Assembly: GCF_900070365.1 (NCBI RefSeq)
Contig: NZ_LN850107.1
Location: 3,844,001 to 3,908,000 of the forward strand
Length of the DNA stretch: 64,000 bases
Direction of reading: 5' to 3'
Source: Alloactinosynnema sp. L-07
GTDB lineage: Bacteria > Actinomycetota > Actinomycetes > Mycobacteriales > Pseudonocardiaceae
Shown here: positions 1 to 64,000 of the stretch, piece after piece
Position numbering within the stretch: position 1 is the first letter of the stretch
How the letters are laid out: each line of letters starts with the position of its first letter
Notes under the pieces: model-generated
The model's database searches: none
Told to the model about the DNA's origin: nothing
The model's input: only the letters and a program-made list of their open reading frames with translations
Translations under genes and position numbers: made by a program

Positions 1-260
1 CGAAGGTCGATCTTCGGACCGTTGCCGCGCACTTTGGTCACCACGAGCGCGGCCAGTGTCGCCAGGAACGTGGGGACCATGGTGCCGACGAGGATCACCG
101 CGACCGAGTCGGTCGAGTCCGGCCTGGCCAGCCCGATCACCGCGCCGATCAGCACGGCCGACAGCACGAACACGCTGAAGACGAACAGGAACGCGCCGAA
201 GCCCCACTTGTGGTCACGCGCGGCGGGAGTCGCCACCTCGGAAAGCGGGGTCACAGCCAT
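1..260 (-). CDS. Membrane protein, N-terminal part only (possible CPBP-family intramembrane protease)
   Basis: The 5' end of a minus-strand gene starts at an ATG (258-260) and runs off the left edge, so about 86 residues are visible. After a short cytoplasmic stretch there are two hydrophobic helices (about residues 23-45 and 57-75) and then the motif VVTKVRGNGPKIDL. In my memory of actinobacterial CPBP (CAAX-like) proteases, this 'RGNGP' motif follows two N-terminal helices and precedes the metalloprotease core. The catalytic EExxxR and HxxxN/B motifs would lie outside the window, so the family call is inference. Nothing between this gene and the amidohydrolase gene at 356 looks coding. Confidence 0.5.
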   Translation of the reverse strand, partial: MAVTPLSEVATPAARDHKWGFGAFLFVFSVFVLSAVLIGAVIGLARPDSTDSVAVILVGTMVPTFLATLAALVVTKVRGNGPKIDL

Positions 261-355
261 CGCCCCCTCTGTCCGATTGTCGGATACCCGTATCCAGTCC
301 GCACGAGAGACTAACGCCGGACGGGCGTACGGGTGAGGGGGCGTCCCGTGAATCC

Positions 356-1429
356 CTAACCGACCACCCGACCCCGAAGCATGATCCGCTTCGGTGAGCG
401 CAGAACCTCCAGGTCGAGGCGTGGATCTTCGTCGAAGGCGAGCAGGTCGGCCGCCGTGCCCTCGTCCAGCCCGGACCAGCCCAGCCAGGACCTCGCGGCC
501 CACGACCCGCTCGCGATGGCCTGTTCGGCGGTCATCCCTGCCTTGTGGAGGGCGACGATCTCGTCGACCAGCCGACCGTGGGCGATGCCGCCGCCCGCGT
601 CGGTGCCCGCGTAGACCGGCACGCCCGCGGCGACCGCCTCGGCGACCATGGATCCGGCGCGCGCGTGCAGGTCGAGCATGTGCTGGGCGTATTTCGGGTA
701 CTTGCCCGCGCCCGACGCGATGCCGGGGAAGTTCTCGATATTGATCAGCGTGGGTACCAGCGCGGTCCCCCGGCGGGCCATCTCGGCGATCACGTCGGTG
801 GTGAGGCCGGTGCCGTGCTCGATGCAGTCGATGCCCGCCTCGATCAGACCAGGTAGCGCGTCCTCACCGAAGACATGCGCGGTGACCCGGGCGCCCGCCG
901 CGTGCGCGACGTCGATGGCCTCTTTGAGGACGTCCTGCGGCCACAGCGGCGCGAGGTCGCCCTCGTCGCGGTCGATCCAGTCGCCGACGAGCTTGACCCA
1001 GCCGTCGCCGTACTCGACCTGCTCGGCGACGGCGGCGGGCAGCTGCTCCGGCTCGCCGACGTCGATGCCCAGGTGCGGGATGTAGCGGCGGGGGCGAGTC
1101 AGGTGGCGGCCCGCGCGGATGATGCGCGGCAGGTCGAGGCGCTCCTGCAGCGGCCGGGTGTCGATCGGGGCGCCGCAGTCGCGGATCAGCAGGGTGCCCG
1201 CGTCGCGGTCGGTCTCGGCCTGCGCGGCGGCGGTGTCGAGGTCGACCGGGCCCTGCGGGCCGATGCCGACGTGGCAGTGCGCGTCGACCAGACCGGGCAC
1301 GATGTACCCGCCGTCGAACACGGTCTCCGCGCCCGGGACCGGCTGGGTGCGCACGCGTCCGTTGACGACCCAGATGTCTCGTTCGGCGTCGCCCGGCAGG
1401 ACGACCCCGCGCAGGTGCAGCGCGGTCAC
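356..1429 (-). CDS. Metal-dependent amidohydrolase (imidazolonepropionase-like)
   Basis: A 357-residue cytoplasmic amidohydrolase-superfamily TIM-barrel enzyme. The metal-binding HCHVG motif follows VPGLVDA at about residue 50. A lysine candidate for the bridging carboxylate is in WVKLVGD. Further ligand motifs are TAHVFG, CIEHG and AGTDAGGG. A short beta-sandwich domain is formed by both termini, as is usual for imidazolonepropionase and prolidase-like members. The GTG start overlaps the ffh stop by 4 bp (GTGA), so it is translationally coupled to ffh. The same neighbour exists in M. tuberculosis (Rv2915c next to ffh), so this is backbone. The substrate cannot be read from the sequence. Confidence 0.85.
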   Translation of the reverse strand: MTALHLRGVVLPGDAERDIWVVNGRVRTQPVPGAETVFDGGYIVPGLVDAHCHVGIGPQGPVDLDTAAAQAETDRDAGTLLIRDCGAPIDTRPLQERLDLPRIIRAGRHLTRPRRYIPHLGIDVGEPEQLPAAVAEQVEYGDGWVKLVGDWIDRDEGDLAPLWPQDVLKEAIDVAHAAGARVTAHVFGEDALPGLIEAGIDCIEHGTGLTTDVIAEMARRGTALVPTLINIENFPGIASGAGKYPKYAQHMLDLHARAGSMVAEAVAAGVPVYAGTDAGGGIAHGRLVDEIVALHKAGMTAEQAIASGSWAARSWLGWSGLDEGTAADLLAFDEDPRLDLEVLRSPKRIMLRGRVVG

Positions 1430-2964
1430 TTGTTCTTGGGGAACTTGAGCTTCGACGGGTCGAAGCCGGACGGCATCTGGTCCAGGCCCTGCAGGCCCGG
1501 CGGCAGTTCCTGCAGGCTCGGCGGCAGTGCCGACAGGTCGGGCATCCCGGCGGGGAAGCCGGGGAAGCCGCCGCGCACCTTGGGCGGGGTCGGGCCGCGC
1601 CCCTTGCCCTTGCCCTTCTTGCCCTTCTTCGAGCGCTGGTTGGGCCGTCCGCCCGGCATGCCGAAGCGGCCCGCCATCTGCTGCATCATCTTCTTGGCGT
1701 CGTAGAACCGGTTGACCAGGTCGTTGACCTCGCGAACCTCGACGCCGGAGCCCTTGGCGATGCGCAGCCTGCGCGAGGCGTTGATGATCTTCGGGTCGTT
1801 GCGCTCGGCCGGGGTCATGCCGCGGATGATCGCCTGCAGCCGGTCGATGTGCTTCTCGTCGACCTGGGCCAGCGCGTCCTTCATCTGGCCCGCGCCGGGC
1901 AGCATGCCGAGCAGGTTGGCGATCGGGCCCATCTTGCGCACGGCCAGCATCTGCTCGAGGAAGTCCTCCAGCGTCAGCTCGCCGGTGCCGATCTTGGCCG
2001 CGGCCTTCTCCGCCTGCGCCTGGTCGAAGTGCTGCTCGGCCTGCTCGATCAGGGTCATGACGTCGCCCATGCCCAGGATGCGCGACGCCATCCGGTCGGG
2101 GTGGAACGCGTCGAATTCCTCGAGCTTCTCGCCGTTGGAGGCGAACATGATGGGCGCGCCGGTCACCTCGCGGACCGACAGCGCGGCACCACCGCGGGCG
2201 TCGCCGTCGAGCTTGGTGAGCACGACACCGGTGAAGCCGACGCCGTCACGGAACGCCTCGGCCGTGGTCACCGCGTCCTGGCCGATCATGGCGTCGACCA
2301 CGAACAGGACCTCGTCGGCGCCGATGGCGGCCTTGATGTCGGCGGCCTGGCGCATCATCTCCTCGTCGACACCGAGGCGACCGGCGGTGTCGACGACGAC
2401 GACGTCGTGCTGGGCGCGGCGGGCCTCATCGATGGACGCGCGGGCCACCTGGACCGGGTCGCCGACGCCGTTGCCCGGCTCGGGGGCGAACACCGCCACG
2501 CCCGCGCGCTCGCCGACGACCTGGAGCTGGGTCACCGCGTTGGGGCGCTGCAGGTCGCAGGCCACCAGCATCGGCGCGTGGCCCTGGGTCTTGAGCCACT
2601 TGGCGAGCTTGCCCGCCAGCGTGGTCTTACCGGCACCCTGGAGACCCGCGAGCATGATCACCGTCGGCGGCGTCTTGGCCAGGTTCAGCCTGCGCGTCTC
2701 ACCGCCGAGGATCGCGACGAGTTCCTCGTTGACGATCTTGACGACCTGCTGGGCCGGGTTGAGCGCCGCGGAGACCTCGGCGCCCTTGGCCCGCTCCTTG
2801 ACCTTCGCGATGAAGGTGCGCACCACGGGCAGCGCGACGTCGGCCTCCAGCAGCGCGATGCGAATCTCGCGTGCGGTGGTGTCGATGTCGGCTTCGGACA
2901 GGCGCCCCTTGCCCCGCAGGTTCTGCAGGACGGAAGTGAGCCGGTCGGAGAGGGTGTCGAACAC
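1426..2964 (-). CDS. ffh: Signal recognition particle protein Ffh (SRP54)
   Basis: This is the GTPase subunit of the signal recognition particle, which binds 4.5S/SRP RNA and signal peptides of nascent membrane proteins and delivers ribosomes to FtsY. The 512-residue protein has an N-terminal four-helix domain and a GTPase domain with G1 GLQGAGKTT (about residue 107), G3 DTAGRLG, G4 TKLDGDARGG and the ALLEADVALPVV motif. The methionine-rich M domain follows (MGPIANLLGMLPG, KKMMQQMAGRFGMPGG). The tail is a Lys/Gly/Pro-rich extension ending FPKNK, longer than in E. coli and common in actinomycetes. The start is a GTG, and the amidohydrolase gene follows with a 4-bp overlap. The receptor gene ftsY lies 12 kb away on the same strand. 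Confidence 0.98.
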   Translation of the reverse strand: MFDTLSDRLTSVLQNLRGKGRLSEADIDTTAREIRIALLEADVALPVVRTFIAKVKERAKGAEVSAALNPAQQVVKIVNEELVAILGGETRRLNLAKTPPTVIMLAGLQGAGKTTLAGKLAKWLKTQGHAPMLVACDLQRPNAVTQLQVVGERAGVAVFAPEPGNGVGDPVQVARASIDEARRAQHDVVVVDTAGRLGVDEEMMRQAADIKAAIGADEVLFVVDAMIGQDAVTTAEAFRDGVGFTGVVLTKLDGDARGGAALSVREVTGAPIMFASNGEKLEEFDAFHPDRMASRILGMGDVMTLIEQAEQHFDQAQAEKAAAKIGTGELTLEDFLEQMLAVRKMGPIANLLGMLPGAGQMKDALAQVDEKHIDRLQAIIRGMTPAERNDPKIINASRRLRIAKGSGVEVREVNDLVNRFYDAKKMMQQMAGRFGMPGGRPNQRSKKGKKGKGKGRGPTPPKVRGGFPGFPAGMPDLSALPPSLQELPPGLQGLDQMPSGFDPSKLKFPKNK

Positions 2965-3124
2965 GGGTGCGGCGCTCCAGCCAGGTCAGGTCGAAATCCG
3001 ATGCTCGATCGAGGGTAGCCGCTCTCGGTAGCGGGCCGTGACCACAGGCCCGGGTCGGCCGCCAGGAAACGGGCTGGATCGTCGGCCCCGAATGATAGCT
3101 TCGGCGCTGATCAAGGGGGCTCCG

Positions 3125-5014
3125 ATGAACGACTTCGAGGTCGGCGCGAGCGTGCGGGCGGGGCGCCTCGCGGCGGCCGCGGCGGTGCTTCTCGCGCTGA
3201 GCACGGTGATCCTGTTCGCCTCCGTCCCGCGTGGCGGGCGGTTTGTGCTGGTCCTGGCCGTGATCGTGGTCGGCGGGATCCTGTTCGGCAGCGCCGACCG
3301 CCACGGCGGCAGACTCGCCGAGGTGCTCGGGCGCGGCGTCGTGCGCGGGATCGGCGGCGGCGCGGTGTTCCTGGGCTGCTACCTCGCCGGACCGCTGCTG
3401 GTGGACATGGCGGCGAGGTCGGAGTCGCCGCCGTCGCCGAGCCAGTTGATCCTGTTGACGTTCCTGCCGCCGCTGGTCGCCTTGACCATGCTGGCGGCGA
3501 AGCGGTCGCGGGCCGCGTCGGTCGGCGTCGGCATGGTCGTGTCCACCGTCGTGTTGATGTTGCTAGTGCTGGGCGGCGTCGGTCCCGCGACGACCGCGCT
3601 GAGTCTGCTGTCGCTGTCGATCGTCGCCGCCGTGGTCGCTGTCTCGTCAACCTCGGCGCTGAGTGTGACCGCCAGCGCCGCGGGCGCGATGGCGGCGACC
3701 GCGGCGGTGGGCGCGGGCGTCCTCCCGCTGGCCGCGTTCACGGGGAACGACGCGGTCGACATCGCCACCGCGGCCTACAACCCTGGGATGCGGGTCCTGA
3801 TCGCGACCGCGGGTCTGCTGCTGGCCGCGCTGTTCGGCGCGGTGGCCTGGCTGCGCCGGGACGCGGCGGGCGGCGTCATCGCGGGCTCGGCGCTGATCAT
3901 CCCGCCGGTGGCCGTGTTCGATCCGGTGGCGAGCACGCCAGTGGCCGGGTTCCTGGTGGTTCCGGTGCTGGCCGGTGCCGTCGTGGTGGCGGGGTTGACG
4001 CTGCCCGCGGCGCGCGCGTTGGCCGATCGGGTGGCGGGCGCGTTGCGGCCGGGTGGGGCGACCTCGGCGCGGGCGCTGCTCGCGGCCGGCGGGCTCGCCG
4101 TGCTCGTCTTCGCCGCGGAGCCGCTGCCGCTGCTCGGCTTCGGGAAGCGGGTCGAGGGCATCGTCGTGCTGGTGCTGCTGGTCGCGGTCACCGGGCTCGC
4201 AGCGCGTCTGACTGGCCCGTCCGGCGCATTGCTGGCCGGCGCGACCTTGATCGCGTGGTCGGCGGCGTCGCCGTGGTTCCGGCTGATCGTGGACACCTTC
4301 GGTCCTGAGGACGGGCCGTACGGCCGGATCGAGCTGCGCACCGGGATCGGGCTCGCCGTGGCGCTTCTCGTGTGCTGGGTGCTGATTCGCGCGCACCGCC
4401 ACCCCGGCGTGGTGGCGGCCGCCGCGTATCTGCTCTTGGGCCAGCTGGGCAATCTCGTGTGGACGGTCACCTACGACGGCGAGACCGCGGCCGTGTGGAC
4501 GATGGCGGTGCCGCTGCTCCTGCTGGGACTCCCCGCCGCGGTGATCGCGCTGCTGAGGAGAAACGCTGCCGCCCAAGCTGTCGCCGCGCTGACCCTGGCC
4601 GCGGGCGGGTTCACGCTGATCAAGTCGATGCTCCAGGCCTACACGGGCCTGGACTCCGCGCTCGGTCTGTCGGTGCTGACTCCGTCCGACGTCGCGGTCG
4701 CGCGCTATGAACCCGGCCCCGCGCTGGCCTTCGCCGCGGCCGGTCTGCTCGTGGTGGCGCTGCTCGCCGCCCAGTCCACCGCGGGTCTGCCGAGTTCGGC
4801 CACACTCGCCGCCGTCCTGCTGACCGTCGTCGGCGGCACCCAGGTGGTGCTCGCCGTCGTGGTCAAGGAGGGCGGCATCGAAGCCTTCGACACCCTGCAG
4901 TGGATCGCGCTGGGGGTTACCGCCGCGGTCACCGCGGCTGCGGTGGCGGTCACCAGAGCGACACCCTCGGCCGACACGCCTGCGGTAGTGGCGGACCAAG
5001 AGGAACCCGCCTAG
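3125..5014 (+). CDS. Large multi-pass membrane protein of unknown function
   Basis: A protein of about 629 residues made almost entirely of hydrophobic segments (roughly 16-18 predicted helices) joined by short loops rich in Arg and Gly. The ATG at 3125 is chosen because a purine-rich AGGGGGC lies just upstream and because the product opens with a short polar stretch (MNDFEVGASVRAG) before the first helix. An upstream start in the same frame at 3038 has no ribosome binding site. I see no transporter signature, catalytic motif or extracytoplasmic domain, so I assign no function. It is the only plus-strand gene between ffh and glnD, and is separated from convergent glnD by hairpins. Confidence 0.8.
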   Translation: MNDFEVGASVRAGRLAAAAAVLLALSTVILFASVPRGGRFVLVLAVIVVGGILFGSADRHGGRLAEVLGRGVVRGIGGGAVFLGCYLAGPLLVDMAARSESPPSPSQLILLTFLPPLVALTMLAAKRSRAASVGVGMVVSTVVLMLLVLGGVGPATTALSLLSLSIVAAVVAVSSTSALSVTASAAGAMAATAAVGAGVLPLAAFTGNDAVDIATAAYNPGMRVLIATAGLLLAALFGAVAWLRRDAAGGVIAGSALIIPPVAVFDPVASTPVAGFLVVPVLAGAVVVAGLTLPAARALADRVAGALRPGGATSARALLAAGGLAVLVFAAEPLPLLGFGKRVEGIVVLVLLVAVTGLAARLTGPSGALLAGATLIAWSAASPWFRLIVDTFGPEDGPYGRIELRTGIGLAVALLVCWVLIRAHRHPGVVAAAAYLLLGQLGNLVWTVTYDGETAAVWTMAVPLLLLGLPAAVIALLRRNAAAQAVAALTLAAGGFTLIKSMLQAYTGLDSALGLSVLTPSDVAVARYEPGPALAFAAAGLLVVALLAAQSTAGLPSSATLAAVLLTVVGGTQVVLAVVVKEGGIEAFDTLQWIALGVTAAVTAAAVAVTRATPSADTPAVVADQEEPA

Positions 5015-5057
5015 GACGTCTCGATCGTCGGCCGCGGTTTGATCTTGACCGCCGGGT

Positions 5058-5136
5058 GGGACCCGACCCCTCGACGGGTCCCTCCCGACGTCCGCCGAAC
5101 GCCGGGTGGGCCCTCAAGAGGTCCCCTGCCCACCCG
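5058..5136 (+). terminator. Hairpin pair between convergent genes
   Basis: Two inverted repeats lie in the 198-bp gap between the membrane-protein gene and convergent glnD. The first pairs GGGACCC (5058-5064) with GGGTCCC (5076-5082). The second, stronger one pairs CGGGTGGGC (5103-5111) with GCCCACCCG (5128-5136), and CTC/GAG inside can pair too. No T-run follows on either strand, so they would be actinomycete-type terminators without a U-tract. The rest of the gap shows nothing recognisable. Confidence 0.5.
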
Positions 5137-5212
5137 TTGTCCGACACCTGAAGACTGTCAAGGCCGCGCGCCCGAACCCAGTGTGATGACCCGTGAGTAC
5201 GGCTGAGTAGCT

Positions 5213-7585
5213 CTACCTACTCGCGTCGAGTACCGCTGTCTCGACCACTCGGCGCCACCCGGGCGCGCGGCCCGGGACGAAGCTGAACGAGTCGACGGCC
5301 GACCCGCCCATGGTTGCCACGCGGGCCCACAGGACGTCCACTCCGCAGCGTTCCAGCGCGTCGGCGACGCTGTGGAGCAGGCCGATTCGGTCGGCGGCGC
5401 GCAGTTCCAGTACGACCGCGTTGCCGTCGAGGTCGCCTGCCTCGTGGTCGAACCAAAGGACCCTGGGCTCGGGGGCGTCCTCGGCCCGGCCGCCGTAGTC
5501 GCGTTCCTTGGCGGCGAGTTTGTCCGCCAAGGGCAGGGATCCGGCCTCGGCGCGCAGGAACTGTTCGCGCAGCAGGGCCGGGTCGGGCATGGAGCCGAAT
5601 CGGGGGGTCACCGAGTACACCCCGACCGCGACGCCGGAGTGGCTGCCCGCGGCGGCGGCGTGGACCTCCAGCAGGTTGAGCGCCAGCACGCCCGCCGCGC
5701 GGGAAAGCACGCCTGGTCTGTCCTTTGTGGCCAATGTGATGGTGGCGACGCGGCCGTCGGCGTCGATCAGGAAGTCGGCTTTGCCGCTGGCTTTCACCGT
5801 TTCGGCCAGTTCGCGCTGCGCCACGCCCAGTTCGGCGGGGGCGGGCAGTCGCTCGCCCGCCATCGCGGCGGCGCAGCGGGTGACCAGGTCGGCGGTCAGG
5901 TGCGCCTTCCAGTCGGTCCAGACGCCAGGGCCGGTGGCCAGGGAGTCGGCCTCGCACAGCGCGTGCAGCAGTTCCAGCAGGACCGGGTCGCCGCCGAGGG
6001 CGTCGACGACGCGCAGGACCGTGGTCTCGTCCTCGACGTCGCGGCGGGTGGCGGTGTGCGGGAGGAGCAGGTGGTGGCGGACCATCGCCGAGAGCGTGTC
6101 GACGTCCTGTTTGGACAGACCGAGCCGCTGGCCGACCTGGGTGGCCAGGGCCGCGCCGACGATCGAGTGGTCCTGGTCGCGGCCCTTGCCGAGGTCGTGC
6201 AGCAGCGCGCCGATCAGCAGCAGGTCGGGCCGGGAGACCCGGGTGACCAGCCGGGAGGCGTTGACCGTGGTCTGCACGAGGTGCCGGTCGACGGTCCAGA
6301 TGTGGGCGGCGTCGCGCGGCGGCAGGTCGCGTACGGCGCCCCACTCCGGGAACAGCCGGGCCCACAGGCCGGTGCGGTCCAGCGACTCCACGACATCGGT
6401 GAGTCCCTCGCCCGCGCCGAGCAGCGTCACCAGGTCCTGACGGACCTCGGCGGGCCATGGCGCGCGCGGCTCCGGGGCCAGGTCGCTGAGCCGATTCAGC
6501 GCGCCGGGCGCGATCGGGTGGCCGGTGCGGCCGGACGCGGCGGCCACCCGCAGCAGCAGGCCGGGGTCCTTTCCGGGGTCGGCGTCGCGGGCCAGTGCGA
6601 CCTCGCTGCCGTGCAACACGACGCCTTCGTCCAGCGGTCGCCGCTCCGGTCCGCGGCGCAGCACGCCGAGCACCTTGCGGCCGTTGGCGGCGCCGGTCGA
6701 GCGCAGGGCGACGTCCATCGCGTAGGCCACCGCGCGGCCCGCGCCGGACAGGGCCCTGGCCAGGGCGAAGCGGTCGCCGATACCGAGGGTGTTCGCGATC
6801 TCGTCGCCGTCCTGTGGGCGCACGATGTCGCGGGGCCTGCCCGCGATGCGGCGCAGTTCGGTCCGGGTGTCGAGCAGGAGGGTGTGCGCGGCGACCACGT
6901 CCGGGCCGGGTCGGTCGATCAGCTGGGCGAGGGCGAGCGCGTCGAGGATGGCCAGGTCGCGCAGGCCGCCGCGGCCGTGTTTGAGGTCTGGCTCGACCCA
7001 GTGGGCGACCTCGCCCGCGCGGTGCCACCGCCCGCGCACGGACTCGATCAGCTCGCTGAGCCGGTTGCGCACGCTGGTCCGCCACTGGTCGCGGGCCGCG
7101 GTCGCCAGCCGCACCGTGACCTCGGCGTCGCCTGCGAGATGGCGGGCGTCGAGCAGGCCGAGCGCGGTCCGCAGGTCGGCTTTGGCCACGTCGAGCGCCT
7201 CGCCGACGGTGCGGACGGAGTGGTCCAGCCCGACCCCGGAGTTCCACAGTGGATACCAGAGCCGCTCGGCGATCGCGTCGACCGGCTTGCGGCCGTCGTG
7301 CACCAGGACCAGGTCGAGATCGGAGTAGGGCACGAGTTCGCGCCTGCCCAGCCCGCCGACGGCGAAGAGGGCGACGCCGCCGCCCCGGCCACCCACCCCG
7401 GCCTGGGCGGCCGTGGCGGTGAGCCAGAACTCGTGCAGATCGGCCAGTGCCTCGCGCAACGCGTCCGGCGCGAGCCGGTGCCCCGAAGACGGCCCCGCGG
7501 ACCTGGCACCCTGACCGAGAAGCCGGTCACGAGCGAGTACCAGGTCCGCCGCCGTCGGGGACGTCGTGCCCTCCCCCGTCTCCAT
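5213..7585 (-). CDS. glnD: PII uridylyl/adenylyltransferase GlnD
   Basis: This enzyme modifies and demodifies the nitrogen regulator PII (GlnB), in actinomycetes usually by adenylylation. The 790-residue protein has the standard order: a nucleotidyltransferase domain with GGLGRRELVPYSDLDLVLV near residue 80 carrying the metal-binding DxD; a helical region with WVEPDLKHGRGGLRD; an HD hydrolase domain with HDLGKGRDQDHS near residue 455; and two C-terminal ACT domains (TKDRPGVLSRAAGVLALN and a second from about residue 715). The ATG start at 7585 lies 3 bp after the glnB stop. It is the last gene of amtB-glnB-glnD, which matches its role of acting on the product of the gene just upstream. Confidence 0.96.
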   Translation of the reverse strand: METGEGTTSPTAADLVLARDRLLGQGARSAGPSSGHRLAPDALREALADLHEFWLTATAAQAGVGGRGGGVALFAVGGLGRRELVPYSDLDLVLVHDGRKPVDAIAERLWYPLWNSGVGLDHSVRTVGEALDVAKADLRTALGLLDARHLAGDAEVTVRLATAARDQWRTSVRNRLSELIESVRGRWHRAGEVAHWVEPDLKHGRGGLRDLAILDALALAQLIDRPGPDVVAAHTLLLDTRTELRRIAGRPRDIVRPQDGDEIANTLGIGDRFALARALSGAGRAVAYAMDVALRSTGAANGRKVLGVLRRGPERRPLDEGVVLHGSEVALARDADPGKDPGLLLRVAAASGRTGHPIAPGALNRLSDLAPEPRAPWPAEVRQDLVTLLGAGEGLTDVVESLDRTGLWARLFPEWGAVRDLPPRDAAHIWTVDRHLVQTTVNASRLVTRVSRPDLLLIGALLHDLGKGRDQDHSIVGAALATQVGQRLGLSKQDVDTLSAMVRHHLLLPHTATRRDVEDETTVLRVVDALGGDPVLLELLHALCEADSLATGPGVWTDWKAHLTADLVTRCAAAMAGERLPAPAELGVAQRELAETVKASGKADFLIDADGRVATITLATKDRPGVLSRAAGVLALNLLEVHAAAAGSHSGVAVGVYSVTPRFGSMPDPALLREQFLRAEAGSLPLADKLAAKERDYGGRAEDAPEPRVLWFDHEAGDLDGNAVVLELRAADRIGLLHSVADALERCGVDVLWARVATMGGSAVDSFSFVPGRAPGWRRVVETAVLDASR

Positions 7586-7588
7586 GAT

Positions 7589-9330
<1,742 letters not shown>

Positions 9331-9379
9331 ATCGTCCTCCCGTGAACCTATTGATTGCGGGGAAGCATGTGTTTGTCCT

Positions 9380-9449
9380 GTTTCGCCGGATGGCGTGCGA
9401 GGTTTCCGGCCGGTGAACTGTCAGACCCCTTGTGTTACGGCCACGTTTC
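9380..9449 (-). promoter_or_regulatory. Candidate GlnR-binding half-sites upstream of amtB
   Basis: Read on the minus strand, GAAAC (9445-9449) is followed after exactly 6 bp by GTAAC (9434-9438). Further downstream, two more GAAAC boxes (9402-9406 and 9380-9384) are spaced 22 bp apart, which is one full a/b period of the GlnR consensus (gTnAC-n6-GAAAC repeated). The intervening a-type boxes are weak. The cluster lies 50-120 bp before the amtB start, where GlnR acts in other actinomycetes. The match is by eye only. Confidence 0.5.
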
Positions 9450-9528
9450 CCTCACGTCGGGTATCCGATCGACTACGGAAGCGTCCGCTTAACGTGAGCC
9501 ACTGTGGACAGGCACTAGGTTGTGGACC

Positions 9529-10188
9529 ATGTCCGCCGAGGTCTACCGGGTGCTCGACGCCCGCTTGCCCCACCACGCGGGCTCGTCCACAGCGGGCCTC
9601 ACGGCCGTGCCGGTCGACCAGATCCGGGACCCGGCCTGGCTCGAAGCCCAGATCAGCGCGGCGGGACGGCTCTACCGCTGCGTCGACCGGGGCGTGCTCG
9701 GTGTGCTGTGGTGGTACTCGGCCAGTTCGGTCCTGCTCGCGCCGACGGCCGAGTCCTGGCTGGTCACCGGCCACGCGCTCGATCCGGCCGCGGTGCACCT
9801 CTATCTGCATCGGGACGGCAGGCTGCTCGCCGCCAGAGCCGTCGCGACCTGCGCCGACCCGGGTCCCCGGCTGCACAAGGTCGTCGACGGAGCCGTGTCG
9901 GCGGTGAGCGCCGCGACCGGGGCATCAGCTCGGGCGTTGTGGGCGATCGCGACGGACTCGCTGGCGAACCGGGTGCTGTGGGCGGGCGGCGGCCCGGCCG
10001 ACGCGGTCGCGATGGCCCACTCGGTCGGGCCGGACCTGCCGGTGCCTCGGTTCGTGGATGTCGGCGGCCGCACAGTGGTCCGGCGGGCGTCGTGTTGCCT
10101 TGTTTACGAGACGCCGGGTGCCGACAAGTGCGTCAGCTGCCCACGCCAGCTCCCGGCCGAGCGTCTGCGCAGGCTCCAGGCATGGTGA
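9529..10188 (+). CDS. FhuF-like [2Fe-2S] protein
   Basis: A 219-residue protein recognised mainly by its C-terminal cysteine pattern: C-C-x10-C-x2-C (CCLVYETPGADKCVSCPRQ), the cluster-binding site of the ferric siderophore reductase FhuF family. The N-terminal 180 residues are weakly conserved (YRCVDRGVLGVLWWYSASSVLL). FhuF-type proteins reduce ferric siderophores at the inner side of the membrane. There is no siderophore gene in this window, so the substrate is unknown. ATG 9529 is preferred to an in-frame TTG at 9520. It is divergent from amtB, sharing the 198-bp promoter region, and convergent with alc 18 bp away. Confidence 0.75.
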   Translation: MSAEVYRVLDARLPHHAGSSTAGLTAVPVDQIRDPAWLEAQISAAGRLYRCVDRGVLGVLWWYSASSVLLAPTAESWLVTGHALDPAAVHLYLHRDGRLLAARAVATCADPGPRLHKVVDGAVSAVSAATGASARALWAIATDSLANRVLWAGGGPADAVAMAHSVGPDLPVPRFVDVGGRTVVRRASCCLVYETPGADKCVSCPRQLPAERLRRLQAW

Positions 10189-10206
10189 CTGGGCCGCGTG
10201 GACTGA

Positions 10207-11187
10207 TCATCCAGCGGCGAAGCGGGCGGCCAGCGCAGAGTTTCCAGCGGCGGTCAGCCCGCCGTGCAGGCGCAGCCGAGCCATACCGCCGTCGGGGTAG
10301 ATGTCCAGCCGGACGTGGCTCACCGGGCCGCCTGCCACAGGAAAGCGGTGGCGGGTGTCGGGCTGGAGTCGGGTGCGGTCCAGCAGCGGGAACCACGGCC
10401 CGTCGACGTCGGCCGCGCCGGTGAGCTGGGCCCAGCCGGGCGCGTTTCCCTTGAAGTGCGTGGTGTCCAGTTCGGCGAAGCGGATGACCCCTTCGGCGGC
10501 GAGCCGGACCAGCACCCAGTCGTTGCCGCTGTCACGGCGGCGGGCGGTCTCCCAGCCCTCACCCATGACCGTGGCCTGGCCGGGCGCGAGCAGGTTGTCG
10601 GGATTGGAATAGAACTTGTTACTGCAGTCGGTGATCCGGCCACCGTTCGCCAGCGCCGCCAGGTCGAGCGCGTCCGGGTCGAGCAGGGCCGGGTCGGCGA
10701 CCGGCTCGCCGTGCACGCGCAGCCGGGCGACGCCGCCATCGGGGTGGATGGTGAGCCGGACGTGGGTGTACCGGCGGTCCGAGGCGGCCTCGAAGAGGTT
10801 GCGGGTGTCGCCGCTGAGCGGAGCGCGTGGGACGACGGTCTCCCAGCCGGTCAGCTCGTCGGCGCTGGGATAGCCCACCGCGGCGCACGCCTCGACCGTG
10901 CACTCGGGCGGGTAGTTGCCGGTGAAGAACGCCGTGTCGACCACGACGGCCCGGATCACGCCGGGCAGGCCGAGTCGGATGACCGCGCTGTCGTCCCCGG
11001 CCGTGCGGCGCCTGCGGGTCTCCCAGCCGTCGTAGACCTGGCCTTTGAGCCCGAAGGTGGCAGGCCGGAACTCGGGCGCGGCCGGGGTGATCAGGTTCTC
11101 CCGCTCGGCGAAGGACTCGTCGTTGGCCCACATCACCGAGCCGCCGAAGCGCCGGGAGGCCAGGTCGGGCAGGGTCCAGTCGATCAC
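10207..11187 (-). CDS. alc: Allantoicase
   Basis: Hydrolyses allantoate to ureidoglycolate and urea in purine degradation. The 326-residue protein is built from two homologous beta-sandwich halves, as the family requires: residues 1-160 with FGLKGQVYDGWETRRRR, and about 180-326 with VMGEGWETARRRDSGNDWVLVRL. Each half ends with a similar DGGxARLRxHG motif. It opens WTLPDLASRRFGGSVMWANDE, the usual allantoicase start. The GTG start overlaps the allB stop by 4 bp. It is the last gene of aceB-DUF6986-allB-alc. Confidence 0.95.
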   Translation of the reverse strand: MIDWTLPDLASRRFGGSVMWANDESFAERENLITPAAPEFRPATFGLKGQVYDGWETRRRRTAGDDSAVIRLGLPGVIRAVVVDTAFFTGNYPPECTVEACAAVGYPSADELTGWETVVPRAPLSGDTRNLFEAASDRRYTHVRLTIHPDGGVARLRVHGEPVADPALLDPDALDLAALANGGRITDCSNKFYSNPDNLLAPGQATVMGEGWETARRRDSGNDWVLVRLAAEGVIRFAELDTTHFKGNAPGWAQLTGAADVDGPWFPLLDRTRLQPDTRHRFPVAGGPVSHVRLDIYPDGGMARLRLHGGLTAAGNSALAARFAAG

Positions 11188-12485
11188 GCGGTTCCCCTCT
11201 CCAGCAGAGCGCCTCTGGGTTCCCCGACTGGTTCGCCGCGCAGCCAGGTCGCGCGGACAACTCCGCGCAAGGTCGTGCCGTGGTAGGCGGTGACGGGGTT
11301 ACGGTGGTGGAGCGCGGCGGCGTCGACGGTGAACTCGGCGTCGGGGGCGAACACGCAGAGGTCGGCGTCGAATCCGGGCGCGATGTGTCCCTTGTGCCGC
11401 AGGCCGACCAACTCGGCCGGACCCGCCGCCATCCAGCTCGCGACGTCGACCAGCGTGTGACCGCGGGCGTGGGCGCCGGTCCAGACCGCGGGAAGGCCGA
11501 GTTGCACGCTTGCGATCCCACCCCAGGCGGCGGCGAAATCGCCGGTGTCGGGGCGTTTGAGCTCCGGGGTGCAGGGCGAGTGGTCGCTGACGATCATGCT
11601 GATCAGCCCGTCCGCAAGCGCTTGCCACAACCGCTCCCGGTTGGCCGCGTCGCGGATCGGGGGGCAGCACTTGAACTCGGTGGCGCCGTCGGGCACATCC
11701 TCGGCGGCGAAGGTCAGATAGTGCGGGCAGGTCTCGGCGGTGACCGTGCCGCCGAGCAGCGACACCGCGTCCGAAGAGGACAGATGGACGATGTGCGCGC
11801 GGGCGCCGGTCAGCGCGGCGGCCTTGACCACTGACGCGATGGCATTGTGCTCAGCTGCTGCCGGTCGCGAGGCCAGGAATCCCGCGTACCCGCGGCCCGG
11901 CGGGGTCGGGGTGATCGCGGCGGCGTCCTCGGCGTGGGCGATCATCAGCGCGTCGAGGCCCGCGGTGACCCGCAGGTGCCCGACCAGCTCGTCTGCGCTC
12001 AGGTGGCCGAACTCCTCGACGCCGGAGTCGAGCAGGAAGCACTTGAAGCCGAACACACCCGCCTCGTGCAGCGCCGCCAGCTCGCCCGCGTTGCCTGGCA
12101 CTGCGCCGCCCCAGAATCCGACGTCCACATAGGACCGGCCGCGCGCCGCGTCACGCTTGATCTCCAAAGCGCGCAGGTCGGTGGTGGGCGGCAGGGAGTT
12201 GAGGGGCATGTCGATGATCGTGGTCACCCCGCCCGCCGCCGCGGCCTTGGTCGCGGTCGGGAAGCCCTCCCACTCGGCGCGGCCGGGGTCGTTGACGTGC
12301 ACGTGCGTGTCGACCAGGCCGGGCAGCAGGATCTCGTCCGGCCCGACCTCGACCAGGCGAGCGTCCTCTATCGGCGTGTCGAACGGGTCGATCGAGACGA
12401 TCCGCCCGTCGCGCACCCGCACGCAGGCCGCCACCTCCGACCCTCCGGCGACACACCGCCGCGCGCGGAACACGAGATCGGTCAT
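11184..12485 (-). CDS. allB: Allantoinase
   Basis: Cyclic amidohydrolase that opens allantoin to allantoate. It has 433 residues and the dihydroorotase-like signatures LPGLVDTHVHVNDPGR (metal ligands) near residue 50, a carboxylated-lysine site in FGFKCFLLDSG, then HAED, AHIVHLSSSD and SDHSPC carrying the remaining metal ligands and the catalytic Asp. The start is ATG 12485, which overlaps the stop of the preceding gene as ATGA. A longer frame upstream would run through that gene and has no ribosome binding site. Its product feeds alc, encoded directly downstream. Confidence 0.96.
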   Translation of the reverse strand: MTDLVFRARRCVAGGSEVAACVRVRDGRIVSIDPFDTPIEDARLVEVGPDEILLPGLVDTHVHVNDPGRAEWEGFPTATKAAAAGGVTTIIDMPLNSLPPTTDLRALEIKRDAARGRSYVDVGFWGGAVPGNAGELAALHEAGVFGFKCFLLDSGVEEFGHLSADELVGHLRVTAGLDALMIAHAEDAAAITPTPPGRGYAGFLASRPAAAEHNAIASVVKAAALTGARAHIVHLSSSDAVSLLGGTVTAETCPHYLTFAAEDVPDGATEFKCCPPIRDAANRERLWQALADGLISMIVSDHSPCTPELKRPDTGDFAAAWGGIASVQLGLPAVWTGAHARGHTLVDVASWMAAGPAELVGLRHKGHIAPGFDADLCVFAPDAEFTVDAAALHHRNPVTAYHGTTLRGVVRATWLRGEPVGEPRGALLERGTA

Positions 12486-13708
12486 CGGCGCTCCACCAGC
12501 GCGGTCAGGTCGGCCATGCCCAGCCCGCAGGACCGCGTGACCTCTTCGGCGGTCAACGCACCGCACTCGACCGCGCGACGCAGCGAGCGGGCCAGCGCGG
12601 CGGCGGTCGCGGGCTCGTCGAGGATCGAGCCGCTCGTGCGCGCCAGATAGGCGGCCAGGCGCTTGCCGTCGGCCTCAGCGGTCTCCAGGTGGTGGGCGAA
12701 CACGGCGCAGTAGCGGGGGACGAGCTGCGCTGGATGCAGGTCCCAGCCCTGGTGGTAGCCGTGGGAGAGCGAGCGGCGGACCAGTTTGTAGTGCGTGCGC
12801 CACGCGGGCCGGACATTGTCGCCGACCGGCAGGATGTTGGACGACCCGTCCGACAGGCGCACCCCGGTGCCCGCCGCGCCGACCTGCATGGCGTGCCGCG
12901 CGAAGTCGCAGGCCGCGTGCGCGAGATGCTGGTCGGCGGCCCCCAGTCCGCACGCGGCGGTGTAGTCGTAGGTGCCGAAGTGCAGTCCGGACACCCGGCC
13001 CGCGCCCGCCTCGATCAGCCGCGGGACGGCGAACCGTCCTTTGTGGTCGATCACGGCCTGGGTGGTCTCGATCTGGATCTCGAACCGGAGCGCGCCCGTG
13101 CCCAGGTTCAGCCGCTGCTCGATGACGTCGAGCAGTTCCACCAGCACCTCGACTTGGTCGGGCACGGTGACCTTGGGGAAGGTGACGACGAATCCCGGCG
13201 GCGGTGTGCCCAGTCCGGTGAGCACTAGGTCGAGCGTGCGCACGGCCCGCTGGAGCAACTCGGCGGTGTCGAAGGACTTCATCCGGATCCCGACGCCCGC
13301 CAGGCCCCACCCGGCGATCAGGCCTGCGGCGCGCACGGCGTCGGTGTCCTCGGTGGCCTCGTCCCGGGAGCCGTAGCCGTCCTCGAAGTCGACGCGAAGG
13401 TCCTCGACCGGCTCGGCCGCGAGCTTGGCCCGCACCCGCTCGAACACCGTCGGCGCCAACGCCGCGGGCACCCCGACCGCCGCCGCGAGCGCCGCCGGAT
13501 CGGCCGCGTGCTCGTCGAGCGCGGCCGACGCCTCGGCACCCCAGCGGGCCGGGAGGTCGTCGGTGATCTTGTCGGCGGGGACGTAGCAGGTGTGCACGGG
13601 CTGACGGCCGCCGGGGTCGCCGGGATAGCGGGCGGCCCGCCGTTCGTCCACTTCGGACAGCCGGGCGATGATGCCCGCGAGCAGCGCGCCGTCCAGGGTC
13701 GTGCGCAT
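12482..13708 (-). CDS. HpcH/HpaI aldolase-like protein of the DUF6986 type
   Basis: A 408-residue TIM-barrel protein related to citrate-lyase beta/HpcH aldolases. Supporting motifs are LRVDFEDGYGSRDEATEDTD (acidic metal site) near residue 115, ALRFEIQIETTQAVID near 225, and LHFGTYDYTAACGLGAADQH near 260. I know this family (annotated as DUF6986 or wrongly as phosphoenolpyruvate kinase) as a companion of malate synthase and allantoin genes in actinomycetes; its reaction is undetermined to my knowledge. It lies 1 bp after aceB and overlaps allB by 4 bp, so it acts in the same pathway. A C-C lyase or thioesterase step on glyoxylate, ureidoglycolate or malyl-CoA is a reasonable guess only. Confidence 0.8.
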   Translation of the reverse strand: MRTTLDGALLAGIIARLSEVDERRAARYPGDPGGRQPVHTCYVPADKITDDLPARWGAEASAALDEHAADPAALAAAVGVPAALAPTVFERVRAKLAAEPVEDLRVDFEDGYGSRDEATEDTDAVRAAGLIAGWGLAGVGIRMKSFDTAELLQRAVRTLDLVLTGLGTPPPGFVVTFPKVTVPDQVEVLVELLDVIEQRLNLGTGALRFEIQIETTQAVIDHKGRFAVPRLIEAGAGRVSGLHFGTYDYTAACGLGAADQHLAHAACDFARHAMQVGAAGTGVRLSDGSSNILPVGDNVRPAWRTHYKLVRRSLSHGYHQGWDLHPAQLVPRYCAVFAHHLETAEADGKRLAAYLARTSGSILDEPATAAALARSLRRAVECGALTAEEVTRSCGLGMADLTALVERR

Positions 13709-13709
13709 G

Positions 13710-15230
13710 TCAGATCCGCTCGTATGCGGGGATGGTGAGGAAGTCGATGTAGTCCTCGGCCAGCGCGACCTCGGCGAACAGCTCCGAAGCGGCGGACGGC
13801 GGTTCCTCGGCGATGAGCGACCAGACCAAGTCGGCGGTGACCCGCTCGCCGGTGTCGAGCACGACGCCGTTTCGCACCCACTGCCAGATCAGCGACCGCG
13901 AGATCTCGGCCGTCGCCGCGTCCTCCATCAGGTTGTGGATCGCGGCGGCCCCGTTTCCCGCCAGCCACGACTCCAGATACCGCACCCCGACGTCGACCGC
14001 CGACCGCAACCCCGCCATGGTCGCGTGCCCCGGCGTCGAGGCCACGTCGAGCAAGTCCGATGCGGCGACGGACACGTCCTCGCGCAGCCGGTCGAGCTGG
14101 TTGGGCCGCTCGCCGAGTACGGCGTCGAACACCTCCCGACACACCGGGACAAGATCGGGATGGGCGACCCACGACCCGTCGAACCCGTCGCCCGCCTCCC
14201 GGCCCTTGTCCTCACGCACCTTCTCCAGCGCGCGGGCGGTGACCTCCGGATCCCGCCGGTTCGGAATGAACGCCGCCATCCCACCCATGGCGAACGCGCC
14301 GCGGCGGTGACACGTGTGGACGAGTAGTTCCGTATAGGCCCGCATGAACGGAGCGGTCATGGTGACGCTGTTGCGGTCGGGCAGGACGAACCCGGGGCCC
14401 GCGTCCCGGAAATACTTGATCAGGCTGAACAGGTAGTCCCAGCGGCCCGCGTTGAGACCGGAGGCGTGGTCGCGCAGCTCGAAGAGGATCTCGTCCATCT
14501 CGAAGGCGGCCGGGATGGTCTCGATGAGGACGGTGGCCCGGATCGTGCCATGCGGGACCCCGAGCTCGCGCTGGGCGTGGGTGAAGACGTCGTTCCAAAG
14601 GCGCGCTTCGAGGTGGCTCTCCATCTTGGGAAGGTAGTAGTAGGGCTTGTCGTGGGTGTGGAAGAAGTGCAGCCCGAAGTCGACCAGCGCCCCCACGGCC
14701 CGGCGGCCGTCGATCTCCACGTGCTTCTCGTCCAGCTGCCACCCCCGAGGCCGGACGACGATGGTCGCGGGTCGCTCGGCGGTCAGGTCGTAGTGCTTGC
14801 CATCGGGGGAGGTGAAGGAGATGGCCCCGCGCGCGGCGTCGTAGAGGTTGACCTGCCCGGAGACGACGTTGCGCCAGTGCGGGGTGTTGGCGTCCTCAAG
14901 ATCGGCCAACCACACTCGCGCCCCCGAGTTGAGGGCGTTGATCGCCATCTTCCGCTCGGTCGGCCCGGTGATCTCCACCCGCCGATCGACCAGGTCCGGC
15001 GGCGCGGACGCGACCCGCCAGTCGGCCTCGCGGATCTCCTTGGTCTCGGGAAGAAAGTCGAGCCTCCCAGCCTGAGAGGCCCGCGCACGTTTGGCCACCC
15101 GAGCCTGGAGCAGCTCATCCCGGCGACCAGCGAAGGCGTCGTGCAGTCCCGCGACGAACGCCAGGGCCCCGGGGGTCAGGATCTCCGTGTCGCGCTCGAC
15201 GGGCTCGCCGAGCAGCTTGATGTCGACCAT
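13710..15230 (-). CDS. aceB: Malate synthase A
   Basis: Condenses glyoxylate with acetyl-CoA to malate. The protein has 506 residues, typical of the A isoform. Motifs include WLADLEDANTPHWRN, RPRGWQLDEKHV, the signature VLIETIPAAFEMDEILFEL, and the C-terminal GSWVAHPDLVP around the catalytic Asp region. The ATG at 15230 (MVDIKLLGEPV) is chosen; an in-frame extension to 15332 would overlap the end of ftsY and is unlike the family. It heads the operon aceB-DUF6986-allB-alc. Glyoxylate released from ureidoglycolate can thus enter the citric acid cycle. Only 37 bp separate it from ftsY. Confidence 0.96.
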   Translation of the reverse strand: MVDIKLLGEPVERDTEILTPGALAFVAGLHDAFAGRRDELLQARVAKRARASQAGRLDFLPETKEIREADWRVASAPPDLVDRRVEITGPTERKMAINALNSGARVWLADLEDANTPHWRNVVSGQVNLYDAARGAISFTSPDGKHYDLTAERPATIVVRPRGWQLDEKHVEIDGRRAVGALVDFGLHFFHTHDKPYYYLPKMESHLEARLWNDVFTHAQRELGVPHGTIRATVLIETIPAAFEMDEILFELRDHASGLNAGRWDYLFSLIKYFRDAGPGFVLPDRNSVTMTAPFMRAYTELLVHTCHRRGAFAMGGMAAFIPNRRDPEVTARALEKVREDKGREAGDGFDGSWVAHPDLVPVCREVFDAVLGERPNQLDRLREDVSVAASDLLDVASTPGHATMAGLRSAVDVGVRYLESWLAGNGAAAIHNLMEDAATAEISRSLIWQWVRNGVVLDTGERVTADLVWSLIAEEPPSAASELFAEVALAEDYIDFLTIPAYERI

Positions 15231-15267
15231 GACTCCATAGTGGCCCCCATCACGCGTTTGAGATACC

Positions 15268-16629
15268 TCAGCCGAGCAGCGCGTCGACGAACGCCGCCGG
15301 GTCGAACGGCGCCAGGTCGTCAGCGCCCTCACCGAGGCCGACCAGCTTCACCGGCACCCCCAGCTCACGCTGGACCTGGAACACGATCCCGCCCTTCGCC
15401 GTCCCGTCAAGCTTGGTCAGCACGATCCCGGTCACGTCCACCACCTCACCGAACACCCGAGCCTGCGTCAGCCCGTTCTGCCCGGTGGTCGCGTCGAGGA
15501 CCAGCAGAACCTCATCAACCGGCGTCTGCTTCTCGATGACCCGCTTGACCTTGCCCAACTCGTCCATCAGCCCGGTCTTGGTGTGCAGACGGCCCGCGGT
15601 GTCGATCAGCACCGCGTCGACCCCGGACTCCCGGCCCCGGCGGACGGCGTCGAACGCGACCGCGGCCGGGTCGGCGCCCTCCTTGCCGCGAACGGTCTCC
15701 GCGCCCACGCGCTCGGCCCATGTCTGCAACTGGTCGGCGGCGGCGGCGCGGAAGGTGTCGGCGGCACCGAGGACGACCGAGTGCCCGTCGGCGACCAGCA
15801 CCCTGGCCAGCTTGCCCGTGGTGGTCGTCTTACCGGTTCCGTTCACGCCCGCGACCAGCACAACCGCGGGCTGGCGCTCGCCTTCGACACCGTGCGGAAG
15901 GGCACGCACCGCGCGGTCCATCTCCGGGTGCAGCGCCTCGATCAGCACCGAGCGCAGGACCGTCCGGGCGTCGGCCGACGTGCGGACGCCGCGCGCGACC
16001 AGTTCGGCGCGCAGGCGGTCGACGATCTCCTGGGTGGTGGCCGCGCCGAGGTCGGCAAGCAGCAGGGTGTCCTCGACCTCGGTCCACGAGTCCTCGTCGA
16101 GGTCGCCCGCGCCGAGCAGGCCAAGCAGTCCCTGCCCCAGCGTCGACCGCGACCGCGACAGCCGCCCGCGCAGCCGCTCCAGCCGCCCTGCCGTCGGCGC
16201 GATCTCATCGGTCTCCACCGGGCCGACCGACTGCTCCGGGATGACCGGCTCCGGCGCCAGGTCGGTCACGTCGACCGGGCCGCCCTGCTCCGGGATGACC
16301 GACTCGCCAGTGCCCTGGGTCGGGATGTCGGGCAGCGTCACATCCACGATCCCGCGCTGCGGCGAGTCGCGCGGGACCGACGCGTCGTCGCCGACGCCGG
16401 GCTGCCCGTCGACCTCGGTCCGGTCGGCCACCGGGTGCGGCGGCGCCTTCGACCCGCCGGGGGCCAGGCTGATGCCGCTTCCGGCCTGGTAGCCCTTCGG
16501 CTTGTCGATTTCCGGCTTGGTCTCGGTGAGGCTGATCCGCCTGCGCCGCGACAGCACGACGCCGGTGACCAGCGCCGCGACCAGGACCACGGCGGCGACG
16601 ATGAGGATGACGATCAGGGTGCTCGACAC
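15268..16629 (-). CDS. ftsY: Signal recognition particle receptor FtsY
   Basis: SRP receptor GTPase at the cytoplasmic membrane, partner of Ffh. The 453-residue protein starts with a true N-terminal membrane anchor (about residues 4-27) followed by RRRR, as in other actinobacteria and unlike E. coli. An acidic, Pro/Asp-rich A region of about 130 residues follows. The NG domain has G1 GVNGTGKTTTTGKLARVL, G3 DTAGRLHTKTGLM, G4 TKLDGTAKGG and the end motif DDLAPFDPAAFVDALL. It is transcribed away from the symporter gene. Confidence 0.98.
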   Translation of the reverse strand: MSSTLIVILIVAAVVLVAALVTGVVLSRRRRISLTETKPEIDKPKGYQAGSGISLAPGGSKAPPHPVADRTEVDGQPGVGDDASVPRDSPQRGIVDVTLPDIPTQGTGESVIPEQGGPVDVTDLAPEPVIPEQSVGPVETDEIAPTAGRLERLRGRLSRSRSTLGQGLLGLLGAGDLDEDSWTEVEDTLLLADLGAATTQEIVDRLRAELVARGVRTSADARTVLRSVLIEALHPEMDRAVRALPHGVEGERQPAVVLVAGVNGTGKTTTTGKLARVLVADGHSVVLGAADTFRAAAADQLQTWAERVGAETVRGKEGADPAAVAFDAVRRGRESGVDAVLIDTAGRLHTKTGLMDELGKVKRVIEKQTPVDEVLLVLDATTGQNGLTQARVFGEVVDVTGIVLTKLDGTAKGGIVFQVQRELGVPVKLVGLGEGADDLAPFDPAAFVDALLG

Positions 16630-16888
16630 CCGCCAATCCTCGCATTGCCGCCGCCGCGGGTACCGGGCACGGCCCCCTGCCCCTCTTGCGGATCATGGTC
16701 ATGGGCGTTAGACCAGAGACCTATGGGTCTGTCACGGGTGGCCGGGGTCATAGGTGACCAAGCCTTGAATTCCGGGTACGGCCCAGCATCACACCGGGGA
16801 GTGGGTCGTTGTTCCTCCCGGAGCCGCACCAGGACCCGTGCGGCAGCGTGTGTGACCACCCCTGCCCCCGAACCTGCCGGAGGATCCT
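16630..16888. other. Divergent intergenic region, ftsY / symporter
   Basis: This 259-bp gap must hold promoters for ftsY (minus) and the symporter (plus). The only symmetry I see is a short AGACC-TATG-GGTCT palindrome at 16719-16732. CGGAGGA at about 16878-16884 is the ribosome binding site for the TTG start at 16889. I see no RNA gene or riboswitch. Confidence 0.4.
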
Positions 16889-18412
16889 TTGCGGGCCCTT
16901 GACCTCGCCATCATCGCCGCGTTCCTGGTCGGCATGCCGCTGCTGGGCATCTGGATCGCGGGCAGGCAGAAGTCCGGCACCGACTACTTCGTCGGCGACG
17001 GCAAGATCAAGTGGTGGGTGGCGTGTCTGTCGGTGGTCTCGGCGGAGACCTCGACCCTGACCGTGCTGAGCGTGCCGACCGTGGCCTACCTCGGCGCGTT
17101 CACCTACCTCCAGCTGGCCATCGGCTACGTGATCGGCCGGATCGTCGTGTCGTTCGTGCTGCTCCCCCGCTACGTCGCGGGCGAGATGACCACGGCGTAC
17201 AACTTCCTCGGCAAGCGGTTCGGCCCCGGCCTGCAGGGCACCGCCTCGGTGACGTTCCTGTTCACCCGCCTGCTCGCCGACGGTGTCCGGCTCTTCGCCA
17301 CCGCGATCCCGATCAAGATCGTGCTGGCCGCCTATGGCGTCGACGCGGCGTACTGGCAGATCGTGGCCGTGCTCGGCCTGGCGATGGTGGTCTACACGTT
17401 CTTCGGCGGCGTCCGCGCGGTCGTGTGGGTCGACGCGATCCAGATGCTCTGGTACGTCGTCGGCGGCGTCGCGGTGGTGGTGTTCCTGGCGAACCGGCTG
17501 CCGTCGGGCTGGTTCGGGGCGGCGGTCGACGCGGGCAAGACGCAGCTGTTCGACCTCTCCAGCGCGCCCGTGAGCAACAACTACGCGTTCATCACCGCGG
17601 TGCTGGGCGGGGCGGTGCTGTCGATGGCGTCGCACGGCGCCGACCAACTGATCGTGCAGCGGCTCATGGCGTGCAACGACGTGAAGGCAGGCCAGAAGGC
17701 GCTCATCGCCAGCGGGTTCGTCGTGCTGCTGCAGTTCGGGTTGTTCCTGTTCATCGGCATGATGCTGTGGTCGTTCTACAAAGGACTCAATCCGGTCAAG
17801 GACCTCGGTCTGACGACCAATGACGAGCTGTTCGCCTCGTTCATCGTCAACGAACTGCCGAGCGGACTTTCCGGCTTCGTGATCGCGGGCATCCTGGCCG
17901 CCGCGCTGAGTTCGTCACTGGGCGCCCTGGCGTCCTCGACGGTCACCGACGTCTACCAGCGGATCGTGAACAGGCCGCTGACCGACGCCGAGGCCCTGCG
18001 ACAGGGTCGGATCTGGACGGTGGTCTGGGCGGGCGCGCTGATCGTGTTCGCATCGATGTTCACCACGACGAAGAACCCCATCGTGGAGACCGCCCTGGCC
18101 ATCACCGGCTACACCTATGGCGCGCTGCTCGGTGCGTTCCTGCTCGGCCTGCTGGTGAAGCGGGCCAAGCAGGCGGACGCGATCGCGGCGTTCGTGACCA
18201 CGGTGGCCGTCATGGCGTTCGTGATCCTGGGGCTCAAGTTCAGCAAGAAGACCGGCGAGTTCCTCGGCGTCGACTTCGCCAAGGCGTCCGGCGACACGGT
18301 CGCCCTGGCGTTCCCCTGGTACACCCCGCTGGGCGTGCTGGTGACCCTGACCGTCGGCGGGCTACTGGCTCTGCGGCACCGAACGAGCGCGCCACTCGTC
18401 CGCCAAGACTGA
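16889..18412 (+). CDS. Sodium:solute symporter family transporter
   Basis: A 507-residue secondary transporter of the SSS family with about 13 membrane helices. Family features are the early GRQKSGTDYFVGDGKIKWW motif after helix 1, VVSAETSTLTVLSVPTVAY, the SLGALASSTVTDVY region in the later core, and VTDVYQRIV. The TTG start at 16889 has the ribosome binding site GGAGGA just upstream; no ATG or GTG fits as well. Substrate cannot be told from sequence; SSS members of this branch take up sugars, amino acids or organic acids. Its 3' end overlaps the convergent acetyltransferase gene by 51 bp. Confidence 0.9.
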   Translation: MRALDLAIIAAFLVGMPLLGIWIAGRQKSGTDYFVGDGKIKWWVACLSVVSAETSTLTVLSVPTVAYLGAFTYLQLAIGYVIGRIVVSFVLLPRYVAGEMTTAYNFLGKRFGPGLQGTASVTFLFTRLLADGVRLFATAIPIKIVLAAYGVDAAYWQIVAVLGLAMVVYTFFGGVRAVVWVDAIQMLWYVVGGVAVVVFLANRLPSGWFGAAVDAGKTQLFDLSSAPVSNNYAFITAVLGGAVLSMASHGADQLIVQRLMACNDVKAGQKALIASGFVVLLQFGLFLFIGMMLWSFYKGLNPVKDLGLTTNDELFASFIVNELPSGLSGFVIAGILAAALSSSLGALASSTVTDVYQRIVNRPLTDAEALRQGRIWTVVWAGALIVFASMFTTTKNPIVETALAITGYTYGALLGAFLLGLLVKRAKQADAIAAFVTTVAVMAFVILGLKFSKKTGEFLGVDFAKASGDTVALAFPWYTPLGVLVTLTVGGLLALRHRTSAPLVRQD

Positions 18413-18925
18413 CCACAGCTCCATGTCGTGCCGGACCTCGCCGTGCGGGTAGTGCTTGCGCAGCACGCCTTCCTTGGTGAAGCCGAGACGGCGGGCGACG
18501 GCGATGCTCGGCTCGTTGCCCACCGCCGCCAGCCACTCGATCCGGAAGACCCCGCGCTCGAACACCGCCCAGTCGATCATCCGCTGGACGGCCATGCCGA
18601 CCAGACCGCGCCCGGTGACGTGCGGGGCCAGCCACACGCCCAGCTCGCAGATCCCGGCCCGCGCGTCGAACACCGGGAAGGCCACGCCGCCCACGAGTTC
18701 GCCGTGGACCCACAAGCCGTACATCGTGCCCTCGTCGCGGGCCCGTTTGTCGGCGAAGCCCTGTAGGAACTCGTGGGCCGCGTCGAGGTCGGGGATCCGC
18801 TCGGCCCAGGCCAGCCACTGGCCGATGTGGTCGCGAATCGCGTCGAGGTGCGCGAAGAACTCCTCGGCGTGCCACGGCTCGAGGGCGCGCAGCTCGGCGT
18901 CGTCGGTCAACACGGTCCTCAGCAC
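18362..18925 (-). CDS. RimJ/RimL-type GNAT N-acetyltransferase
   Basis: A 187-residue acetyltransferase of the GNAT fold, closest in flavour to ribosomal-protein acetyltransferases. The acetyl-CoA loop is LAPHVTGRGLVGMAVQRMID near residue 100, followed by RIEWLAAVGNEPSIAVARRLGF, the helix that closes the site, and LRKHYPHGEVRHDMELWSVL at the end. The start is a GTG at 18925. The last 51 bp overlap the 3' end of the convergent symporter gene. The substrate is unknown. Confidence 0.85.
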   Translation of the reverse strand: MLRTVLTDDAELRALEPWHAEEFFAHLDAIRDHIGQWLAWAERIPDLDAAHEFLQGFADKRARDEGTMYGLWVHGELVGGVAFPVFDARAGICELGVWLAPHVTGRGLVGMAVQRMIDWAVFERGVFRIEWLAAVGNEPSIAVARRLGFTKEGVLRKHYPHGEVRHDMELWSVLADEWRARSVPQSQ

Positions 18926-18939
18926 TGACTACCTCCGGC

Positions 18940-20391
18940 TCACGGGAAGATCTTCTGCCCCGGCGTCAGCACCCCGTGCGGGTCGAACCGGGCCTTGGCC
19001 CGGCGTGCCCGCGGATACTGCGCGCCATAGTGCGCCGCCCACTCGGCGGGGCTGACCGGGATGGCACCGATCGGGTACTGCGTCGCGCCGAGGGCGACCG
19101 CGTCAACGTAGGCGGCGCGGTTGTCGGCGATCAATCGGTTTACCGTATCCGGGTTCGGCGGGGCCACGACCCGCAGGACCGACAGCAGGAAGACGACGTC
19201 GCTGTCGGGCACCGCCACCAGCGGCCGGGTCAGCCGCCGCCGCGGGACCGGGTAGAGCAGGATCGGGCCGCCCACGTCGGCCGGGCTCAGGTCGGCGAGC
19301 AAGTCGGCGACGTAGCGGTCGGTCACGGCGTCGGGCAGGAACAGGTTGAGCCACGGGTTCGGGAACCTCAGCGGGCGCAGCTGGTCGACCAGCGCGGTGA
19401 GGCGGTCGAGCCAGGCGAAGTACGGCAGCTCCGCGATGTCGGTGGCGGCAGGCGCGGGCAGTCCACGCAGGAGCGTCGCGTCGTCCGGGGACTGTCCGGA
19501 GAAGTAGGCGACGCCTTCGAGGACGTAGCCCCAGCCGGTTTCGGTCGGGGCGACCTGGCCCTCCAGGTAGCTGAACCGGCCGTCGGCCAGGGCGGTGCGC
19601 TGGGCGGCGGTGAGGTCGGTCAGGTCGGTGTAGCTGAGGCGGTAGACCCTGGCGGTGGCGGGAGCCGGGATGACGCGCAGCGTGGCGCGCACGATCAGGC
19701 CGTACTGGCCGAGTCCGCCGAGGACGACGTCGAACAGGTCGCGGTTCTCCGTGCGGGAGCAGCCGACCAGCTCGCCGGTGCCGGTGACAACCTCCAGCGC
19801 GAGCACCGTGTCGACCTGCAGGCCGTGGTGAGAGGTGGCGCCGCCGATGCCGCCGACGGAGAGCGTGCCGCCGACGGACAGTCCTATGTAGTCGGTGGCG
19901 ACCGGCGGGGTCACGCCCGCCGCGAGGGCCGCGGTGAACAGGGCCGACCAGGTGACCCCGGCGTCGACCACGGCGCGGTCGCGGCCGACCGAGTGGATCC
20001 TGGCCAGGGTGCGCGAGTCGATGACCACCCCGGCCTTGACCTGGGCCTGGCCGAACACCGAATGGCCTTGGCCGCGCACCGCGACCGACAGGCCGTTGGC
20101 GCAGGCGAACCGGACGATCTTCTGGATGTCGCGCACCGAGCCCGGACGCAGGACCGCGCGCGGGCGGTCGTGCACGATCTGGCCGTAGTCCTCGGCGGCC
20201 TCGGATAACGCGGCGTCGTCGGTGACGAGTTCGCCGTCGAGCGGCGGGACCCGGGTGCCGGTGGCGCCTTCGTCGGCCTGGGCCTGGCTGATCCAGCCGA
20301 GGCCCGCGGGGTCGAAGGCCACCACGGCTGTCGCCGCGCCGACCGCGAGGAACCCGCGCCGGTTGAGCCCAGGAAGACCGCTCTCTCGCAT
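18940..20391 (-). CDS. Tat-exported FAD oxidoreductase resembling cytokinin dehydrogenase
   Basis: A 483-residue flavoprotein of the PCMH/VAO fold. The N-terminus carries a twin-arginine signal (LNRRGFLAVGAATAVVAF), so export as a folded, FAD-loaded protein is likely. The FAD domain contains VRGQGHSVFGQAQ, in which the GHS histidine is the covalent FAD site of cytokinin dehydrogenases, and GGTLSVGGIGGATSHHGLQV. The substrate domain has FPNPWLNLFLPD, another element I associate with cytokinin dehydrogenase. The ATG at 20391 has GAGGAG 8 bases upstream. The true substrate could be another secondary amine or sugar. It stands alone, 56 bp from the next acetyltransferase gene. Confidence 0.8.
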   Translation of the reverse strand: MRESGLPGLNRRGFLAVGAATAVVAFDPAGLGWISQAQADEGATGTRVPPLDGELVTDDAALSEAAEDYGQIVHDRPRAVLRPGSVRDIQKIVRFACANGLSVAVRGQGHSVFGQAQVKAGVVIDSRTLARIHSVGRDRAVVDAGVTWSALFTAALAAGVTPPVATDYIGLSVGGTLSVGGIGGATSHHGLQVDTVLALEVVTGTGELVGCSRTENRDLFDVVLGGLGQYGLIVRATLRVIPAPATARVYRLSYTDLTDLTAAQRTALADGRFSYLEGQVAPTETGWGYVLEGVAYFSGQSPDDATLLRGLPAPAATDIAELPYFAWLDRLTALVDQLRPLRFPNPWLNLFLPDAVTDRYVADLLADLSPADVGGPILLYPVPRRRLTRPLVAVPDSDVVFLLSVLRVVAPPNPDTVNRLIADNRAAYVDAVALGATQYPIGAIPVSPAEWAAHYGAQYPRARRAKARFDPHGVLTPGQKIFP

Positions 20392-20447
20392 GTGGACGCT
20401 CCTCACCCTGAAGTGATCATGGTTGAGGCGTCACCTTATCGAGTGAA

Positions 20448-21368
20448 TCAGGGTTCGCGTCGATAGCCGACGAGCTCAAGGTGAAGGCCGAACCCCAGCG
20501 CGGTGAACATCCGCTCGGAGGCGTCATTGCCCAGCGAGATCACCGCCGCGGCCTGCGGGCGCGGACCCTCTTTGGCCGCCAGCTCGCGCAGCAGCGCCCG
20601 GATCAGCGCGCGCCCGGTGCCCGCGCCGCGCATCTCGGGGTCGACGGCCACATAGTCGACATACAGCTCGTCGGGCTGGGCGTACCCGGCGGCGAAACCG
20701 AGCAGCCCGGTCGCGCCCGTCGCGACGACGATCGTATGGCCGCGCGCACCCTCCACGAGTTGGCGACCGGTGACCGTCGTGTTGGGAAAACAGCGCTCGT
20801 GCAGCTCGATCACTTGGGCCCGGACCTGCGGATCGGCGCCCAAAGGGCGCGCGGTGTCGGCGTCGTCCACGGCGGCCACGAGCACGGGCCGCAGCGCTGA
20901 CCCGGTCAGGGTGAATACCCGGCTGGTCGCGCGCTGGGTGAAGCCGTGGCGGGCGGCGAAGTCGCCCAAGCGCCGGTTTCGGCGGTGGCCGAAGAGTTCG
21001 AGGTCGGTGATCCCGCTCAGCCTGGGCACGGCCATGGCCGCTTCCAGCAGCTCGTCGGCCACGTTGTGCCAGCACTGGCGGAAGGCGGGATGGTCGGCGG
21101 GCAGCTCGACGAACGGCCCGAACAGCCAGGCCCGGCCCACCTCGGCGTCGGCGTCCACGCTGATCACCCCGCGCGGGGTTCCGTCCTCGGCCACGGCCAG
21201 TACCGCGCCGGAGGCCCAGTCGGGCCGCAGACCCGCGAGTTCCTCGGCGATCTCGGCCGCGGAGGTCCCGTGGTAGCCGACGTGGTGGTCGGGGTCGGCC
21301 TGGAGGCGGACCACGAGTTCGACGACGGCGGCCAGGTCGTCGGGCCGGGCAGGGCGGATCGCATACAT
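20448..21368 (-). CDS. Tandem GNAT acetyltransferase
   Basis: A 306-residue protein with two GNAT halves. The first (residues 1-150) opens YAIRPARPDDLAAVVELVVRL and is degenerate. The second has the complete acetyl-CoA signature VDPEMRGAGTGRALIRALL near residue 235 and ISLGNDASERMFTALGFGL. Double-GNAT proteins are common in actinomycetes and include mycothiol synthase MshD, but the key MshD elements are not evident, so I give no symbol. ATG 21368 (MYAIRP) starts at the usual position for the fold; an in-frame extension to 21512 looks non-coding. Confidence 0.85.
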   Translation of the reverse strand: MYAIRPARPDDLAAVVELVVRLQADPDHHVGYHGTSAAEIAEELAGLRPDWASGAVLAVAEDGTPRGVISVDADAEVGRAWLFGPFVELPADHPAFRQCWHNVADELLEAAMAVPRLSGITDLELFGHRRNRRLGDFAARHGFTQRATSRVFTLTGSALRPVLVAAVDDADTARPLGADPQVRAQVIELHERCFPNTTVTGRQLVEGARGHTIVVATGATGLLGFAAGYAQPDELYVDYVAVDPEMRGAGTGRALIRALLRELAAKEGPRPQAAAVISLGNDASERMFTALGFGLHLELVGYRREP

Positions 21369-21544
21369 GAATGAATCGTGAATGGTCCGGCCCGGCCACC
21401 GCGACTGTATTTCGGGGGTGGCCGAATACGTCCCAATAGGATCATACTTTGCCCCAACCTGCGGAGTTCCCGTCACGGTCTTGAACCGGTCGGCGATTCC
21501 CAACCAAAACACCCTGTGTGCTCATCCAGAGAGGCCGAACGCCG

Positions 21545-22021
21545 ATGGCTAGTTTCGACGCAAAGCGAGTAACCCCGATCGAGTGGGCGGGCATCGGCGC
21601 GGGCGCGCTCGCGCTCATCATCAGCTTCTTCCCGTTCTACTCGGTGTCGTACGACGGCCCCACCCTCGGCTTGGGCAGCCTCGGCGGCTCGGTCAGCGCA
21701 TGGAGCTACGGCTTCGGCACCCTGTTCCCGATCCTGCTGCTCATCGCCGCGGCCGTGGTCGTGCTCCTGCCGCACCTGGGTACTCAGGTCCCGAACCGGA
21801 CCCTCATCTGGCTGGGCCTCGCTGGGCTGGCCGTGGTGATCCTGCTCATCCAGTGGATCTCGTTCCCGAGCGGCAGCAGCTCGGTCGTGGGCGATGTGGG
21901 CATCAGCGCGGGCGCGGGCTTCGGCTTCTACATCGGCCTGCTCGCGGCGATCGCGTCCACGGTGGCCGCCTTCCTGACCTTCCAGGCCAGCAAGAAGGCT
22001 GTTCCGCCGCACGCCGCGTAA
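21545..22021 (+). CDS. Small four-helix membrane protein
   Basis: A 158-residue protein with about four membrane helices (residues 15-33, 55-78, 85-102, 120-145) and short charged ends. The start MASFDAKRVTPIEW is set by ATG 21545 with GAGAGG about 10 bases upstream. No family signature is visible; glycine/serine-rich loops between helices 3 and 4 may face outside. It is convergent with smc, ending 13 bp before the smc stop. Role unknown. Confidence 0.75.
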   Translation: MASFDAKRVTPIEWAGIGAGALALIISFFPFYSVSYDGPTLGLGSLGGSVSAWSYGFGTLFPILLLIAAAVVVLLPHLGTQVPNRTLIWLGLAGLAVVILLIQWISFPSGSSSVVGDVGISAGAGFGFYIGLLAAIASTVAAFLTFQASKKAVPPHAA

Positions 22022-22034
22022 GCATCGTCCGGTC

Positions 22035-25000
22035 TCAGGCCGCCGGGTCCTCTTCGGACTCGGCGGCCTGTTCGATCTCGGCGTCGCGGTCGGCACGCCG
22101 CATGCGCTGGGAGATGACCTGGCTGATGCCGTCGCCGCGCATGCTCACGCCGTAGAGGGCGTCGGCGATCTCCATGGTCGGCTTCTGGTGGGTGATGATG
22201 ATCAGCTGCGAACTGGCCCGCAGCTGCTCCAGCAGCCCGATGAGCCTGCGCATGTTGGTGTCGTCCAGCGCGGCCTCGACCTCGTCCATCACGTAGAACG
22301 GCGAGGGACGCGCGCGGAAGATGGCCACCAGCATGGCGACCGCGACCAGCGACTTCTCGCCGCCGGAGAGCAGTGACAGCCGCTTGACCTTCTTGCCGGG
22401 CGGGCGGGCCTCGACGTCGACGCCGGTGGTCAGCGGGTCGTCGGGCTCGGTGAGGATCATCCGGCCCTCGCCGCCGGGGAACAGCACGTCGAAGACGATC
22501 TCGAACTCGCGGGCGACGTCGGTGTAGGCCGAGGTGAAGACCTCCAGGATCTTCTCGTCGACCTCCTTGATGACCACCAGCAGGTCGCGCCGGGTCGCCT
22601 TGAGGTCCTCAAGCTGGGTGGAGAGGAACTTGTAGCGCTCCTCCAGCGCGGCGAACTCCTCCAGGGCCAGCGGGTTGACCTTGCCCAGCAGTGTCAGGTC
22701 GCGCTCGGCGCGCTTGGCGCGGCGGGCCTGGGTCTCGCGGTCGTACGGCGACGGCGGCGGCATGGTGACGTCCTCGCCGCGCTCCTTGGCCTCTTCGTAC
22801 TCGGCCAGTTCGCCGGGGCTTGGCGGCACGGGCACGGTCGGCCCGTACTCGGCGACCAGGTCGTCGAGGCCGATGCCGAACTGCTCGGCGATGCGGGTCT
22901 CCAACTGCTCCAGCCGCAGCCGCTGCTCGGCGCGCAGCACCTCGTCGCGGTGCACGGCGTCGGTCAGCTTCTCCAACTCGGTCGACAACTCGCGGACCTT
23001 GCCGCGCACGTCGGCCAGGATCCGCTCCCGCTCGGCCCGCTGGGCCTGCACGACGTCACGTTCCTCGGCGGCGCGCAGCAGCGACAGCGCGATGCGCTCC
23101 AGTGCCAGCTCGCCGCCCTCGACCACGGCCTGGGCGACCGTCGCGCCACGCGCTCGGGCGGCCAGGGCCCTGGTCGCGCGCTCACGGGCCTCACGCTCGG
23201 CGCGCGCGGCGCGGCGCAGGCCGTCGGCCTTGCCCTGCAGGGCGCGGTGACGTTCCTCGGCGGTGCGCAGCGACAGGCGGGCTTCCATCTCCTCCTGGCG
23301 CGAGGTGGCCAGCGAGGCGGTGTACTCGTCGCGCTCGGCGGAGTCCGGCTCGTCCTCGACTTCCTGCTCCTGCACGACGACCAGGCGTTCCTCCAGGTCA
23401 GCGAGCTTCACCAGGGCCTCTTCGCGGGCCTGCTCGACCTTGGCGCGCTGCGTGGTCGCCCGCTCCACCTCGGCCTGGGCGCCGCGCAGTGCCTGGCGCA
23501 GCCGGTTGAGGCGCTCGGAGGACCGCGCGGCCCGGACCTTCGCCTCGTTCATCTCTTCCTTGATCGCGCCGACCTCGGCCCTGCGAGCCTGCTGCTCGGC
23601 GCGGGCGCCCTCCAGCGCGGCGGCGGAGTGCTCCACGGTCCGCTCGGCGGCGCCGAGCTTGGCGTTGGCCTCGTCCACGGCGGCCTGTACCTCGATGACG
23701 CTCTGCGCCCGTTCGGACCCGCCGACCGCCCAGTGCGCGCCCAGGACGTCGCCCTCGGCGGTCACGGCCCGCAGCTCGGGATACGCGCTGACCAGCGCCT
23801 GCGCGTCGGCCAGGGCGTCGACGACCGCGAGCTTGTCCAGCGCCCGGTGCACCGCGGGCAGCAGCGCGTCTGGCGCGCGGACCAGGTCGACGGCCCAGCG
23901 CGCGCCCGAAGGCAGCGACGGCCACGTCGAGCGGTTCGAGGACACCGCCGCGCCGCCGATGATCATCCCGGCCCGGCCGCCGTCGCCGGAGCGCAGCAGG
24001 CGCAGCGCGTCGACCGCGCCGGTCGGGTCGGCCACGGCCACCGCGTCGGCCACCGGGCCCAGCGCGGCGGCCAGCGCGGCCTCGGCCCCCGGCTCCACGG
24101 TCAGCAGCGCGGCCACGGAGCCCAGCAGGCCGGGCAGCCGGTCGGCGGCGGCGAGCAGCGCGCCAGCGCCGTCCTTGCGGGCCAGACCCATCGACAGCGC
24201 GTCGACCCTGGCCTTCCAGGACGCGATCTCGCGCTCGGCGGCGCGCTCGGCGGCGACCAGTTCCTCGACCCGGGCCTTGGCGGCGTCGTTGGCCTCGACG
24301 GCGTGGCGGTGCCGCTCGTCGAGCCCGGCGTCGTCGCCTTCCTCGGTGCCGGTGGCGGCCTGGCCCTCTTCGAGTTCCTGCGCGGCGAACTCGGCCCGCT
24401 CACTGGCCTCGGCCAGCGCGGTCGACAGCCGCTCGATCTCGTCGGCGGTGGCGTTGGTGTTGCTCCGCAGCGCCTCGACCTGGCCCGCGAGGCGGGCGAG
24501 CCCCTCGCGGCGGTCGGCGATGGCGCGGACGGCGGCCAGGTGGGCCTTCTCGGCGGCCTGCACGAGCCGCTCCAGCTCGGCGCGGCGTTCGGTGGACTCG
24601 GCCAGGGCGTAGCGGGCCTCGGCGACGGCCTCGAACAGCTCGGCCTCGCGCATCGCGGTGTGCTCGGCCTCCGCTTCCATCTCGTCGGGGTCGCGGCCAC
24701 CGCGCGGGGCCTCGACAGCGGCGGACAGGTGGCGCGCGCGCTCGACGGCGAGCCGGACGGTGCCGCGCAGCCGCTCTTCGAGCGCGGAGAGCCGATACCA
24801 GGTCTCCTGGGCGGCGGCGAGCTTCGGCGCGTCGACCGCGAGGTGGTCCTCGAGCTCGGTCTGCCGGGCCTGGCCCAGCTCCAGCGCCTGCTCGACCTCG
24901 GCGCGCTTGCGGCGCGCGGTGGCCTCGTCGGCCTCCTCGCGGGCGATGTCCTCGCGCTGGGTGACCAGGTCGTCGGCGTGCAGGCGCAGCCGGGAGTCGC

Positions 25001-25667
25001 GCAGCTCGGACTGCACGGTCTGGGCCTTGCGGGCGATCTCGGCCTGCTTGCCCAGCGGTTTGAGCTGGCGACGCAGCTCGGCGGTGAGGTCGGTGAGGCG
25101 GGTGAGGTTGGCCTGCATCGCGTCGAGCTTGCGGATGGCCTTCTCTTTGCGCTTGCGGTGCTTGAGGACGCCTGCGGCCTCCTCGATGAACGCGCGGCGC
25201 TCCTCTGGCTTGGACTCCAGGATCGCGGCGAGCTGGCCCTGCCCGACGATGACGTGCATCTCGCGGCCGATGCCGGAGTCCGACAGCAGCTCCTGGACGT
25301 CCATCAGGCGGCAGCCGTTGCCGTTGATCTCGTACTCGCTGGCCCCGTCGCGGAACATCCGGCGGGTGATCGAGACCTCGTTGTACTCGATCGGCAGGGC
25401 GCCGTCGGCGTTGTCGATGGTGAGGGTGACCTCGGCGCGGCCCAGCGGCGCGCGGCCGGAGGTGCCCGCGAAGATGACGTCCTCCATCTTGCCGCCGCGC
25501 AGGCCCTTGGCGCTGCCCTCGCCCATGACCCAGCGCAGGGCGTCAAGGACGTTGGACTTGCCCGACCCGTTGGGACCGACGACGCAGGTGATGCCGGGCT
25601 CGAACTTCAGCGTCGTCGCCGAGGCGAAAGACTTGAAGCCCTTCAGCGTCAGGCTCTTGAGGTGCAC
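22035..25667 (-). CDS. smc: Chromosome segregation ATPase SMC
   Basis: The 1210-residue SMC protein compacts and helps segregate the chromosome with ScpA and ScpB. It has an N-terminal head with Walker A VGPNGSGKSNVLDALRWVMG (residue about 31), a long coiled coil, a hinge around residues 510-660, a second coil, and the C-terminal head with the ABC signature LSGGEKSLVAVAMLVAIF and Walker B FYVMDEVEAALDD. ATG 25667 gives the family's start MHLKSLTLKGFKSF. It follows the ECF sigma operon on the same strand, leaving 98 bp that may hold its promoter. Confidence 0.98.
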   Translation of the reverse strand: MHLKSLTLKGFKSFASATTLKFEPGITCVVGPNGSGKSNVLDALRWVMGEGSAKGLRGGKMEDVIFAGTSGRAPLGRAEVTLTIDNADGALPIEYNEVSITRRMFRDGASEYEINGNGCRLMDVQELLSDSGIGREMHVIVGQGQLAAILESKPEERRAFIEEAAGVLKHRKRKEKAIRKLDAMQANLTRLTDLTAELRRQLKPLGKQAEIARKAQTVQSELRDSRLRLHADDLVTQREDIAREEADEATARRKRAEVEQALELGQARQTELEDHLAVDAPKLAAAQETWYRLSALEERLRGTVRLAVERARHLSAAVEAPRGGRDPDEMEAEAEHTAMREAELFEAVAEARYALAESTERRAELERLVQAAEKAHLAAVRAIADRREGLARLAGQVEALRSNTNATADEIERLSTALAEASERAEFAAQELEEGQAATGTEEGDDAGLDERHRHAVEANDAAKARVEELVAAERAAEREIASWKARVDALSMGLARKDGAGALLAAADRLPGLLGSVAALLTVEPGAEAALAAALGPVADAVAVADPTGAVDALRLLRSGDGGRAGMIIGGAAVSSNRSTWPSLPSGARWAVDLVRAPDALLPAVHRALDKLAVVDALADAQALVSAYPELRAVTAEGDVLGAHWAVGGSERAQSVIEVQAAVDEANAKLGAAERTVEHSAAALEGARAEQQARRAEVGAIKEEMNEAKVRAARSSERLNRLRQALRGAQAEVERATTQRAKVEQAREEALVKLADLEERLVVVQEQEVEDEPDSAERDEYTASLATSRQEEMEARLSLRTAEERHRALQGKADGLRRAARAEREARERATRALAARARGATVAQAVVEGGELALERIALSLLRAAEERDVVQAQRAERERILADVRGKVRELSTELEKLTDAVHRDEVLRAEQRLRLEQLETRIAEQFGIGLDDLVAEYGPTVPVPPSPGELAEYEEAKERGEDVTMPPPSPYDRETQARRAKRAERDLTLLGKVNPLALEEFAALEERYKFLSTQLEDLKATRRDLLVVIKEVDEKILEVFTSAYTDVAREFEIVFDVLFPGGEGRMILTEPDDPLTTGVDVEARPPGKKVKRLSLLSGGEKSLVAVAMLVAIFRARPSPFYVMDEVEAALDDTNMRRLIGLLEQLRASSQLIIITHQKPTMEIADALYGVSMRGDGISQVISQRMRRADRDAEIEQAAESEEDPAA

Positions 25668-25765
25668 GAGGCAGGCCCTTCCGAGTGCCGCCGACTCCTT
25701 GGTATCCGGAAGAGACTACCTGCGCGTATGCCTGGACCTGGGGAGGTGGGGGCTTGCCGCGCGTG

Positions 25766-26425
25766 TCAGGAGGGGGCGGCGACGCTGACCAAGATCCGGT
25801 TGTCGGCGGTCACGATGTCCACGGTGGCGATGTGGGCAAGATCGATCGACGTGCTCCCAGGGATGACCTCACCAGCGACGGGACTGGTCGACCACCAGCC
25901 CGCGGTCTCCTTGCTGCCGTCGCGCCCGCGCACCACGAGCTTGCACGGCTTGCCCGGCGGCACGTCGCGCATTGTGACCTTCACCTCGGTGCCCCATGGC
26001 CGGTCGATCAGCTCGACATCGACGCCGACGCCGCTGCCGGGATCGGTCGCCGACCAGCTCACCCCGGCGGGCTCGGCCGGGAGCTGCGACCGGACCACGA
26101 ACACCACGCCCGCGCCCAGCGCGAGGACGGTGACCGCGGCCACAGCCAGCGCGGCGAGGCGGCGGCGCTTGCGGGGCTCGGGCTTTTCCCGGGGCAGTTC
26201 GAGGACCCTGGCGGGCTCGTCGGCGGGGCTCAGGTCCGGTTCTGGCAGGTCCTCGAAGTCGGCCAGTGTGATGCGGTGCAGCAGGCCCGGCAGCGGCGCA
26301 AGTCGCAGCAACTCGGCTCGGCAGGCGTCGCAGCCCGGCAGGTGGTGCTCGAACCCGGCCCGGTCGGCCGGGTCGAGCGCGCCGAGCACATAGGCCCCTA
26401 CCGAAGTCAACTGAAGGCAACTCAC
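25766..26425 (-). CDS. Zinc-finger anti-sigma factor
   Basis: A 219-residue partner of the sigma factor encoded just upstream. Residues 1-45 form a zf-HC2 anti-sigma domain with the H-x3-C-x2-C zinc site FEHHLPGCDACRAELL. A proline-rich linker follows, then one membrane helix (about residues 95-115, after EPRKRRR), and an extracytoplasmic beta-rich domain of about 100 residues. The layout resembles RslA-type regulators, which release the sigma factor on redox or envelope signals. The GTG start overlaps the sigma stop as GTGA. A longer upstream frame is only the shadow of the sigma gene. Confidence 0.88.
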   Translation of the reverse strand: MSCLQLTSVGAYVLGALDPADRAGFEHHLPGCDACRAELLRLAPLPGLLHRITLADFEDLPEPDLSPADEPARVLELPREKPEPRKRRRLAALAVAAVTVLALGAGVVFVVRSQLPAEPAGVSWSATDPGSGVGVDVELIDRPWGTEVKVTMRDVPPGKPCKLVVRGRDGSKETAGWWSTSPVAGEVIPGSTSIDLAHIATVDIVTADNRILVSVAAPS

Positions 26426-26973
26426 GGCTCGGTCACCCCCCTTTCCTCCAGGGCGTCGCGCAGCGCCCGCAGCGCGTAGAACGTGCGGGACTTGACCGTT
26501 CCGGGCGGCACGCCGAGCACTTTGGCCGCCTCTGCCACGGTGCGCCTGCGGAAGTACAGCTCGGCGATGACGTTGCGGTGGTCGCGCGACAGTGCCCGCA
26601 TCGCCTCGGCCACCTGCCAGCCCTGCAGCACCTGCTCGAAGTCGTCGGTGGGCCGGGCCCAGTCCGACTCGATGGGCACCTCGGCCACCCTGGCGCTCTG
26701 CTTGCGGTAGCCGGAGATCACCAGGTTCTTGGCCACCGTGTAGAGCCAAGGACCCGCGTGGTCGACATCGAGTTCGCCCGCGTGCTTCCAGGCGCGCAGC
26801 AATGTCTCCTGGACGATGTCCTCGGCGCGCTGGTGATCACCGCCCACCGAGCGCAGGACATAGCTGTGCAGCGGCCGCCGGTAGCGGCCGTACAGCTCGC
26901 GGACGAGTTCATCGTCCTGCCCCGGGGTGTCAGCCACGACCCTGCCTACGCGCCGACGTCGGAATCGGTTCAC
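26422..26973 (-). CDS. ECF RNA polymerase sigma factor
   Basis: A 183-residue (from the GTG at 26973) group 4 sigma factor. Region 2 is RAEDIVQETLLRAWKHAG with WLYTVAKNLVISGYRK, which binds the -10 element. Region 4 is LSRDHRNVIAELYFRRRTV followed by the helix-turn-helix EAAKVLGVPPGTVKSR. It looks like the SigL/SigK part of the family. Another GTG at about 26940 (VADTPGQDDEL) is an equally plausible start. It is translated 3 bp after acyP and overlaps its anti-sigma gene by 4 bp. Confidence 0.92.
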   Translation of the reverse strand: MNRFRRRRVGRVVADTPGQDDELVRELYGRYRRPLHSYVLRSVGGDHQRAEDIVQETLLRAWKHAGELDVDHAGPWLYTVAKNLVISGYRKQSARVAEVPIESDWARPTDDFEQVLQGWQVAEAMRALSRDHRNVIAELYFRRRTVAEAAKVLGVPPGTVKSRTFYALRALRDALEERGVTEP

Positions 26974-26976
26974 GGC

Positions 26977-27282
26977 TCACCGCTCGGCGAACCCCTCGAC
27001 TCCCTTGACCGGACCCCACTGCTCGACCACGTGGTCGACGGTGCCCGGCGTGCGGCCCGACCGCAATGCCGCCAGGAGCCTGTCGCACAGATCACGTGCG
27101 CCCTCGGCGACCACCTCGACCCGGCCGTCGGGGGTGTTGCGGGCCCACCCGGCCAAGCCCAGTTCAAGGGCCCGCGCGCGCGTCCACCAGCGGAAACCGA
27201 CGCCTTGGACCCGGCCGTGGACCCACGCGGTCAAGCGGACGGGGTCGCTCCGGTTCTCGCCAGGGTGCACGGGTGGGGGCAT
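26977..27282 (-). CDS. acyP: Acylphosphatase
   Basis: A 101-residue enzyme that hydrolyses acyl phosphates. The active-site pieces are intact: [16 protein letters not shown] carries the phosphate-binding arginine, and [17 protein letters not shown] the catalytic asparagine. ATG 27282 is preceded by CAGGA. In M. tuberculosis an acyP gene also lies next to smc. Here the ECF sigma and anti-sigma genes have been placed between acyP and smc, 3 bp from the acyP stop. Confidence 0.95.
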
Positions 27283-27344
27283 GGGGACATCCTGCCGGGT
27301 GGTAATTTGTCGCGCCGACACGGCCGAGTGGAGATTGGACCTGC

Positions 27345-27833
27345 ATGTCAGAGCCAGAAGACCGGGTCGAGTTATCACCTGTGGACGACGAGCGCCCCGG
27401 CTTGCGCCGTGCGCCGTACGCGATCCTGGGGGTCTCGGGCGTGGTGCTCGCGACGGTGTTCGCCGCCGTCGCCGCCGTCGCCTCCCCGGAAACCGAGGAC
27501 GCCGGGCCCGCCGCGCCCGCCACGGTCAAGGTGAGCTCGACGCGCCCCACGCCGTCCACGACCAGCGACGCCGCCACCACGGACCCGACGACGACCACGT
27601 CGGAGTCCACGACGTCGGAGACGACGACCACGACGACGGAGTCCGCGGACCCGACGACGACCACCACGACCAAGCGGCCGCGCCCGACGACGACCACCAC
27701 GACGACACAGCCGACGCAGACTCAGCCGACGACGACTCAGCCGACGATCACCCGGCCGACGACAACTGAGCCGCCGGTTACCACCACGACCACGCCGCCG
27801 GTCACGACCACCACGGAACCCCCGCCTCCGTGA
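27345..27833 (+). CDS. Membrane-anchored Thr-rich surface protein
   Basis: A 162-residue protein: a polar N-terminus ([19 protein letters not shown]), one membrane helix (about residues 28-47, [20 protein letters not shown]), then about 110 residues of nearly pure Thr/Pro/Ser repeats ([39 protein letters not shown]). Such tails are typical wall-spanning, O-mannosylated segments in actinomycetes. No folded outer domain follows, so it may be a stalk or a substrate for modification. It is followed 57 bp later by a CAP-domain gene with the same kind of Thr-rich linker. Confidence 0.75.
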
Positions 27834-27857
27834 CAGTAGGTTTCACCGTATAGGCGG

Positions 27858-27870
27858 ACGGGTCACCCGT
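27858..27870 (+). promoter_or_regulatory. Perfect 13-bp palindrome before the CAP gene
   Basis: ACGGGT-C-ACCCGT is a perfect palindrome 20 bp before the start of the CAP-domain gene, in the region where its promoter or leader must lie. It may be an operator. No regulator gene next door matches it by position. Confidence 0.3.
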
Positions 27871-27890
27871 TAGTGGTAACTTGCGCGACC

Positions 27891-28598
27891 GTGACACACC
27901 GTCGTGGAGCCAACGCGTTAGTTCGGGCCGTGCTGGTCGCGCTCGCGGTGGGCGCGGGCACGGCCGGAGTCGCCAAAGTCATGTCCGGCCCGCCGATGAT
28001 CGAGGGCAGTCCGGACCGCGTCGCCTTGGACGTGCCGACGAGCGTGCCGTCGCCGGTGCCCACCGCGGCCGCGACCAGGAGCGCGGCGGGCACCGTCGCG
28101 GGCACCTCCACGGCCGCGACGACGGCCACCAGCAGCATCGCGGCCACCACCACGACCACGACCGTCGCGCCCACTACGACGACCACGGACAAGAAGCCTC
28201 GGCCGACCACGACGACCGCGCCGCCGAACACGTCGGCCGCGGGCCAGGTCCAGTCGCTGGTCAACATCCAGCGGGCGCAGCGCGGCTGCGCGCCGGTCAC
28301 CCTGGACAGCAGGCTCAACCGAGCCGCCCAGGACCACAGCGACGACATGTCGCGCAACGGCTATTTCTCCCACACCAGCCTCGACGGCCGCAGCTTCGTC
28401 GATCGCGCCGAGGACGCCGGTTACCCGAGTGCGGGCGCCGAGAACATCGCGCGCGGGCAGAGCTCGGCCCAGCAGGTCATGAACGCGTGGATGAACTCGT
28501 CCGGCCACCGCGCGAACATCCTCAACTGCTCGATGCGGACCATGGGCCTCGGCCTGGCCACGCGCGGCTACTACTGGACGCAGATGTTCGGGTACTGA
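27891..28598 (+). CDS. Secreted or anchored CAP-domain protein with Thr-rich linker
   Basis: A protein of about 235 residues. The start VTHRRGANALVRAV leads into a hydrophobic signal or anchor segment (about residues 8-27). A Thr-rich linker (about 70-115, TTTTTTVAPTTTTTDKKP) follows. The C-terminal CAP/SCP domain (about 120-235) begins VQSLVNIQRAQRGC and contains LNRAAQDHSDDMSRNGYFSH, AGAENIARG and MNSSGHRANIL, which bear the His/Glu cavity residues of the family. Bacterial CAP proteins of the YkwD type are extracellular with poorly known roles. GTG 27891 fits best; an in-frame GTG at 27873 is possible. Confidence 0.88.
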   Translation: MTHRRGANALVRAVLVALAVGAGTAGVAKVMSGPPMIEGSPDRVALDVPTSVPSPVPTAAATRSAAGTVAGTSTAATTATSSIAATTTTTTVAPTTTTTDKKPRPTTTTAPPNTSAAGQVQSLVNIQRAQRGCAPVTLDSRLNRAAQDHSDDMSRNGYFSHTSLDGRSFVDRAEDAGYPSAGAENIARGQSSAQQVMNAWMNSSGHRANILNCSMRTMGLGLATRGYYWTQMFGY

Positions 28599-28604
28599 AC
28601 CCAA

Positions 28605-28631
28605 GCGGGAGCGGGCCCCCGATGCCCGCTC
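28605..28631. terminator. Bidirectional hairpin terminator
   Basis: GGGAGCGGGC (28605-28614) pairs perfectly with GCCCGCTCCC (28622-28631) around a 7-base loop, and AACCC/GGGTT outside can extend the stem. It sits in the 45-bp gap between the convergent CAP and HAAS genes, so it can serve both. Confidence 0.65.
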
Positions 28632-28643
28632 CCACCCGGGTTC

Positions 28644-29795
28644 CTACTTCGTCGGCGTGACCGATATGGCAGGCGAGGTCGCCGACACGCTGGGTGACAC
28701 CGCCGACCCGGACACCGACGGGGGACCCGACGTGACCGACGGGGACGTCGAACCGCCCGGCGCCAGCGGGACGAACGGCATGTCCGTGCGCGTCTCGCAG
28801 TAGCCGTTGACATAGACGACCCGCGGCACTGGCAACCTGTTGCGAATCCTGGGCGACGGGTCGACCTTGCCGCACGACTCGTGGTCGACGGTGATCGGTG
28901 TGCCGGTCTCGTCGTAGAGGTAGAACTCCTCGATCGGCCTGCCGTCGGCGCCCACCGCGTACACATTGGACAGTCGGTTTCCGCCGTAGACCAGCCCGCC
29001 GCCGGTGTACCCCTGGTAGTCGGCGACAGGACCGCCGCCCCGGTTGGAATCGGCCACGCCGATGGCCAGCGCCAGCGCGGCGCCGATGACGAAAGCGTTG
29101 GCGGGCACCGTGATCGCCAGCAGCCTGCGGTTGGTCGCGGTCCGGCCCGCCGTCCACAGCAGACCGCCCGCGACGACCAGAACGAAGACCGCGAGCCCAG
29201 GCGCCCGGTCGATCGCGGCGAGGAAAGCCAGTACCAGCACGATGATCCGCGCCAGCGCCCACGCGGGCCGCAGCGACCGCACATACGCGAGCGCGTCGGG
29301 CTGGAACATCGCGGCCATGGAGTCACCGATCCGCCGGGCGCGGCGGTACTCGGGCAGGTCGGCGATGTCCGACCGGTTCACCCGTTCGGCCAGGACCAGC
29401 CACAGCGCGGGTCCGAACAGCGGCAGACACAGCGCGAACACCACCAGCGGCTCGGCGGCGCGATTCATCAGCGCGACGAGCCCGATGAAAGCCGCGAGGA
29501 CCGCCGTCAGTCCGACGATCCAGAACACGAACCGCCCTAGTCCGCCATGACTGACCGCGGTCGGTGGTGTCGCGACCGGCGGATAGCCGCCCGCGGCCCG
29601 CAGTTCAGCGGCATAGTCCTCGGGCGAGCCCAGCCGGTCGACCGGGTCGCCCGGTTCCCCGAAGACCTCGGTGACGTGCGGCTCGATGTCCTCGAGCACC
29701 TCGGCCAGTTCGTCGGCGGGCAGGTCCGCCAGCGCGGTCCGGACCCGGGCCAGGTAGTCATCGAGCCCCGGGTGAATGTCGGTGTCGCTGTTCAC
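28644..29795 (-). CDS. HAAS-domain membrane protein, PadR partner
   Basis: A 383-residue protein. Its N-terminal 70 residues are a HAAS-like helical domain (DDYLARVRTALADLPADELAEVLEDIEPHVTE with GSPEDYAAELRAAGG), the kind normally encoded beside PadR repressors. About six membrane helices follow (residues 85-265), and then an outer domain of about 110 residues ending in a Ser/Pro-rich tail. The GTG start overlaps the padR stop by 4 bp (GTGA). Such PadR-HAAS pairs are thought to signal envelope state, with the HAAS domain acting on the membrane part; the specific role here is unknown. Confidence 0.8.
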   Translation of the reverse strand: MNSDTDIHPGLDDYLARVRTALADLPADELAEVLEDIEPHVTEVFGEPGDPVDRLGSPEDYAAELRAAGGYPPVATPPTAVSHGGLGRFVFWIVGLTAVLAAFIGLVALMNRAAEPLVVFALCLPLFGPALWLVLAERVNRSDIADLPEYRRARRIGDSMAAMFQPDALAYVRSLRPAWALARIIVLVLAFLAAIDRAPGLAVFVLVVAGGLLWTAGRTATNRRLLAITVPANAFVIGAALALAIGVADSNRGGGPVADYQGYTGGGLVYGGNRLSNVYAVGADGRPIEEFYLYDETGTPITVDHESCGKVDPSPRIRNRLPVPRVVYVNGYCETRTDMPFVPLAPGGSTSPSVTSGPPSVSGSAVSPSVSATSPAISVTPTK

Positions 29796-30124
29796 GCCGC
29801 CGCCCCCTTCAGAATGTCGTCCAACGTCCTCGCGAACGCGCGCCACGCGTCCTCCGACTCCACCAACCGCGCCCGCCCGGACTCGTTGAGCCCGTAGTAC
29901 TTGCGGTGCGGCCCCTCGTCGCTCGGCACCACATACGAAGTCAGGTACCCGGCCCGATAGAGCCGCCGCAACGTCCCGTACACCGACGCGTCCCCGACCT
30001 CTTCCATGCCCCCACCGCGCAGGCGTCTGAGGACGTCGTAGCCGTAGCCGTCCTCGTTCCGCAGCACAGCGAGCACGGCGAGGTCGAGCACGCCTTTGAG
30101 CAATTGACTCGTGTCCACCCGCAC
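29792..30124 (-). CDS. PadR-family transcriptional regulator
   Basis: A 110-residue winged-helix regulator: LLKGVLDLAVLAVLRNEDGYGYDVLRRL, then SVYGTLRRLYRAGYLTSYVV as the recognition part, then GPHRKYYGLNESGRARL as the wing. The last helix (AWRAFARTLDDIL) is the short dimerisation helix of PadR subfamily 2. GTG 30124 is used as the start. It most likely represses its own two-gene operon with the HAAS protein. Confidence 0.92.
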   Translation of the reverse strand: MRVDTSQLLKGVLDLAVLAVLRNEDGYGYDVLRRLRGGGMEEVGDASVYGTLRRLYRAGYLTSYVVPSDEGPHRKYYGLNESGRARLVESEDAWRAFARTLDDILKGAAA

Positions 30125-30259
30125 CCCTCCCGGTATCGCGCTAGGAACACTATTGCGTAATGCGTAGTAGCGCGCAAGGCCGAAACTGGAGGTTGAACGC
30201 GTTTGACGTCCTCCCCGGTGGAGGTTCTAGGCTGGGATCAGCACTTAAGGGGAAGCATC

Positions 30260-30640
30260 ATGCCTGTTCAGCTCAACCACACCATCGTCGCCGCGCGCGA
30301 CAAGGTCGCTTCATCGAGGTTCATGTCCGAGCTCCTCGGCCTGCCCGAACCGATCCCGTTCGGACCGTTCCTGTGCGTCGAGACAGCCAACGGCGTGACC
30401 CTCGACTTCATCGAGGAACGCGGCGAGATCACGTCACAGCACTACGCGTTCCTGGTGAGCGAGCCCGAGTTCGACGAGATCTTCGGCCGGGTCCAACAAT
30501 GGCGGCTCGCCTACTGGGCCGACCCGTTCCACCACCTCGCAGGCGAGATCAACACCAACGACGGCGGCCGGGGCGTGTACTTCGACGACCTCGACGGTCA
30601 CAACCTGGAGATCATCACCCGCCCCTACGGCGGCGGGTGA
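30260..30640 (+). CDS. VOC-family (glyoxalase-like) protein
   Basis: A 126-residue single VOC module built from two beta-alpha-beta-beta-beta units: LNHTIVAARDKVASSRFMSELLGL at the start and GRGVYFDDLDGHNLEIITRPY at the end. The metal-ligand candidates are the His in LNHTIV and the Glu in HNLEII. The family contains glyoxalases, dioxygenases and resistance proteins; the substrate cannot be told. ATG 30260 has AAGGGGAAG upstream. It is monocistronic as far as I can see. Confidence 0.85.
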   Translation: MPVQLNHTIVAARDKVASSRFMSELLGLPEPIPFGPFLCVETANGVTLDFIEERGEITSQHYAFLVSEPEFDEIFGRVQQWRLAYWADPFHHLAGEINTNDGGRGVYFDDLDGHNLEIITRPYGGG

Positions 30641-30647
30641 TCACTCC

Positions 30648-30830
30648 ATGCGCTTGAGCGACAAAGGCCAGGTCACGATCCCAGTGGCCTATTGCGAGCT
30701 GCTCGGTCTGCTACCCGGCGGCACGGCGGTCACGGCTGCGCTATCGGGCCCTGCTTCTCCGACAGTCAAGGTGATCTCGCCGGGCCAGGGTGGTCGATCA
30801 CCCACCGTGCGGCACCTCTACGATCCGGCG
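30648..30830 (+). pseudogene. Remnant of an AbrB/MazE-type (SpoVT) DNA-binding domain
   Basis: Directly after the VOC gene an ATG opens a frame starting MRLSDKGQVTIPVAYCELLG, the start of a SpoVT-AbrB swapped-hairpin domain as found in antitoxins. It continues LLPGGTAVTAALSG and TVKVIS to about residue 45. Then the similarity is lost and the frame runs into the following regulator gene. There is no good ribosome binding site and no toxin gene beside it. I read it as a decayed antitoxin gene or very short stand-alone domain. Confidence 0.45.
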
Positions 30831-30831
30831 G

Positions 30832-31494
30832 ATGACCACCTACGACGATCTCGACGCGTTCGAGCACCTGGACACCTCAGCGCTGCCGCGCCGTCAGCAG
30901 CAGATCCTGGTGACGATCCGGGACTGGGTGGTCCGATATGGATACTCGCCGAGCTCCCGGCAGATCGGTGACGCCGTCGGACTGCGGTCGTCGTCGTCGG
31001 TGTCCAAGCACCTCGCGAGCCTGGAGGAGAAGGGTTTCCTGCGGCGCAGCGCGACAATGTCGAGGGCGATCGACGTGCGCCTGTTCCTGCAGGAGCCTGC
31101 GACCCGCAAGCCTGCCGACGACTCGGTGAGCGTGCCCGTCGTCGGCGATATCGCGGCGGGAAGTCCGATCTTGGCCGACGAGCATCTCGATGACGTCCTG
31201 ACGCTGCCGCGCGAACTCACCGGGCGCGGCACCGTTTTCGGCCTGCGGGTGCGCGGCGACTCGATGATCGACGCCGCGATCTGTGATGGCGACATCGTGG
31301 TGGTGCGACAGCAGTCCGAGGCCCACTCTGGTCAGATCGTCGCCGCGATGATCGATGGCGAGGCCACGGTGAAGGTGTATCGGCGCCGTGACGGCCACGT
31401 CTACCTTGAGCCGCGCAACGCGGACTATGACGTCATCGACGGCGATCAGGCTGTCGTGCTGGGGACCGTCGTCTCGGTGCTGCGCAGCGTCTGA
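30832..31494 (+). CDS. LexA-like self-cleaving repressor (likely paralogue)
   Basis: A 220-residue repressor with complete LexA architecture. The winged helix (residues 18-83) is RRQQQILVTIRDWVVRYGYS with SSSSVSKHLASLEEKGFLRR. The S24 protease domain has the Ala109-Gly110 cleavage site (GDIAAGSPI), Ser144 (RGDSMIDA) and Lys181 (EATVKVYRR). The recognition helix (VSKHLASLEEKGFL) differs from the usual actinobacterial LexA form (VAHQLRTLERKGYL, from memory). This and its location beside mutM suggest a paralogue with its own operator rather than the housekeeping SOS repressor. ATG 30832 is used. It ends flush against convergent mutM. Confidence 0.85.
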   Translation: MTTYDDLDAFEHLDTSALPRRQQQILVTIRDWVVRYGYSPSSRQIGDAVGLRSSSSVSKHLASLEEKGFLRRSATMSRAIDVRLFLQEPATRKPADDSVSVPVVGDIAAGSPILADEHLDDVLTLPRELTGRGTVFGLRVRGDSMIDAAICDGDIVVVRQQSEAHSGQIVAAMIDGEATVKVYRRRDGHVYLEPRNADYDVIDGDQAVVLGTVVSVLRSV

Positions 31495-32346
31495 CTAACG
31501 GGGCCGGGGCTGACAGCGCGGGCACGAGAACGACGACCGATTCATGAACGGCTCGCGCCGGATGGGCCGCCCGCAGCGCGGACACGGCAGGCCCTCCTGG
31601 CCGTAGGCCGCCAGCGACCTGTCGAAATACCCGGACTGCCCGTTCACGTTGACATACAACGCGTCGAACGACGTGCCGCCGACGTTCAGGGCCTCGGCCA
31701 TCACCTCGGTCGCCGCCGTCAGCAGGGCGCGGGCCTTGGCCGGGGACAGGCTGTCGGCGGGGCGGGCCCAGTGCAGCTTGGTCCGCCACAGGGCCTCGTC
31801 GGCGTAGATGTTGCCGATGCCCGAGACCACCGTCTGGTCGAGCAGCGCCCGTTTGACCTCTGACCGCTTCGCGCGCAAGGCGGCGACGGCGGCGGCCAGG
31901 TCGAACTGGGGGTCCATCGGGTCGCGGGCGATGTGGGCGACCGGGATCGGCAGCACCGTCCCGTCGACGACCACGACGTCCTCCACCGACAGCCCGCCGA
32001 AGGTCCGCTGATCGACGAACCGCAGTTCCGGTTCCGACGCGAAGGCGACCCGGACGCGCAGGTGCTTCTCGGGCGCCGCCGAGGAGGGTTGGACGAGCAT
32101 CTGGCCGCTCATGCCCAGGTGGGCCAGCACAGCCGCGCCCGAGGACAGCTCCAGCCAGAGGTACTTACCGCGCCGCCGCGCGGCGACGAACCGGGTGCCG
32201 ACCAGGCGTGCGGCGAAATCGGCGGCACCCGGGACGTGGCGGCGGATAGCGCGGGGATGGTGGACATCGACCGAGGCGATGGGACGGTCCAGCACGTGGT
32301 TCTCGAGGCCACGTCGGACTACCTCGACCTCAGGCAGTTCCGGCAT
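31495..32346 (-). CDS. mutM: Formamidopyrimidine-DNA glycosylase
   Basis: Base-excision repair enzyme that removes 8-oxoguanine and formamidopyrimidines and nicks the strand. The 283-residue protein begins [14 protein letters not shown], with the catalytic Pro2 and Glu3. It has the H2TH region ([20 protein letters not shown]) with the lysine in the beta hairpin before it ([11 protein letters not shown]), and a C-terminal zinc finger [10 protein letters not shown]...CPRC. It overlaps rnc by 17 bp; the rnc-mutM pair is conserved in actinobacteria. Confidence 0.97.
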
Positions 32347-33076
32347 CGTCGGACGGCTTGATCGACTCGGTCAGTTCGCGCCAAGCGGCCTCGGCGGCCT
32401 TCTGCTCGGCTTCCTTCTTCGTCTTGCCGTCGCCGTTGCCGTAGCTCTTGCCGTTGACCACGACGAGCGCGGTGAACTCTTTGCGGTGGTCGGGGCCCTC
32501 TTCACGCACCCGATACTCGGGAACGCCAAGGCCCGCGGACGCGGTGAGTTCCTGCAGGCTGGTCTTCCAGTCCAGACCCGCGCCGCGCTGGGGAGCCTCG
32601 ATGAGCAACGGGTCGAAGTGCTTGTGCACGACCTCCCGCGCCACGTCGATGCCGTGCTGCAGATAGACAGCGCCGATCACGGCTTCCAGGCCGTCGGCGA
32701 GGATGCTCGCCTTGTCCCGGCCGCCGGTCAGCTCCTCGCCCTTGCCGAGCAGCAGGTGCGCGCCGAGGCCACCGTCGCCGAGGCCGCGCGCGACCCCCGC
32801 TAGGGCATGCATGTTGACCACGCTGGCGCGCAGCTTGGCGAGCTGCCCCTCGGGCAGGTCGGGGTGACGGCGATAGAGATGATCGGTGACGACGAGTCCG
32901 AGGACCGCGTCACCGAGGAACTCCAGCCGCTCATTGGGCGGCAGTCCGCCGTTCTCGTAGGCGTAGGACCGATGGGTCAACGCGAGCACGAGCAGCTCGG
33001 CGTCCACGTGGACGCCGAGCGCGTCGAGCAGCGTTGCCGGGTCCGCCGTGGGACCGCGTGCCGCCTTACCCCCCAT
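32330..33076 (-). CDS. rnc: Ribonuclease III
   Basis: Double-strand-specific endoribonuclease that processes rRNA precursors. The 248-residue protein has the catalytic signature [16 protein letters not shown] near residue 50 and the second acidic cluster [15 protein letters not shown]. The C-terminal dsRNA-binding domain (from about residue 165) reads [16 protein letters not shown] and [11 protein letters not shown]. It lies 15 bp after rpmF and overlaps mutM. Confidence 0.97.
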
Positions 33077-33091
33077 GACGTGCGCCTAGGG

Positions 33092-33274
33092 TCACGCGGG
33101 CTGCGTGACCTGGCGACCGTCGTACTGACCGCAGGTCGGGCAGGCGATGTGCTGCGGCTTGGGCGCCCGGCAGGCCTTGTTCGAGCAGTTCACCAGGTGC
33201 ACGGCAGTGGTTTTCCACTGCGACCGGCGCGCGCGGGTGTTCGAACGCGACATCTTCCGCTTGGGGACGGCCAC
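33092..33274 (-). CDS. rpmF: Ribosomal protein bL32
   Basis: A 60-residue large-subunit ribosomal protein starting [20 protein letters not shown]. It keeps the zinc ribbon of the C+ form (CSNKAC and CPTCG), so this is the zinc-containing version. The upstream yceD gene, which is usually co-transcribed with rpmF, ends 42 bp before it. Confidence 0.98.
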
Positions 33275-33316
33275 GACTACTTCTCCTCTGACGAGCTGTT
33301 GTGCAGGATCGGACGG

Positions 33317-33895
33317 TTACGACTTGCGATCCTGTTGGATCCGCTCTTGCAGTGCGGCCCATCGAGGATCAATGCTCTCATGCCGGTGATCCGGCTCGAG
33401 TTCGGCCCACTTGCCACCACACTCCGCACACAGACCCGCACAGTCCGGCGAGCACAGCGGCACGTGCGGCAGCGCCAACACCACCGCGTCCCGGACCACC
33501 GGCTCCAGGTCCAGCAGATCGTCGACAAGGCGGCTGACCTCGTCTTCGTCGGTCGTCTCATCGGTCGCGCTGTCGGGATAGGCGAACAACTCGGTGATGT
33601 CGACCTCGACCTCATCAGAGATCGGATCGAGACAGCGCGAGCACTCGCCTGCCAACGGCCCAGCGGCGACACCGGAGACCAACACACCTTCGACTACCGA
33701 CTCAAGCAACACGTCAAGCTCGACCTCAGCCCCCGCCGGGATCGCGATGACCCCTTCGAGACCGATGGCATAGGTCGCCTGCGCGGTACGCCGAACCGGT
33801 TTACTCGACCCGGGACGCCTGCCCAGTTCGCGGGTATCGATGACCCACGGGCTGGTCTGCACCGGACGGGCCGGGCTCTTGCGGTTCTCGGACAT
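33317..33895 (-). CDS. YceD/DUF177 family protein
   Basis: A 192-residue protein of the YceD family, encoded with rpmF in most bacteria and linked to 23S rRNA or large-subunit maturation. Features are PWVIDTRELGRRPGS at the start, the cysteine pair GECSRCLDPI near residue 100, an acidic stretch (DSATDETTDEDEVSR), and the C-terminal cysteine cluster CSPDCAGLCAECGG. ATG 33895 (MSENRKSPARP) is chosen; a frame extending to 34069 enters the repeat-rich gap and is not coding-like. Confidence 0.93.
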   Translation of the reverse strand: MSENRKSPARPVQTSPWVIDTRELGRRPGSSKPVRRTAQATYAIGLEGVIAIPAGAEVELDVLLESVVEGVLVSGVAAGPLAGECSRCLDPISDEVEVDITELFAYPDSATDETTDEDEVSRLVDDLLDLEPVVRDAVVLALPHVPLCSPDCAGLCAECGGKWAELEPDHRHESIDPRWAALQERIQQDRKS

Positions 33896-34083
33896 GGTGG
33901 ACTCAGTCAGCGCCTTAGGTGGAGTGGGCGGCCCTATGGGGCCAGCCCAGATAGGGTACGCGACCCACCCCCGGACCGGAAATCCGCACCTCACCAGCCG
34001 CACGGCTCTCAGTGGGCATGGCTTGGATTGCAACCGGCACTGCCCTGACCAGCCGACCTCGCAGCTCATCCCGGGCTGTTCTT

Positions 34084-34127
34084 GAGGTCGCCAGACCTTC
34101 TTTGGCTTTGAGGTCGCTAGACCTTCC
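34084..34127. repeat. Tandem small palindromes
   Basis: GAGGTCGCCAGACCTTC (from 34084) is repeated with one change as GAGGTCGCTAGACCTTC (from 34110), 26 bp apart. Each is an AGGTC/GACCT inverted repeat with a 4-base spacer. They lie about 200 bp before the yceD start and could be a paired operator or a decayed repeat. Confidence 0.45.
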
Positions 34128-34150
34128 CCGTCCCTTCGCCCATGCCATCC

Positions 34151-34238
34151 CTAACTCGAGTCCGACGGGGTCAAGGGTCGGCTTGCCGATCGCGCAGCGA
34201 CGCCGCAGGCGCCCTTGAGGCCGTCGGACTCGAGTTAG
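34151..34238 (+). repeat. Long hairpin element, copy A
   Basis: The 18-bp arms CTAACTCGAGTCCGACGG (34151-34168) and CCGTCGGACTCGAGTTAG (34221-34238) are perfectly complementary. They enclose a 52-base core (34169-34220) whose ends, TCAAGGG and CCCTTGA, also pair. The same 52-base core occurs in exact reverse orientation in copy B. It is non-coding and looks like a mobile palindromic repeat or a structured RNA. Confidence 0.75.
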
Positions 34239-34339
34239 ACCCTTGATGGCGGAGGGGCCCCGCCGTTACCCGCGTTCCGGTCCACGGCGCGGGGTCAACT
34301 CCATGAGTACAAGGACGGGTCGCTCCCCTAGCCCGAGCG

Positions 34340-34429
34340 TTTAACATCCGGCCGACGGCCTCAAGGGCGCCTGCGGCGTCGCTGCGCGATCGGCAAGCCG
34401 ACCCTTGACCCCGCCGTCCGGATGTTAAA
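34340..34429 (-). repeat. Long hairpin element, copy B (inverted core)
   Basis: Arms TTTAACATCCGG (34340-34351) and CCGGATGTTAAA (34418-34429) are perfectly complementary but differ in sequence from the outer arms of copy A. The inner 52 bases (34359-34410), with the adjoining CCGACGG, are the exact reverse complement of copy A. So the core is conserved while the outer stem has changed yet still pairs. Confidence 0.75.
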
Positions 34430-34559
34430 GATGGCCAGGACGGGGTGCTAGGGGGCACTGCGAAGGACCAAGAGCCCCTGCCTCGCTGCGCATCGGGCGG
34501 GGTGGCTTTGGCGGGGCCTTGGGCCTCGGAGGGCGTTGGTCTAGAGCCCTTTGGTGGGG

Positions 34560-35282
34560 TTAGGCGTGGTAGTCGAAGGGGGTTGCGCCTGCGGGGACGC
34601 CGTTCATGGTGCCGCGCAGGTGGGAGCGGCCCTTGCCTACCGTCCTCAAGGTGTGGCTGAGCAGGTCTTCGAACTCCGCCAGCTTGGTGTCCACGTATTC
34701 ATCGCATTCGGCGCGCTTTCGGGCGGCTTCGTCGCTGGTGGCGTCGAGGACTCGGGCGGATTCGGCGTGGGCGGCCTGGACGACCTCGGTCTGGGAGACC
34801 AGCCTGCCCTGCTCGAATCGGCCTTCCTCCACCGCACGCTCGTACGACTCGCGGCCTGCCTGGAGCATGCGGTCGGCTTCGTCCTGGGAGCGGCCGACCA
34901 GGGTCTCGTATTCGGCGCGGCCCGCCGCGATGGCGCGGTCGGCTTCGTCCTGGGCGTCGGCGACCAGGCGGTCGGCGTGGGCGGTGGCCTCGGCGATCAG
35001 ACGCTCGGCTTGGGCGCGAGCGTCCGCGATGGCCTTGTCGGCCTCCAGGTTGGCCTTGCTCAACGTCTGCTCGGCCTGGTGTTCGGCCGCGCCGACGATT
35101 TCGTCTTTCTTGTCGAGCACGTCCTGGGCGTCGTCCATCTCCGTGGGGAGTGCGTCGCGGACTTCGTCGAGCAGTTCGAGGACGTCGCCTCGGGGGACGA
35201 CGCAGCCTGAGGTCATCGGTACGCCCCTGGCTTCCTCCAGGATCGTGACCAGTTCGTCGATCGCCTCGAAAACCTTGTACAC
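34560..35282 (-). CDS. DivIVA-like coiled-coil cell division/growth protein
   Basis: A 240-residue protein that I recognise as the counterpart of M. tuberculosis Rv2927c: it starts VYKVFEAIDELVTILEEARG and continues VPMTSGCVVPRGDVLELLDE. From residue 65 to 200 it is a continuous Ala/Glu/Arg-rich coiled coil (AQAERLIAEATAHADRLVAD), then KLAEFEDLLSHTLRTVGKGR. The GTG at 35282 has an excellent GGAGGAGG upstream; longer frames are not supported. Likely role: a scaffold at the pole or septum. It marks the left border of the accessory island. Confidence 0.88.
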   Translation of the reverse strand: MYKVFEAIDELVTILEEARGVPMTSGCVVPRGDVLELLDEVRDALPTEMDDAQDVLDKKDEIVGAAEHQAEQTLSKANLEADKAIADARAQAERLIAEATAHADRLVADAQDEADRAIAAGRAEYETLVGRSQDEADRMLQAGRESYERAVEEGRFEQGRLVSQTEVVQAAHAESARVLDATSDEAARKRAECDEYVDTKLAEFEDLLSHTLRTVGKGRSHLRGTMNGVPAGATPFDYHA

Positions 35283-35382
35283 GGCTCCTCCTCCACCCTT
35301 GTCAGCGATTGTGCCCGGTTTCACCGCGCTCCCGGTGGAGATCGGAGGGGTGTGTCCCGTTGTGGCAGGCTGAAGCCTTGTG

Positions 35383-35826
35383 ATGATCCGCACCGCGACC
35401 GCACAAGACATCGACCCCATCGTCGCCCTCCTCATGGACGACCCTCTGGGCGCGAAGCGGGAGAACCCAGGCGACCCGCGCTACACCGCCGCGTTCGCAG
35501 CCATCGCCGCCGATCCCAACCAGGTCCTCGCGGTGGCCGACGCCGACGGCGAGATCGTCGGTACCCTGCAGATCACCTTCACCCCGGGACTGTCCCGAAT
35601 CGGCGCGACCCGGGCCACCGTCGAAGGCGTGCGGGTGCGGTCCGACCAGCGCGGCAACGGGCTCGGGCAGCTGTTGATGGAGTGGGCGATCAAGGAAGCC
35701 ACCACGCGGGGGGCGGCCATGGTCCAGCTCACCACCGACGTCAGCCGGACCGAGGCACACCGGTTCTACGAGCGGCTCGGTTTCGTGGCCAGTCATGTGG
35801 GGATGAAGTTGCCGCTTCAGGCCTGA
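35383..35826 (+). CDS. GNAT N-acetyltransferase
   Basis: A 147-residue single-domain acetyltransferase. MIRTATAQDIDPIVALL is the first strand and helix, VEGVRVRSDQRGNGLGQLLMEWA the acetyl-CoA loop, and VSRTEAHRFYERLGFVASH the closing helix. ATG 35383 is taken; a GTG directly before it is also possible. It is divergent from the DivIVA-like gene with 100 bp between them and is the first gene of the accessory island. Substrate unknown. Confidence 0.85.
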   Translation: MIRTATAQDIDPIVALLMDDPLGAKRENPGDPRYTAAFAAIAADPNQVLAVADADGEIVGTLQITFTPGLSRIGATRATVEGVRVRSDQRGNGLGQLLMEWAIKEATTRGAAMVQLTTDVSRTEAHRFYERLGFVASHVGMKLPLQA

Positions 35827-35877
35827 CCGGTGATCGCGCGCACCAGGCGTCCTTCCGGCGCATCCCATGGTGCGCGG

Positions 35878-36261
35878 TCAGAGTGGTCGGACCACTGAGG
35901 GCCAGGAGTGTGCGGGCACGGTGTCCAGTGAGGGCGGCCGAAAGATTGCGGCGGTGTCGGAGGGCGGGTCGAGCGTGAGAGCTCGCCGCAGTACCCAGAC
36001 CGCAGCGCCAGGGTTGTCGAGCTGGGTGAACCACCGCACGGTCTGCGGGGCGAAGACATTGCTGTCGCCGTCGACGGCTGTGCGGTAGGCGACGGCCCGG
36101 TCGTGCCCGCGCAGGATCACCACATCGGCGCATCGCCGGGAACGCCAGTGGTGCACCGCGACGAACAGGTCGGGCCGCTTGGGGTCGCCGTAGAGGTGGA
36201 TAGTCCAGTGGCGGCGGCGGAGTTCGGCCAGCAGCGGGTCGATGTCGGCCCAGTCGCTCAT
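35878..36261 (-). CDS. Small conserved-looking hypothetical protein
   Basis: A 127-residue protein: MSDWADIDPLLAELRRRHWT, then IHLYGDPKRPDLFVAVHHW and DVVILRGHDRAVAYRTAVD. The alternating pattern suggests a small alpha/beta fold. The ATG at 36261 has GGGAG about 10 bases upstream. I do not know its function. It ends the minus-strand arm of the island. Confidence 0.65.
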   Translation of the reverse strand: MSDWADIDPLLAELRRRHWTIHLYGDPKRPDLFVAVHHWRSRRCADVVILRGHDRAVAYRTAVDGDSNVFAPQTVRWFTQLDNPGAAVWVLRRALTLDPPSDTAAIFRPPSLDTVPAHSWPSVVRPL

Positions 36262-36287
36262 CGTGGTTCGGCTCCCGGTGGTGATGG

Positions 36288-36440
36288 TCAGAGGCGGCGG
36301 AGTCCGACCAACACGCTGGCAAGGAACTGCGGATCGCCGGGGTCATGGAAGTACGATTGCTGGCCCACCAGGGGCCAGCCGTGTGGTCGTGGGCTTGCCG
36401 GGCATAGTCGCGGCCGCGGTGGACGCGGAATCGGGAGCAT
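36288..36440 (-). CDS. Possible 50-residue protein or 3' fragment of the preceding gene
   Basis: An ATG at 36440 opens a 50-codon frame whose second half (HGWPLVGQQSYFHDPGD, then FLASVLVGLRRL) has the composition of a real protein. The open frame actually extends 26 codons further upstream to two adjacent stops (TGATGA) that end the next gene (36522-36785), in the same reading frame. It is therefore either a separate small gene or the broken-off C-terminus of that gene. It has been easy to miss because of its size. Confidence 0.4.
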   Translation of the reverse strand: MLPIPRPPRPRLCPASPRPHGWPLVGQQSYFHDPGDPQFLASVLVGLRRL

Positions 36441-36521
36441 TCCGACCGCGGGCAGGAACAGCGACGGCTCCGAGCGGGCCAGCCGTGGGCACGGGCCGGG
36501 GCCGGGTGCCCACGCCAGTCA

Positions 36522-36785
36522 TCAGTGCGACGGCGTGCCGGGTGGCAACGCCGGGGAGGCGGGGAGGCGGGGAACAGCCACGCCATCGCGGCCATCGAGC
36601 ACTCTGGGCACAACGGCGGCCCATTCGGCCGCCTGCTCCACGTGTCGTTGATCGGCAGCCCGCACAGCGCGGTCGCGCGGTATGTCAGAGGCCACGTGCA
36701 CCCGGCCCGCGTAGTAGGCGCCGCCGTGGCGGTTGGTGCCCCACGTCAGCGGCGGCACCTCGGTCTGCTGGTGGTCATGGCTCAC
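36522..36785 (-). CDS. Hypothetical protein of the island, possibly truncated
   Basis: An 87-residue protein starting at GTG 36785 (VSHDHQQTEVPPLTWGTN) and continuing RHGGAYYAGRVHVASDIPRD. It overlaps the stop of the upstream gene by 11 bp, so it is translationally coupled. It ends in TGATGA, after which the same frame stays open for another 76 codons with protein-like sequence, so this may be the front half of a longer ancestor. Function unknown. Confidence 0.55.
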   Translation of the reverse strand: MSHDHQQTEVPPLTWGTNRHGGAYYAGRVHVASDIPRDRAVRAADQRHVEQAAEWAAVVPRVLDGRDGVAVPRLPASPALPPGTPSH

Positions 36786-37098
36786 CGGTCCAACCCCTGG
36801 TCGGCGCCACTGGCGACCGACCCGGCCACGCGCCCACCGGGCCGGGGTGCTGGTTGAACCGGCTCAGCAGCCCGGTCCCGGTGAGCATCAGGCGGACCGG
36901 CCACGCTCGGGTCCCGGGCTTGCCCGGGATGCGCCGCTCGATGTAGCCGCCGTTCTCCAGGACGACCAGCGCGGCGAACACGCCGGTCTGCAGGTCGTGG
37001 CCGTCGACACGGCGCAGGATCGAGTCGACGGCGACGATCCGGTCGCAGGCGACCAGCCGCAGCGCCGTGTGCCGGTCACGGCCGTAGTCCAGTTTCAC
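36775..37098 (-). CDS. Hypothetical protein of the island
   Basis: A 107-residue protein starting at GTG 37098 (VKLDYGRDRHTALRLVACD) with RIVAVDSILRRVDGHDLQTG and AALVVLENGGYIERRIPG; the last part looks like a small winged-helix or beta element (GGYIERRIPGKPGTRAW). The start overlaps the upstream stop as GTGA and the end overlaps the next gene by 11 bp, which supports a true operon. Function unknown. Confidence 0.6.
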   Translation of the reverse strand: MKLDYGRDRHTALRLVACDRIVAVDSILRRVDGHDLQTGVFAALVVLENGGYIERRIPGKPGTRAWPVRLMLTGTGLLSRFNQHPGPVGAWPGRSPVAPTRGWTGEP

Positions 37099-37409
37099 GA
37101 CCGCTCACCTCGCTCAGGCGCCGAGTGCATGGCGGCGGCGACGGCCTCGCACCGCGGGCAGAGCGCCTGACGTGCGGCGGGATCGACCTCGCCGCCGCCG
37201 AGCAGCACGCGGCAGACGCTGATGCCGACGAGGCGGCCCTCGAAGTCCAGCGTGCGGGGAACGCCGTTGCGTGTCTCGTGCAGGTGCGCCAAGCGCGGGT
37301 TCAGCAGCCCGCGGTGCCACCGCGGGGGCGCCGGGGGCAGCACCCGCATCGTGATCGTGTTCGCGCCGGTCGGCGGGTTCGCGCGGGCGGGAAGCAGTGC
37401 GACGGCCAT
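37095..37409 (-). CDS. Hypothetical protein of the island with a CxxC pair
   Basis: A 104-residue protein starting at ATG 37409, with GAGGAG 9 bases upstream. It reads MAVALLPARANPPTGANTIT with PRTLDFEGRLVGISVCRVLL, and near the end LCPRCEAVAAAMHS. The CPRC pair with the preceding SVC may bind a metal. It is first of a three-gene coupled run. Function unknown. The 124 bp between it and the NTPase gene show no gene. Confidence 0.6.
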   Translation of the reverse strand: MAVALLPARANPPTGANTITMRVLPPAPPRWHRGLLNPRLAHLHETRNGVPRTLDFEGRLVGISVCRVLLGGGEVDPAARQALCPRCEAVAAAMHSAPERGERS

Positions 37410-37533
37410 CAACCATCACTCCTCGTTGCGATAGCAAACAGGCGTGGGTGTGGGGACTAGAGGGCGACGAGGCCAAGGGGTCGGGGCCCGGGAAGGCTTG
37501 GCCCCGCCGCCTGCTCGGGGTGGGGCTGCTCGA

Positions 37534-38139
37534 CTACGCGGCGAGCCGGGTGGTCACGAAGTCGATCGCCTTCTCCAGGGCCGCGTCGTGGCCGTCGACG
37601 GAGAGCAGCTCGTGCGGCAGGTCCAGGTCGCGCAGGACGTCGCCGACGTGACTGTCGGCCAGGACCCGGAACTCGGCATCGTTGTCGCGGACCTTGTTGT
37701 CACCCAACGGAATCGTCGGGTCCAGAGTGGTGCGGAACATCAGGTCGTAGCGGTCGCTGTGGCCCAGGGCGAGGGCTTCGAGCTTGGCGACCTGGACCGG
37801 GTCGGGCTTCTCCCGCCGGTACTCCAGAGCGGCCCGGTAGTAGCCGAGGGCATCGGGGACGGGGCGGTCGATGAGCACGACGTCGGAGTGCAGCCAGGCT
37901 TCCATCTCCTCGCTGATGCCGCGGGACATGATCCACAGGGTGGACAGCCAGGTGTGGTTGAACAGGATAGGCAGCCCGATGCGTTGTGCTGCCTCGCCGA
38001 GGTCGGCGACGGTGCCGACGACGATGTGCCTGCGGCGCAGGTCGTGGGCGAGGCGGGCGAGGAAGGTGGACTTGCCGGTGGAGTGGGTGCCGAGCACCGC
38101 GATCGTGACCGGCTTCTCGACCTCGGATGCGGTCACCAC
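37534..38139 (-). CDS. P-loop NTPase (NadR/Ttd14-like AAA_28 type)
   Basis: A 201-residue cytoplasmic NTPase with Walker A GTHSTGKST near residue 17 and a Walker B-like DVVLIDRPVPDALGYY near residue 90. DRYDLMFRTTLDPTIPLGDN reads like the substrate loop of small nucleotide or metabolite kinases such as the NadR kinase domain. It begins within the last codons of the exonuclease gene (GTGGTGA), so it is coupled to it. It may phosphorylate a small molecule or nucleotide; this is inference. Confidence 0.75.
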   Translation of the reverse strand: MVTASEVEKPVTIAVLGTHSTGKSTFLARLAHDLRRRHIVVGTVADLGEAAQRIGLPILFNHTWLSTLWIMSRGISEEMEAWLHSDVVLIDRPVPDALGYYRAALEYRREKPDPVQVAKLEALALGHSDRYDLMFRTTLDPTIPLGDNKVRDNDAEFRVLADSHVGDVLRDLDLPHELLSVDGHDAALEKAIDFVTTRLAA

Positions 38140-38771
38140 AGCCCACCATCCGGTTCCTCAACCGGGGCGAACCCGGGCAGGGCGGCGACCTTGACCAAGC
38201 CCGTCCAGTCCAGTTCGCCGTCGTCGATCAGGCGCAGCAGCAGCTGCCAGGCGCACCAGGTGTCGTAGGCGGCGCGGTGGTGGCCGGACTCGGCGAACCC
38301 GGCCGGGTCGATCCCGGCGTGGGCGACGAGCTTGTCCAGGCCGTAGCCGGGCAGGTCCAGCCACACGTACTTGGCGAGCTTGAGGGTGTCGAGCACCATC
38401 GGCGGGCGCCACTCGGGCAGGTGCGCGCCGATCACCCGGTGTTCGACGGAGGCGTTGTGCGCCAACAGGATCCGGCCGTCCAGCAGCGCGGCGATCTCGC
38501 CCGCGACCTCGGGCCAGGCGGGGCAGTCGGCGACGTCGGCGTCGCGGATGCCGTGGACCTTGCGGGTGACCATCGCGGTGATCGGCTTCGGCGGCCGGAC
38601 CATCCAGGTCCGCATGTCCGCCTCGGCGCCGCCGTTCTGGTCGTCGATGGGCAGGGCGGCGAGTTCGATGATCTCCGGCGGGTGCTGGCCGTTGCCCTCC
38701 ACGTCCACCACGACCAGACGCCTGCCGTGCAGGGCCGCGGGCAGTTCGGGGGTCAGGGTGTCGGCGCTCAT
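38133..38771 (-). CDS. DEDDh-family 3'-5' exonuclease
   Basis: A 212-residue DnaQ-fold nuclease. Exo I is VVVDVEGNGQ (Asp23, Glu25). Exo II is LLAHNASVEHRVIG, where the usual Asp is Glu109. Exo III is GHHRAAYDTW with His164 and Asp169. The conserved Asp to Glu change may lower or alter activity. The ATG at 38771 overlaps the stop of the radical SAM gene (ATGA), and its stop overlaps the NTPase start, so the three are one operon. It is not part of a polymerase, and no other polymerase gene is nearby. Confidence 0.85.
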   Translation of the reverse strand: MSADTLTPELPAALHGRRLVVVDVEGNGQHPPEIIELAALPIDDQNGGAEADMRTWMVRPPKPITAMVTRKVHGIRDADVADCPAWPEVAGEIAALLDGRILLAHNASVEHRVIGAHLPEWRPPMVLDTLKLAKYVWLDLPGYGLDKLVAHAGIDPAGFAESGHHRAAYDTWCAWQLLLRLIDDGELDWTGLVKVAALPGFAPVEEPDGGLW

Positions 38772-39976
38772 CGCGGGTCCTCCGTGGCGATCGCGGTCGG
38801 CCAGCCTGTGTCGGCGCGGCCGTGTTGTTGGCGGTGGTGGGGCTTGGCGATGTCGTGGACCTGGTAGCCCAGGCCGTGCTGCATGAGGTAGCGGGGTTGC
38901 TCGTCGAGCCCGGCGACCACGACGGCGCGGTCGTTGACCTCGACCAGGGTGCCGCCCAACCGGGCGGCCATGTCGGCGACCCGCCGTTCGTCGGGCCGGG
39001 TCCACGCGTCCGCGCAGCGCTGCAGCTGCCGGGACGGGCAGATGTCGCACAGCTCGCGGATGCCGTAGTGGCCGTTGTAGTCGGCCACCCGGTGGGCGTA
39101 GGCGACCCCGCACGAGGTCTTGCGGAACAGCGGCGACCGGGCCGGGAACTTCGCGGCGTGAGCCAGGATCCGCTTCTCCAGATCCTGCGGGAAGAACTTG
39201 CGGCGGGCGCCGTCCTCGTAGGGTTCGGGCAGCCCGTGGGCCTGGTAGTAGTCGCGGATCTGGTCCTTGAAGAACAGGCCGGTGAACACCGTGGCGTGGG
39301 CGTGGTGGCTCAGCTCGATCGCGCGGGCGATGTGCTCGTCCGTGTCGTTGAGGCCGGGCACGATCGGCCGCCAGTACAGCACCACCCGGTAGTTCTCGGC
39401 GTGGTCGTAGGCGGTGCGCAGCGACGCGGCGGCGATGGTCGAGTCGACCGGTTCGATCCGGTCGTCGTCGATGCCGGAGTGCGTGACGAGGATCGTGAGC
39501 TTGATGTTGGTGAACGAGTTGAGGACCGCGCAGTCCTCTGGCTCGATGTGCCAGCGAGTGATCACTAGGACGTGGTTGGTCAGCCCCTGCTCGTCCAGTT
39601 CGCGCAGCATCGCGAAGGTGTGGGGTTTGACCGTGGCCAGCATGGGGTCGGTGGCCCGGTTCAGCATCTGGATCGGGGTCACGTGCGGCACGAAGTACTG
39701 GTGCCCGACCAGCAGGTCGGCGGCCTGGGCCTCGCTCATCAGCCGGCGTGGGATCTTCATGTCGAAGTTGTCGAACAGGTGCCGCACGCAGTAGCCGCAG
39801 TCCAGCGGGCAACCGATGATCCAGTTCACGCTCAGCCCGGACTTGCGGTACTCGATCACATCCAGCAACTCCGGCCGGACCTTGTCCCGCTGCTCCAGTG
39901 TGAGCAGCGGCAAGGGCCGCCGGGGCGGGCCGAGCGACGACAGTGTCGCGGCCAGTTCGTCCGCCTTGGTGGTCAC
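38768..39976 (-). CDS. Radical SAM protein with an extra C-terminal cysteine cluster
   Basis: A 402-residue radical SAM enzyme. The SAM-binding [4Fe-4S] motif C-x3-C-x2-C is in NWIIGCPLDCGYCVRHLFD (Cys56, Cys60, Cys63). The later strands include MLNRATDPML, VLVITRWHIEPED and RPIVPGLND. Near the end Cys289, Cys310, Cys313 and Cys321 (TSCG, then ELCDICPSRQLQRC) could hold a second cluster. The overall feel is of the spore-photoproduct-lyase side of the superfamily, but this is uncertain. The GTG at 39976 has GGGAGG 6 bases upstream; an ATG 18 bp earlier lacks one. It heads the operon with the exonuclease and NTPase genes. Confidence 0.82.
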   Translation of the reverse strand: MTTKADELAATLSSLGPPRRPLPLLTLEQRDKVRPELLDVIEYRKSGLSVNWIIGCPLDCGYCVRHLFDNFDMKIPRRLMSEAQAADLLVGHQYFVPHVTPIQMLNRATDPMLATVKPHTFAMLRELDEQGLTNHVLVITRWHIEPEDCAVLNSFTNIKLTILVTHSGIDDDRIEPVDSTIAAASLRTAYDHAENYRVVLYWRPIVPGLNDTDEHIARAIELSHHAHATVFTGLFFKDQIRDYYQAHGLPEPYEDGARRKFFPQDLEKRILAHAAKFPARSPLFRKTSCGVAYAHRVADYNGHYGIRELCDICPSRQLQRCADAWTRPDERRVADMAARLGGTLVEVNDRAVVVAGLDEQPRYLMQHGLGYQVHDIAKPHHRQQHGRADTGWPTAIATEDPR

Positions 39977-40044
39977 GGAGATCCTCCCGATCATGGTGCG
40001 GGTCGGTGTTTCCCGTGATCAGAGGACCAGAACCCGCTACGATC

Positions 40045-40097
40045 GCGGAACGAGGCAAGTCGACTACAGCCTGTATTTGCCTCCCTGTTCGTTCCGC
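40045..40097. promoter_or_regulatory. Operator-like interrupted inverted repeat
   Basis: GCGGAACGA (40045-40053) is complementary to TCGTTCCGC (40089-40097), and just inside GGCAA (40054-40058) is complementary to TTGCC (40077-40081). It lies in the 146-bp gap between the divergent radical SAM and XRE genes, where an autoregulator would act. The XRE protein encoded next to it is the natural candidate to bind. Confidence 0.45.
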
Positions 40098-40122
40098 AGG
40101 CACGAGGTGAGCGGGAGCCACC

Positions 40123-41613
40123 GTGACCGAGGACAACCCCGTCGACATCGGCGCAATCGCCGCGGCGCTGGCCGCCGAGATCCGGCGGCTGCGCAAGGAC
40201 GCCGGGCTGAGCCAGAAGCAGCTCGCCGCGCAGGTCGGCTACACCCGCCAGTACGTGTCGCTGGCTGAACGGGTCGGCTGCAACCTGCCGTCGCTGGAGT
40301 TGGTCCGGGCTCTGGACGCCCGACTCGGCGCGGGCGGGCGGCTGCTGGCCCTGCGCGAGCAGGCGCGAGCCGACCAGCGGGCCGTGCGGCACGCCCTGCC
40401 CGCATCCGCGCCGACGCACCTGCCCGGATTTGCCTCCCCCTTCACCATTGCTTTCCCACCCGCACGGCAGGTAGAGGGAGGCCGGTTCGCTATCTCCGTC
40501 CCAGCCGGCCGGTTCTTCGCCGGATCGACCATCACCGCCGCCAGCTACCCGGCGGTGGACGACGGGCGCATCGTGGTGCGCGTCCCCACTGGCCTCGCCG
40601 ACGACCCGGAGCTGCGCCGCCCCGGGCGGAATCTGGTTGTCGGCTCGGCCGATGGCCCGGCCGGTCAGCGGCTGTTCGCCTTGGACAACCGGGCCGCCCG
40701 CGTCCGCCTGGCCAAGGCGGTGGACGGTGCGCCGCTGCTGATTCCGGGCGCCTACGAACTCGACGACCTGACCCTGGGCGTGCTGTGGGCCGTGGCCAAT
40801 CTCGACGACGCCCTGCTCGACGACGACAACGCCCTGGCCGCCGCGGAGGCCCGCCTGCGCGGATTCGACAGTTCGACGTGGTCGACGGGCGGCCGGGACC
40901 TGGCCGCCGACCTCACCGCCGTGTCGCGAATGTGGTTGGGCTCGGACTTCTGCGCCCGCCACATCCTGCGCCACGCCGACGCCCTGCAGGACGTGCCCGC
41001 GTTCTGGACCCGCGAGCAACGAGGCGAGGAGTCCAGCACCTGGCTGCTGTTCGCCCACAAGTACGACTACCTGGCCCGCACCGCGGCCACCTTCGCCAGC
41101 ACCGGCGCGACACCCACCCGCACCTTCTGTGTCCCGTCCGGGGCCGTCACCGGTTCCCTGAGCCCCGAGCGGATCCTGCTGCTGCTCGCGGTCGCGCTCA
41201 TGGAGTCCTTCGGCATCGAGGTCCAGGTGTGCGCCGAACCCGAGTACAGCTCCGTTGCCGGGTTCGCCCTCGACCAGAGCCGCCGCGCGATCGTGGCCAA
41301 CTGGGTCGGCCACGACGGCGTCTGGCAGGTCGACGTGACCGACGACCGACCTGCCCTGCGCGAGTTCGCCGACGCCCGCGAATACGCCGATGCCCACTCC
41401 ATGATCGCCGGACCGACGCCGCCTGCCCGGTTGCGGGCGCTTGCCGCCTACCTCGACCTGGACTGGGCCTGGCTCACCCGACGCTGCGCCGACCTCGGCG
41501 ACTACGGCACCGTGGGCCTGGCCCAACCACGCAGCAGGCTGCTGTCCACGGCCGGGCTGGACAAGGCCTGCCGGTTCCTCGGCAGCCTCGGTGAACGGCA
41601 CGGCGAGCAGTAG
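40123..41613 (+). CDS. Large XRE-type helix-turn-helix protein
   Basis: A 496-residue protein. Residues 12-70 are an XRE helix-turn-helix ([38 protein letters not shown]). The remaining 420 residues are a large domain of unknown type, with [20 protein letters not shown] near 215, [19 protein letters not shown] near 270, and [20 protein letters not shown] near 370. There are no TPR or NB-ARC motifs. Large XRE proteins of this type occur in Streptomyces and relatives. The GTG at 40123 follows CGGGAG. It is likely to control both arms of the island from the shared 146-bp gap. Confidence 0.8.
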
Positions 41614-41654
41614 GCTGCCGATCACTGTCCGCACGTGGCCCGGGAAGGATCAGG

Positions 41655-42713
41655 GTGCCTGACGCCCAGCAAGCCAACCGTCGTGTCGTCGTGTTCGGCC
41701 TCGGCGGCACCATCGCCATGACCAGCAGCGACACCGGCGGCGTCGTGCCCGCCCTGTCGGCCGAACAACTCGTCGCCGCCGTACCGGGCCTGGCCGACAC
41801 CGGCATCACCGTCGACGTCGTCGACTTCCGCCGCAAGCCGGGCGCGTCCCTGACCTTCGACGACCTGACCGAACTCGCCGACGCGATCACAACCCGGCTC
41901 GCCGACAGCGATGTGGACGGCGCGGTGGTCACCCAGGGCACCGACACGATCGAGGAGACGGCCTACCTGCTCGACCTGCTTCATCAAGGCCCGCAGCCGC
42001 TGGTGGTGACCGGTGCGATGCGCAACCCGACTCTGGCCGGAGCCGACGGCCCGGCGAACGTCCTCGCCGCCATCCAGGTCGCCGCCAGCCCCGAGCTGCG
42101 TGGGCAGGGCTGCCTGGTCGTGCTCGCCGACGAGATCCACGCCGCCCGCCGGGTCCGCAAGACCCACTCCACCAGCGGCGCCACCTTCCAGTCACTCAAC
42201 GGCGGCCCGCTCGGCGCGGTCCTCGAAGGCCGGCCCCGGCTGCACAACCGCCTCGCCGACCGCACCACCGTCCCCGCTGGACCCCGCATGCCCGGCAAGC
42301 GGGTCGGCTTGGCCACGATCTCCCTGGGCGACGACGGCACGATGATGGCCGCCGCCGACCGGCTCGACGGACTCGTGGTGGCCGCCTTCGGCGTCGGACA
42401 CGTCCCCGCCGATCTCGTGCCGCTCCTGGCGAAGATCGCAGACCGGATCCCCGTGGTTCTGGCCTCCCGCACCGGATCCGGGTCCACACTGCGCTCCACC
42501 TACGCGTTCCCCGGCAGCGAACGCGACCTGCTCGACCACGGCCTCATCGGCGCCGGATTCCTCGACCCGCTCAAATCCCGCATCCTGCTTCACACCCTGC
42601 TCACCGCCGACACTGACCGCGCCACGATCGCGGCCGCGTTCGACGCCGCAGGCGGCCACGCCCACCCCAGCACGTGGCCCTGGAGCGCCCCCACCGTTAG
42701 CCAGGAGCCCTAG
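41655..42713 (+). CDS. L-asparaginase family amidohydrolase
   Basis: A 352-residue enzyme of the bacterial asparaginase/glutaminase fold. The first active-site motif is [14 protein letters not shown] (nucleophile Thr), the second [19 protein letters not shown] (Thr-Asp pair). [20 protein letters not shown] and [16 protein letters not shown] carry the remaining conserved Asp and Lys. There is no signal peptide, so it is cytoplasmic. The GTG at 41655 follows GAAGGA. It lies 41 bp after the XRE gene and 5 bp before the PPC gene. It might act on a modified amide rather than on asparagine, but nothing in the sequence proves that. Confidence 0.92.
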
Positions 42714-42718
42714 ACCCC

Positions 42719-43195
42719 GTGCGCAGCCACGACCTCACCCTCGGGCGCTCCTTCGGCGTCACCTTCGACCATGGCGAGGACTTCTTCACCGCCCTAGCCG
42801 AGTTCTGCCGCGTCAACAACGTCCGCCACGGCTACATCCCCTCGTTCATCGCCGGATTCGCCGAGGTCGACATCGTCGGCACGTGCGACAAACTCGACGA
42901 CCCGAACGCGCCCGTGTGGACCAAGGTCCACCTGACCAACGTCGAAGCCTTCGGCGGCGGCACGCTGGCCTACGACCCCGACACCGACCAGGTCCTCCCC
43001 CACATCCACGTCGCCGTCGGCCTCAAGGAACATGCCGCCACCGGCTACACAAGCCACCTGCTCGCCGCAGAGGTCCTGTTCCTCACCGAGATGCTCGTCA
43101 TCGAGGTCACCGACCCGGTCATGCGCCGCGAACGCCGGCCAGACCTCTACGACGTGCCCCTCCTGAGGTTCGTCCCCCCGGTCGATCAGTCCTGA
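42719..43195 (+). CDS. PPC-domain (DUF296) protein
   Basis: A 158-residue protein of the PPC family, found in bacterial stand-alone proteins and plant AT-hook proteins. It has RSFGVTFDHGEDFFTALAEF, NVRHGYIPSFIAGFAEVDIV and a His-rich HIHVAVGLKEHAATGYTSHL, the metal or ligand site of bacterial members. The GTG start is 5 bp after the asparaginase stop, so both are surely co-expressed. Bacterial PPC proteins form trimers of unknown function. Its last 10 bp overlap the 3' end of convergent coaD, which marks the right edge of the island. Confidence 0.88.
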   Translation: MRSHDLTLGRSFGVTFDHGEDFFTALAEFCRVNNVRHGYIPSFIAGFAEVDIVGTCDKLDDPNAPVWTKVHLTNVEAFGGGTLAYDPDTDQVLPHIHVAVGLKEHAATGYTSHLLAAEVLFLTEMLVIEVTDPVMRRERRPDLYDVPLLRFVPPVDQS

Positions 43196-43680
43196 GCGGC
43201 GCGGTTTTCTTCCAAGCGCTTGAGCAGGCGGGTGTGGACGATTTCGGGGAGGAGGTGGGAGACCGCGCCGCCGTACGTCGCCACCTCCTTGACCAGTGAG
43301 CTCGACAGGAAGCTGTTCAGCGGCGAGGTCGGCATGAACATCGTCTCCACACCGGTCAGGCCCTGGTTCATCTGGGCCATCTGCAGCTCGTAGTCGAAGT
43401 CGCTGACCGCGCGCAGGCCCTTCACGATGGCCTGGACGTCGTGCTGCTTGCAGTAGTCGACCAGCAGGCCGTGCCAGGAGTCGACGCGCACGTTGGGGAG
43501 GTGGGCGGCGGTCTCGCGGAGCATGTCCATGCGCTCCTCGACCGTGAAGAGGCCCCGCTTGGTCTTGTTGATCATCACCGCGACGACGACCTCGTCGAAC
43601 AGCGCCGCGGCGCGCTCGATGATGTCGAGGTGGCCGTTGGTGGGGGGGTCGTATGAGCCCGGGCAGACAGCGCGCGTCAT
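43186..43680 (-). CDS. coaD: Phosphopantetheine adenylyltransferase
   Basis: Makes dephospho-CoA from 4'-phosphopantetheine and ATP, the penultimate step of CoA synthesis. The 164-residue protein has AVCPGSYDPPTNGHLDIIER with the (T/H)xGH site as TNGH, GLRAVSDFDYELQMAQMN, and SPLNSFLSSSLVKEVA near the end (the ISSTxVR-type motif). It is adjacent to rsmD, as in most actinobacteria. Confidence 0.97.
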   Translation of the reverse strand: MTRAVCPGSYDPPTNGHLDIIERAAALFDEVVVAVMINKTKRGLFTVEERMDMLRETAAHLPNVRVDSWHGLLVDYCKQHDVQAIVKGLRAVSDFDYELQMAQMNQGLTGVETMFMPTSPLNSFLSSSLVKEVATYGGAVSHLLPEIVHTRLLKRLEENRAAQD

Positions 43681-43705
43681 GAATCTGGACCGTAGCAGCC
43701 CGCGG

Positions 43706-44281
43706 TCACGCTGAGTCGGTGTCCGATGTCACGTGTGTCGCCCAGTGCAACTCTGTGTCGCCGTAGCGGCGGGAGCGGGTTCCGGCCAGCGGCTCCGGCC
43801 AGGCGGGCTCCCCCGCCCGGCTGTCGCGCTCGACCACGATCGTGGCGCCCGGTGTGGTCCAGCCGTTGTCGACCAGTGCGCGCAGCATGACCGCCAGCTC
43901 TGGCCCCTCGACGGCGTAGGGCGGGTCGGCGAAGACGACGTCGTACGGTTCGACGGGCGGCACCGCCAGCACCGTGGCGACCTTCCCCAGCCGGATGTCG
44001 GCCCCGGGCAGCGCCACGGTGGCGGCGTTGCGCTTGAGGACGGCCACGGCGTTGCGGTCGGACTCGACCAGGGTGGCCACGGCCGCGCCCCGCGACAGCG
44101 CCTCGAAACCCAAGGCGCCCGAGCCCGCGTACAGGTCGAGCACCCGCGCGCCGTGCAGGCCGACCCCGGCCTCCAACGCGCTGAACAGGGCCTCCCGTAC
44201 CCGGTCCGACGTGGGACGGGTCCCCTTCGGCGGCACCGCGAGCCTGCGGCCACCGGCCGCGCCCGCCACGATCCTGGTCAC
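43706..44281 (-). CDS. rsmD: 16S rRNA (guanine-966-N2)-methyltransferase
   Basis: A 191-residue rRNA methyltransferase. It begins VTRIVAGAAGGRRLAVPPKG with TRPTSDRVREALFSAL; SAM motif I is VLDLYAGSGALGFEALSRGA, and the catalytic motif IV is VVFADPPYA. GTG 44281 matches the family's start. A second GTG two codons upstream is possible. It is followed 25 bp later by coaD. Confidence 0.96.
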   Translation of the reverse strand: MTRIVAGAAGGRRLAVPPKGTRPTSDRVREALFSALEAGVGLHGARVLDLYAGSGALGFEALSRGAAVATLVESDRNAVAVLKRNAATVALPGADIRLGKVATVLAVPPVEPYDVVFADPPYAVEGPELAVMLRALVDNGWTTPGATIVVERDSRAGEPAWPEPLAGTRSRRYGDTELHWATHVTSDTDSA

Positions 44282-44310
44282 GAGCACATGGTGCCTGAGC
44301 AGCGCCGCGG

Positions 44311-44326
44311 CACCCCAAATGGGGTG
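44311..44326. promoter_or_regulatory. CACCCC-AAAT-GGGGTG palindrome
   Basis: A perfect 6+6 palindrome in the 137-bp gap between divergent rsmD and the HelD-like gene. Its place, 93 bp before the helicase gene, would fit an operator. I could not match it to a known actinobacterial regulator box. Confidence 0.3.
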
Positions 44327-44418
44327 AGGACGAGCACATCCGACATGAGCCTGATTCAGCCGCGACCCAAAGCGCGTAATCTCGCTCTTCCTGTATTCGA
44401 ACAACCGGGGAGCGCTGC

Positions 44419-46545
44419 GTGTCGGAACCCTCTGTGAGAGAGGCCGAGATCGCGGTCGAGCAGAAGCATGTCGACGTCGTCTACGCGCGGGTCGAAGAGA
44501 TGCGCGGCGAGGCAGAAGCGATGCGGAACCGGGGTGACGCGCTGGCACACGGCGCGCGCAACGAGGCGGTGTTCGAGCAGGCTGCGATGCTGTTCGAGCG
44601 GGACGTGATGGTCCGCCACGCCAACCAGATCCTGCGCACGCTCGACGCCGAGCATGAGGGCCTGGTCTTCGGGCGGCTCGACGACACGTCCGGCGAGACG
44701 ATGTACGTGGGCCGTCTTGGCGTGCGGGACATCAACTTCGACAACCTGGTCACCGACTGGCGTGCCCCGGCGGCGTCGCCGTTCTACCAGGCGACCGCCG
44801 AGCAGCCGATGGACGTGATCCGGCGGCGGGTGATCCGCTCGACCGGGCAGTCGGTGGTCGACATCGACGACGACCTGCTGATGCCCGAGCGGCACATCGA
44901 CAGCATGGCGGTGGTCGGCGAGGGCGCGCTGATGGCGAGCCTGACCCGCGCGCGTGGCGAGAACATGCGCGACATCGTCGCCACCATCCAGAAGGAGCAG
45001 GACGAGGCGATCCGGGCCCCGTGGCGGGGCGTCACCGAGATCACCGGCGGCCCCGGCACCGGCAAGACCGCGGTCGCGCTGCACCGCGTGGCCTACTTGC
45101 TCTACCGCGACCGCCGCCGGATGGGCGGCTCCGGGGTGCTGGTGGTCGGCCCGTCCCCCGCGTTCACCTCCTACATCTCGCGCGTGCTGCCATCGATGGG
45201 TGAGGACAACGTCGAGTTGCGGTCGCTGTCCGACCTGCTCGACGGGGTCAAGGCGGTCCGAGTCGACCCGGCCCCGGTCGCCGCGGTCAAGGGTTCGCTG
45301 CGGATGCGCCGGGTGCTCAAGCGCGCCATCCGCGAGGCGCCCTCGGACGCGCAACACGAGTTCCGGATCATGTACCGGGGCGAGGTCCTCAAGCTCGACG
45401 CACGCGAGTTGGCCGTGGTGCGCAACAACGTGCACAACGGCAAGCGCCCGCCGAATCAGTCGCGCGTGGACGCCGCCGAGGCGCTGCTGGAGGCGCTGTG
45501 GCGCAAGGCCGACTCGTACACCGACTTCCCGGTGAAGCGGGCCGAGCTGATCACCGAGCTGGGTGAGCGGATCGACTTCCACCGGTTCGTCGTCGTCTGG
45601 TGGCAGCTGCTGACCCCAGCCGAGATCCTGCGCTCCCTCGGCGACCGGCGGCGGCTGTCGCGGATCGCGGGCCGCGGGCTCACCCGGACCGAAGTGGATA
45701 TGCTGGCCGACTCGTGGGCCGACACGAACGGCGGCCCGTCGGTGGCCGACGTCGCCCTGCTCGACGAGCTGCGGGTGCTGCTCGGCAAGCCGCCGAAGCG
45801 TAAGAAGCGACGAACGGACACGTCGATGGCGGAGCTGAAGACCTGGTCGGAGCGGCAGAGCGGCCCCGGCTACCACCGTCCTGACGACTACGACGAGTTC
45901 TCCCACATCGTCGTCGACGAGGCGCAGGACCTGTCCCCGATGCAGTGGCGGATGGTCGGCAGGCGGGGCAAGTACGCGAGCTGGACCGTCGTCGGCGACC
46001 CGGTGCAGAGCTCGTGGCCGGACCCGGCGGAGGCGCGGCAGGCGCAGGACGGCGCGTTCGGCGGTCCCCGGACCGAGCGCCGACAGTTCGCGCTGCGCAC
46101 CAACTACCGGAACTCGGCGGAGATCTTCGACCTCGCCGGCAAGGTCGTGCGCGATGTATCGACCCCCGAGCAGCTGCCGCACGCGGTGCGCAGCACCGGC
46201 ATCGAACCCGCGATCGAGCTGTGCGGGTTCGACGAGCTGACCCACGTCGCCGTCGCCGCGGCGCGGGAGCTGCTCGGCACGGTCGACGGCACGGTCGGGG
46301 TGATCACCGCGACCAGCCGGGTCGACTCGACCCGGTCGGCGATCGAACGGCTCAACGACGAGCGGCTGCGGGTGGTCGACGGGCTGGAGTCGAAGGGCTT
46401 GGAGTACGACGCGGTCGTGCTCGTCGAGCCCGCGGAGCTGGTGTCGGAGTCGACGACGGGGCCGCGGACGCTGTATGTCGCGCTCACCCGGGCCACCCAG
46501 CGGCTCACCGTCGTGACGACCGACCCGAACTGGCCGGACAGCTGA
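44419..46545 (+). CDS. helD: HelD-like RNA polymerase recycling factor (UvrD/Rep-type helicase fold)
   Basis: A 708-residue superfamily 1 protein. The N-terminal coiled coil (EAEIAVEQKHVDVVYARVEE) inserts into the RNA polymerase secondary channel in characterised HelD proteins. Then come DINFDNLVTDWRAPAASPFY (typical of HelD), Walker A ITGGPGTGKTAVALHRVAYL, Walker B HIVVDEAQDLSPMQWRM, and GLESKGLEYDAVVLVEP with LYVALTRATQRLTVV as motifs V and VI. The size and order fit the actinobacterial class II HelD. The GTG at 44419 is used. It is followed 10 bp later by the GGDEF gene, so they are one operon. Confidence 0.93.
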   Translation: MSEPSVREAEIAVEQKHVDVVYARVEEMRGEAEAMRNRGDALAHGARNEAVFEQAAMLFERDVMVRHANQILRTLDAEHEGLVFGRLDDTSGETMYVGRLGVRDINFDNLVTDWRAPAASPFYQATAEQPMDVIRRRVIRSTGQSVVDIDDDLLMPERHIDSMAVVGEGALMASLTRARGENMRDIVATIQKEQDEAIRAPWRGVTEITGGPGTGKTAVALHRVAYLLYRDRRRMGGSGVLVVGPSPAFTSYISRVLPSMGEDNVELRSLSDLLDGVKAVRVDPAPVAAVKGSLRMRRVLKRAIREAPSDAQHEFRIMYRGEVLKLDARELAVVRNNVHNGKRPPNQSRVDAAEALLEALWRKADSYTDFPVKRAELITELGERIDFHRFVVVWWQLLTPAEILRSLGDRRRLSRIAGRGLTRTEVDMLADSWADTNGGPSVADVALLDELRVLLGKPPKRKKRRTDTSMAELKTWSERQSGPGYHRPDDYDEFSHIVVDEAQDLSPMQWRMVGRRGKYASWTVVGDPVQSSWPDPAEARQAQDGAFGGPRTERRQFALRTNYRNSAEIFDLAGKVVRDVSTPEQLPHAVRSTGIEPAIELCGFDELTHVAVAAARELLGTVDGTVGVITATSRVDSTRSAIERLNDERLRVVDGLESKGLEYDAVVLVEPAELVSESTTGPRTLYVALTRATQRLTVVTTDPNWPDS

Positions 46546-46555
46546 GGAGCGGCCC

Positions 46556-48028
46556 GTGCCGGAACCCGATCCGAGTCGCCAGGCGGGTGACTGCGAGAGC
46601 CTCTTGAGGCTCATGGACGCAGGCAGGCTGGGTCAGGTCGTGTCCTGGTCGGCGATGCTGAGCCGGTACAGCACCGATCCGTACGAGCGGACCCAGGCGC
46701 ACCTGTTCTCGGTGGGCGCACTGTTCGGCCTGGGCCGGACGGACACGCCGGGGTTCGCCGACGTGTTCGCCCGCGCCCGCGGCGCGGTCGAGCGGTTCCC
46801 GGTGCCCGCGCTCGTCGGCGAGTTCCATGCCCTGGCGGGCGCCGTGGCGTTCGGGGTGGGCGATGTCGAGGACGCGATGCTGCATGTCGTCGACGGGATC
46901 CGGGTGACCGCCCAGAGCCGCCCGAGCGTAACGGCGGCGGTGGCGTGGTTCGACCTGGCGTGGACCGCGGGCGAACTGGGTATGGCCGACGAGGTCGACA
47001 TCTCGCTGCGGCACGCGCGCGAGTCCGCCGCGCGCTGGGGCCTGCCCTACGAGGACGCCCCGATGCGGCTGACCGCGGCGGTGACGGCCGACCACCGCGG
47101 CGACACCGACCGGTGCGCCGTGCTCCTGTCCGAACTCTGCGCCGACGCCCGTAGGTTGGCGGGCGAGCTCGATCGTCTGGCGATGGCGGACCGCGTCTAC
47201 TTCGCGTACGCGGCGGCGCGGTACCAGCTCCTCGGCGGCGATCCCGGGATCGACCCGCGGCGGCTGATGCCGCTGGGCGCCGACCAGGCCGCCAACCCCT
47301 ACCGCGGCCTTATCCGCGTGTGCCTGGCGATCAGCGCCGGACGGGCCGGGGAGGTGCTGGTGGCGCTGGACGAGATGGCGCCGGTGAACCTGGTGCACGA
47401 GGTGGAGATCCTGCGGCTGCGCTCGATCGCGCTGACCTCGATGGGCGACCCGACGGGCGCGCTCGCCGCGGAACGGCGGGCCATCCGCCGGTTCACCGAA
47501 CCGTGGCAGAACCTGCGCAGACTGGCGGCGCGGTCGCGAGTGGACCACGCCGTCCTGTCCGAGTACGCCGCCGCCGCGCTGACCGATCCGCTGACCGGCC
47601 TGCCCAACCGCCGCCACCTCGAAGAACGCTTGGCCGAGATCAGCGCGCGGCGGGAGCCCGCGGTCGTGGGGTTGCTGGACCTGGACAATTTCAAGGCCGT
47701 CAACACCGAGCACGGTCACTTGGCGGGAGACGCCGTCCTTGCCCGAATCGCGGCGGTGGTCACGTCGTCGTTGCGGAAGGGGGACTTCCTGGCGCGATAC
47801 GGCGGCGACGAGTTCGTGGCGGTGCTGGCGGACACGTCGTTGGCGGCGGCGGTGGAGGTCGAGGACAGGATAAGCGTGGCACTGGCCAGGGAGAACTGGG
47901 ACGAGCTGGCGCCGGGAACGGGGGTGGGGATCAGCATCGGGTGGGCGGAGCTGACCTCCTGGGGGCCCGCCGCGGCGCTGGCGGCGGCGGACCGGGCGAT
48001 GTACGCCCGCAAGAGCGCGCGGGGCTGA
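46556..48028 (+). CDS. Diguanylate cyclase with helical N-terminal region
   Basis: A 490-residue protein. Residues 1-330 are a soluble, TPR-like helical array (AVAFGVGDVEDAMLHVVDGI, AALAAERRAIRRFTEPWQNL). Residues 335-490 are a GGDEF domain that makes cyclic di-GMP: DPLTGLPNRRHLEERL, GLLDLDNFKAVNTEHGHLAG, and the intact signature RYGGDEF near residue 415. The inhibitory site RxxD is present at the right distance (RKGD, then five residues). There is no membrane segment. It is the second gene after helD and is ended by a strong terminator. Confidence 0.92.
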   Translation: MPEPDPSRQAGDCESLLRLMDAGRLGQVVSWSAMLSRYSTDPYERTQAHLFSVGALFGLGRTDTPGFADVFARARGAVERFPVPALVGEFHALAGAVAFGVGDVEDAMLHVVDGIRVTAQSRPSVTAAVAWFDLAWTAGELGMADEVDISLRHARESAARWGLPYEDAPMRLTAAVTADHRGDTDRCAVLLSELCADARRLAGELDRLAMADRVYFAYAAARYQLLGGDPGIDPRRLMPLGADQAANPYRGLIRVCLAISAGRAGEVLVALDEMAPVNLVHEVEILRLRSIALTSMGDPTGALAAERRAIRRFTEPWQNLRRLAARSRVDHAVLSEYAAAALTDPLTGLPNRRHLEERLAEISARREPAVVGLLDLDNFKAVNTEHGHLAGDAVLARIAAVVTSSLRKGDFLARYGGDEFVAVLADTSLAAAVEVEDRISVALARENWDELAPGTGVGISIGWAELTSWGPAAALAAADRAMYARKSARG

Positions 48029-48043
48029 GTACACGAAAGAAAG

Positions 48044-48074
48044 AAACGCCTCGGCACTGTGTGCCGAGGCGTTT
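48044..48074. terminator. Perfect bidirectional intrinsic terminator
   Basis: AAACGCCTCGGCAC (48044-48057) and GTGCCGAGGCGTTT (48061-48074) pair over all 14 bases around a TGT loop, with A-rich and T-rich ends on either side. It lies between the convergent GGDEF and pyc genes. Confidence 0.9.
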
Positions 48075-48093
48075 CCCGTTGGACGTGTGTAGG

Positions 48094-51000
48094 TCAGCCC
48101 AGGACGACCAGCAAGTCCCCGCCCTCGACCTGTTGCACCGGGCCGATAGCGAGCCGGGTGACCTTGCCCGCCTTGGGCGCGGTGATGGCCGCCTCCATCT
48201 TCATCGCCTCGATCGTGGCGACCGTGGCGCCCGCCTCGACCTCGTCGCCCTCGCCGACGGCCAGGGTGACGACGCCCGCGAACGGCGCGGCGACGTGGTT
48301 GGCGTTGGACTTGTCGGCCTTCTCGGCGACCGGCAGGTCCGACGCGATCGCCCGGTCGCGGACCTGGATCGGTCGCAGCTGCCCGTTGAGGGTCGCCAGG
48401 ACAGTGCGCATGCCGCGCTCGTCGGCGTCGGCGATGGCTTCCAGTTCGATCAGCAGGGTCACGCCCTTGCCGATGCCGACCGCGTACTCCTTGCCCTGCT
48501 CCAGGCCGAAGAAGAAGTCCTTGCTGGCCAGCACGCTGGTGTCGCCGTACTGGTCGCGGTGGGCCAGGAACTCCTTGGTCGGGCCAGGGAACAGCAGCCG
48601 GTTGAGCGTGGCGCGTGGGGCGACGGCCAGGCCCGCGCGGTCCTCCTCGGTCAGCTCGGTGACGCCCTTGGGGGTGGGGCGGCCCTGGATGGCCTTGCTG
48701 CGGAAGGGCTCCGGCCAGCCGCCCGCGGGGTCGCCGAGTTCGCCGTGCAGGAAGCCGACGACGGAGTCGGGGATGTCGAAGCGGCCCGGCTCGCTCTCGA
48801 ATTCCTTCGGGTCGACGCCCGCGCCGACCAGGTGCAGGGCGAGGTCGCCGACGACCTTGGACGACGGGGTGACCTTGACCAGCCTGCCGAGCATCCGGTC
48901 GGCGGCGGCGTACATGGTCTCGATCTCCTCGAACCGGTCGCCGAGGCCGAGAGCGACGGCCTGGGTGCGCAGGTTCGACAGCTGGCCGCCGGGGATCTCG
49001 TGGTGGTAGACGCGACCGGTCGGCGACGGCAGGCCCGCCTCGAACGGCCGGTACACCCGGCGCACGATCTCCCAGTACGGCTCCAGGTCCGACACCGCCT
49101 GAAGCGACAGGCCGGTCTCGCGCTCGCTGTGGTCGGTGGCTGCGACGATGGCCGAGAGCGACGGCTGCGAGGTGGTGCCCGACATCGACGCGACCGCGCC
49201 GTCGACAGCGTCCACACCGGACTGGATGGCCGCCAGGTAGGTGGCCAGCTGGCCGCCCGCGGTGTCGTGGGTGTGCAGGTGGACCGGGAGGTCGAACTCC
49301 TTGCGCAGCGCGGTGATCAGCCGGGCCGCGGCGGGCGGGCGCAGCAGGCCCGCCATGTCCTTGACCGCCAGCACGTGCGCGCCCGCGCCGACGATCTGCT
49401 CGGCCAGCTTGAGGTAGTAGTCAAGCGTGTAGAGCTGTTCGGCCGGGTTGGACAGGTCGGCGGTGTAGCAGAGTGCGACCTCGGCGATGGCGGTCCCGGT
49501 CTCGCGCACGGCCTCGATGGCCGGGCGCATCTGCTCGACGTCGTTGAGCGCGTCGAAGATCCGGAAGATGTCGATGCCGGTCTTCGTCGCCTCCTGGACG
49601 AATGAGGTAGTCACCTCGGTCGGGTACGGCGTGTACCCGACGGTGTTGCGGCCACGCAGCAGCATCTGCAGGCAGATGTTGGGCACGGCCTCGCGCAGCG
49701 CCGCGAGCCGCTCCCACGGGTCCTCGGCGAGGAACCGCAGCGCCACGTCGTAGGTCGCGCCGCCCCAGGACTCCAGCGAGAGCAGCTCCGGGGTCATCCG
49801 CGCGACGTGCGGGGCCACGGCCAGCAGGTCCTTGGTGCGCACCCGGGTGGCCAGCAGCGACTGGTGGGCGTCGCGGAAGGTCGTGTCGGTGACACCGACG
49901 TTCTTCGACTCGCGCAGCCAGCGCGCGAAGCCCTCGGGGCCCAGCTCGACGAGCTTCTGCTTGGACCCGGCGGGCGGCTCGGCGGCCAGGTCGATCTCGG
50001 GCAGCTTCTGCCGCGGGTCGATCACCTTGGGCCGCTCACCGTGCGGCTTGTTGACCGTCACGTCGAGCAGGTAGGTGAGCAGCCGGGTGCCGCGGTCGGC
50101 CGAGCTGCGGGCGGTCAGCAGGTGCGGACGCTGCTCGATGAACGACGTGGTGACCCGGCCTGCGACGAAGTCCTCGTCGTCCAGCACGGCCTGCAGGAAC
50201 GGGATATTCGTGGCCACGCCCCGGATGCGGAACTCGGCGACGGCGCGCTTGGCCCGGCGCACCGCGGCGTCGAGGTCGCGGCCGCGGCAGGTGAGCTTGA
50301 CCAGCATCGAGTCGAAGTGGGCGCTGACCTCGGCGCCCGCCGCGGTGCCGCCGTCGAGCCGGATGCCGCCGCCGCCCGGGGAGCGGTAGGCGCTGATCAT
50401 GCCGGTGTCGGGGCGGAAGCCGTTGGCGGGATCCTCGGTGGTGATGCGGCACTGCAGGGCCGCGCCGCGCACGTAGATCGCGTCCTGGGTCAGGCCAAGG
50501 TCGGCCAGCGTCTCCCCCGCGGCGATTCGCAGCTGCGACTGCACGAGGTCGACGTCGGTGACCTCCTCGGTCACCGTGTGCTCGACCTGGATGCGCGGGT
50601 TCATCTCGATGAAGACGTGATGGCCGCGCGTGTCGAGCAGGAACTCGACCGTGCCCGCGTTCAGGTAGCCGATGTGGCGGGCGAACTTGACCGCGTCGGC
50701 GCAGATCCGGTCGCGCAGCTCGGGGTCGAGGTTCGGCGCGGGCGCCAGCTCGATGACCTTCTGGTGGCGCCGCTGCAGCGAGCAGTCGCGCTCGTAGAGG
50801 TGGATGACGTTGCCGTCGCCGTCGGCGAGGATCTGCACCTCGATGTGGCGCGGGTCGACCACGGCCTGCTCAAGGAAGACCGTCGGGTCACCGAAGGCGG
50901 ACTCGGCCTCCCGCATGGCCGCTTCCAGCGACTCGCGCAGCGCCTTGGGCTCCTCGACGCGGCGCATGCCGCGCCCGCCGCCGCCCGCGACCGCCTTGAC

Positions 51001-51468
51001 GAAGATCGGGAAGCCGATGTCCTCGGCCTTGGTGAGCAGCGCCTCGACGTCCTTGGACGGCTCCGAGGACTGCAGCACGGGCAGGCCCGCGGCCTTGGCC
51101 GCGGCGATGGCGCGGGCCTTGTTGCCGGTCAGCTCCAGGATGTCGGCGGTGGGGCCGACGAAGGTGATGCCTGCCTCGGCGCACGCGGTGGCCAGTTCGG
51201 GGTTCTCCGACAGGAAGCCGTAGCCGGGGTAGACCGCGTCGGCGCCCGCCTTCTTGGCCGCCTTGACGATCTCCTCGACCGACAGGTACGCGCGCACCGG
51301 GTGTCCGGGCTCGCCGATCTCGTACGCCTCGTCGGCCTTCATCCGGTGCTGGGAGTTGCGGTCCTCATGTGGGAACACCGCGACAGTCCCGGCGCCGAGT
51401 TCATAGCCGGCCCGGAACGCCCGGATCGCGATCTCGCCGCGGTTGGCGACGAGCACCTTGCGAAACAT
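48094..51468 (-). CDS. pyc: Pyruvate carboxylase
   Basis: The biotin enzyme that turns pyruvate into oxaloacetate to refill the citric acid cycle. The 1124-residue single chain has the full order: biotin carboxylase (FRKVLVANRGEIAIRAFRAG, VAGGGGRGMRRVE, FIEMNPRIQVEHTVTEEVTD), the carboxyltransferase domain (GVTDTTFRDAHQSLLATRVR, RNTVGYTPYP), the tetramerisation region, and the biotinyl domain with the biotinylated Lys in TIEAMKMEAAI. ATG 51468 is clear. Its ribosome binding site is sequestered in a hairpin, listed separately. Confidence 0.98.
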   Translation of the reverse strand: MFRKVLVANRGEIAIRAFRAGYELGAGTVAVFPHEDRNSQHRMKADEAYEIGEPGHPVRAYLSVEEIVKAAKKAGADAVYPGYGFLSENPELATACAEAGITFVGPTADILELTGNKARAIAAAKAAGLPVLQSSEPSKDVEALLTKAEDIGFPIFVKAVAGGGGRGMRRVEEPKALRESLEAAMREAESAFGDPTVFLEQAVVDPRHIEVQILADGDGNVIHLYERDCSLQRRHQKVIELAPAPNLDPELRDRICADAVKFARHIGYLNAGTVEFLLDTRGHHVFIEMNPRIQVEHTVTEEVTDVDLVQSQLRIAAGETLADLGLTQDAIYVRGAALQCRITTEDPANGFRPDTGMISAYRSPGGGGIRLDGGTAAGAEVSAHFDSMLVKLTCRGRDLDAAVRRAKRAVAEFRIRGVATNIPFLQAVLDDEDFVAGRVTTSFIEQRPHLLTARSSADRGTRLLTYLLDVTVNKPHGERPKVIDPRQKLPEIDLAAEPPAGSKQKLVELGPEGFARWLRESKNVGVTDTTFRDAHQSLLATRVRTKDLLAVAPHVARMTPELLSLESWGGATYDVALRFLAEDPWERLAALREAVPNICLQMLLRGRNTVGYTPYPTEVTTSFVQEATKTGIDIFRIFDALNDVEQMRPAIEAVRETGTAIAEVALCYTADLSNPAEQLYTLDYYLKLAEQIVGAGAHVLAVKDMAGLLRPPAAARLITALRKEFDLPVHLHTHDTAGGQLATYLAAIQSGVDAVDGAVASMSGTTSQPSLSAIVAATDHSERETGLSLQAVSDLEPYWEIVRRVYRPFEAGLPSPTGRVYHHEIPGGQLSNLRTQAVALGLGDRFEEIETMYAAADRMLGRLVKVTPSSKVVGDLALHLVGAGVDPKEFESEPGRFDIPDSVVGFLHGELGDPAGGWPEPFRSKAIQGRPTPKGVTELTEEDRAGLAVAPRATLNRLLFPGPTKEFLAHRDQYGDTSVLASKDFFFGLEQGKEYAVGIGKGVTLLIELEAIADADERGMRTVLATLNGQLRPIQVRDRAIASDLPVAEKADKSNANHVAAPFAGVVTLAVGEGDEVEAGATVATIEAMKMEAAITAPKAGKVTRLAIGPVQQVEGGDLLVVLG

Positions 51469-51476
51469 GCGCGGAT

Positions 51477-51510
51477 ACCTCCTGCTACCTGAGGGTCGGT
51501 CGCAGGAGGT
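51477..51510 (-). promoter_or_regulatory. Leader hairpin hiding the pyc Shine-Dalgarno sequence
   Basis: In the pyc transcript the ribosome binding site GCAGGAGGT, 8 bases before the ATG, is preceded by its exact 9-base complement ACCTCCTGC with a 16-base loop between. In plus-strand coordinates these are ACCTCCTGC at 51477-51485 and GCAGGAGGT at 51502-51510. The paired form would block ribosome binding. The upstream arm also copies the ACCUCCU of the 16S rRNA 3' end. Confidence 0.65.
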
Positions 51511-51652
51511 TACCGTGTTTGTCCCGCCAGTCGGGAGCATCGTCCCACGTGACGGACGCCATGCCTGTCGTTAACCTGCCACGATCCAACGGCTTGGTCG
51601 ACCCTCGAACCGATCGGTCTCACCCACCGGACATTCTGGTGCCCGAGGGCCC

Positions 51653-52723
51653 TCAGCGCACGAGTACCTCGTGCACCAAAGCGGGCTGGCCCGCCGGGAA
51701 AACCACCCTTACGCGGGTCGCGGGCGCCCCTGGCGTGGGGATGTCGGTGTACTCGCCCTCGACCCGGCCCACCGTATGCCACGTGCCCGCCGGGTCAAGG
51801 AGCTGGACTTCGCCGCGCGCGGGCGTCGCCCGACCCGCGAGCACGATCACCCCGGTGACCTGCCGGGTCTCACCGATGGGTACCTCGATGGCGCCGGAGG
51901 TGACGGGGAACACGGTGTCGGCGTCACCGTCCGCGCTCGCGTCGACCGGCGAAGGGACGACGGTGAACTCGCGGACCACCAGCCACTGGCGCTGCCCCCG
52001 GACCGCCCGCAGGCGCAGGTAGCGGGTCGGGTCGGACACCGTGGCCACCACCGACGGCGCGTCGACGCGGCGGACCGGGGTCCACCGCACCCCGTCGACC
52101 GACTGCTCCAGCACGCCCGCGCGCAGGTAGTCGCGCGGGCGGTCGGCCTGGCCCATCTCGATGCCGACTTGGCTGACCCGGCGGACGCGGCCGAGGTCGA
52201 GGATGACCTGGGACCCGGGCACCGGCGGGCCGTCGCTCCAGAAGTAGGTGCGCGCGTCGCCGTCGGCCATGCGGGCGGGCAGGTGGTCGCCGTAGGCGCC
52301 GAGCGCGGTGACGGGCCGGGGCTGAGTGGGCCCGATGCCGAACGCGGCGTCCGACGCCGCTTTGGCGCGGTCTACGAATCGTTGGTAGGGCGTCGGGGTG
52401 CTCGGCAGGCGTAGTCGCTCGCCCCAGGCCCGGCGGAACCGACCCTCGCTGTGGGCGAGCAGTATCCGCGCGGCCCGGCGCACCGACTCCCCGCCGCTGA
52501 CCCCGGAGGTGCGCACCCGGTGATCGAGCTTGGCCAGCGCGCGGCGGAGGTCGTCGTCCCCGCGATAGGCGGCCCAGAACTCGGCGATGGCCTGTGGGAT
52601 GTCGAGAGGATCGGCCGCACGCGGCGCGGCGGGGCTGGGTGCGGCGGTGGCCGGGATGGGCGGCGCGGCCAGGGCGACGGCGGCGACGAGCGGCAGCCAG
52701 CGGCGCTTTCCGCCTGTGGGCAC
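51653..52723 (-). CDS. Secreted protein with a discoidin (F5/8 type C)-like domain
   Basis: A 356-residue exported protein. A signal peptide (about residues 1-28, LVAAVALAAPPIPATAA) is followed by a helical region (about 38-130, PLDIPQAIAEFWAAYRGDDD) and a beta-rich domain with discoidin-like features: YFWSDGPPVPGSQVILDLG, EQSVDGVRWTPVRRV and RYLRLRAVRGQRQWLVVREF. A last beta-domain (from about 265) ends the chain. In actinomycetes similar parts follow the catalytic domain of GH84 beta-N-acetylglucosaminidases; here no catalytic domain is present. It probably binds glycan. GTG 52723 follows AAGGA. Confidence 0.6.
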   Translation of the reverse strand: MPTGGKRRWLPLVAAVALAAPPIPATAAPSPAAPRAADPLDIPQAIAEFWAAYRGDDDLRRALAKLDHRVRTSGVSGGESVRRAARILLAHSEGRFRRAWGERLRLPSTPTPYQRFVDRAKAASDAAFGIGPTQPRPVTALGAYGDHLPARMADGDARTYFWSDGPPVPGSQVILDLGRVRRVSQVGIEMGQADRPRDYLRAGVLEQSVDGVRWTPVRRVDAPSVVATVSDPTRYLRLRAVRGQRQWLVVREFTVVPSPVDASADGDADTVFPVTSGAIEVPIGETRQVTGVIVLAGRATPARGEVQLLDPAGTWHTVGRVEGEYTDIPTPGAPATRVRVVFPAGQPALVHEVLVR

Positions 52724-52830
52724 GAGGTGATCCTTCCGAAACGGCCAAGAACAGGCGCACCGGTGGGCCCACCCGAAATCGTTTCAGGATCAGCCAGATC
52801 CAGCCAGGCCCACCACCCGAATGGCCCACG

Positions 52831-52866
52831 GCGGAGGCTTCCTTGCCACGGCAAGGAAGCCTCCGC
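52831..52866 (-). terminator. Strong hairpin after the subtilase gene
   Basis: GCGGAGGCTTCCTTGC (52831-52846) pairs perfectly with GCAAGGAAGCCTCCGC (52851-52866) around CACG. It lies 86 bp downstream of the subtilase gene stop and upstream of the discoidin gene, both on the minus strand. There is no U-tract, so it is a terminator of the actinomycete type or a processing site. Confidence 0.6.
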
Positions 52867-52952
52867 GCAGGCAACGCGAGCTAAGGGGACCGTGTCGGCG
52901 GCCGACCACGGTTGCCGCCTGACTTCAGCGCTATCTCGCCAGGCGACCGGGC

Positions 52953-54071
52953 CTAGAAATTTCGGGGAGGCGGGCCAGTAAAGAGAATGCGGTTCGGGCT
53001 GTTCGGCGGGAGGTTGCACACCCCGGGGCTCGCCGAGCTGACCAGAGCCGTCTGCACCTTCGCCGGGGTCGCGGTCGGGTGGAGTCCCAAGTAGAGGGCC
53101 GCGCCGCCGCTGACGTGGGCGGCGGCGAGTGAGGTGCCGGTGATGGTGACCGTCGCGGTGTCGGAGGTGATCCACGGTCCGGTGATCAGCACGCCCGGCG
53201 CGTAGAGGTCGACCGCGGGCCCGTGGTTGGAGCTGCGGGAGACGCAGTCGTTGCGGTCGACGGCCGCGGACGTGATCGCCTCGGCGACGCGGGCGGGCGA
53301 GAAGTTGCTCGCCAGGCTCGCCGACGAGCCCGCCGGGACCGAGTAGGTGACGCCCGAGGCGATCGAGCGGCGGACCGCGTCGTCGAGGGCCTGGTTCGCC
53401 GAGCCGCCAAGGCTCATGTTCGCCACGGCGGGCTTCACCGCGTTGCGGGTCACCCAGTCGATACCGGCGATCACTCCGGAGATCGTTCCTGAGCCGGAAT
53501 TGTTGAGCACCCGAACCGGAACGATCTTGACTTGCTTGGCCACGCCATAGGTCTTGCCGCCGACAATGCCCGCGACGAAGGTGCCGTGCCCGTTGCCGTC
53601 GGTCGGATCGGTGTCGTTGTCGACGAAGTCATAGCCGCCGGACACGCGGCCGCCGAAGTCCTGGTGGGTCGCTTTCACGCCAGTGTCTATGACATAGGCG
53701 TGAACATTCGGAGACGTGGTGTTATAGCGGTAGCGCGAGTCGAGCGGCAGGGTGCGCTGATCGATCCGGTCGAGTCCCCACGGCGGGTTGAGCTGCTCGC
53801 CGAGCGCGCGCACAGGGGTGTCGGCGACGACGTAGTCGACGGCGGGGTCGGCGGCGAGCGACCGCGCCTGCTTGGCCGTCATCCGGGCCGAGAATCCTTG
53901 TAAGACAGTGGAATAGCGGTGTTCGACGGTGCCGCCGTGGCGGTTTGCGAGCGCGTCGGCTGAGCCTGCCTTCATGATGACGACGTAGCCGGACGAAGCC
54001 TCGGCGGCGGCGGGCGCGGCGACAGCGAGACAGACGGTCATGGCGGTCAGGCCGATCCGAAAGAAGGTCAT
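52953..54071 (-). CDS. Secreted S8 subtilase with altered oxyanion position
   Basis: A 372-residue protease-fold protein: signal peptide (1-26), an I9 inhibitor propeptide (about 28-85), then a proteinase K-like catalytic domain. The triad is Asp129 (AYVIDTGV), His162 (DGNGHGTFVAG) and Ser314 (TGTSLAAAHVSGG). Proteinase K-type enzymes have an oxyanion-hole Asn in AAGN; here the aligned segment is VPAGSSASLASNFSPA, with Ser249 in its place. The serine motif is also GTSLAAAHV instead of GTSMAxPHV. Activity may be low or changed. It is monocistronic, with a hairpin downstream. Confidence 0.85.
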   Translation of the reverse strand: MTFFRIGLTAMTVCLAVAAPAAAEASSGYVVIMKAGSADALANRHGGTVEHRYSTVLQGFSARMTAKQARSLAADPAVDYVVADTPVRALGEQLNPPWGLDRIDQRTLPLDSRYRYNTTSPNVHAYVIDTGVKATHQDFGGRVSGGYDFVDNDTDPTDGNGHGTFVAGIVGGKTYGVAKQVKIVPVRVLNNSGSGTISGVIAGIDWVTRNAVKPAVANMSLGGSANQALDDAVRRSIASGVTYSVPAGSSASLASNFSPARVAEAITSAAVDRNDCVSRSSNHGPAVDLYAPGVLITGPWITSDTATVTITGTSLAAAHVSGGAALYLGLHPTATPAKVQTALVSSASPGVCNLPPNSPNRILFTGPPPRNF

Positions 54072-54166
54072 ATACCTGATCTAGGTGGGACCGGTGCAAC
54101 GAAACAATCATCCCCAATTGCCGGACCGGCAATCGACACGTTCGAGGGACCCACTAAAGTGGCGCA

Positions 54167-55690
54167 ATGCCCTCTGGTGACGCTGAGTCCGCTGACAAGG
54201 TCCCGCACTTCGACACTGTCCTGCGGGGGTACAACCCGCGTCAGGTGAACGAGCGGGTCACCCGCCTCACCTACGACCTGCGCCACGCGGCGAAGGGTCG
54301 CGACGACGCCTCAGCCAAGGTCGCCGAGCTGACGAAGTCGCTCGGATCGTTGCAACAGCAATTGCTGGAGACAACGACCCGGCTCAACCGGATCAGCGCG
54401 AACCCCAACAGCACCGAGGGCATGACCGAGCGCGTCCGCCTGATGATGGAGCTGGCGAACGAGGAGATCGCCGACTTCAAGCGCCAGGCCGACGACTACG
54501 CCCAGGGCGTGCGGGCCGAGGCCGACGCGCACGGTGCGGGCGTGCGCGCCGCGGCCGACGACTACGCGGGCCAGACCCGCGGCAAGGCCGACAACTACGC
54601 GGCCAACACCGTCCGCGCCGCCGACGAGGCCGCAGCGGGCCGCCGCGCCGACGCCGACGCGTATGCCGCCAACCTCAAGGCCAAGCACGACAAGCTCGTC
54701 GCCGACGCCATCGAGCGGGGCAAGCAGCTAGAGGCGGACTACAAGCGCAACCGCGCGGAGCTCGACGCCGAATACGAGGGCATGCGGACCGCGCTGGGCG
54801 CCGAGCACACCAAGCTCATGGCCGACTCGCGCGCCGAGATCGAACGCCAGTCCAAGGCCAACGAGGCCCGCATCGCCCAGCTCTACGACGACGCCTCGAC
54901 CCACCGCGACGAACTCGACGCCGAGGCTCTGCGCATCCGCGGCCAGCTCGACACCGACGCGGACACCAAGCGCGCCGCCGCCGACGAGCAGGCCGAACAG
55001 GACCTCCTCACCAAGCGCACGGCCGCCGAGGCCGACCTCGCCGCCCGCACCGAGCAGGCCGAGGCCACCTTCGCCGAGCGCACCGCGGAGCTGGAGCGCA
55101 CGCTGGCCGCCCGCGGCGACGAGATCGAGCAGGACCTCGCCGACCGCACCGCCAAGGCCGACACCGAGATCACCGCCCGCCTCGACTCCGCCGAGAAGCG
55201 CGCCGCCAAGCTGGTCGCCGAGGCCGAGAAGCTGCAGGCCGAGACCAACGCGCTGGTCACCGACCAGATGGCGGCCGCCGACACCGAGATCGCCGCCAAG
55301 CGCGCCGCGATCGATGAGGAGACCACGGCGCTGCGGGCGTTGGCCGAGAAGGAGACCTCAGAGCTCCGCGCGTCGACCGACAAGGAGACCTCGGCGCAGC
55401 GGGCGACGACCGAGAAGGAGACGACGGCCCTGCGGGCGTCGGTCGAGAAGGAGACCACGGCGCTGCGCGAGTCGGTCGAGAAGAAGACCACGGCTTTGCT
55501 CGCCGAAGCCGAGGCGAAGTCGACCGAGGCAGCGGCGAAGCACCACGCGGCCACGGACTACGAGACTCGAGTGTCGGAGCAGGTCACCAACGCGTTCTCG
55601 CTGCTTGAAGAGGCTAAGAAGCATTTCGCTGGTGCGGTCAAGCCTGCCGCCAACACCAATGGAAACAAGCCGGCGGGCGCTCGACGCTGA
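54167..55690 (+). CDS. DivIVA/Scy-like long coiled-coil protein
   Basis: A 507-residue protein. The N-terminus (FDTVLRGYNPRQVNERVTRL) is a DivIVA-type membrane or scaffold module. The rest to residue 490 is continuous coiled coil rich in Ala, Glu, Arg and Thr. From residue about 385 to 455 it shows repeated units of about 10 residues (EKETSELRAS, DKETSAQRAT, EKETTALRAS, EKETTALRES). Scy and FilP of Streptomyces, which build polar scaffolds in hyphae, are the closest comparison. A short tail ends NGNKPAGARR. It has its own terminator. Confidence 0.8.
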   Translation: MPSGDAESADKVPHFDTVLRGYNPRQVNERVTRLTYDLRHAAKGRDDASAKVAELTKSLGSLQQQLLETTTRLNRISANPNSTEGMTERVRLMMELANEEIADFKRQADDYAQGVRAEADAHGAGVRAAADDYAGQTRGKADNYAANTVRAADEAAAGRRADADAYAANLKAKHDKLVADAIERGKQLEADYKRNRAELDAEYEGMRTALGAEHTKLMADSRAEIERQSKANEARIAQLYDDASTHRDELDAEALRIRGQLDTDADTKRAAADEQAEQDLLTKRTAAEADLAARTEQAEATFAERTAELERTLAARGDEIEQDLADRTAKADTEITARLDSAEKRAAKLVAEAEKLQAETNALVTDQMAAADTEIAAKRAAIDEETTALRALAEKETSELRASTDKETSAQRATTEKETTALRASVEKETTALRESVEKKTTALLAEAEAKSTEAAAKHHAATDYETRVSEQVTNAFSLLEEAKKHFAGAVKPAANTNGNKPAGARR

Positions 55691-55702
55691 GGTCCTTGAG
55701 TT

Positions 55703-55742
55703 TCGCCCCGGCAGCCACTGGCTGTCGGGGCGAGCCGCTTTT
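55703..55742 (+). terminator. Intrinsic terminator after the coiled-coil gene
   Basis: TCGCCCCGGCAGCC (55703-55716) pairs with GGCTGTCGGGGCGA (55720-55733) over 14 positions, one of them a G-U pair, around the loop ACT. A TTTT run follows at 55739-55742. It separates the coiled-coil gene from the VanZ-like gene 46 bp downstream. Confidence 0.8.
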
Positions 55743-55787
55743 AAGGGGTCGACGAACTTGAGGCCTGGGCTTGGAGGCGGAGGCAGC

Positions 55788-56333
55788 GTGATCAAGGGGT
55801 GGCACGGCTGGGTCAGTACGTTCACTGGCGTGGTGCTCATTACGGTGGCCGTACTGCCGTTGGCCGCGCTGGCGGCATGGGCTCTGGCACGCCGTAGGAG
55901 TGCCACCGGCACCACGCCCGCGTGGCGGATGTCGCTGGCCGAGGTCGGCATCGTCTACGGAACGGTGCCGTGGGTATGGATGATCATGTTGCCGGGCGGC
56001 GGGGCAGGCACCGTCTCCGGTCGGGTGAACCTGGTACCGCTGCAGGACCTGCTCACTATGTCGACGGGCCAGGTCGTCGGCAACCTGCTGGTGTTCACGG
56101 CACTGGGGTTTCTCGGCCCGCTGCGGTTCGCGGCGCTGGCGTCGGTACCGCGGATCCTGGTGTTCGCGGCGGGCTGCTCGGTCCTGCTCGAGACCGCGCA
56201 GTACGTGCTGCGGCTGGACCGGGTGTCCTCTGTGGACGACGTACTGCTCAACGCCGCGGGCGCCGGGCTGGCCGCGGCGGCGTCGCGCCGCTGGTGGCGC
56301 ACTACGGCCGGAGCGATATACCGTGCCGCTTAG
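55788..56333 (+). CDS. VanZ-like membrane protein
   Basis: A 181-residue protein with five membrane helices and VanZ-family motifs: RVNLVPLQDLLTM, VGNLLVFTALGFLGPLRF, LLETAQYVLRLDRVSSVDDV and LLNAAGAGLAAAASRRWWR. VanZ proteins give low-level glycopeptide resistance or tune envelope polymers; there are no vanHAX genes here. The GTG at 55788 has GGAGGCGGAGG upstream. It is convergent with the YdeI-like gene. Confidence 0.85.
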   Translation: MIKGWHGWVSTFTGVVLITVAVLPLAALAAWALARRRSATGTTPAWRMSLAEVGIVYGTVPWVWMIMLPGGGAGTVSGRVNLVPLQDLLTMSTGQVVGNLLVFTALGFLGPLRFAALASVPRILVFAAGCSVLLETAQYVLRLDRVSSVDDVLLNAAGAGLAAAASRRWWRTTAGAIYRAA

Positions 56334-56405
56334 GGTTCAGGGATGCGCGTGCACGAGCCCTACCTGGCCGAAGCCGCTGAAGTACCCGTGCGCCGGTAGG
56401 CATCC

Positions 56406-56969
56406 TTAGGCGCGCGTGGCGCCGCGGAGTGCGTCGATCGCCTTTTCGAGGCGGGTCGCGCGGGTGGCGGGGGTGCGGGCCTTCATGAGGTCGAGCAGGA
56501 TCGCGTAGCGGCTGGTCTTGTCCAGGGCCTCGAATGCCTGGGCGGCGGACTTGTCGCGGGTCAGCGCCTCGGCGAGGTCGTCGGGAACCGTTGCCGCTTT
56601 CTGCGAGGCGTACGCGGCGGCCCAGCGGCCGTCGGCTTTGGCGGCTTCCACCTCCGCCAAACCTCCCGGACGCATGCGTCCCTCCGCGGTCAGGGCCGCT
56701 ACCTTGGCGACGTTGACCTGCGACCAGGTGCCCTTGGGGCGTCGGCGTGAGTACCGCTGGAGGAAGTGCGTCTCGTCCAGCGACCGGCGCTGGCCATCGA
56801 TCCACCCGAAACAGAGTGCGCCGTCGATTCCCTCGTTCGCGGTGATCGAGGCGATTCCGCTGTTCTTCTTGGCGATCTTGATCCAGACGCTCGCCTGGGA
56901 GTCGTGGTTGGCCTCCAGCCACGACTCCCATTCGGCGACGTCTTCGCAGGTGATGGTCGGCTCGGTCAT
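56406..56969 (-). CDS. YdeI/OmpD-associated family protein
   Basis: A 187-residue soluble protein. It has WESWLEANHDSQASVWIKIA, GIDGALCFGWIDGQRRSLDE and YSRRRPKGTWSQVNVAKVAAL, the three conserved blocks of the family, then a Lys/Ala-rich helical tail (LEKAIDALRGATRA). Members have been linked to bacteriocin or polymyxin tolerance, but the biochemical role is unknown. ATG 56969 is used. It lies 32 bp after the acyltransferase gene and could be its last operon partner. Confidence 0.85.
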   Translation of the reverse strand: MTEPTITCEDVAEWESWLEANHDSQASVWIKIAKKNSGIASITANEGIDGALCFGWIDGQRRSLDETHFLQRYSRRRPKGTWSQVNVAKVAALTAEGRMRPGGLAEVEAAKADGRWAAAYASQKAATVPDDLAEALTRDKSAAQAFEALDKTSRYAILLDLMKARTPATRATRLEKAIDALRGATRA

Positions 56970-57001
56970 GGCACCATCTTGCACCTGCGAAATGCTGATC
57001 C

Positions 57002-58771
57002 CTACGCGAGCAGTTCTTGCAGTTCGACCACGGCACCGCTGAGGTTGTCGGCGAAGGTGTGCATCTCGGCGGCGACCTGGATGGGGGTGCTCAGGTAGAT
57101 GTTGAGGCTGTCAGGGAGCAGGACATAGGCCACGCCGATGCATTGGGGGCTGGTGGAGCCGAAGCCGAAGTAGGTGATGTTCGTCGACGGGGCCGAACTG
57201 GTGCTCAGGTAGTCGTCGCGCATCTTGAGCCAGCCGGGGGTGTCGTAGAGCGCGAGCGGTGCACCGGTGCCGCGGCGCTTCTGGATCAGCTGGAGTTCCC
57301 AAAGGTGCTGTTCGGGGGCTTGGCCCGCCTGGCATTCCTTGGCTCGCGCGACGTGCTTCTCGGCCGCGGCGCGGAAGGCGGCGCGGCGGGCGTTGACGTC
57401 GTCGGATTCCATCGCGGACAGGAACGCCAGGACCTCGGGGGTGACCACGCGCATGGCTTCGGTGCGGCCGCGGTTGTACTGGCGGGTGGCGATCGATTCG
57501 TACGTGGCGCCCGCGAAGCCCTTGGTGCGCTTGTGCGCCAGTTGGTAGGCCAGCTGGGCGAAGGCGTCCGGGGACATTCCGAGTTGCTTGGCGCGGGTGG
57601 CGCCGAAGTCCGCGAACGACACCGTCTGGGTGGCGGTGTCGGCGGCGTACTGGGTGAAGGCGGCGCCCGCTGACTTGATCGTCTCGCGCAGGGCATCGGT
57701 CAGGGCGAACTCGACGGGTTCGATGGCGGGCAGACCCTGGGCGGCGGCGCCCGACGACGTCTCGTGTTCCTGGGGGGTGGAGTTCAGCAGGGCGTCGACG
57801 AAGGCGAGGATGGTGGTGCCGTCGAGGCCCTGGTGCTCGATGTTGATCCCGGCCTTGCCGTCGGCGAAGACGACGAGGGACACGGCCTTGTCGAACCAGC
57901 GGTTGTCGCCGTAGAGCAGCTGGTCGCACGCTTCCTGATCACCCGAGGGCGCGATGTCCTCAAGGCACACGCAGAACAGCGCCGTCTCGATTGTGTCGAC
58001 GGCGGCGGCGTTCGACTCGGCGAGGCTCTGGCGAGTGGCCGCCCACTCGGCGCGGGCCAGGGTGGTCAGGTGGCCGACCGGGAACTCGGCGGGGGCGGCG
58101 GCGGACTTGATGATCGCGTTCAGGCCCGCGGACAGGTCGTCCAGGGAGTGCGGGGTGCCCTCGGCGCCGAGCACGTCCATTCGGTAGATGTTGCCGCCGC
58201 GCAGGACCGCGATGTGCCGTGCCCGCGACGGGCCGGGCCACTCGTCGCTGTACGGGGTGCGCACGGTGTCCTGCGGGTCGCCCGGGATTCGGGTCGACGA
58301 GAAGAGGTACTTGTTCTGCTCCATCGACAGCGCCTGGCCGCGCTGGACGACCGGCGGGACGCGCTCGTCGTCCAGCAGTTGCTTGTAGGCCACGGCACCG
58401 GCGATCAGGCCCGCCGCGCGCTCGGTCTGCGTCTCGTCGGTGTCCTTGAAGAGGAAGAAGAAGTTCGCGTTGAGGGCGATTCGGTCGCGACGGCCGAGGT
58501 AGCGCGACGGCCAGAACGTGTCGAGCCAGCTGTGCACGCCCGGGGTCTCGTTGTACTCGACGAGAGCCGCGTGCAGCTCGTGCGCGGCGCTGTCCGGCGC
58601 CATGTAGGCGGCGACGGCGGACTCGGTCGCGGCCAGTTCCTCGGCGGTCAGCAGCGGGCCGCACCATTCCAGGAACCGCGCGCACGTCTCGGCGAGCGTG
58701 GGCAGTGGGACCCGGGGCAGCCGGTCCTCATTGCCGAAGGTGCGGGGAGACCAATCCGGGCTGCTGTTCAC
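57002..58771 (-). CDS. Carnitine/choline O-acyltransferase (eukaryotic type)
   Basis: A 589-residue CoA-dependent acyltransferase that should move an acyl group between CoA and the hydroxyl of carnitine, choline or a similar betaine. It matches animal carnitine acetyltransferase along its length: LPRVPLPTLAETC at the start; NRWFDKAVSLVVFADGKAG before the catalytic His313 in IEHQGLDGTT; KQLGMSPDAFAQLAYQLAHK near 410; ATYESIATRQYNRGRTEAMR near 435; and YFGFGSTSPQCIGVAYVL near the C-terminus. No organelle targeting or membrane segment is present. This family is uncommon in bacteria. The GTG start follows GAGGT. It lies 55 bp after the methyltransferase gene. Confidence 0.9.
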   Translation of the reverse strand: MNSSPDWSPRTFGNEDRLPRVPLPTLAETCARFLEWCGPLLTAEELAATESAVAAYMAPDSAAHELHAALVEYNETPGVHSWLDTFWPSRYLGRRDRIALNANFFFLFKDTDETQTERAAGLIAGAVAYKQLLDDERVPPVVQRGQALSMEQNKYLFSSTRIPGDPQDTVRTPYSDEWPGPSRARHIAVLRGGNIYRMDVLGAEGTPHSLDDLSAGLNAIIKSAAAPAEFPVGHLTTLARAEWAATRQSLAESNAAAVDTIETALFCVCLEDIAPSGDQEACDQLLYGDNRWFDKAVSLVVFADGKAGINIEHQGLDGTTILAFVDALLNSTPQEHETSSGAAAQGLPAIEPVEFALTDALRETIKSAGAAFTQYAADTATQTVSFADFGATRAKQLGMSPDAFAQLAYQLAHKRTKGFAGATYESIATRQYNRGRTEAMRVVTPEVLAFLSAMESDDVNARRAAFRAAAEKHVARAKECQAGQAPEQHLWELQLIQKRRGTGAPLALYDTPGWLKMRDDYLSTSSAPSTNITYFGFGSTSPQCIGVAYVLLPDSLNIYLSTPIQVAAEMHTFADNLSGAVVELQELLA

Positions 58772-58826
58772 TGTCGACCTCGAACTCGTGAAGGGATGAT
58801 CGGGTAACTCATCATGGCCGTGAGCA

Positions 58827-59624
58827 CTAGTGGGTGTCTCGAGGCCGGGATACGAAAAGTTGTGCGTAGAGCCAGCCGTCGGACTCCAGGCCGCTCGGGT
58901 CGACCCCGGCCGCCGCGAGCGACTCGATCACCTGGTCCTGTTCCTCGGCCGAGGCGAACCGGCGCTGCTTGAACACCCCGTCGACCCGCTCGGTCCGGTA
59001 GCCCAGCGCGCTCAGCCGCTCGGCGATCGGGGCGAAGGAGAACATCCGCAGCACGAAGTGCGCCATCCACGGCCTGCCGACCTCGGCGACCCGGCCGATC
59101 GTCTTCTCGGTGACGTAGCCGACGCAGCCGGTGGACACCACGATGTCGACCCCCGCCAGTGCCGCGCGCTGGGCGTCGGTCGGGTCGGCGCTCTCCAGGT
59201 CGGCGTGCAGGGTGTCGTCGACGAAGCCCGCCGCCCGCGCGTAGGCCAGCGCGGGCTCGGAGGCGTCGAACCCGACGAACCGCACCCCGTCGAGGCCACC
59301 GCGCTGCTCGACGAACCGGCGGTCGATCGAGCTGATGGTGTCGGTGTTCAGACCGCTCACCGCCCGGTAGCGCTCGGCCATCTCGTCCATAGTGGAGTCG
59401 CAGCGCAGCAGCGCGGCGTTGATCCCGTATGAGCAGCCGATGTCGAGCACGGTCGCCTCGGCGCCGCGCTGTTCCTGGAACTCCTGGATGAGCTTGAGGA
59501 AGTACGGCTTGGCCAGTTCGGGGATGCGGTAGTCCAGCGCGCTCAGCACGCCGAAATAGCCGCGCGGGTCGGGCTGGGTGTAGATGTCGTCGAAGGAGGT
59601 CTTTCCGGTCGCGTCCAAGTCCAC
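58827..59624 (-). CDS. Class I SAM-dependent methyltransferase
   Basis: A 265-residue Rossmann-fold methyltransferase. Motif I is ATVLDIGCSYGINAALLR near residue 60; motif II is RFVGFDASEPALAYARAAGF, and ADLESADPTDAQ and DIVVSTGCVGYVTEKTIG are the next two SAM-site blocks. The C-terminal part (RMFSFAPIAERLSALGYRTE, then a Trp/Tyr-rich end) is the substrate cap. It does not resemble a named small-molecule methyltransferase that I can identify. The GTG start has GAAGG upstream. It sits between the oxygenase and acyltransferase genes and probably modifies the same molecule. Confidence 0.82.
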   Translation of the reverse strand: MDLDATGKTSFDDIYTQPDPRGYFGVLSALDYRIPELAKPYFLKLIQEFQEQRGAEATVLDIGCSYGINAALLRCDSTMDEMAERYRAVSGLNTDTISSIDRRFVEQRGGLDGVRFVGFDASEPALAYARAAGFVDDTLHADLESADPTDAQRAALAGVDIVVSTGCVGYVTEKTIGRVAEVGRPWMAHFVLRMFSFAPIAERLSALGYRTERVDGVFKQRRFASAEEQDQVIESLAAAGVDPSGLESDGWLYAQLFVSRPRDTH

Positions 59625-59653
59625 GCCTTCGGTTCCCTTCCTAGTGTCCTGCG

Positions 59654-59746
59654 CTCGGCCGCGGTGGCGATCCGGGGGTTCGCGGGCACGGCGACGCAGT
59701 CGCTCGTGTTCGCGGGCCCCCGGATCGCCACCTAAAGGCGGCCGAG
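59654..59746. repeat. Long composite hairpin between oxygenase and methyltransferase genes
   Basis: CTCGGCCGC (59654-59662) and GCGGCCGAG (59738-59746) form an outer 9-bp stem. GGTGGCGATCCGGGGG (59663-59678) and CCCCCGGATCGCCACC (59717-59732) form a 16-bp perfect inner stem. The loop holds a GCGAC/GTCGC palindrome (59691-59703). A 5-base bulge separates the stems on one side. It could attenuate transcription between the two genes or be a mobile palindrome. Confidence 0.7.
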
Positions 59747-59810
59747 CCGCGCTCCCGGAGGGAGCGCCGTGTCACTGGCCGCGCTTCCGGAGGGAGCGCC
59801 ATGTCTCAGT
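59747..59810. repeat. Tandem direct repeat with small hairpins
   Basis: A 32-bp unit occurs twice in a row (from 59747 and 59779) with few changes. Each contains a palindrome of the form GCGCTCCC-GGA-GGGAGCGC (59749-59767 and, with one wobble, 59781-59799). Each unit also places GGAGGGAGCGCC in front of GTG or ATG on the plus strand, but the frames that follow are a 19-codon peptide and an antisense of the oxygenase gene, so I do not call genes. Confidence 0.6.
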
Positions 59811-59824
59811 CCGGCTTTACCTTC

Positions 59825-60763
59825 CTAATCCAGGAGTTCGTCGCCGCGCACCGTGCCCGCGGCGGCCAGGTGCTCTGGCAGGACCCGGCCGAAGAGCTGT
59901 CTGGTCCGTTCCAGGCTGCCGATCACCCCAGGACGCTCGCTGTAGGCGAAGATCGCGGAATGGCGGGCGGTGTCGCCGTGCACGGGGGTCACCCGGTGCA
60001 GCGAATAGCGCCCTTTGAACAGCTGTAGGTCGCCGGGCCGCAGCGAAAGCCGGTTGATCAACCGTTCGCCTTCACCGGTCAGCACGGCGGCCACGTCGTC
60101 GAGGTTCTCCGATCCGGCCGACCGGATATTCGGGCAGTATTCGAACACGCCGCCGGTGTTCGATTGCTGGGTGAGCATGCTGACGGTGAATTCATTGGTG
60201 TCGAAGTGCCAGGGATGCCCTTTTTCCGGGGACACCACATTGAGGCAGAGCCCGGCCAGCGGGTCGGCGAACTCGTGGAGCGCGTCGAGTTCGAAGCACT
60301 CGGCGACGAACCGCTGGAACAGCTCACTGGTGTAGAGCCGGTGGATGATCGACTCGGCCGGGATCCGGTCGCGGGCCACGAAAGCGTTGCCGCGCTCCAT
60401 GATCAGCCGCCCGGGGTGGCCTTCGGGCAGGTCGGCGTCGAGCGGGATGTTGTAGGCGTTGACCGACTCGACGTCATAGTGCGCCAGCGGCGCGACGGCG
60501 GCACACTCGGCGCGCAGGGCCTCGCGCAGGTCGCCGCGGAGGAAGTCTGGCAGCACACTGCACCCGTCGGCGCGCAATTCGGCGCGCGCCTGGGAAACCG
60601 CGGCGTGCCAGCCCTCGCCCGCCGGATCGGCCAGCGGATATCGCGCGGTGTCCACGACCTGCTCGATGACCCGAGCTCCCGGTGCGATCATGCGGTTCAT
60701 TCTGTTGATCCGAAGTGGATCGGCGCCACCGAAAAACCGATCCGATTTCGTGACGGTAGCCAT
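59825..60763 (-). CDS. ArpA/BesD-like Fe(II)/2-oxoglutarate oxygenase (hydroxylase form)
   Basis: A 312-residue member of the non-haem iron, 2-oxoglutarate enzyme fold. The iron ligands are His186 and Asp188 (GHPWHFDTNEFTVSMLTQQ) and His256 (GRYSLHRVTPV); Arg267 (TARHSAIFAYSERP) should bind 2-oxoglutarate. Halogenases of the BesD group have Gly where this has Asp188, so this one should hydroxylate, not chlorinate. ATG 60763 (MATVTKSDRFF) is chosen. It begins 30 bp after the recG stop, and is followed by long hairpins and then the methyltransferase gene. An amino acid or betaine substrate is likely. Confidence 0.82.
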   Translation of the reverse strand: MATVTKSDRFFGGADPLRINRMNRMIAPGARVIEQVVDTARYPLADPAGEGWHAAVSQARAELRADGCSVLPDFLRGDLREALRAECAAVAPLAHYDVESVNAYNIPLDADLPEGHPGRLIMERGNAFVARDRIPAESIIHRLYTSELFQRFVAECFELDALHEFADPLAGLCLNVVSPEKGHPWHFDTNEFTVSMLTQQSNTGGVFEYCPNIRSAGSENLDDVAAVLTGEGERLINRLSLRPGDLQLFKGRYSLHRVTPVHGDTARHSAIFAYSERPGVIGSLERTRQLFGRVLPEHLAAAGTVRGDELLD

Positions 60764-60793
60764 ATTGTGTCGCGCGCCCAAGATCCGGTAAAT

Positions 60794-62965
60794 TCAGGAC
60801 TTTTCCAGATATTCCGCGCGGTCGTCGGCGACGAGTTGGCCGACCATGGTGGCCAATCCGGGATAGGGCCCAAGATCGGGATCGTCGGCGATGAGCGCCT
60901 GCGCCACGATCCGCGCGTCGGCGATGACCCCCTCGTCCTGCAGCAGCGACAGCATCTTCAGCCCCGAGCGGGACCCGGACTGGCTGGCGCCGAGGATGTC
61001 GCCCTCGCGGCGCATCTCCAGGTCGAGCCTGGCCAGCTCGAATCCGTCCAAAGTGGACGCTACGGCGGCCAGCCGGTCGCGGGTGGCGGTGCCGCCGGGC
61101 ATCTCGGTGACCAGCAGGCAGAGTCCGGGCGCGCTCCCCCGGCCGACCCGGCCGCGCAGCTGGTGCAGTTGGCTGACACCGAAGCGGTCGGCGTCCATGA
61201 TGACCATCGCGGTGGCGTTGGGGACGTTGACGCCGACCTCGATCACGGTGGTGGCGACCAGCACGTCGAGTTCGGCGGCGGCGAAGGCCCGCATCACCCG
61301 GTCCTTCTCGTCCGGGGCGAGCCGTCCGTGCAGGACCCCGAGCCGCAGCCCGGCGAGCGCGCCGTCGGCCAGTTCGGTGGCCACGTCCACCACCGCGAGC
61401 GGCGGACGCCGGTCTGAGCCCTCGTCGCCGCCGGAGGCGTCCTCGGCCGCGGCGTCGTCGCCGATGCGCGGGCACACCACATAAGCCTGGTGCCCCTTGC
61501 CGACCTCCTCGCGCACGCGCTGCCAGACTCGGTCGAGCCAGGCGGGCCGCTCGGCGACGGGCACCACGTTGGTCGAGATCGGCGAGCGGCCCGCGGGCAG
61601 CTCGCGCAGCGCGGAGGTCTCCAGGTCGCCGTAGACCGTCATGGCGACGGTGCGCGGGATCGGCGTCGCGGTCATGACCAGCACGTGCGGGCTGACGTTC
61701 TCCCCCGCCCGCGCCCGCAGCGCGTCGCGCTGCTCGACGCCGAAGCGGTGCTGCTCGTCGACCACGACGAAGCCCAGGTCGGCGAAGATCACCTTGTCCT
61801 GGATCAGCGCGTGCGTGCCGACCACGATGCCCGCCGCCCCGCTGGCCGCGTCGAGCATGGCCTGCTTGCGCTGCGGGGCCGACAGGGAGCCGGTGAGCAG
61901 GGTGATGCTGGTGGCGTTGTCGGCGCCGCCGAGCATGCCGCCCTGCGCGAGGTCGCCCATCATCTCGGCCAGCGAGCGGGCGTGCTGGGCGGCCAGGACC
62001 TCGGTCGGCGCCAGCAGCGCGGCCTGCCTGCCCGAGTCGATCACCTGCAGCATCGCGCGCAGCGCCACGATCGTCTTGCCGGAGCCGACCTCGCCCTGCA
62101 GCAGCCTGCTCATCGGATGGCTGCCGGAGAGGTCCTCGGTGATGGCGTGGCCCACCTCCACCTGGCCCTTGGTCAGGGTGAACGGGAGCCGCTGGTCGAA
62201 CGCGTCGAGGATCCCGTCGGGCCGGGGCGGGCACGCGGGCGCGGGGCGGGCGCCCGCGGCCTGCCTGCGCTGGGCGAGCACGAGCTGCAGCGCCAGCGCC
62301 TCGTCCCACTTGAGCCGGGTCTTGGCGGACTCCACATCGGACCAGTCGGCGGGCAGGTGGATCGCGCGCACGGCCGCGTCGTACTCCGACAGGCCCAGCT
62401 TCTCCCGCAGTTCCAGGGGGAACGGGTCGTCGATGGCGTCGAGCATGCCCAGCGCCTGGTGCACGCACTGGGCGATCTGCCAGGACTGGATCTTCGCCGA
62501 GGCCGGGTAGACCGGGATCAGGCTGCCCGCGAACTCCTCGACGTTGACGTCCTCGGTCGAGTCGATGAGCTGATAGTCCGGGTTGGCCAGTTGCAGCTTG
62601 TTGCGGAACGCGGTGACCTTGCCCGCGAACAGCGCGTCCAAGCCGGGGCGCAGCTTGTCGAGGTGCCACGGCTGGTTGAAGAACGCGCACTCCAGCGACT
62701 TCTTGCCGTCGGTCAGCACGACCTCGACGATCGAGCCGCGCTTGGTCTTCATCTGGCGCTTGTTCACCGAGACGACCTTGGCCATCACCGTGACGTGCTC
62801 ACCGACCTCCAGGCCCGCGATCTCGGTGAGCTGGCCGCGCTCGGCGTAGCGGCGCGGATAGTGGCGCAGCAGCTCGCCCGCGGTCTCCAGGGAGAACGCG
62901 GCGTTGAGCGCGTCGGCCGACTTCTTGCCCACCACCCGATCGAGCTTGTCGCCCAGCGAAGCCAT
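60794..62965 (-). CDS. recG: ATP-dependent DNA helicase RecG
   Basis: Branch-migration helicase for stalled forks and Holliday junctions. The 723-residue protein has the N-terminal wedge/OB domain (HVTVMAKVVSVNKRQMKTKR), Walker A LLQGEVGSGKTIVALRAML, the DEQH box FVVVDEQHRFGVEQRDALRA, motif III VLVMTATPIPRT, and the C-terminal helicase motifs VLVATTVIEVGVNVPNA and QLRGRVGRG. Its neighbour upstream is the DAK-family gene, as in other actinobacteria. Confidence 0.98.
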   Translation of the reverse strand: MASLGDKLDRVVGKKSADALNAAFSLETAGELLRHYPRRYAERGQLTEIAGLEVGEHVTVMAKVVSVNKRQMKTKRGSIVEVVLTDGKKSLECAFFNQPWHLDKLRPGLDALFAGKVTAFRNKLQLANPDYQLIDSTEDVNVEEFAGSLIPVYPASAKIQSWQIAQCVHQALGMLDAIDDPFPLELREKLGLSEYDAAVRAIHLPADWSDVESAKTRLKWDEALALQLVLAQRRQAAGARPAPACPPRPDGILDAFDQRLPFTLTKGQVEVGHAITEDLSGSHPMSRLLQGEVGSGKTIVALRAMLQVIDSGRQAALLAPTEVLAAQHARSLAEMMGDLAQGGMLGGADNATSITLLTGSLSAPQRKQAMLDAASGAAGIVVGTHALIQDKVIFADLGFVVVDEQHRFGVEQRDALRARAGENVSPHVLVMTATPIPRTVAMTVYGDLETSALRELPAGRSPISTNVVPVAERPAWLDRVWQRVREEVGKGHQAYVVCPRIGDDAAAEDASGGDEGSDRRPPLAVVDVATELADGALAGLRLGVLHGRLAPDEKDRVMRAFAAAELDVLVATTVIEVGVNVPNATAMVIMDADRFGVSQLHQLRGRVGRGSAPGLCLLVTEMPGGTATRDRLAAVASTLDGFELARLDLEMRREGDILGASQSGSRSGLKMLSLLQDEGVIADARIVAQALIADDPDLGPYPGLATMVGQLVADDRAEYLEKS

Positions 62966-63010
62966 AATCCTCCGTTCCGTGTCCGGCCCGATTATGTCGT
63001 CCGGCCCCGA

Positions 63011-64000
63011 CTATTCGAGGCCCAGGTTCAGCACCGAGTCGGACTGGCCGCCGCGGTAGACCATCAGGTCGGCCTCCGGGCGGTCCGTGCGCAGATAGTC
63101 GGCCAGCGATTCCGCGACGCCGGCGGGTGCGTCGCGGCCGAGCAGGGCGGTGACCAGTTCACCGCCGACGGCCAGCATCCGGTCGACCACCCCGCACGCG
63201 ACCTTGGCCAGCGTGTCCGCCGTCGGCGGTCCCGGCTCGATGAGCACCACCTCGCCGTCGGCGAACCCGACGACGTCGTCGGCCTTGCACGGCCCGATCC
63301 AGGTGATCGCGTCCTCGGCGGCGACGACGACCGCGCCACGCCTGGTCGCGGCGGCGGCCTCGGCCATGGCCACCACGTCGTCGCCCGCCCGCCTACGCGG
63401 GTCGTGCACGGCGATCGCGGCCAGCGCCTGCACCGGGGACGCGCACGGCACGACGACAACGTCCTGACCCGCGGCGACAGCGCGGATGGCGGCCTCGTCG
63501 GCGATCTCCATGAGCCCGTGGTCGCCGGGCAGCACGGTGACGTGGGCGGCGCCGGTGCCGGTGATGACCTGGAGCAGCTCATACGGCGTCGGCTCGTCGC
63601 CATCGGCCACCCGCAGCACCGCGACGCCCTCGGCCAGGAACAACTCGGCCAGGTCGTCGCCGCGCACCGGGGCGACGACCGCGCGGTCCTTGGCGTAGCG
63701 CCCCGCCTCGGCGGAGACGGCGTCGGCGAACCGCGCGACCCGGATCTGGCGGGGCCTGCCTGCCTCGATCCCGGCCTCGATCGCCGCGCCGACGTCGTTG
63801 CAGTGCACGTGCACCGTCCAAAGGTCCGCGCCGTCGCCGACCACGGACACGCAGTCGCCCAGCCCGTCGAGCGCGTCACGCAGCGCCGCGACGTCGGTGG
63901 CCTGCTCCAGCAGGTACATGACCTCGTAGGCGAAGAGGTCCGAGCCGTCCTCGCGGGCCGCGACCAGCGGGTTCTCCGGCCTGCGCGGCGCGGCCGTGTC
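63011..64000 (-). CDS. DAK2/FakA-like kinase, 3' part
   Basis: The 3' 330 codons of a minus-strand gene whose start lies beyond the right edge. The frame is open to the last base (ending at the visible LFAYEVMYLLEQ, the conserved link after the N-terminal DAK2 kinase domain). The visible part holds the middle domain with VHVHCNDVGAAIEAGIEAGR and the C-terminal domain with ITGTGAAHVTVLPGDHG, a DegV-like fold, and YRGGQSDSVLNLGLE at the end. In Firmicutes such proteins phosphorylate fatty acids bound to FakB. It lies 45 bp before recG. Confidence 0.88.
   Translation of the reverse strand, partial: DTAAPRRPENPLVAAREDGSDLFAYEVMYLLEQATDVAALRDALDGLGDCVSVVGDGADLWTVHVHCNDVGAAIEAGIEAGRPRQIRVARFADAVSAEAGRYAKDRAVVAPVRGDDLAELFLAEGVAVLRVADGDEPTPYELLQVITGTGAAHVTVLPGDHGLMEIADEAAIRAVAAGQDVVVVPCASPVQALAAIAVHDPRRRAGDDVVAMAEAAAATRRGAVVVAAEDAITWIGPCKADDVVGFADGEVVLIEPGPPTADTLAKVACGVVDRMLAVGGELVTALLGRDAPAGVAESLADYLRTDRPEADLMVYRGGQSDSVLNLGLE

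Follow-up and report, generated by a model that had tools for sequence, protein, structure and literature searches.

A three-gene oxygenase, methyltransferase and acyltransferase unit in scattered actinobacteria, predicted to make a hydroxylated and O-acylated small metabolite

Eukaryotic carnitine biosynthesis and acylation is among the described systems that come closest to the locus analysed here, since the same reaction types are found in both; the locus nevertheless differs from it by using another oxygenase family, by offering no evidence for lysine or butyrobetaine and by a methyltransferase that is often separable. Choline acetyltransferase, a second point of comparison, has Asn at the position of the carnitine-binding Arg, as well as Val and Asn within its GRVDN motif. 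As for the oxygenase, the HalD/BesD halogenases are described in the available excerpt of PMC13244439 as having an HxG motif, in which Gly replaces the carboxylate iron ligand.

The window is a 64,000-nucleotide stretch of Alloactinosynnema sp. L-07. The sequence-only reading had placed in it, at 57002-60763, three enzymes on one strand, with hydroxylase-type ligands (HxD...H) in the oxygenase and a carnitine-family acyltransferase; coordinates, Pfam matches and conserved residues bear this out, and the features are as follows:

59825-60763, minus strand: Fe/2OG oxygenase (HalD family), predicted hydroxylase, 312 aa, first gene of the unit; HalD PF23169 match, H186-x-D188...H256, R267
59625-59824, between the oxygenase and methyltransferase genes: intergenic stretch; it contains one copy of a palindromic repeat that is dispersed in the genome, and a direct repeat
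58827-59624, minus strand: class I SAM-dependent methyltransferase of an unnamed family, 265 aa; predicted fold with pLDDT 91.3
57002-58771, minus strand: carnitine/choline acyltransferase-family protein (CAT), 589 aa; catalytic H313/D317, changed acceptor site R90, Q488, E492, F535

Read along the minus strand, the order is oxygenase, methyltransferase and CAT. None of these enzymes has a characterised close relative; a defence-system library gave no match, and no match to CAT was obtained among plasmid records. Our main reading, to which we give roughly two chances in three, is that this compact unit, inherited and lost as a whole, builds one small metabolite from a precursor that is hydroxylated, O-acylated and usually methylated.

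Among 100 relatives (own genome included), the oxygenase was found in 24, in all of which CAT adjoins it (adjacency counted by tblastn), while CAT is present in 26, namely the same 24 plus G055 and G076. Of the 24 oxygenase-bearing genomes, 23 also have the methyltransferase, which occurs in G076, G081 and G097 as well. Within the genus, all three genes are present in eight of 16 genomes and none in the other eight. At the level of the order, 47 of 397 sampled genomes possess CAT and 44 of these also the oxygenase; neither oxygenase nor methyltransferase was detected in 17 CAT-free controls. One gene order and strand is kept in 78 of 80 named genomes. These represent the best 80 among 461 confirmed stretches; some of the genomes also belong to the unnamed set, so that the two sets are not independent. 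The methyltransferase frame even continues into CAT, as a fusion, in five of the 78 units, and in G580 the oxygenase and CAT genes are convergent and do not form one transcript. The co-occurrence in relatives that the sequence-only reading had set as its test is therefore found, and the three genes are supported as one functional unit rather than an accidental grouping. In scattered actinobacteria this unit is passed on and lost as one block, with Streptomyces, Nocardia, Amycolatopsis, Actinomadura and Frankia among the genera that bear it.

No neighbour outside the unit is common to more than three of 25 loci, so the three genes suffice as a unit; gene calling in this survey followed a simple GC-bias scheme, which left the oxygenase unmarked in four of the 25 loci (L042, L045, L047 and L050; the HalD match of L050 is only weak) and also overlooked some methyltransferases. 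CAT without the oxygenase was found in G076, G498 and G766 (3 of the 47 CAT genomes of the order sample), and G055 has CAT alone, adjoining an amino-acid permease; acylation can therefore occur without this oxygenase. Protein distances, compared over 79 rows, gave Pearson correlations of 0.86-0.90 without species-tree control and are not counted as evidence.

Between the oxygenase and methyltransferase genes lies a hairpin with 28-nt arms (59663-59690 and 59705-59732, 86% complementary), together with two copies of a 32-nt direct repeat (59746-59809). The hairpin proposed after the oxygenase gene is thus real, whereas the broken co-transcription drawn from it is not supported, because the hairpin belongs to a dispersed repeat inserted at about 11 places in the own genome and no terminator-like site was called within 56900-60900. 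This repeat is absent in close relatives, and the gap between the two genes is below 20 bases in L052, L003 and L004.

Concerning the oxygenase, a score of 51.3 bits against Pfam HalD PF23169 (cut-off 26) places it in the HalD/BesD family, as do the matches of 40 of 40 homologues to the same model. Its Pfam listing, at E up to 1, contains only HalD, WelO5 and a GNAT-like model, with no TauD model. H186, D188 and H256, forming the HxD...H triad, and the 2OG-binding R267 are invariant in all 40 aligned homologues. The Gly that a HalD/BesD-type halogenase requires at the carboxylate iron ligand is thus replaced by Asp188 in 40 of 40, as in hydroxylases and unlike in BesD, and this identity was rejected. 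Because the Asp ligand is present, the oxygenase is predicted to be a hydroxylase rather than a halogenase, and the name "HalD/BesD family halogenase", given by NCBI to several homologues, probably designates the wrong reaction.

The substrate is less well constrained. H137 of the BesD-type halogenase, which binds the substrate carboxylate according to the available excerpt of PMC13244439, aligns with the invariant H183 of the oxygenase, and the amine-binding Asp143 with Thr189, which leaves room for a substrate other than lysine; both pairings come from a weak alignment (E 0.015-0.05). Matches to solved lysine hydroxylases and halogenases are limited to E values of about 0.015-0.05, and the best E of a profile search against solved structures is 0.016, which makes substrate inference from the BesD residues weak. 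The structure model of the oxygenase is poor (pLDDT 66.7). Since most homologues measure 286-315 aa, the actual start codon may be 20-30 codons inside the present frame.

CAT matches Carn_acyltransf PF00755 with 529 bits over its full length (profile positions 1-572 of 574) and is the only such match in its genome; the catalytic His (H313) and its acidic partner (D317) are conserved in 80 of 80 sequences. Like carnitine acetyltransferase and carnitine palmitoyltransferase 2 (CPT2), to whose solved chains it scores about 200-229 bits, it retains the His-Asp pair and the TYES, GRT and STS motifs. It departs from them by Gln instead of Arg at 488, Arg instead of Ala/Met at 90, Glu instead of Gly/Ala at 492 and Phe at acyl-tunnel position 535. 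Q488 (79/79), R90 (80/80) and E492 (79/79) are fixed in the group, and all three occur in 12 of 12 re-arranged units, whereas carnitine acetyltransferase, CPT2 and two divergent bacterial CATs have R at 488, A, M, D or G at 90 and G or A at 492. The position of Q488 is that of Arg518 in mouse carnitine acetyltransferase, the presumed ligand of the carnitine carboxylate. The invariant F535 presumably stands at the acyl-tunnel gate, which is occupied by Met564 in carnitine acetyltransferase and by Gly in CPT2; F537, also invariant, would correspond to F566 of carnitine acetyltransferase, the presumed aromatic partner of the trimethylammonium group.

Gln488 takes the place of the carboxylate-holding Arg, and an Arg and a Glu, both new and invariant, stand close by; carnitine is therefore unlikely to be the acceptor, and a carnitine acyltransferase proper, for which this Arg is required, was rejected (79/79, and 12/12 re-arranged units). 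The acyl group is predicted to be short, because of the invariant Phe535 at the presumed gate. Choline acetyltransferase (191 bits to 2fy2) resembles CAT in being without the carnitine Arg; CAT differs from it by Gln for Asn, by keeping T437 where Val is expected and by Ala439 in place of Asn, and with Gln488 and GRTEA against Asn and GRVDN this identity was also set aside. In the available excerpts of PMC13255071 and PMC4978996, contacts of choline acetyltransferase Tyr552 are described and no role for the carnitine Arg was found; the available excerpt of PMC10187165 yielded none of the residues sought there.

The methyltransferase falls below every Pfam cut-off, its best score being 22.9 bits to Methyltransf_25 (27 needed), and no solved relative was found by sequence. 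It has the Rossmann-type fold and SAM motif of class I SAM methyltransferases, and the nearest folds to its model (pLDDT 91.3) are mixed: SeMT/SgMT (C-), TylM1 (sugar N-), MmtN (methionine S-) and juvenile hormone acid O-methyltransferase. Seven of the 44 oxygenase- and CAT-bearing genomes of the order sample are without a detected methyltransferase, and in a further three it lies apart from the unit; the CAT site residues are unchanged in units without it. Divergent methyltransferases are also present without CAT in G081 and G097. On a CAT tree made by a quick method from 69 of 120 CAT rows (rows with a methyltransferase upstream thinned to every second one, internal-stop rows dropped), the label "no methyltransferase in fetched stretch" needs at least four and most simply seven changes, some long branches being unsure. 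Methylation is thus likely a usual but dispensable extra step, and its reading as an obligatory early stage is not supported.

According to the main reading, an amino-acid-like or cationic precursor would be hydroxylated by the oxygenase with Fe(II), O2 and 2-oxoglutarate, and CAT would move an acyl group from CoA to the new hydroxyl via His313, both roles following from family knowledge; the methyltransferase would add the usual, dispensable methylation. Most simply, the enzyme set would first hydroxylate its substrate and then O-acylate it. These two steps, with a predicted short-chain acyl group, likely form the core, because the CAT site is the same in units that do without a detected methyltransferase. 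The product logic likely resembles that of an acyl-carnitine, with carnitine itself predicted not to be the product. A more specific and doubtful extension is a new class of carnitine analogues, in which the side-chain amine of a basic amino acid (ornithine or lysine, for instance) would be methylated, the adjacent carbon hydroxylated and a short acyl cap added, the CAT carboxylate site having been rebuilt (Gln488, Arg90, Glu492) for the alpha-amino acid end; such a compound, resembling an acyl-carnitine but bearing an amino acid tail, may serve as acyl store, signal or protective solute.

Possible, if tentative, is that the methyltransferase catalyses O- or C-methylation or methyl ester formation instead of N-methylation, so that the unit would yield a hydroxy amino acid that is acylated and methylated but has no quaternary ammonium. 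The mixed folds, which do not single out N-methylation, would be consistent with this, and a dispensable step is what is expected of a late decoration; however, none of the C-, O-, S- or N-methyltransferase families named by fold is matched by sequence above cut-off, and the aromatic cation-side residue of CAT is invariant.

A true bacterial carnitine pathway, with a 4-aminobutyrate-type amine trimethylated, hydroxylated to carnitine and acylated, is improbable. The carnitine analogy drawn from sequence alone holds for the three reaction types, and the CAT family, its catalytic His and the presumed trimethylammonium partner F537 also fit; it fails at the presumed carboxylate Arg, which is Gln in 79 of 79 sequences while the two divergent bacterial CATs retain it. 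Moreover, carnitine biosynthesis requires a TauD-type butyrobetaine or trimethyllysine hydroxylase, whereas the oxygenase matches HalD, and no methyltransferase was detected in seven of 44 units. Finally, even though methyltransferase and oxygenase can each be separated from CAT in a few genomes, chance neighbours serving unrelated pathways are hardly credible, being contradicted by the co-occurrence: the perfect on/off pattern in the genus, the kept order (78/80), the varied surroundings and the fused frames.

Literature searches on the gene set or its enzymes, at the level of search listings, returned no paper describing the set and no function for the CAT group. The CAT gene is rare in the phylum, where PF00755-family genes were found in five of 396 sampled genomes, yet in the order sample it is nearly always tied to the hydroxylase (44 of 47). 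The database label of these oxygenases is a caution for their annotation. As a whole, the unit represents a small set of three expressible genes through which a new metabolite could be found, and it is predicted to offer a new acceptor specificity of the well-studied carnitine-acyltransferase fold.

Concerning its layout, the unit formed by the oxygenase, the methyltransferase and the carnitine-acyltransferase-family (CAT) genes lies between recG and a YdeI/OmdA-type gene, all five listed genes being on the minus strand:

60794-62965, minus strand: recG, the first of the five, before the oxygenase
59825-60763, minus strand: oxygenase of the HalD family (Pfam match)
59625-59824: intergenic stretch of 200 bases between oxygenase and methyltransferase, containing an inverted repeat and a 32-nt tandem direct repeat
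59746-59809: the 32-nt tandem direct repeat
58827-59624, minus strand: methyltransferase, predicted class I fold (structure model, fold search)
57002-58771, minus strand: CAT, full-length PF00755 match
56406-56984, minus strand: YdeI/OmdA-type gene, after CAT

The PF00755 match covers the entire CAT and is the only one in the genome. As for the methyltransferase, no named family was matched and a sequence search returned no relative among solved structures; its class I fold is confidently predicted from the structure model.

Among the 100 genomes closest to the window (its own included), the oxygenase was found in 24, and the CAT and the methyltransferase in 26 each. In the fetched 1.5 kb, all 24 oxygenase loci carry the CAT and 22 also the methyltransferase, the two others being G045, which has it elsewhere in the genome, and G039, in which none was found. 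The CAT occurs without the oxygenase in G055 and G076, and the methyltransferase without it in G076, G081 and G097. Within the genus, eight of 16 genomes possess all three genes and eight none of them. At the order level, the CAT was present in 47 of 397 genomes and adjoined by the oxygenase in 44 (15 already known from the previous sample and 29 of 31 newly tested), the exceptions being G076, G498 and G766, while both partner genes were absent from 17/17 CAT-free control genomes. PF00755 matches were found in only five of 396 genomes of the phylum sample, one being a fragment, and the plasmid collection searched contained no copy of the unit.

The order oxygenase-methyltransferase-CAT on one strand was observed in 78 of the 80 named stretches (the best 80 of 461 confirmed ones); of the two others, one is cut off by a contig edge and the other, from Amycolatopsis anabasis, has no methyltransferase. 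In 5 of the 78 (genomes of Frankia, Protofrankia, Gandjariella and Streptomyces specialis), the methyltransferase frame runs stop-free into the CAT, giving 899-941 aa, and a separate internal CAT start may exist inside these fused frames. No flanking gene was common to more than three of the 25 loci examined, so that the unit is placed in unrelated surroundings, and it brings along neither a transporter gene nor a biosynthetic neighbour. It is a real, conserved and uncharacterised gene unit, and the proposal of the sequence-only reading that the three enzymes serve one pathway is supported by the co-occurrence in relatives and the conserved order.

That reading also took the hairpins after the oxygenase gene for a break in co-transcription, which is probably wrong. 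The inverted repeat belongs to a dispersed palindrome of ca. 110-130 bases that occurs at about 11 genomic sites, with 72-96% identity among the matches listed (15 matches, several being one place on both strands; 40 scored of 172 candidates). The corresponding gap is under 20 bases in L052, L003 and L004, which are close relatives, and no terminator-like site was called at the locus. The most plausible reading is that the repeat was inserted in this lineage and does not mark a conserved break in transcription.

The CAT was aligned to solved carnitine acetyltransferase and CPT2, and residues were counted over 79-80 rows. The catalytic His313 and Asp317 are kept in 80/80 rows, TYES, Thr437 and the STS motif are retained, and Phe537, at what we take to be the trimethylammonium-partner position of carnitine enzymes, is present in 79/79. 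Three other positions differ: where the solved enzymes have an Arg, presumably the carnitine-carboxylate ligand, the CAT has Gln488 (79/79); Glu492, one helical turn further, replaces Gly or Ala (79/79), and Arg90, beside Tyr91, replaces Ala or Met (80/80). All three are also retained in 12/12 re-arranged units and in G055, G076 and G498, whereas two divergent bacterial genes of the family (L222 from G766 and L223 from G235; 25-28% identity) do not keep this set and retain the carnitine Arg. These substitutions likely give the acceptor pocket a different charge pattern, and the acceptor is unlikely to be carnitine. At position 535, which we assume to be an acyl-tunnel site (Met in carnitine acetyltransferase, Gly in CPT2), Phe is found in 79/79 rows and Trp in G076 and G498; this Phe suggests a short acyl group. 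Beside the catalytic His, residue 314 (57824-57833) is Gln in the window and Cys in 79/80 aligned rows.

Two CAT genes without oxygenase have other neighbours. In G055 (L159, 7735-10888), a same-subfamily CAT directly follows an amino-acid permease (PF13520), with neither oxygenase nor methyltransferase, a single case that fits an amino-acid-like acceptor. In G076 (L160, 8251-11970), the CAT is followed by a divergent methyltransferase (ca. 40% identity), and a DUF5996 gene lies upstream in divergent orientation.

In the oxygenase, H186-x-D188...H256 and R267 are unchanged in 40/40 aligned homologues, and the enzyme is a predicted hydroxylase because the Asp ligand is present. Despite this iron ligand, public databases name homologues 'HalD/BesD family halogenase' (several at NCBI) or 'arpA protein'; calling them halogenases is probably misleading. 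The match to solved lysine halogenases and hydroxylases is weak (E 0.015-0.05). In BesD, H137 binds the lysine carboxylate and Asp143 the amine (PMC13244439). In this weak alignment, H137 corresponds to the invariant His183, whereas Asp143 is replaced by Thr189 and Glu123 by approximately Leu169, a pattern that may fit a substrate which bears a carboxylate but is not plain lysine.

Of the 44 genomes in the order sample with both oxygenase and CAT, 32 have the methyltransferase between the two genes, two (G717, G733) have it immediately 3' of the CAT and three (G045, G648, G688) elsewhere in the genome; it was undetected in seven (G039, G580, G651, G668, G702, G775, G782). In G580 (L219), oxygenase and CAT adjoin but are convergent, the only opposite-strand case of the 44. 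On a CAT tree built with a quick method, the label 'no methyltransferase in the fetched stretch' required seven changes, at least four being forced by well-supported branches. The CAT site residues are equal in these units over the 22 positions read, with small differences only at 526, 534 and 539; hence, either the acceptor of the CAT is independent of this methylation, or the methyl transfer is done by a different enzyme. Methylation is probably not an obligatory step, and the sequence-only scheme of an N-methylated, hydroxylated and O-acylated amino acid or amine was probably wrong in making it an obligatory early one. The logic of the scheme was partly right. The two core reactions are likely a hydroxylation and an O-acylation, acting on a small molecule that is amino-acid-like or cationic.
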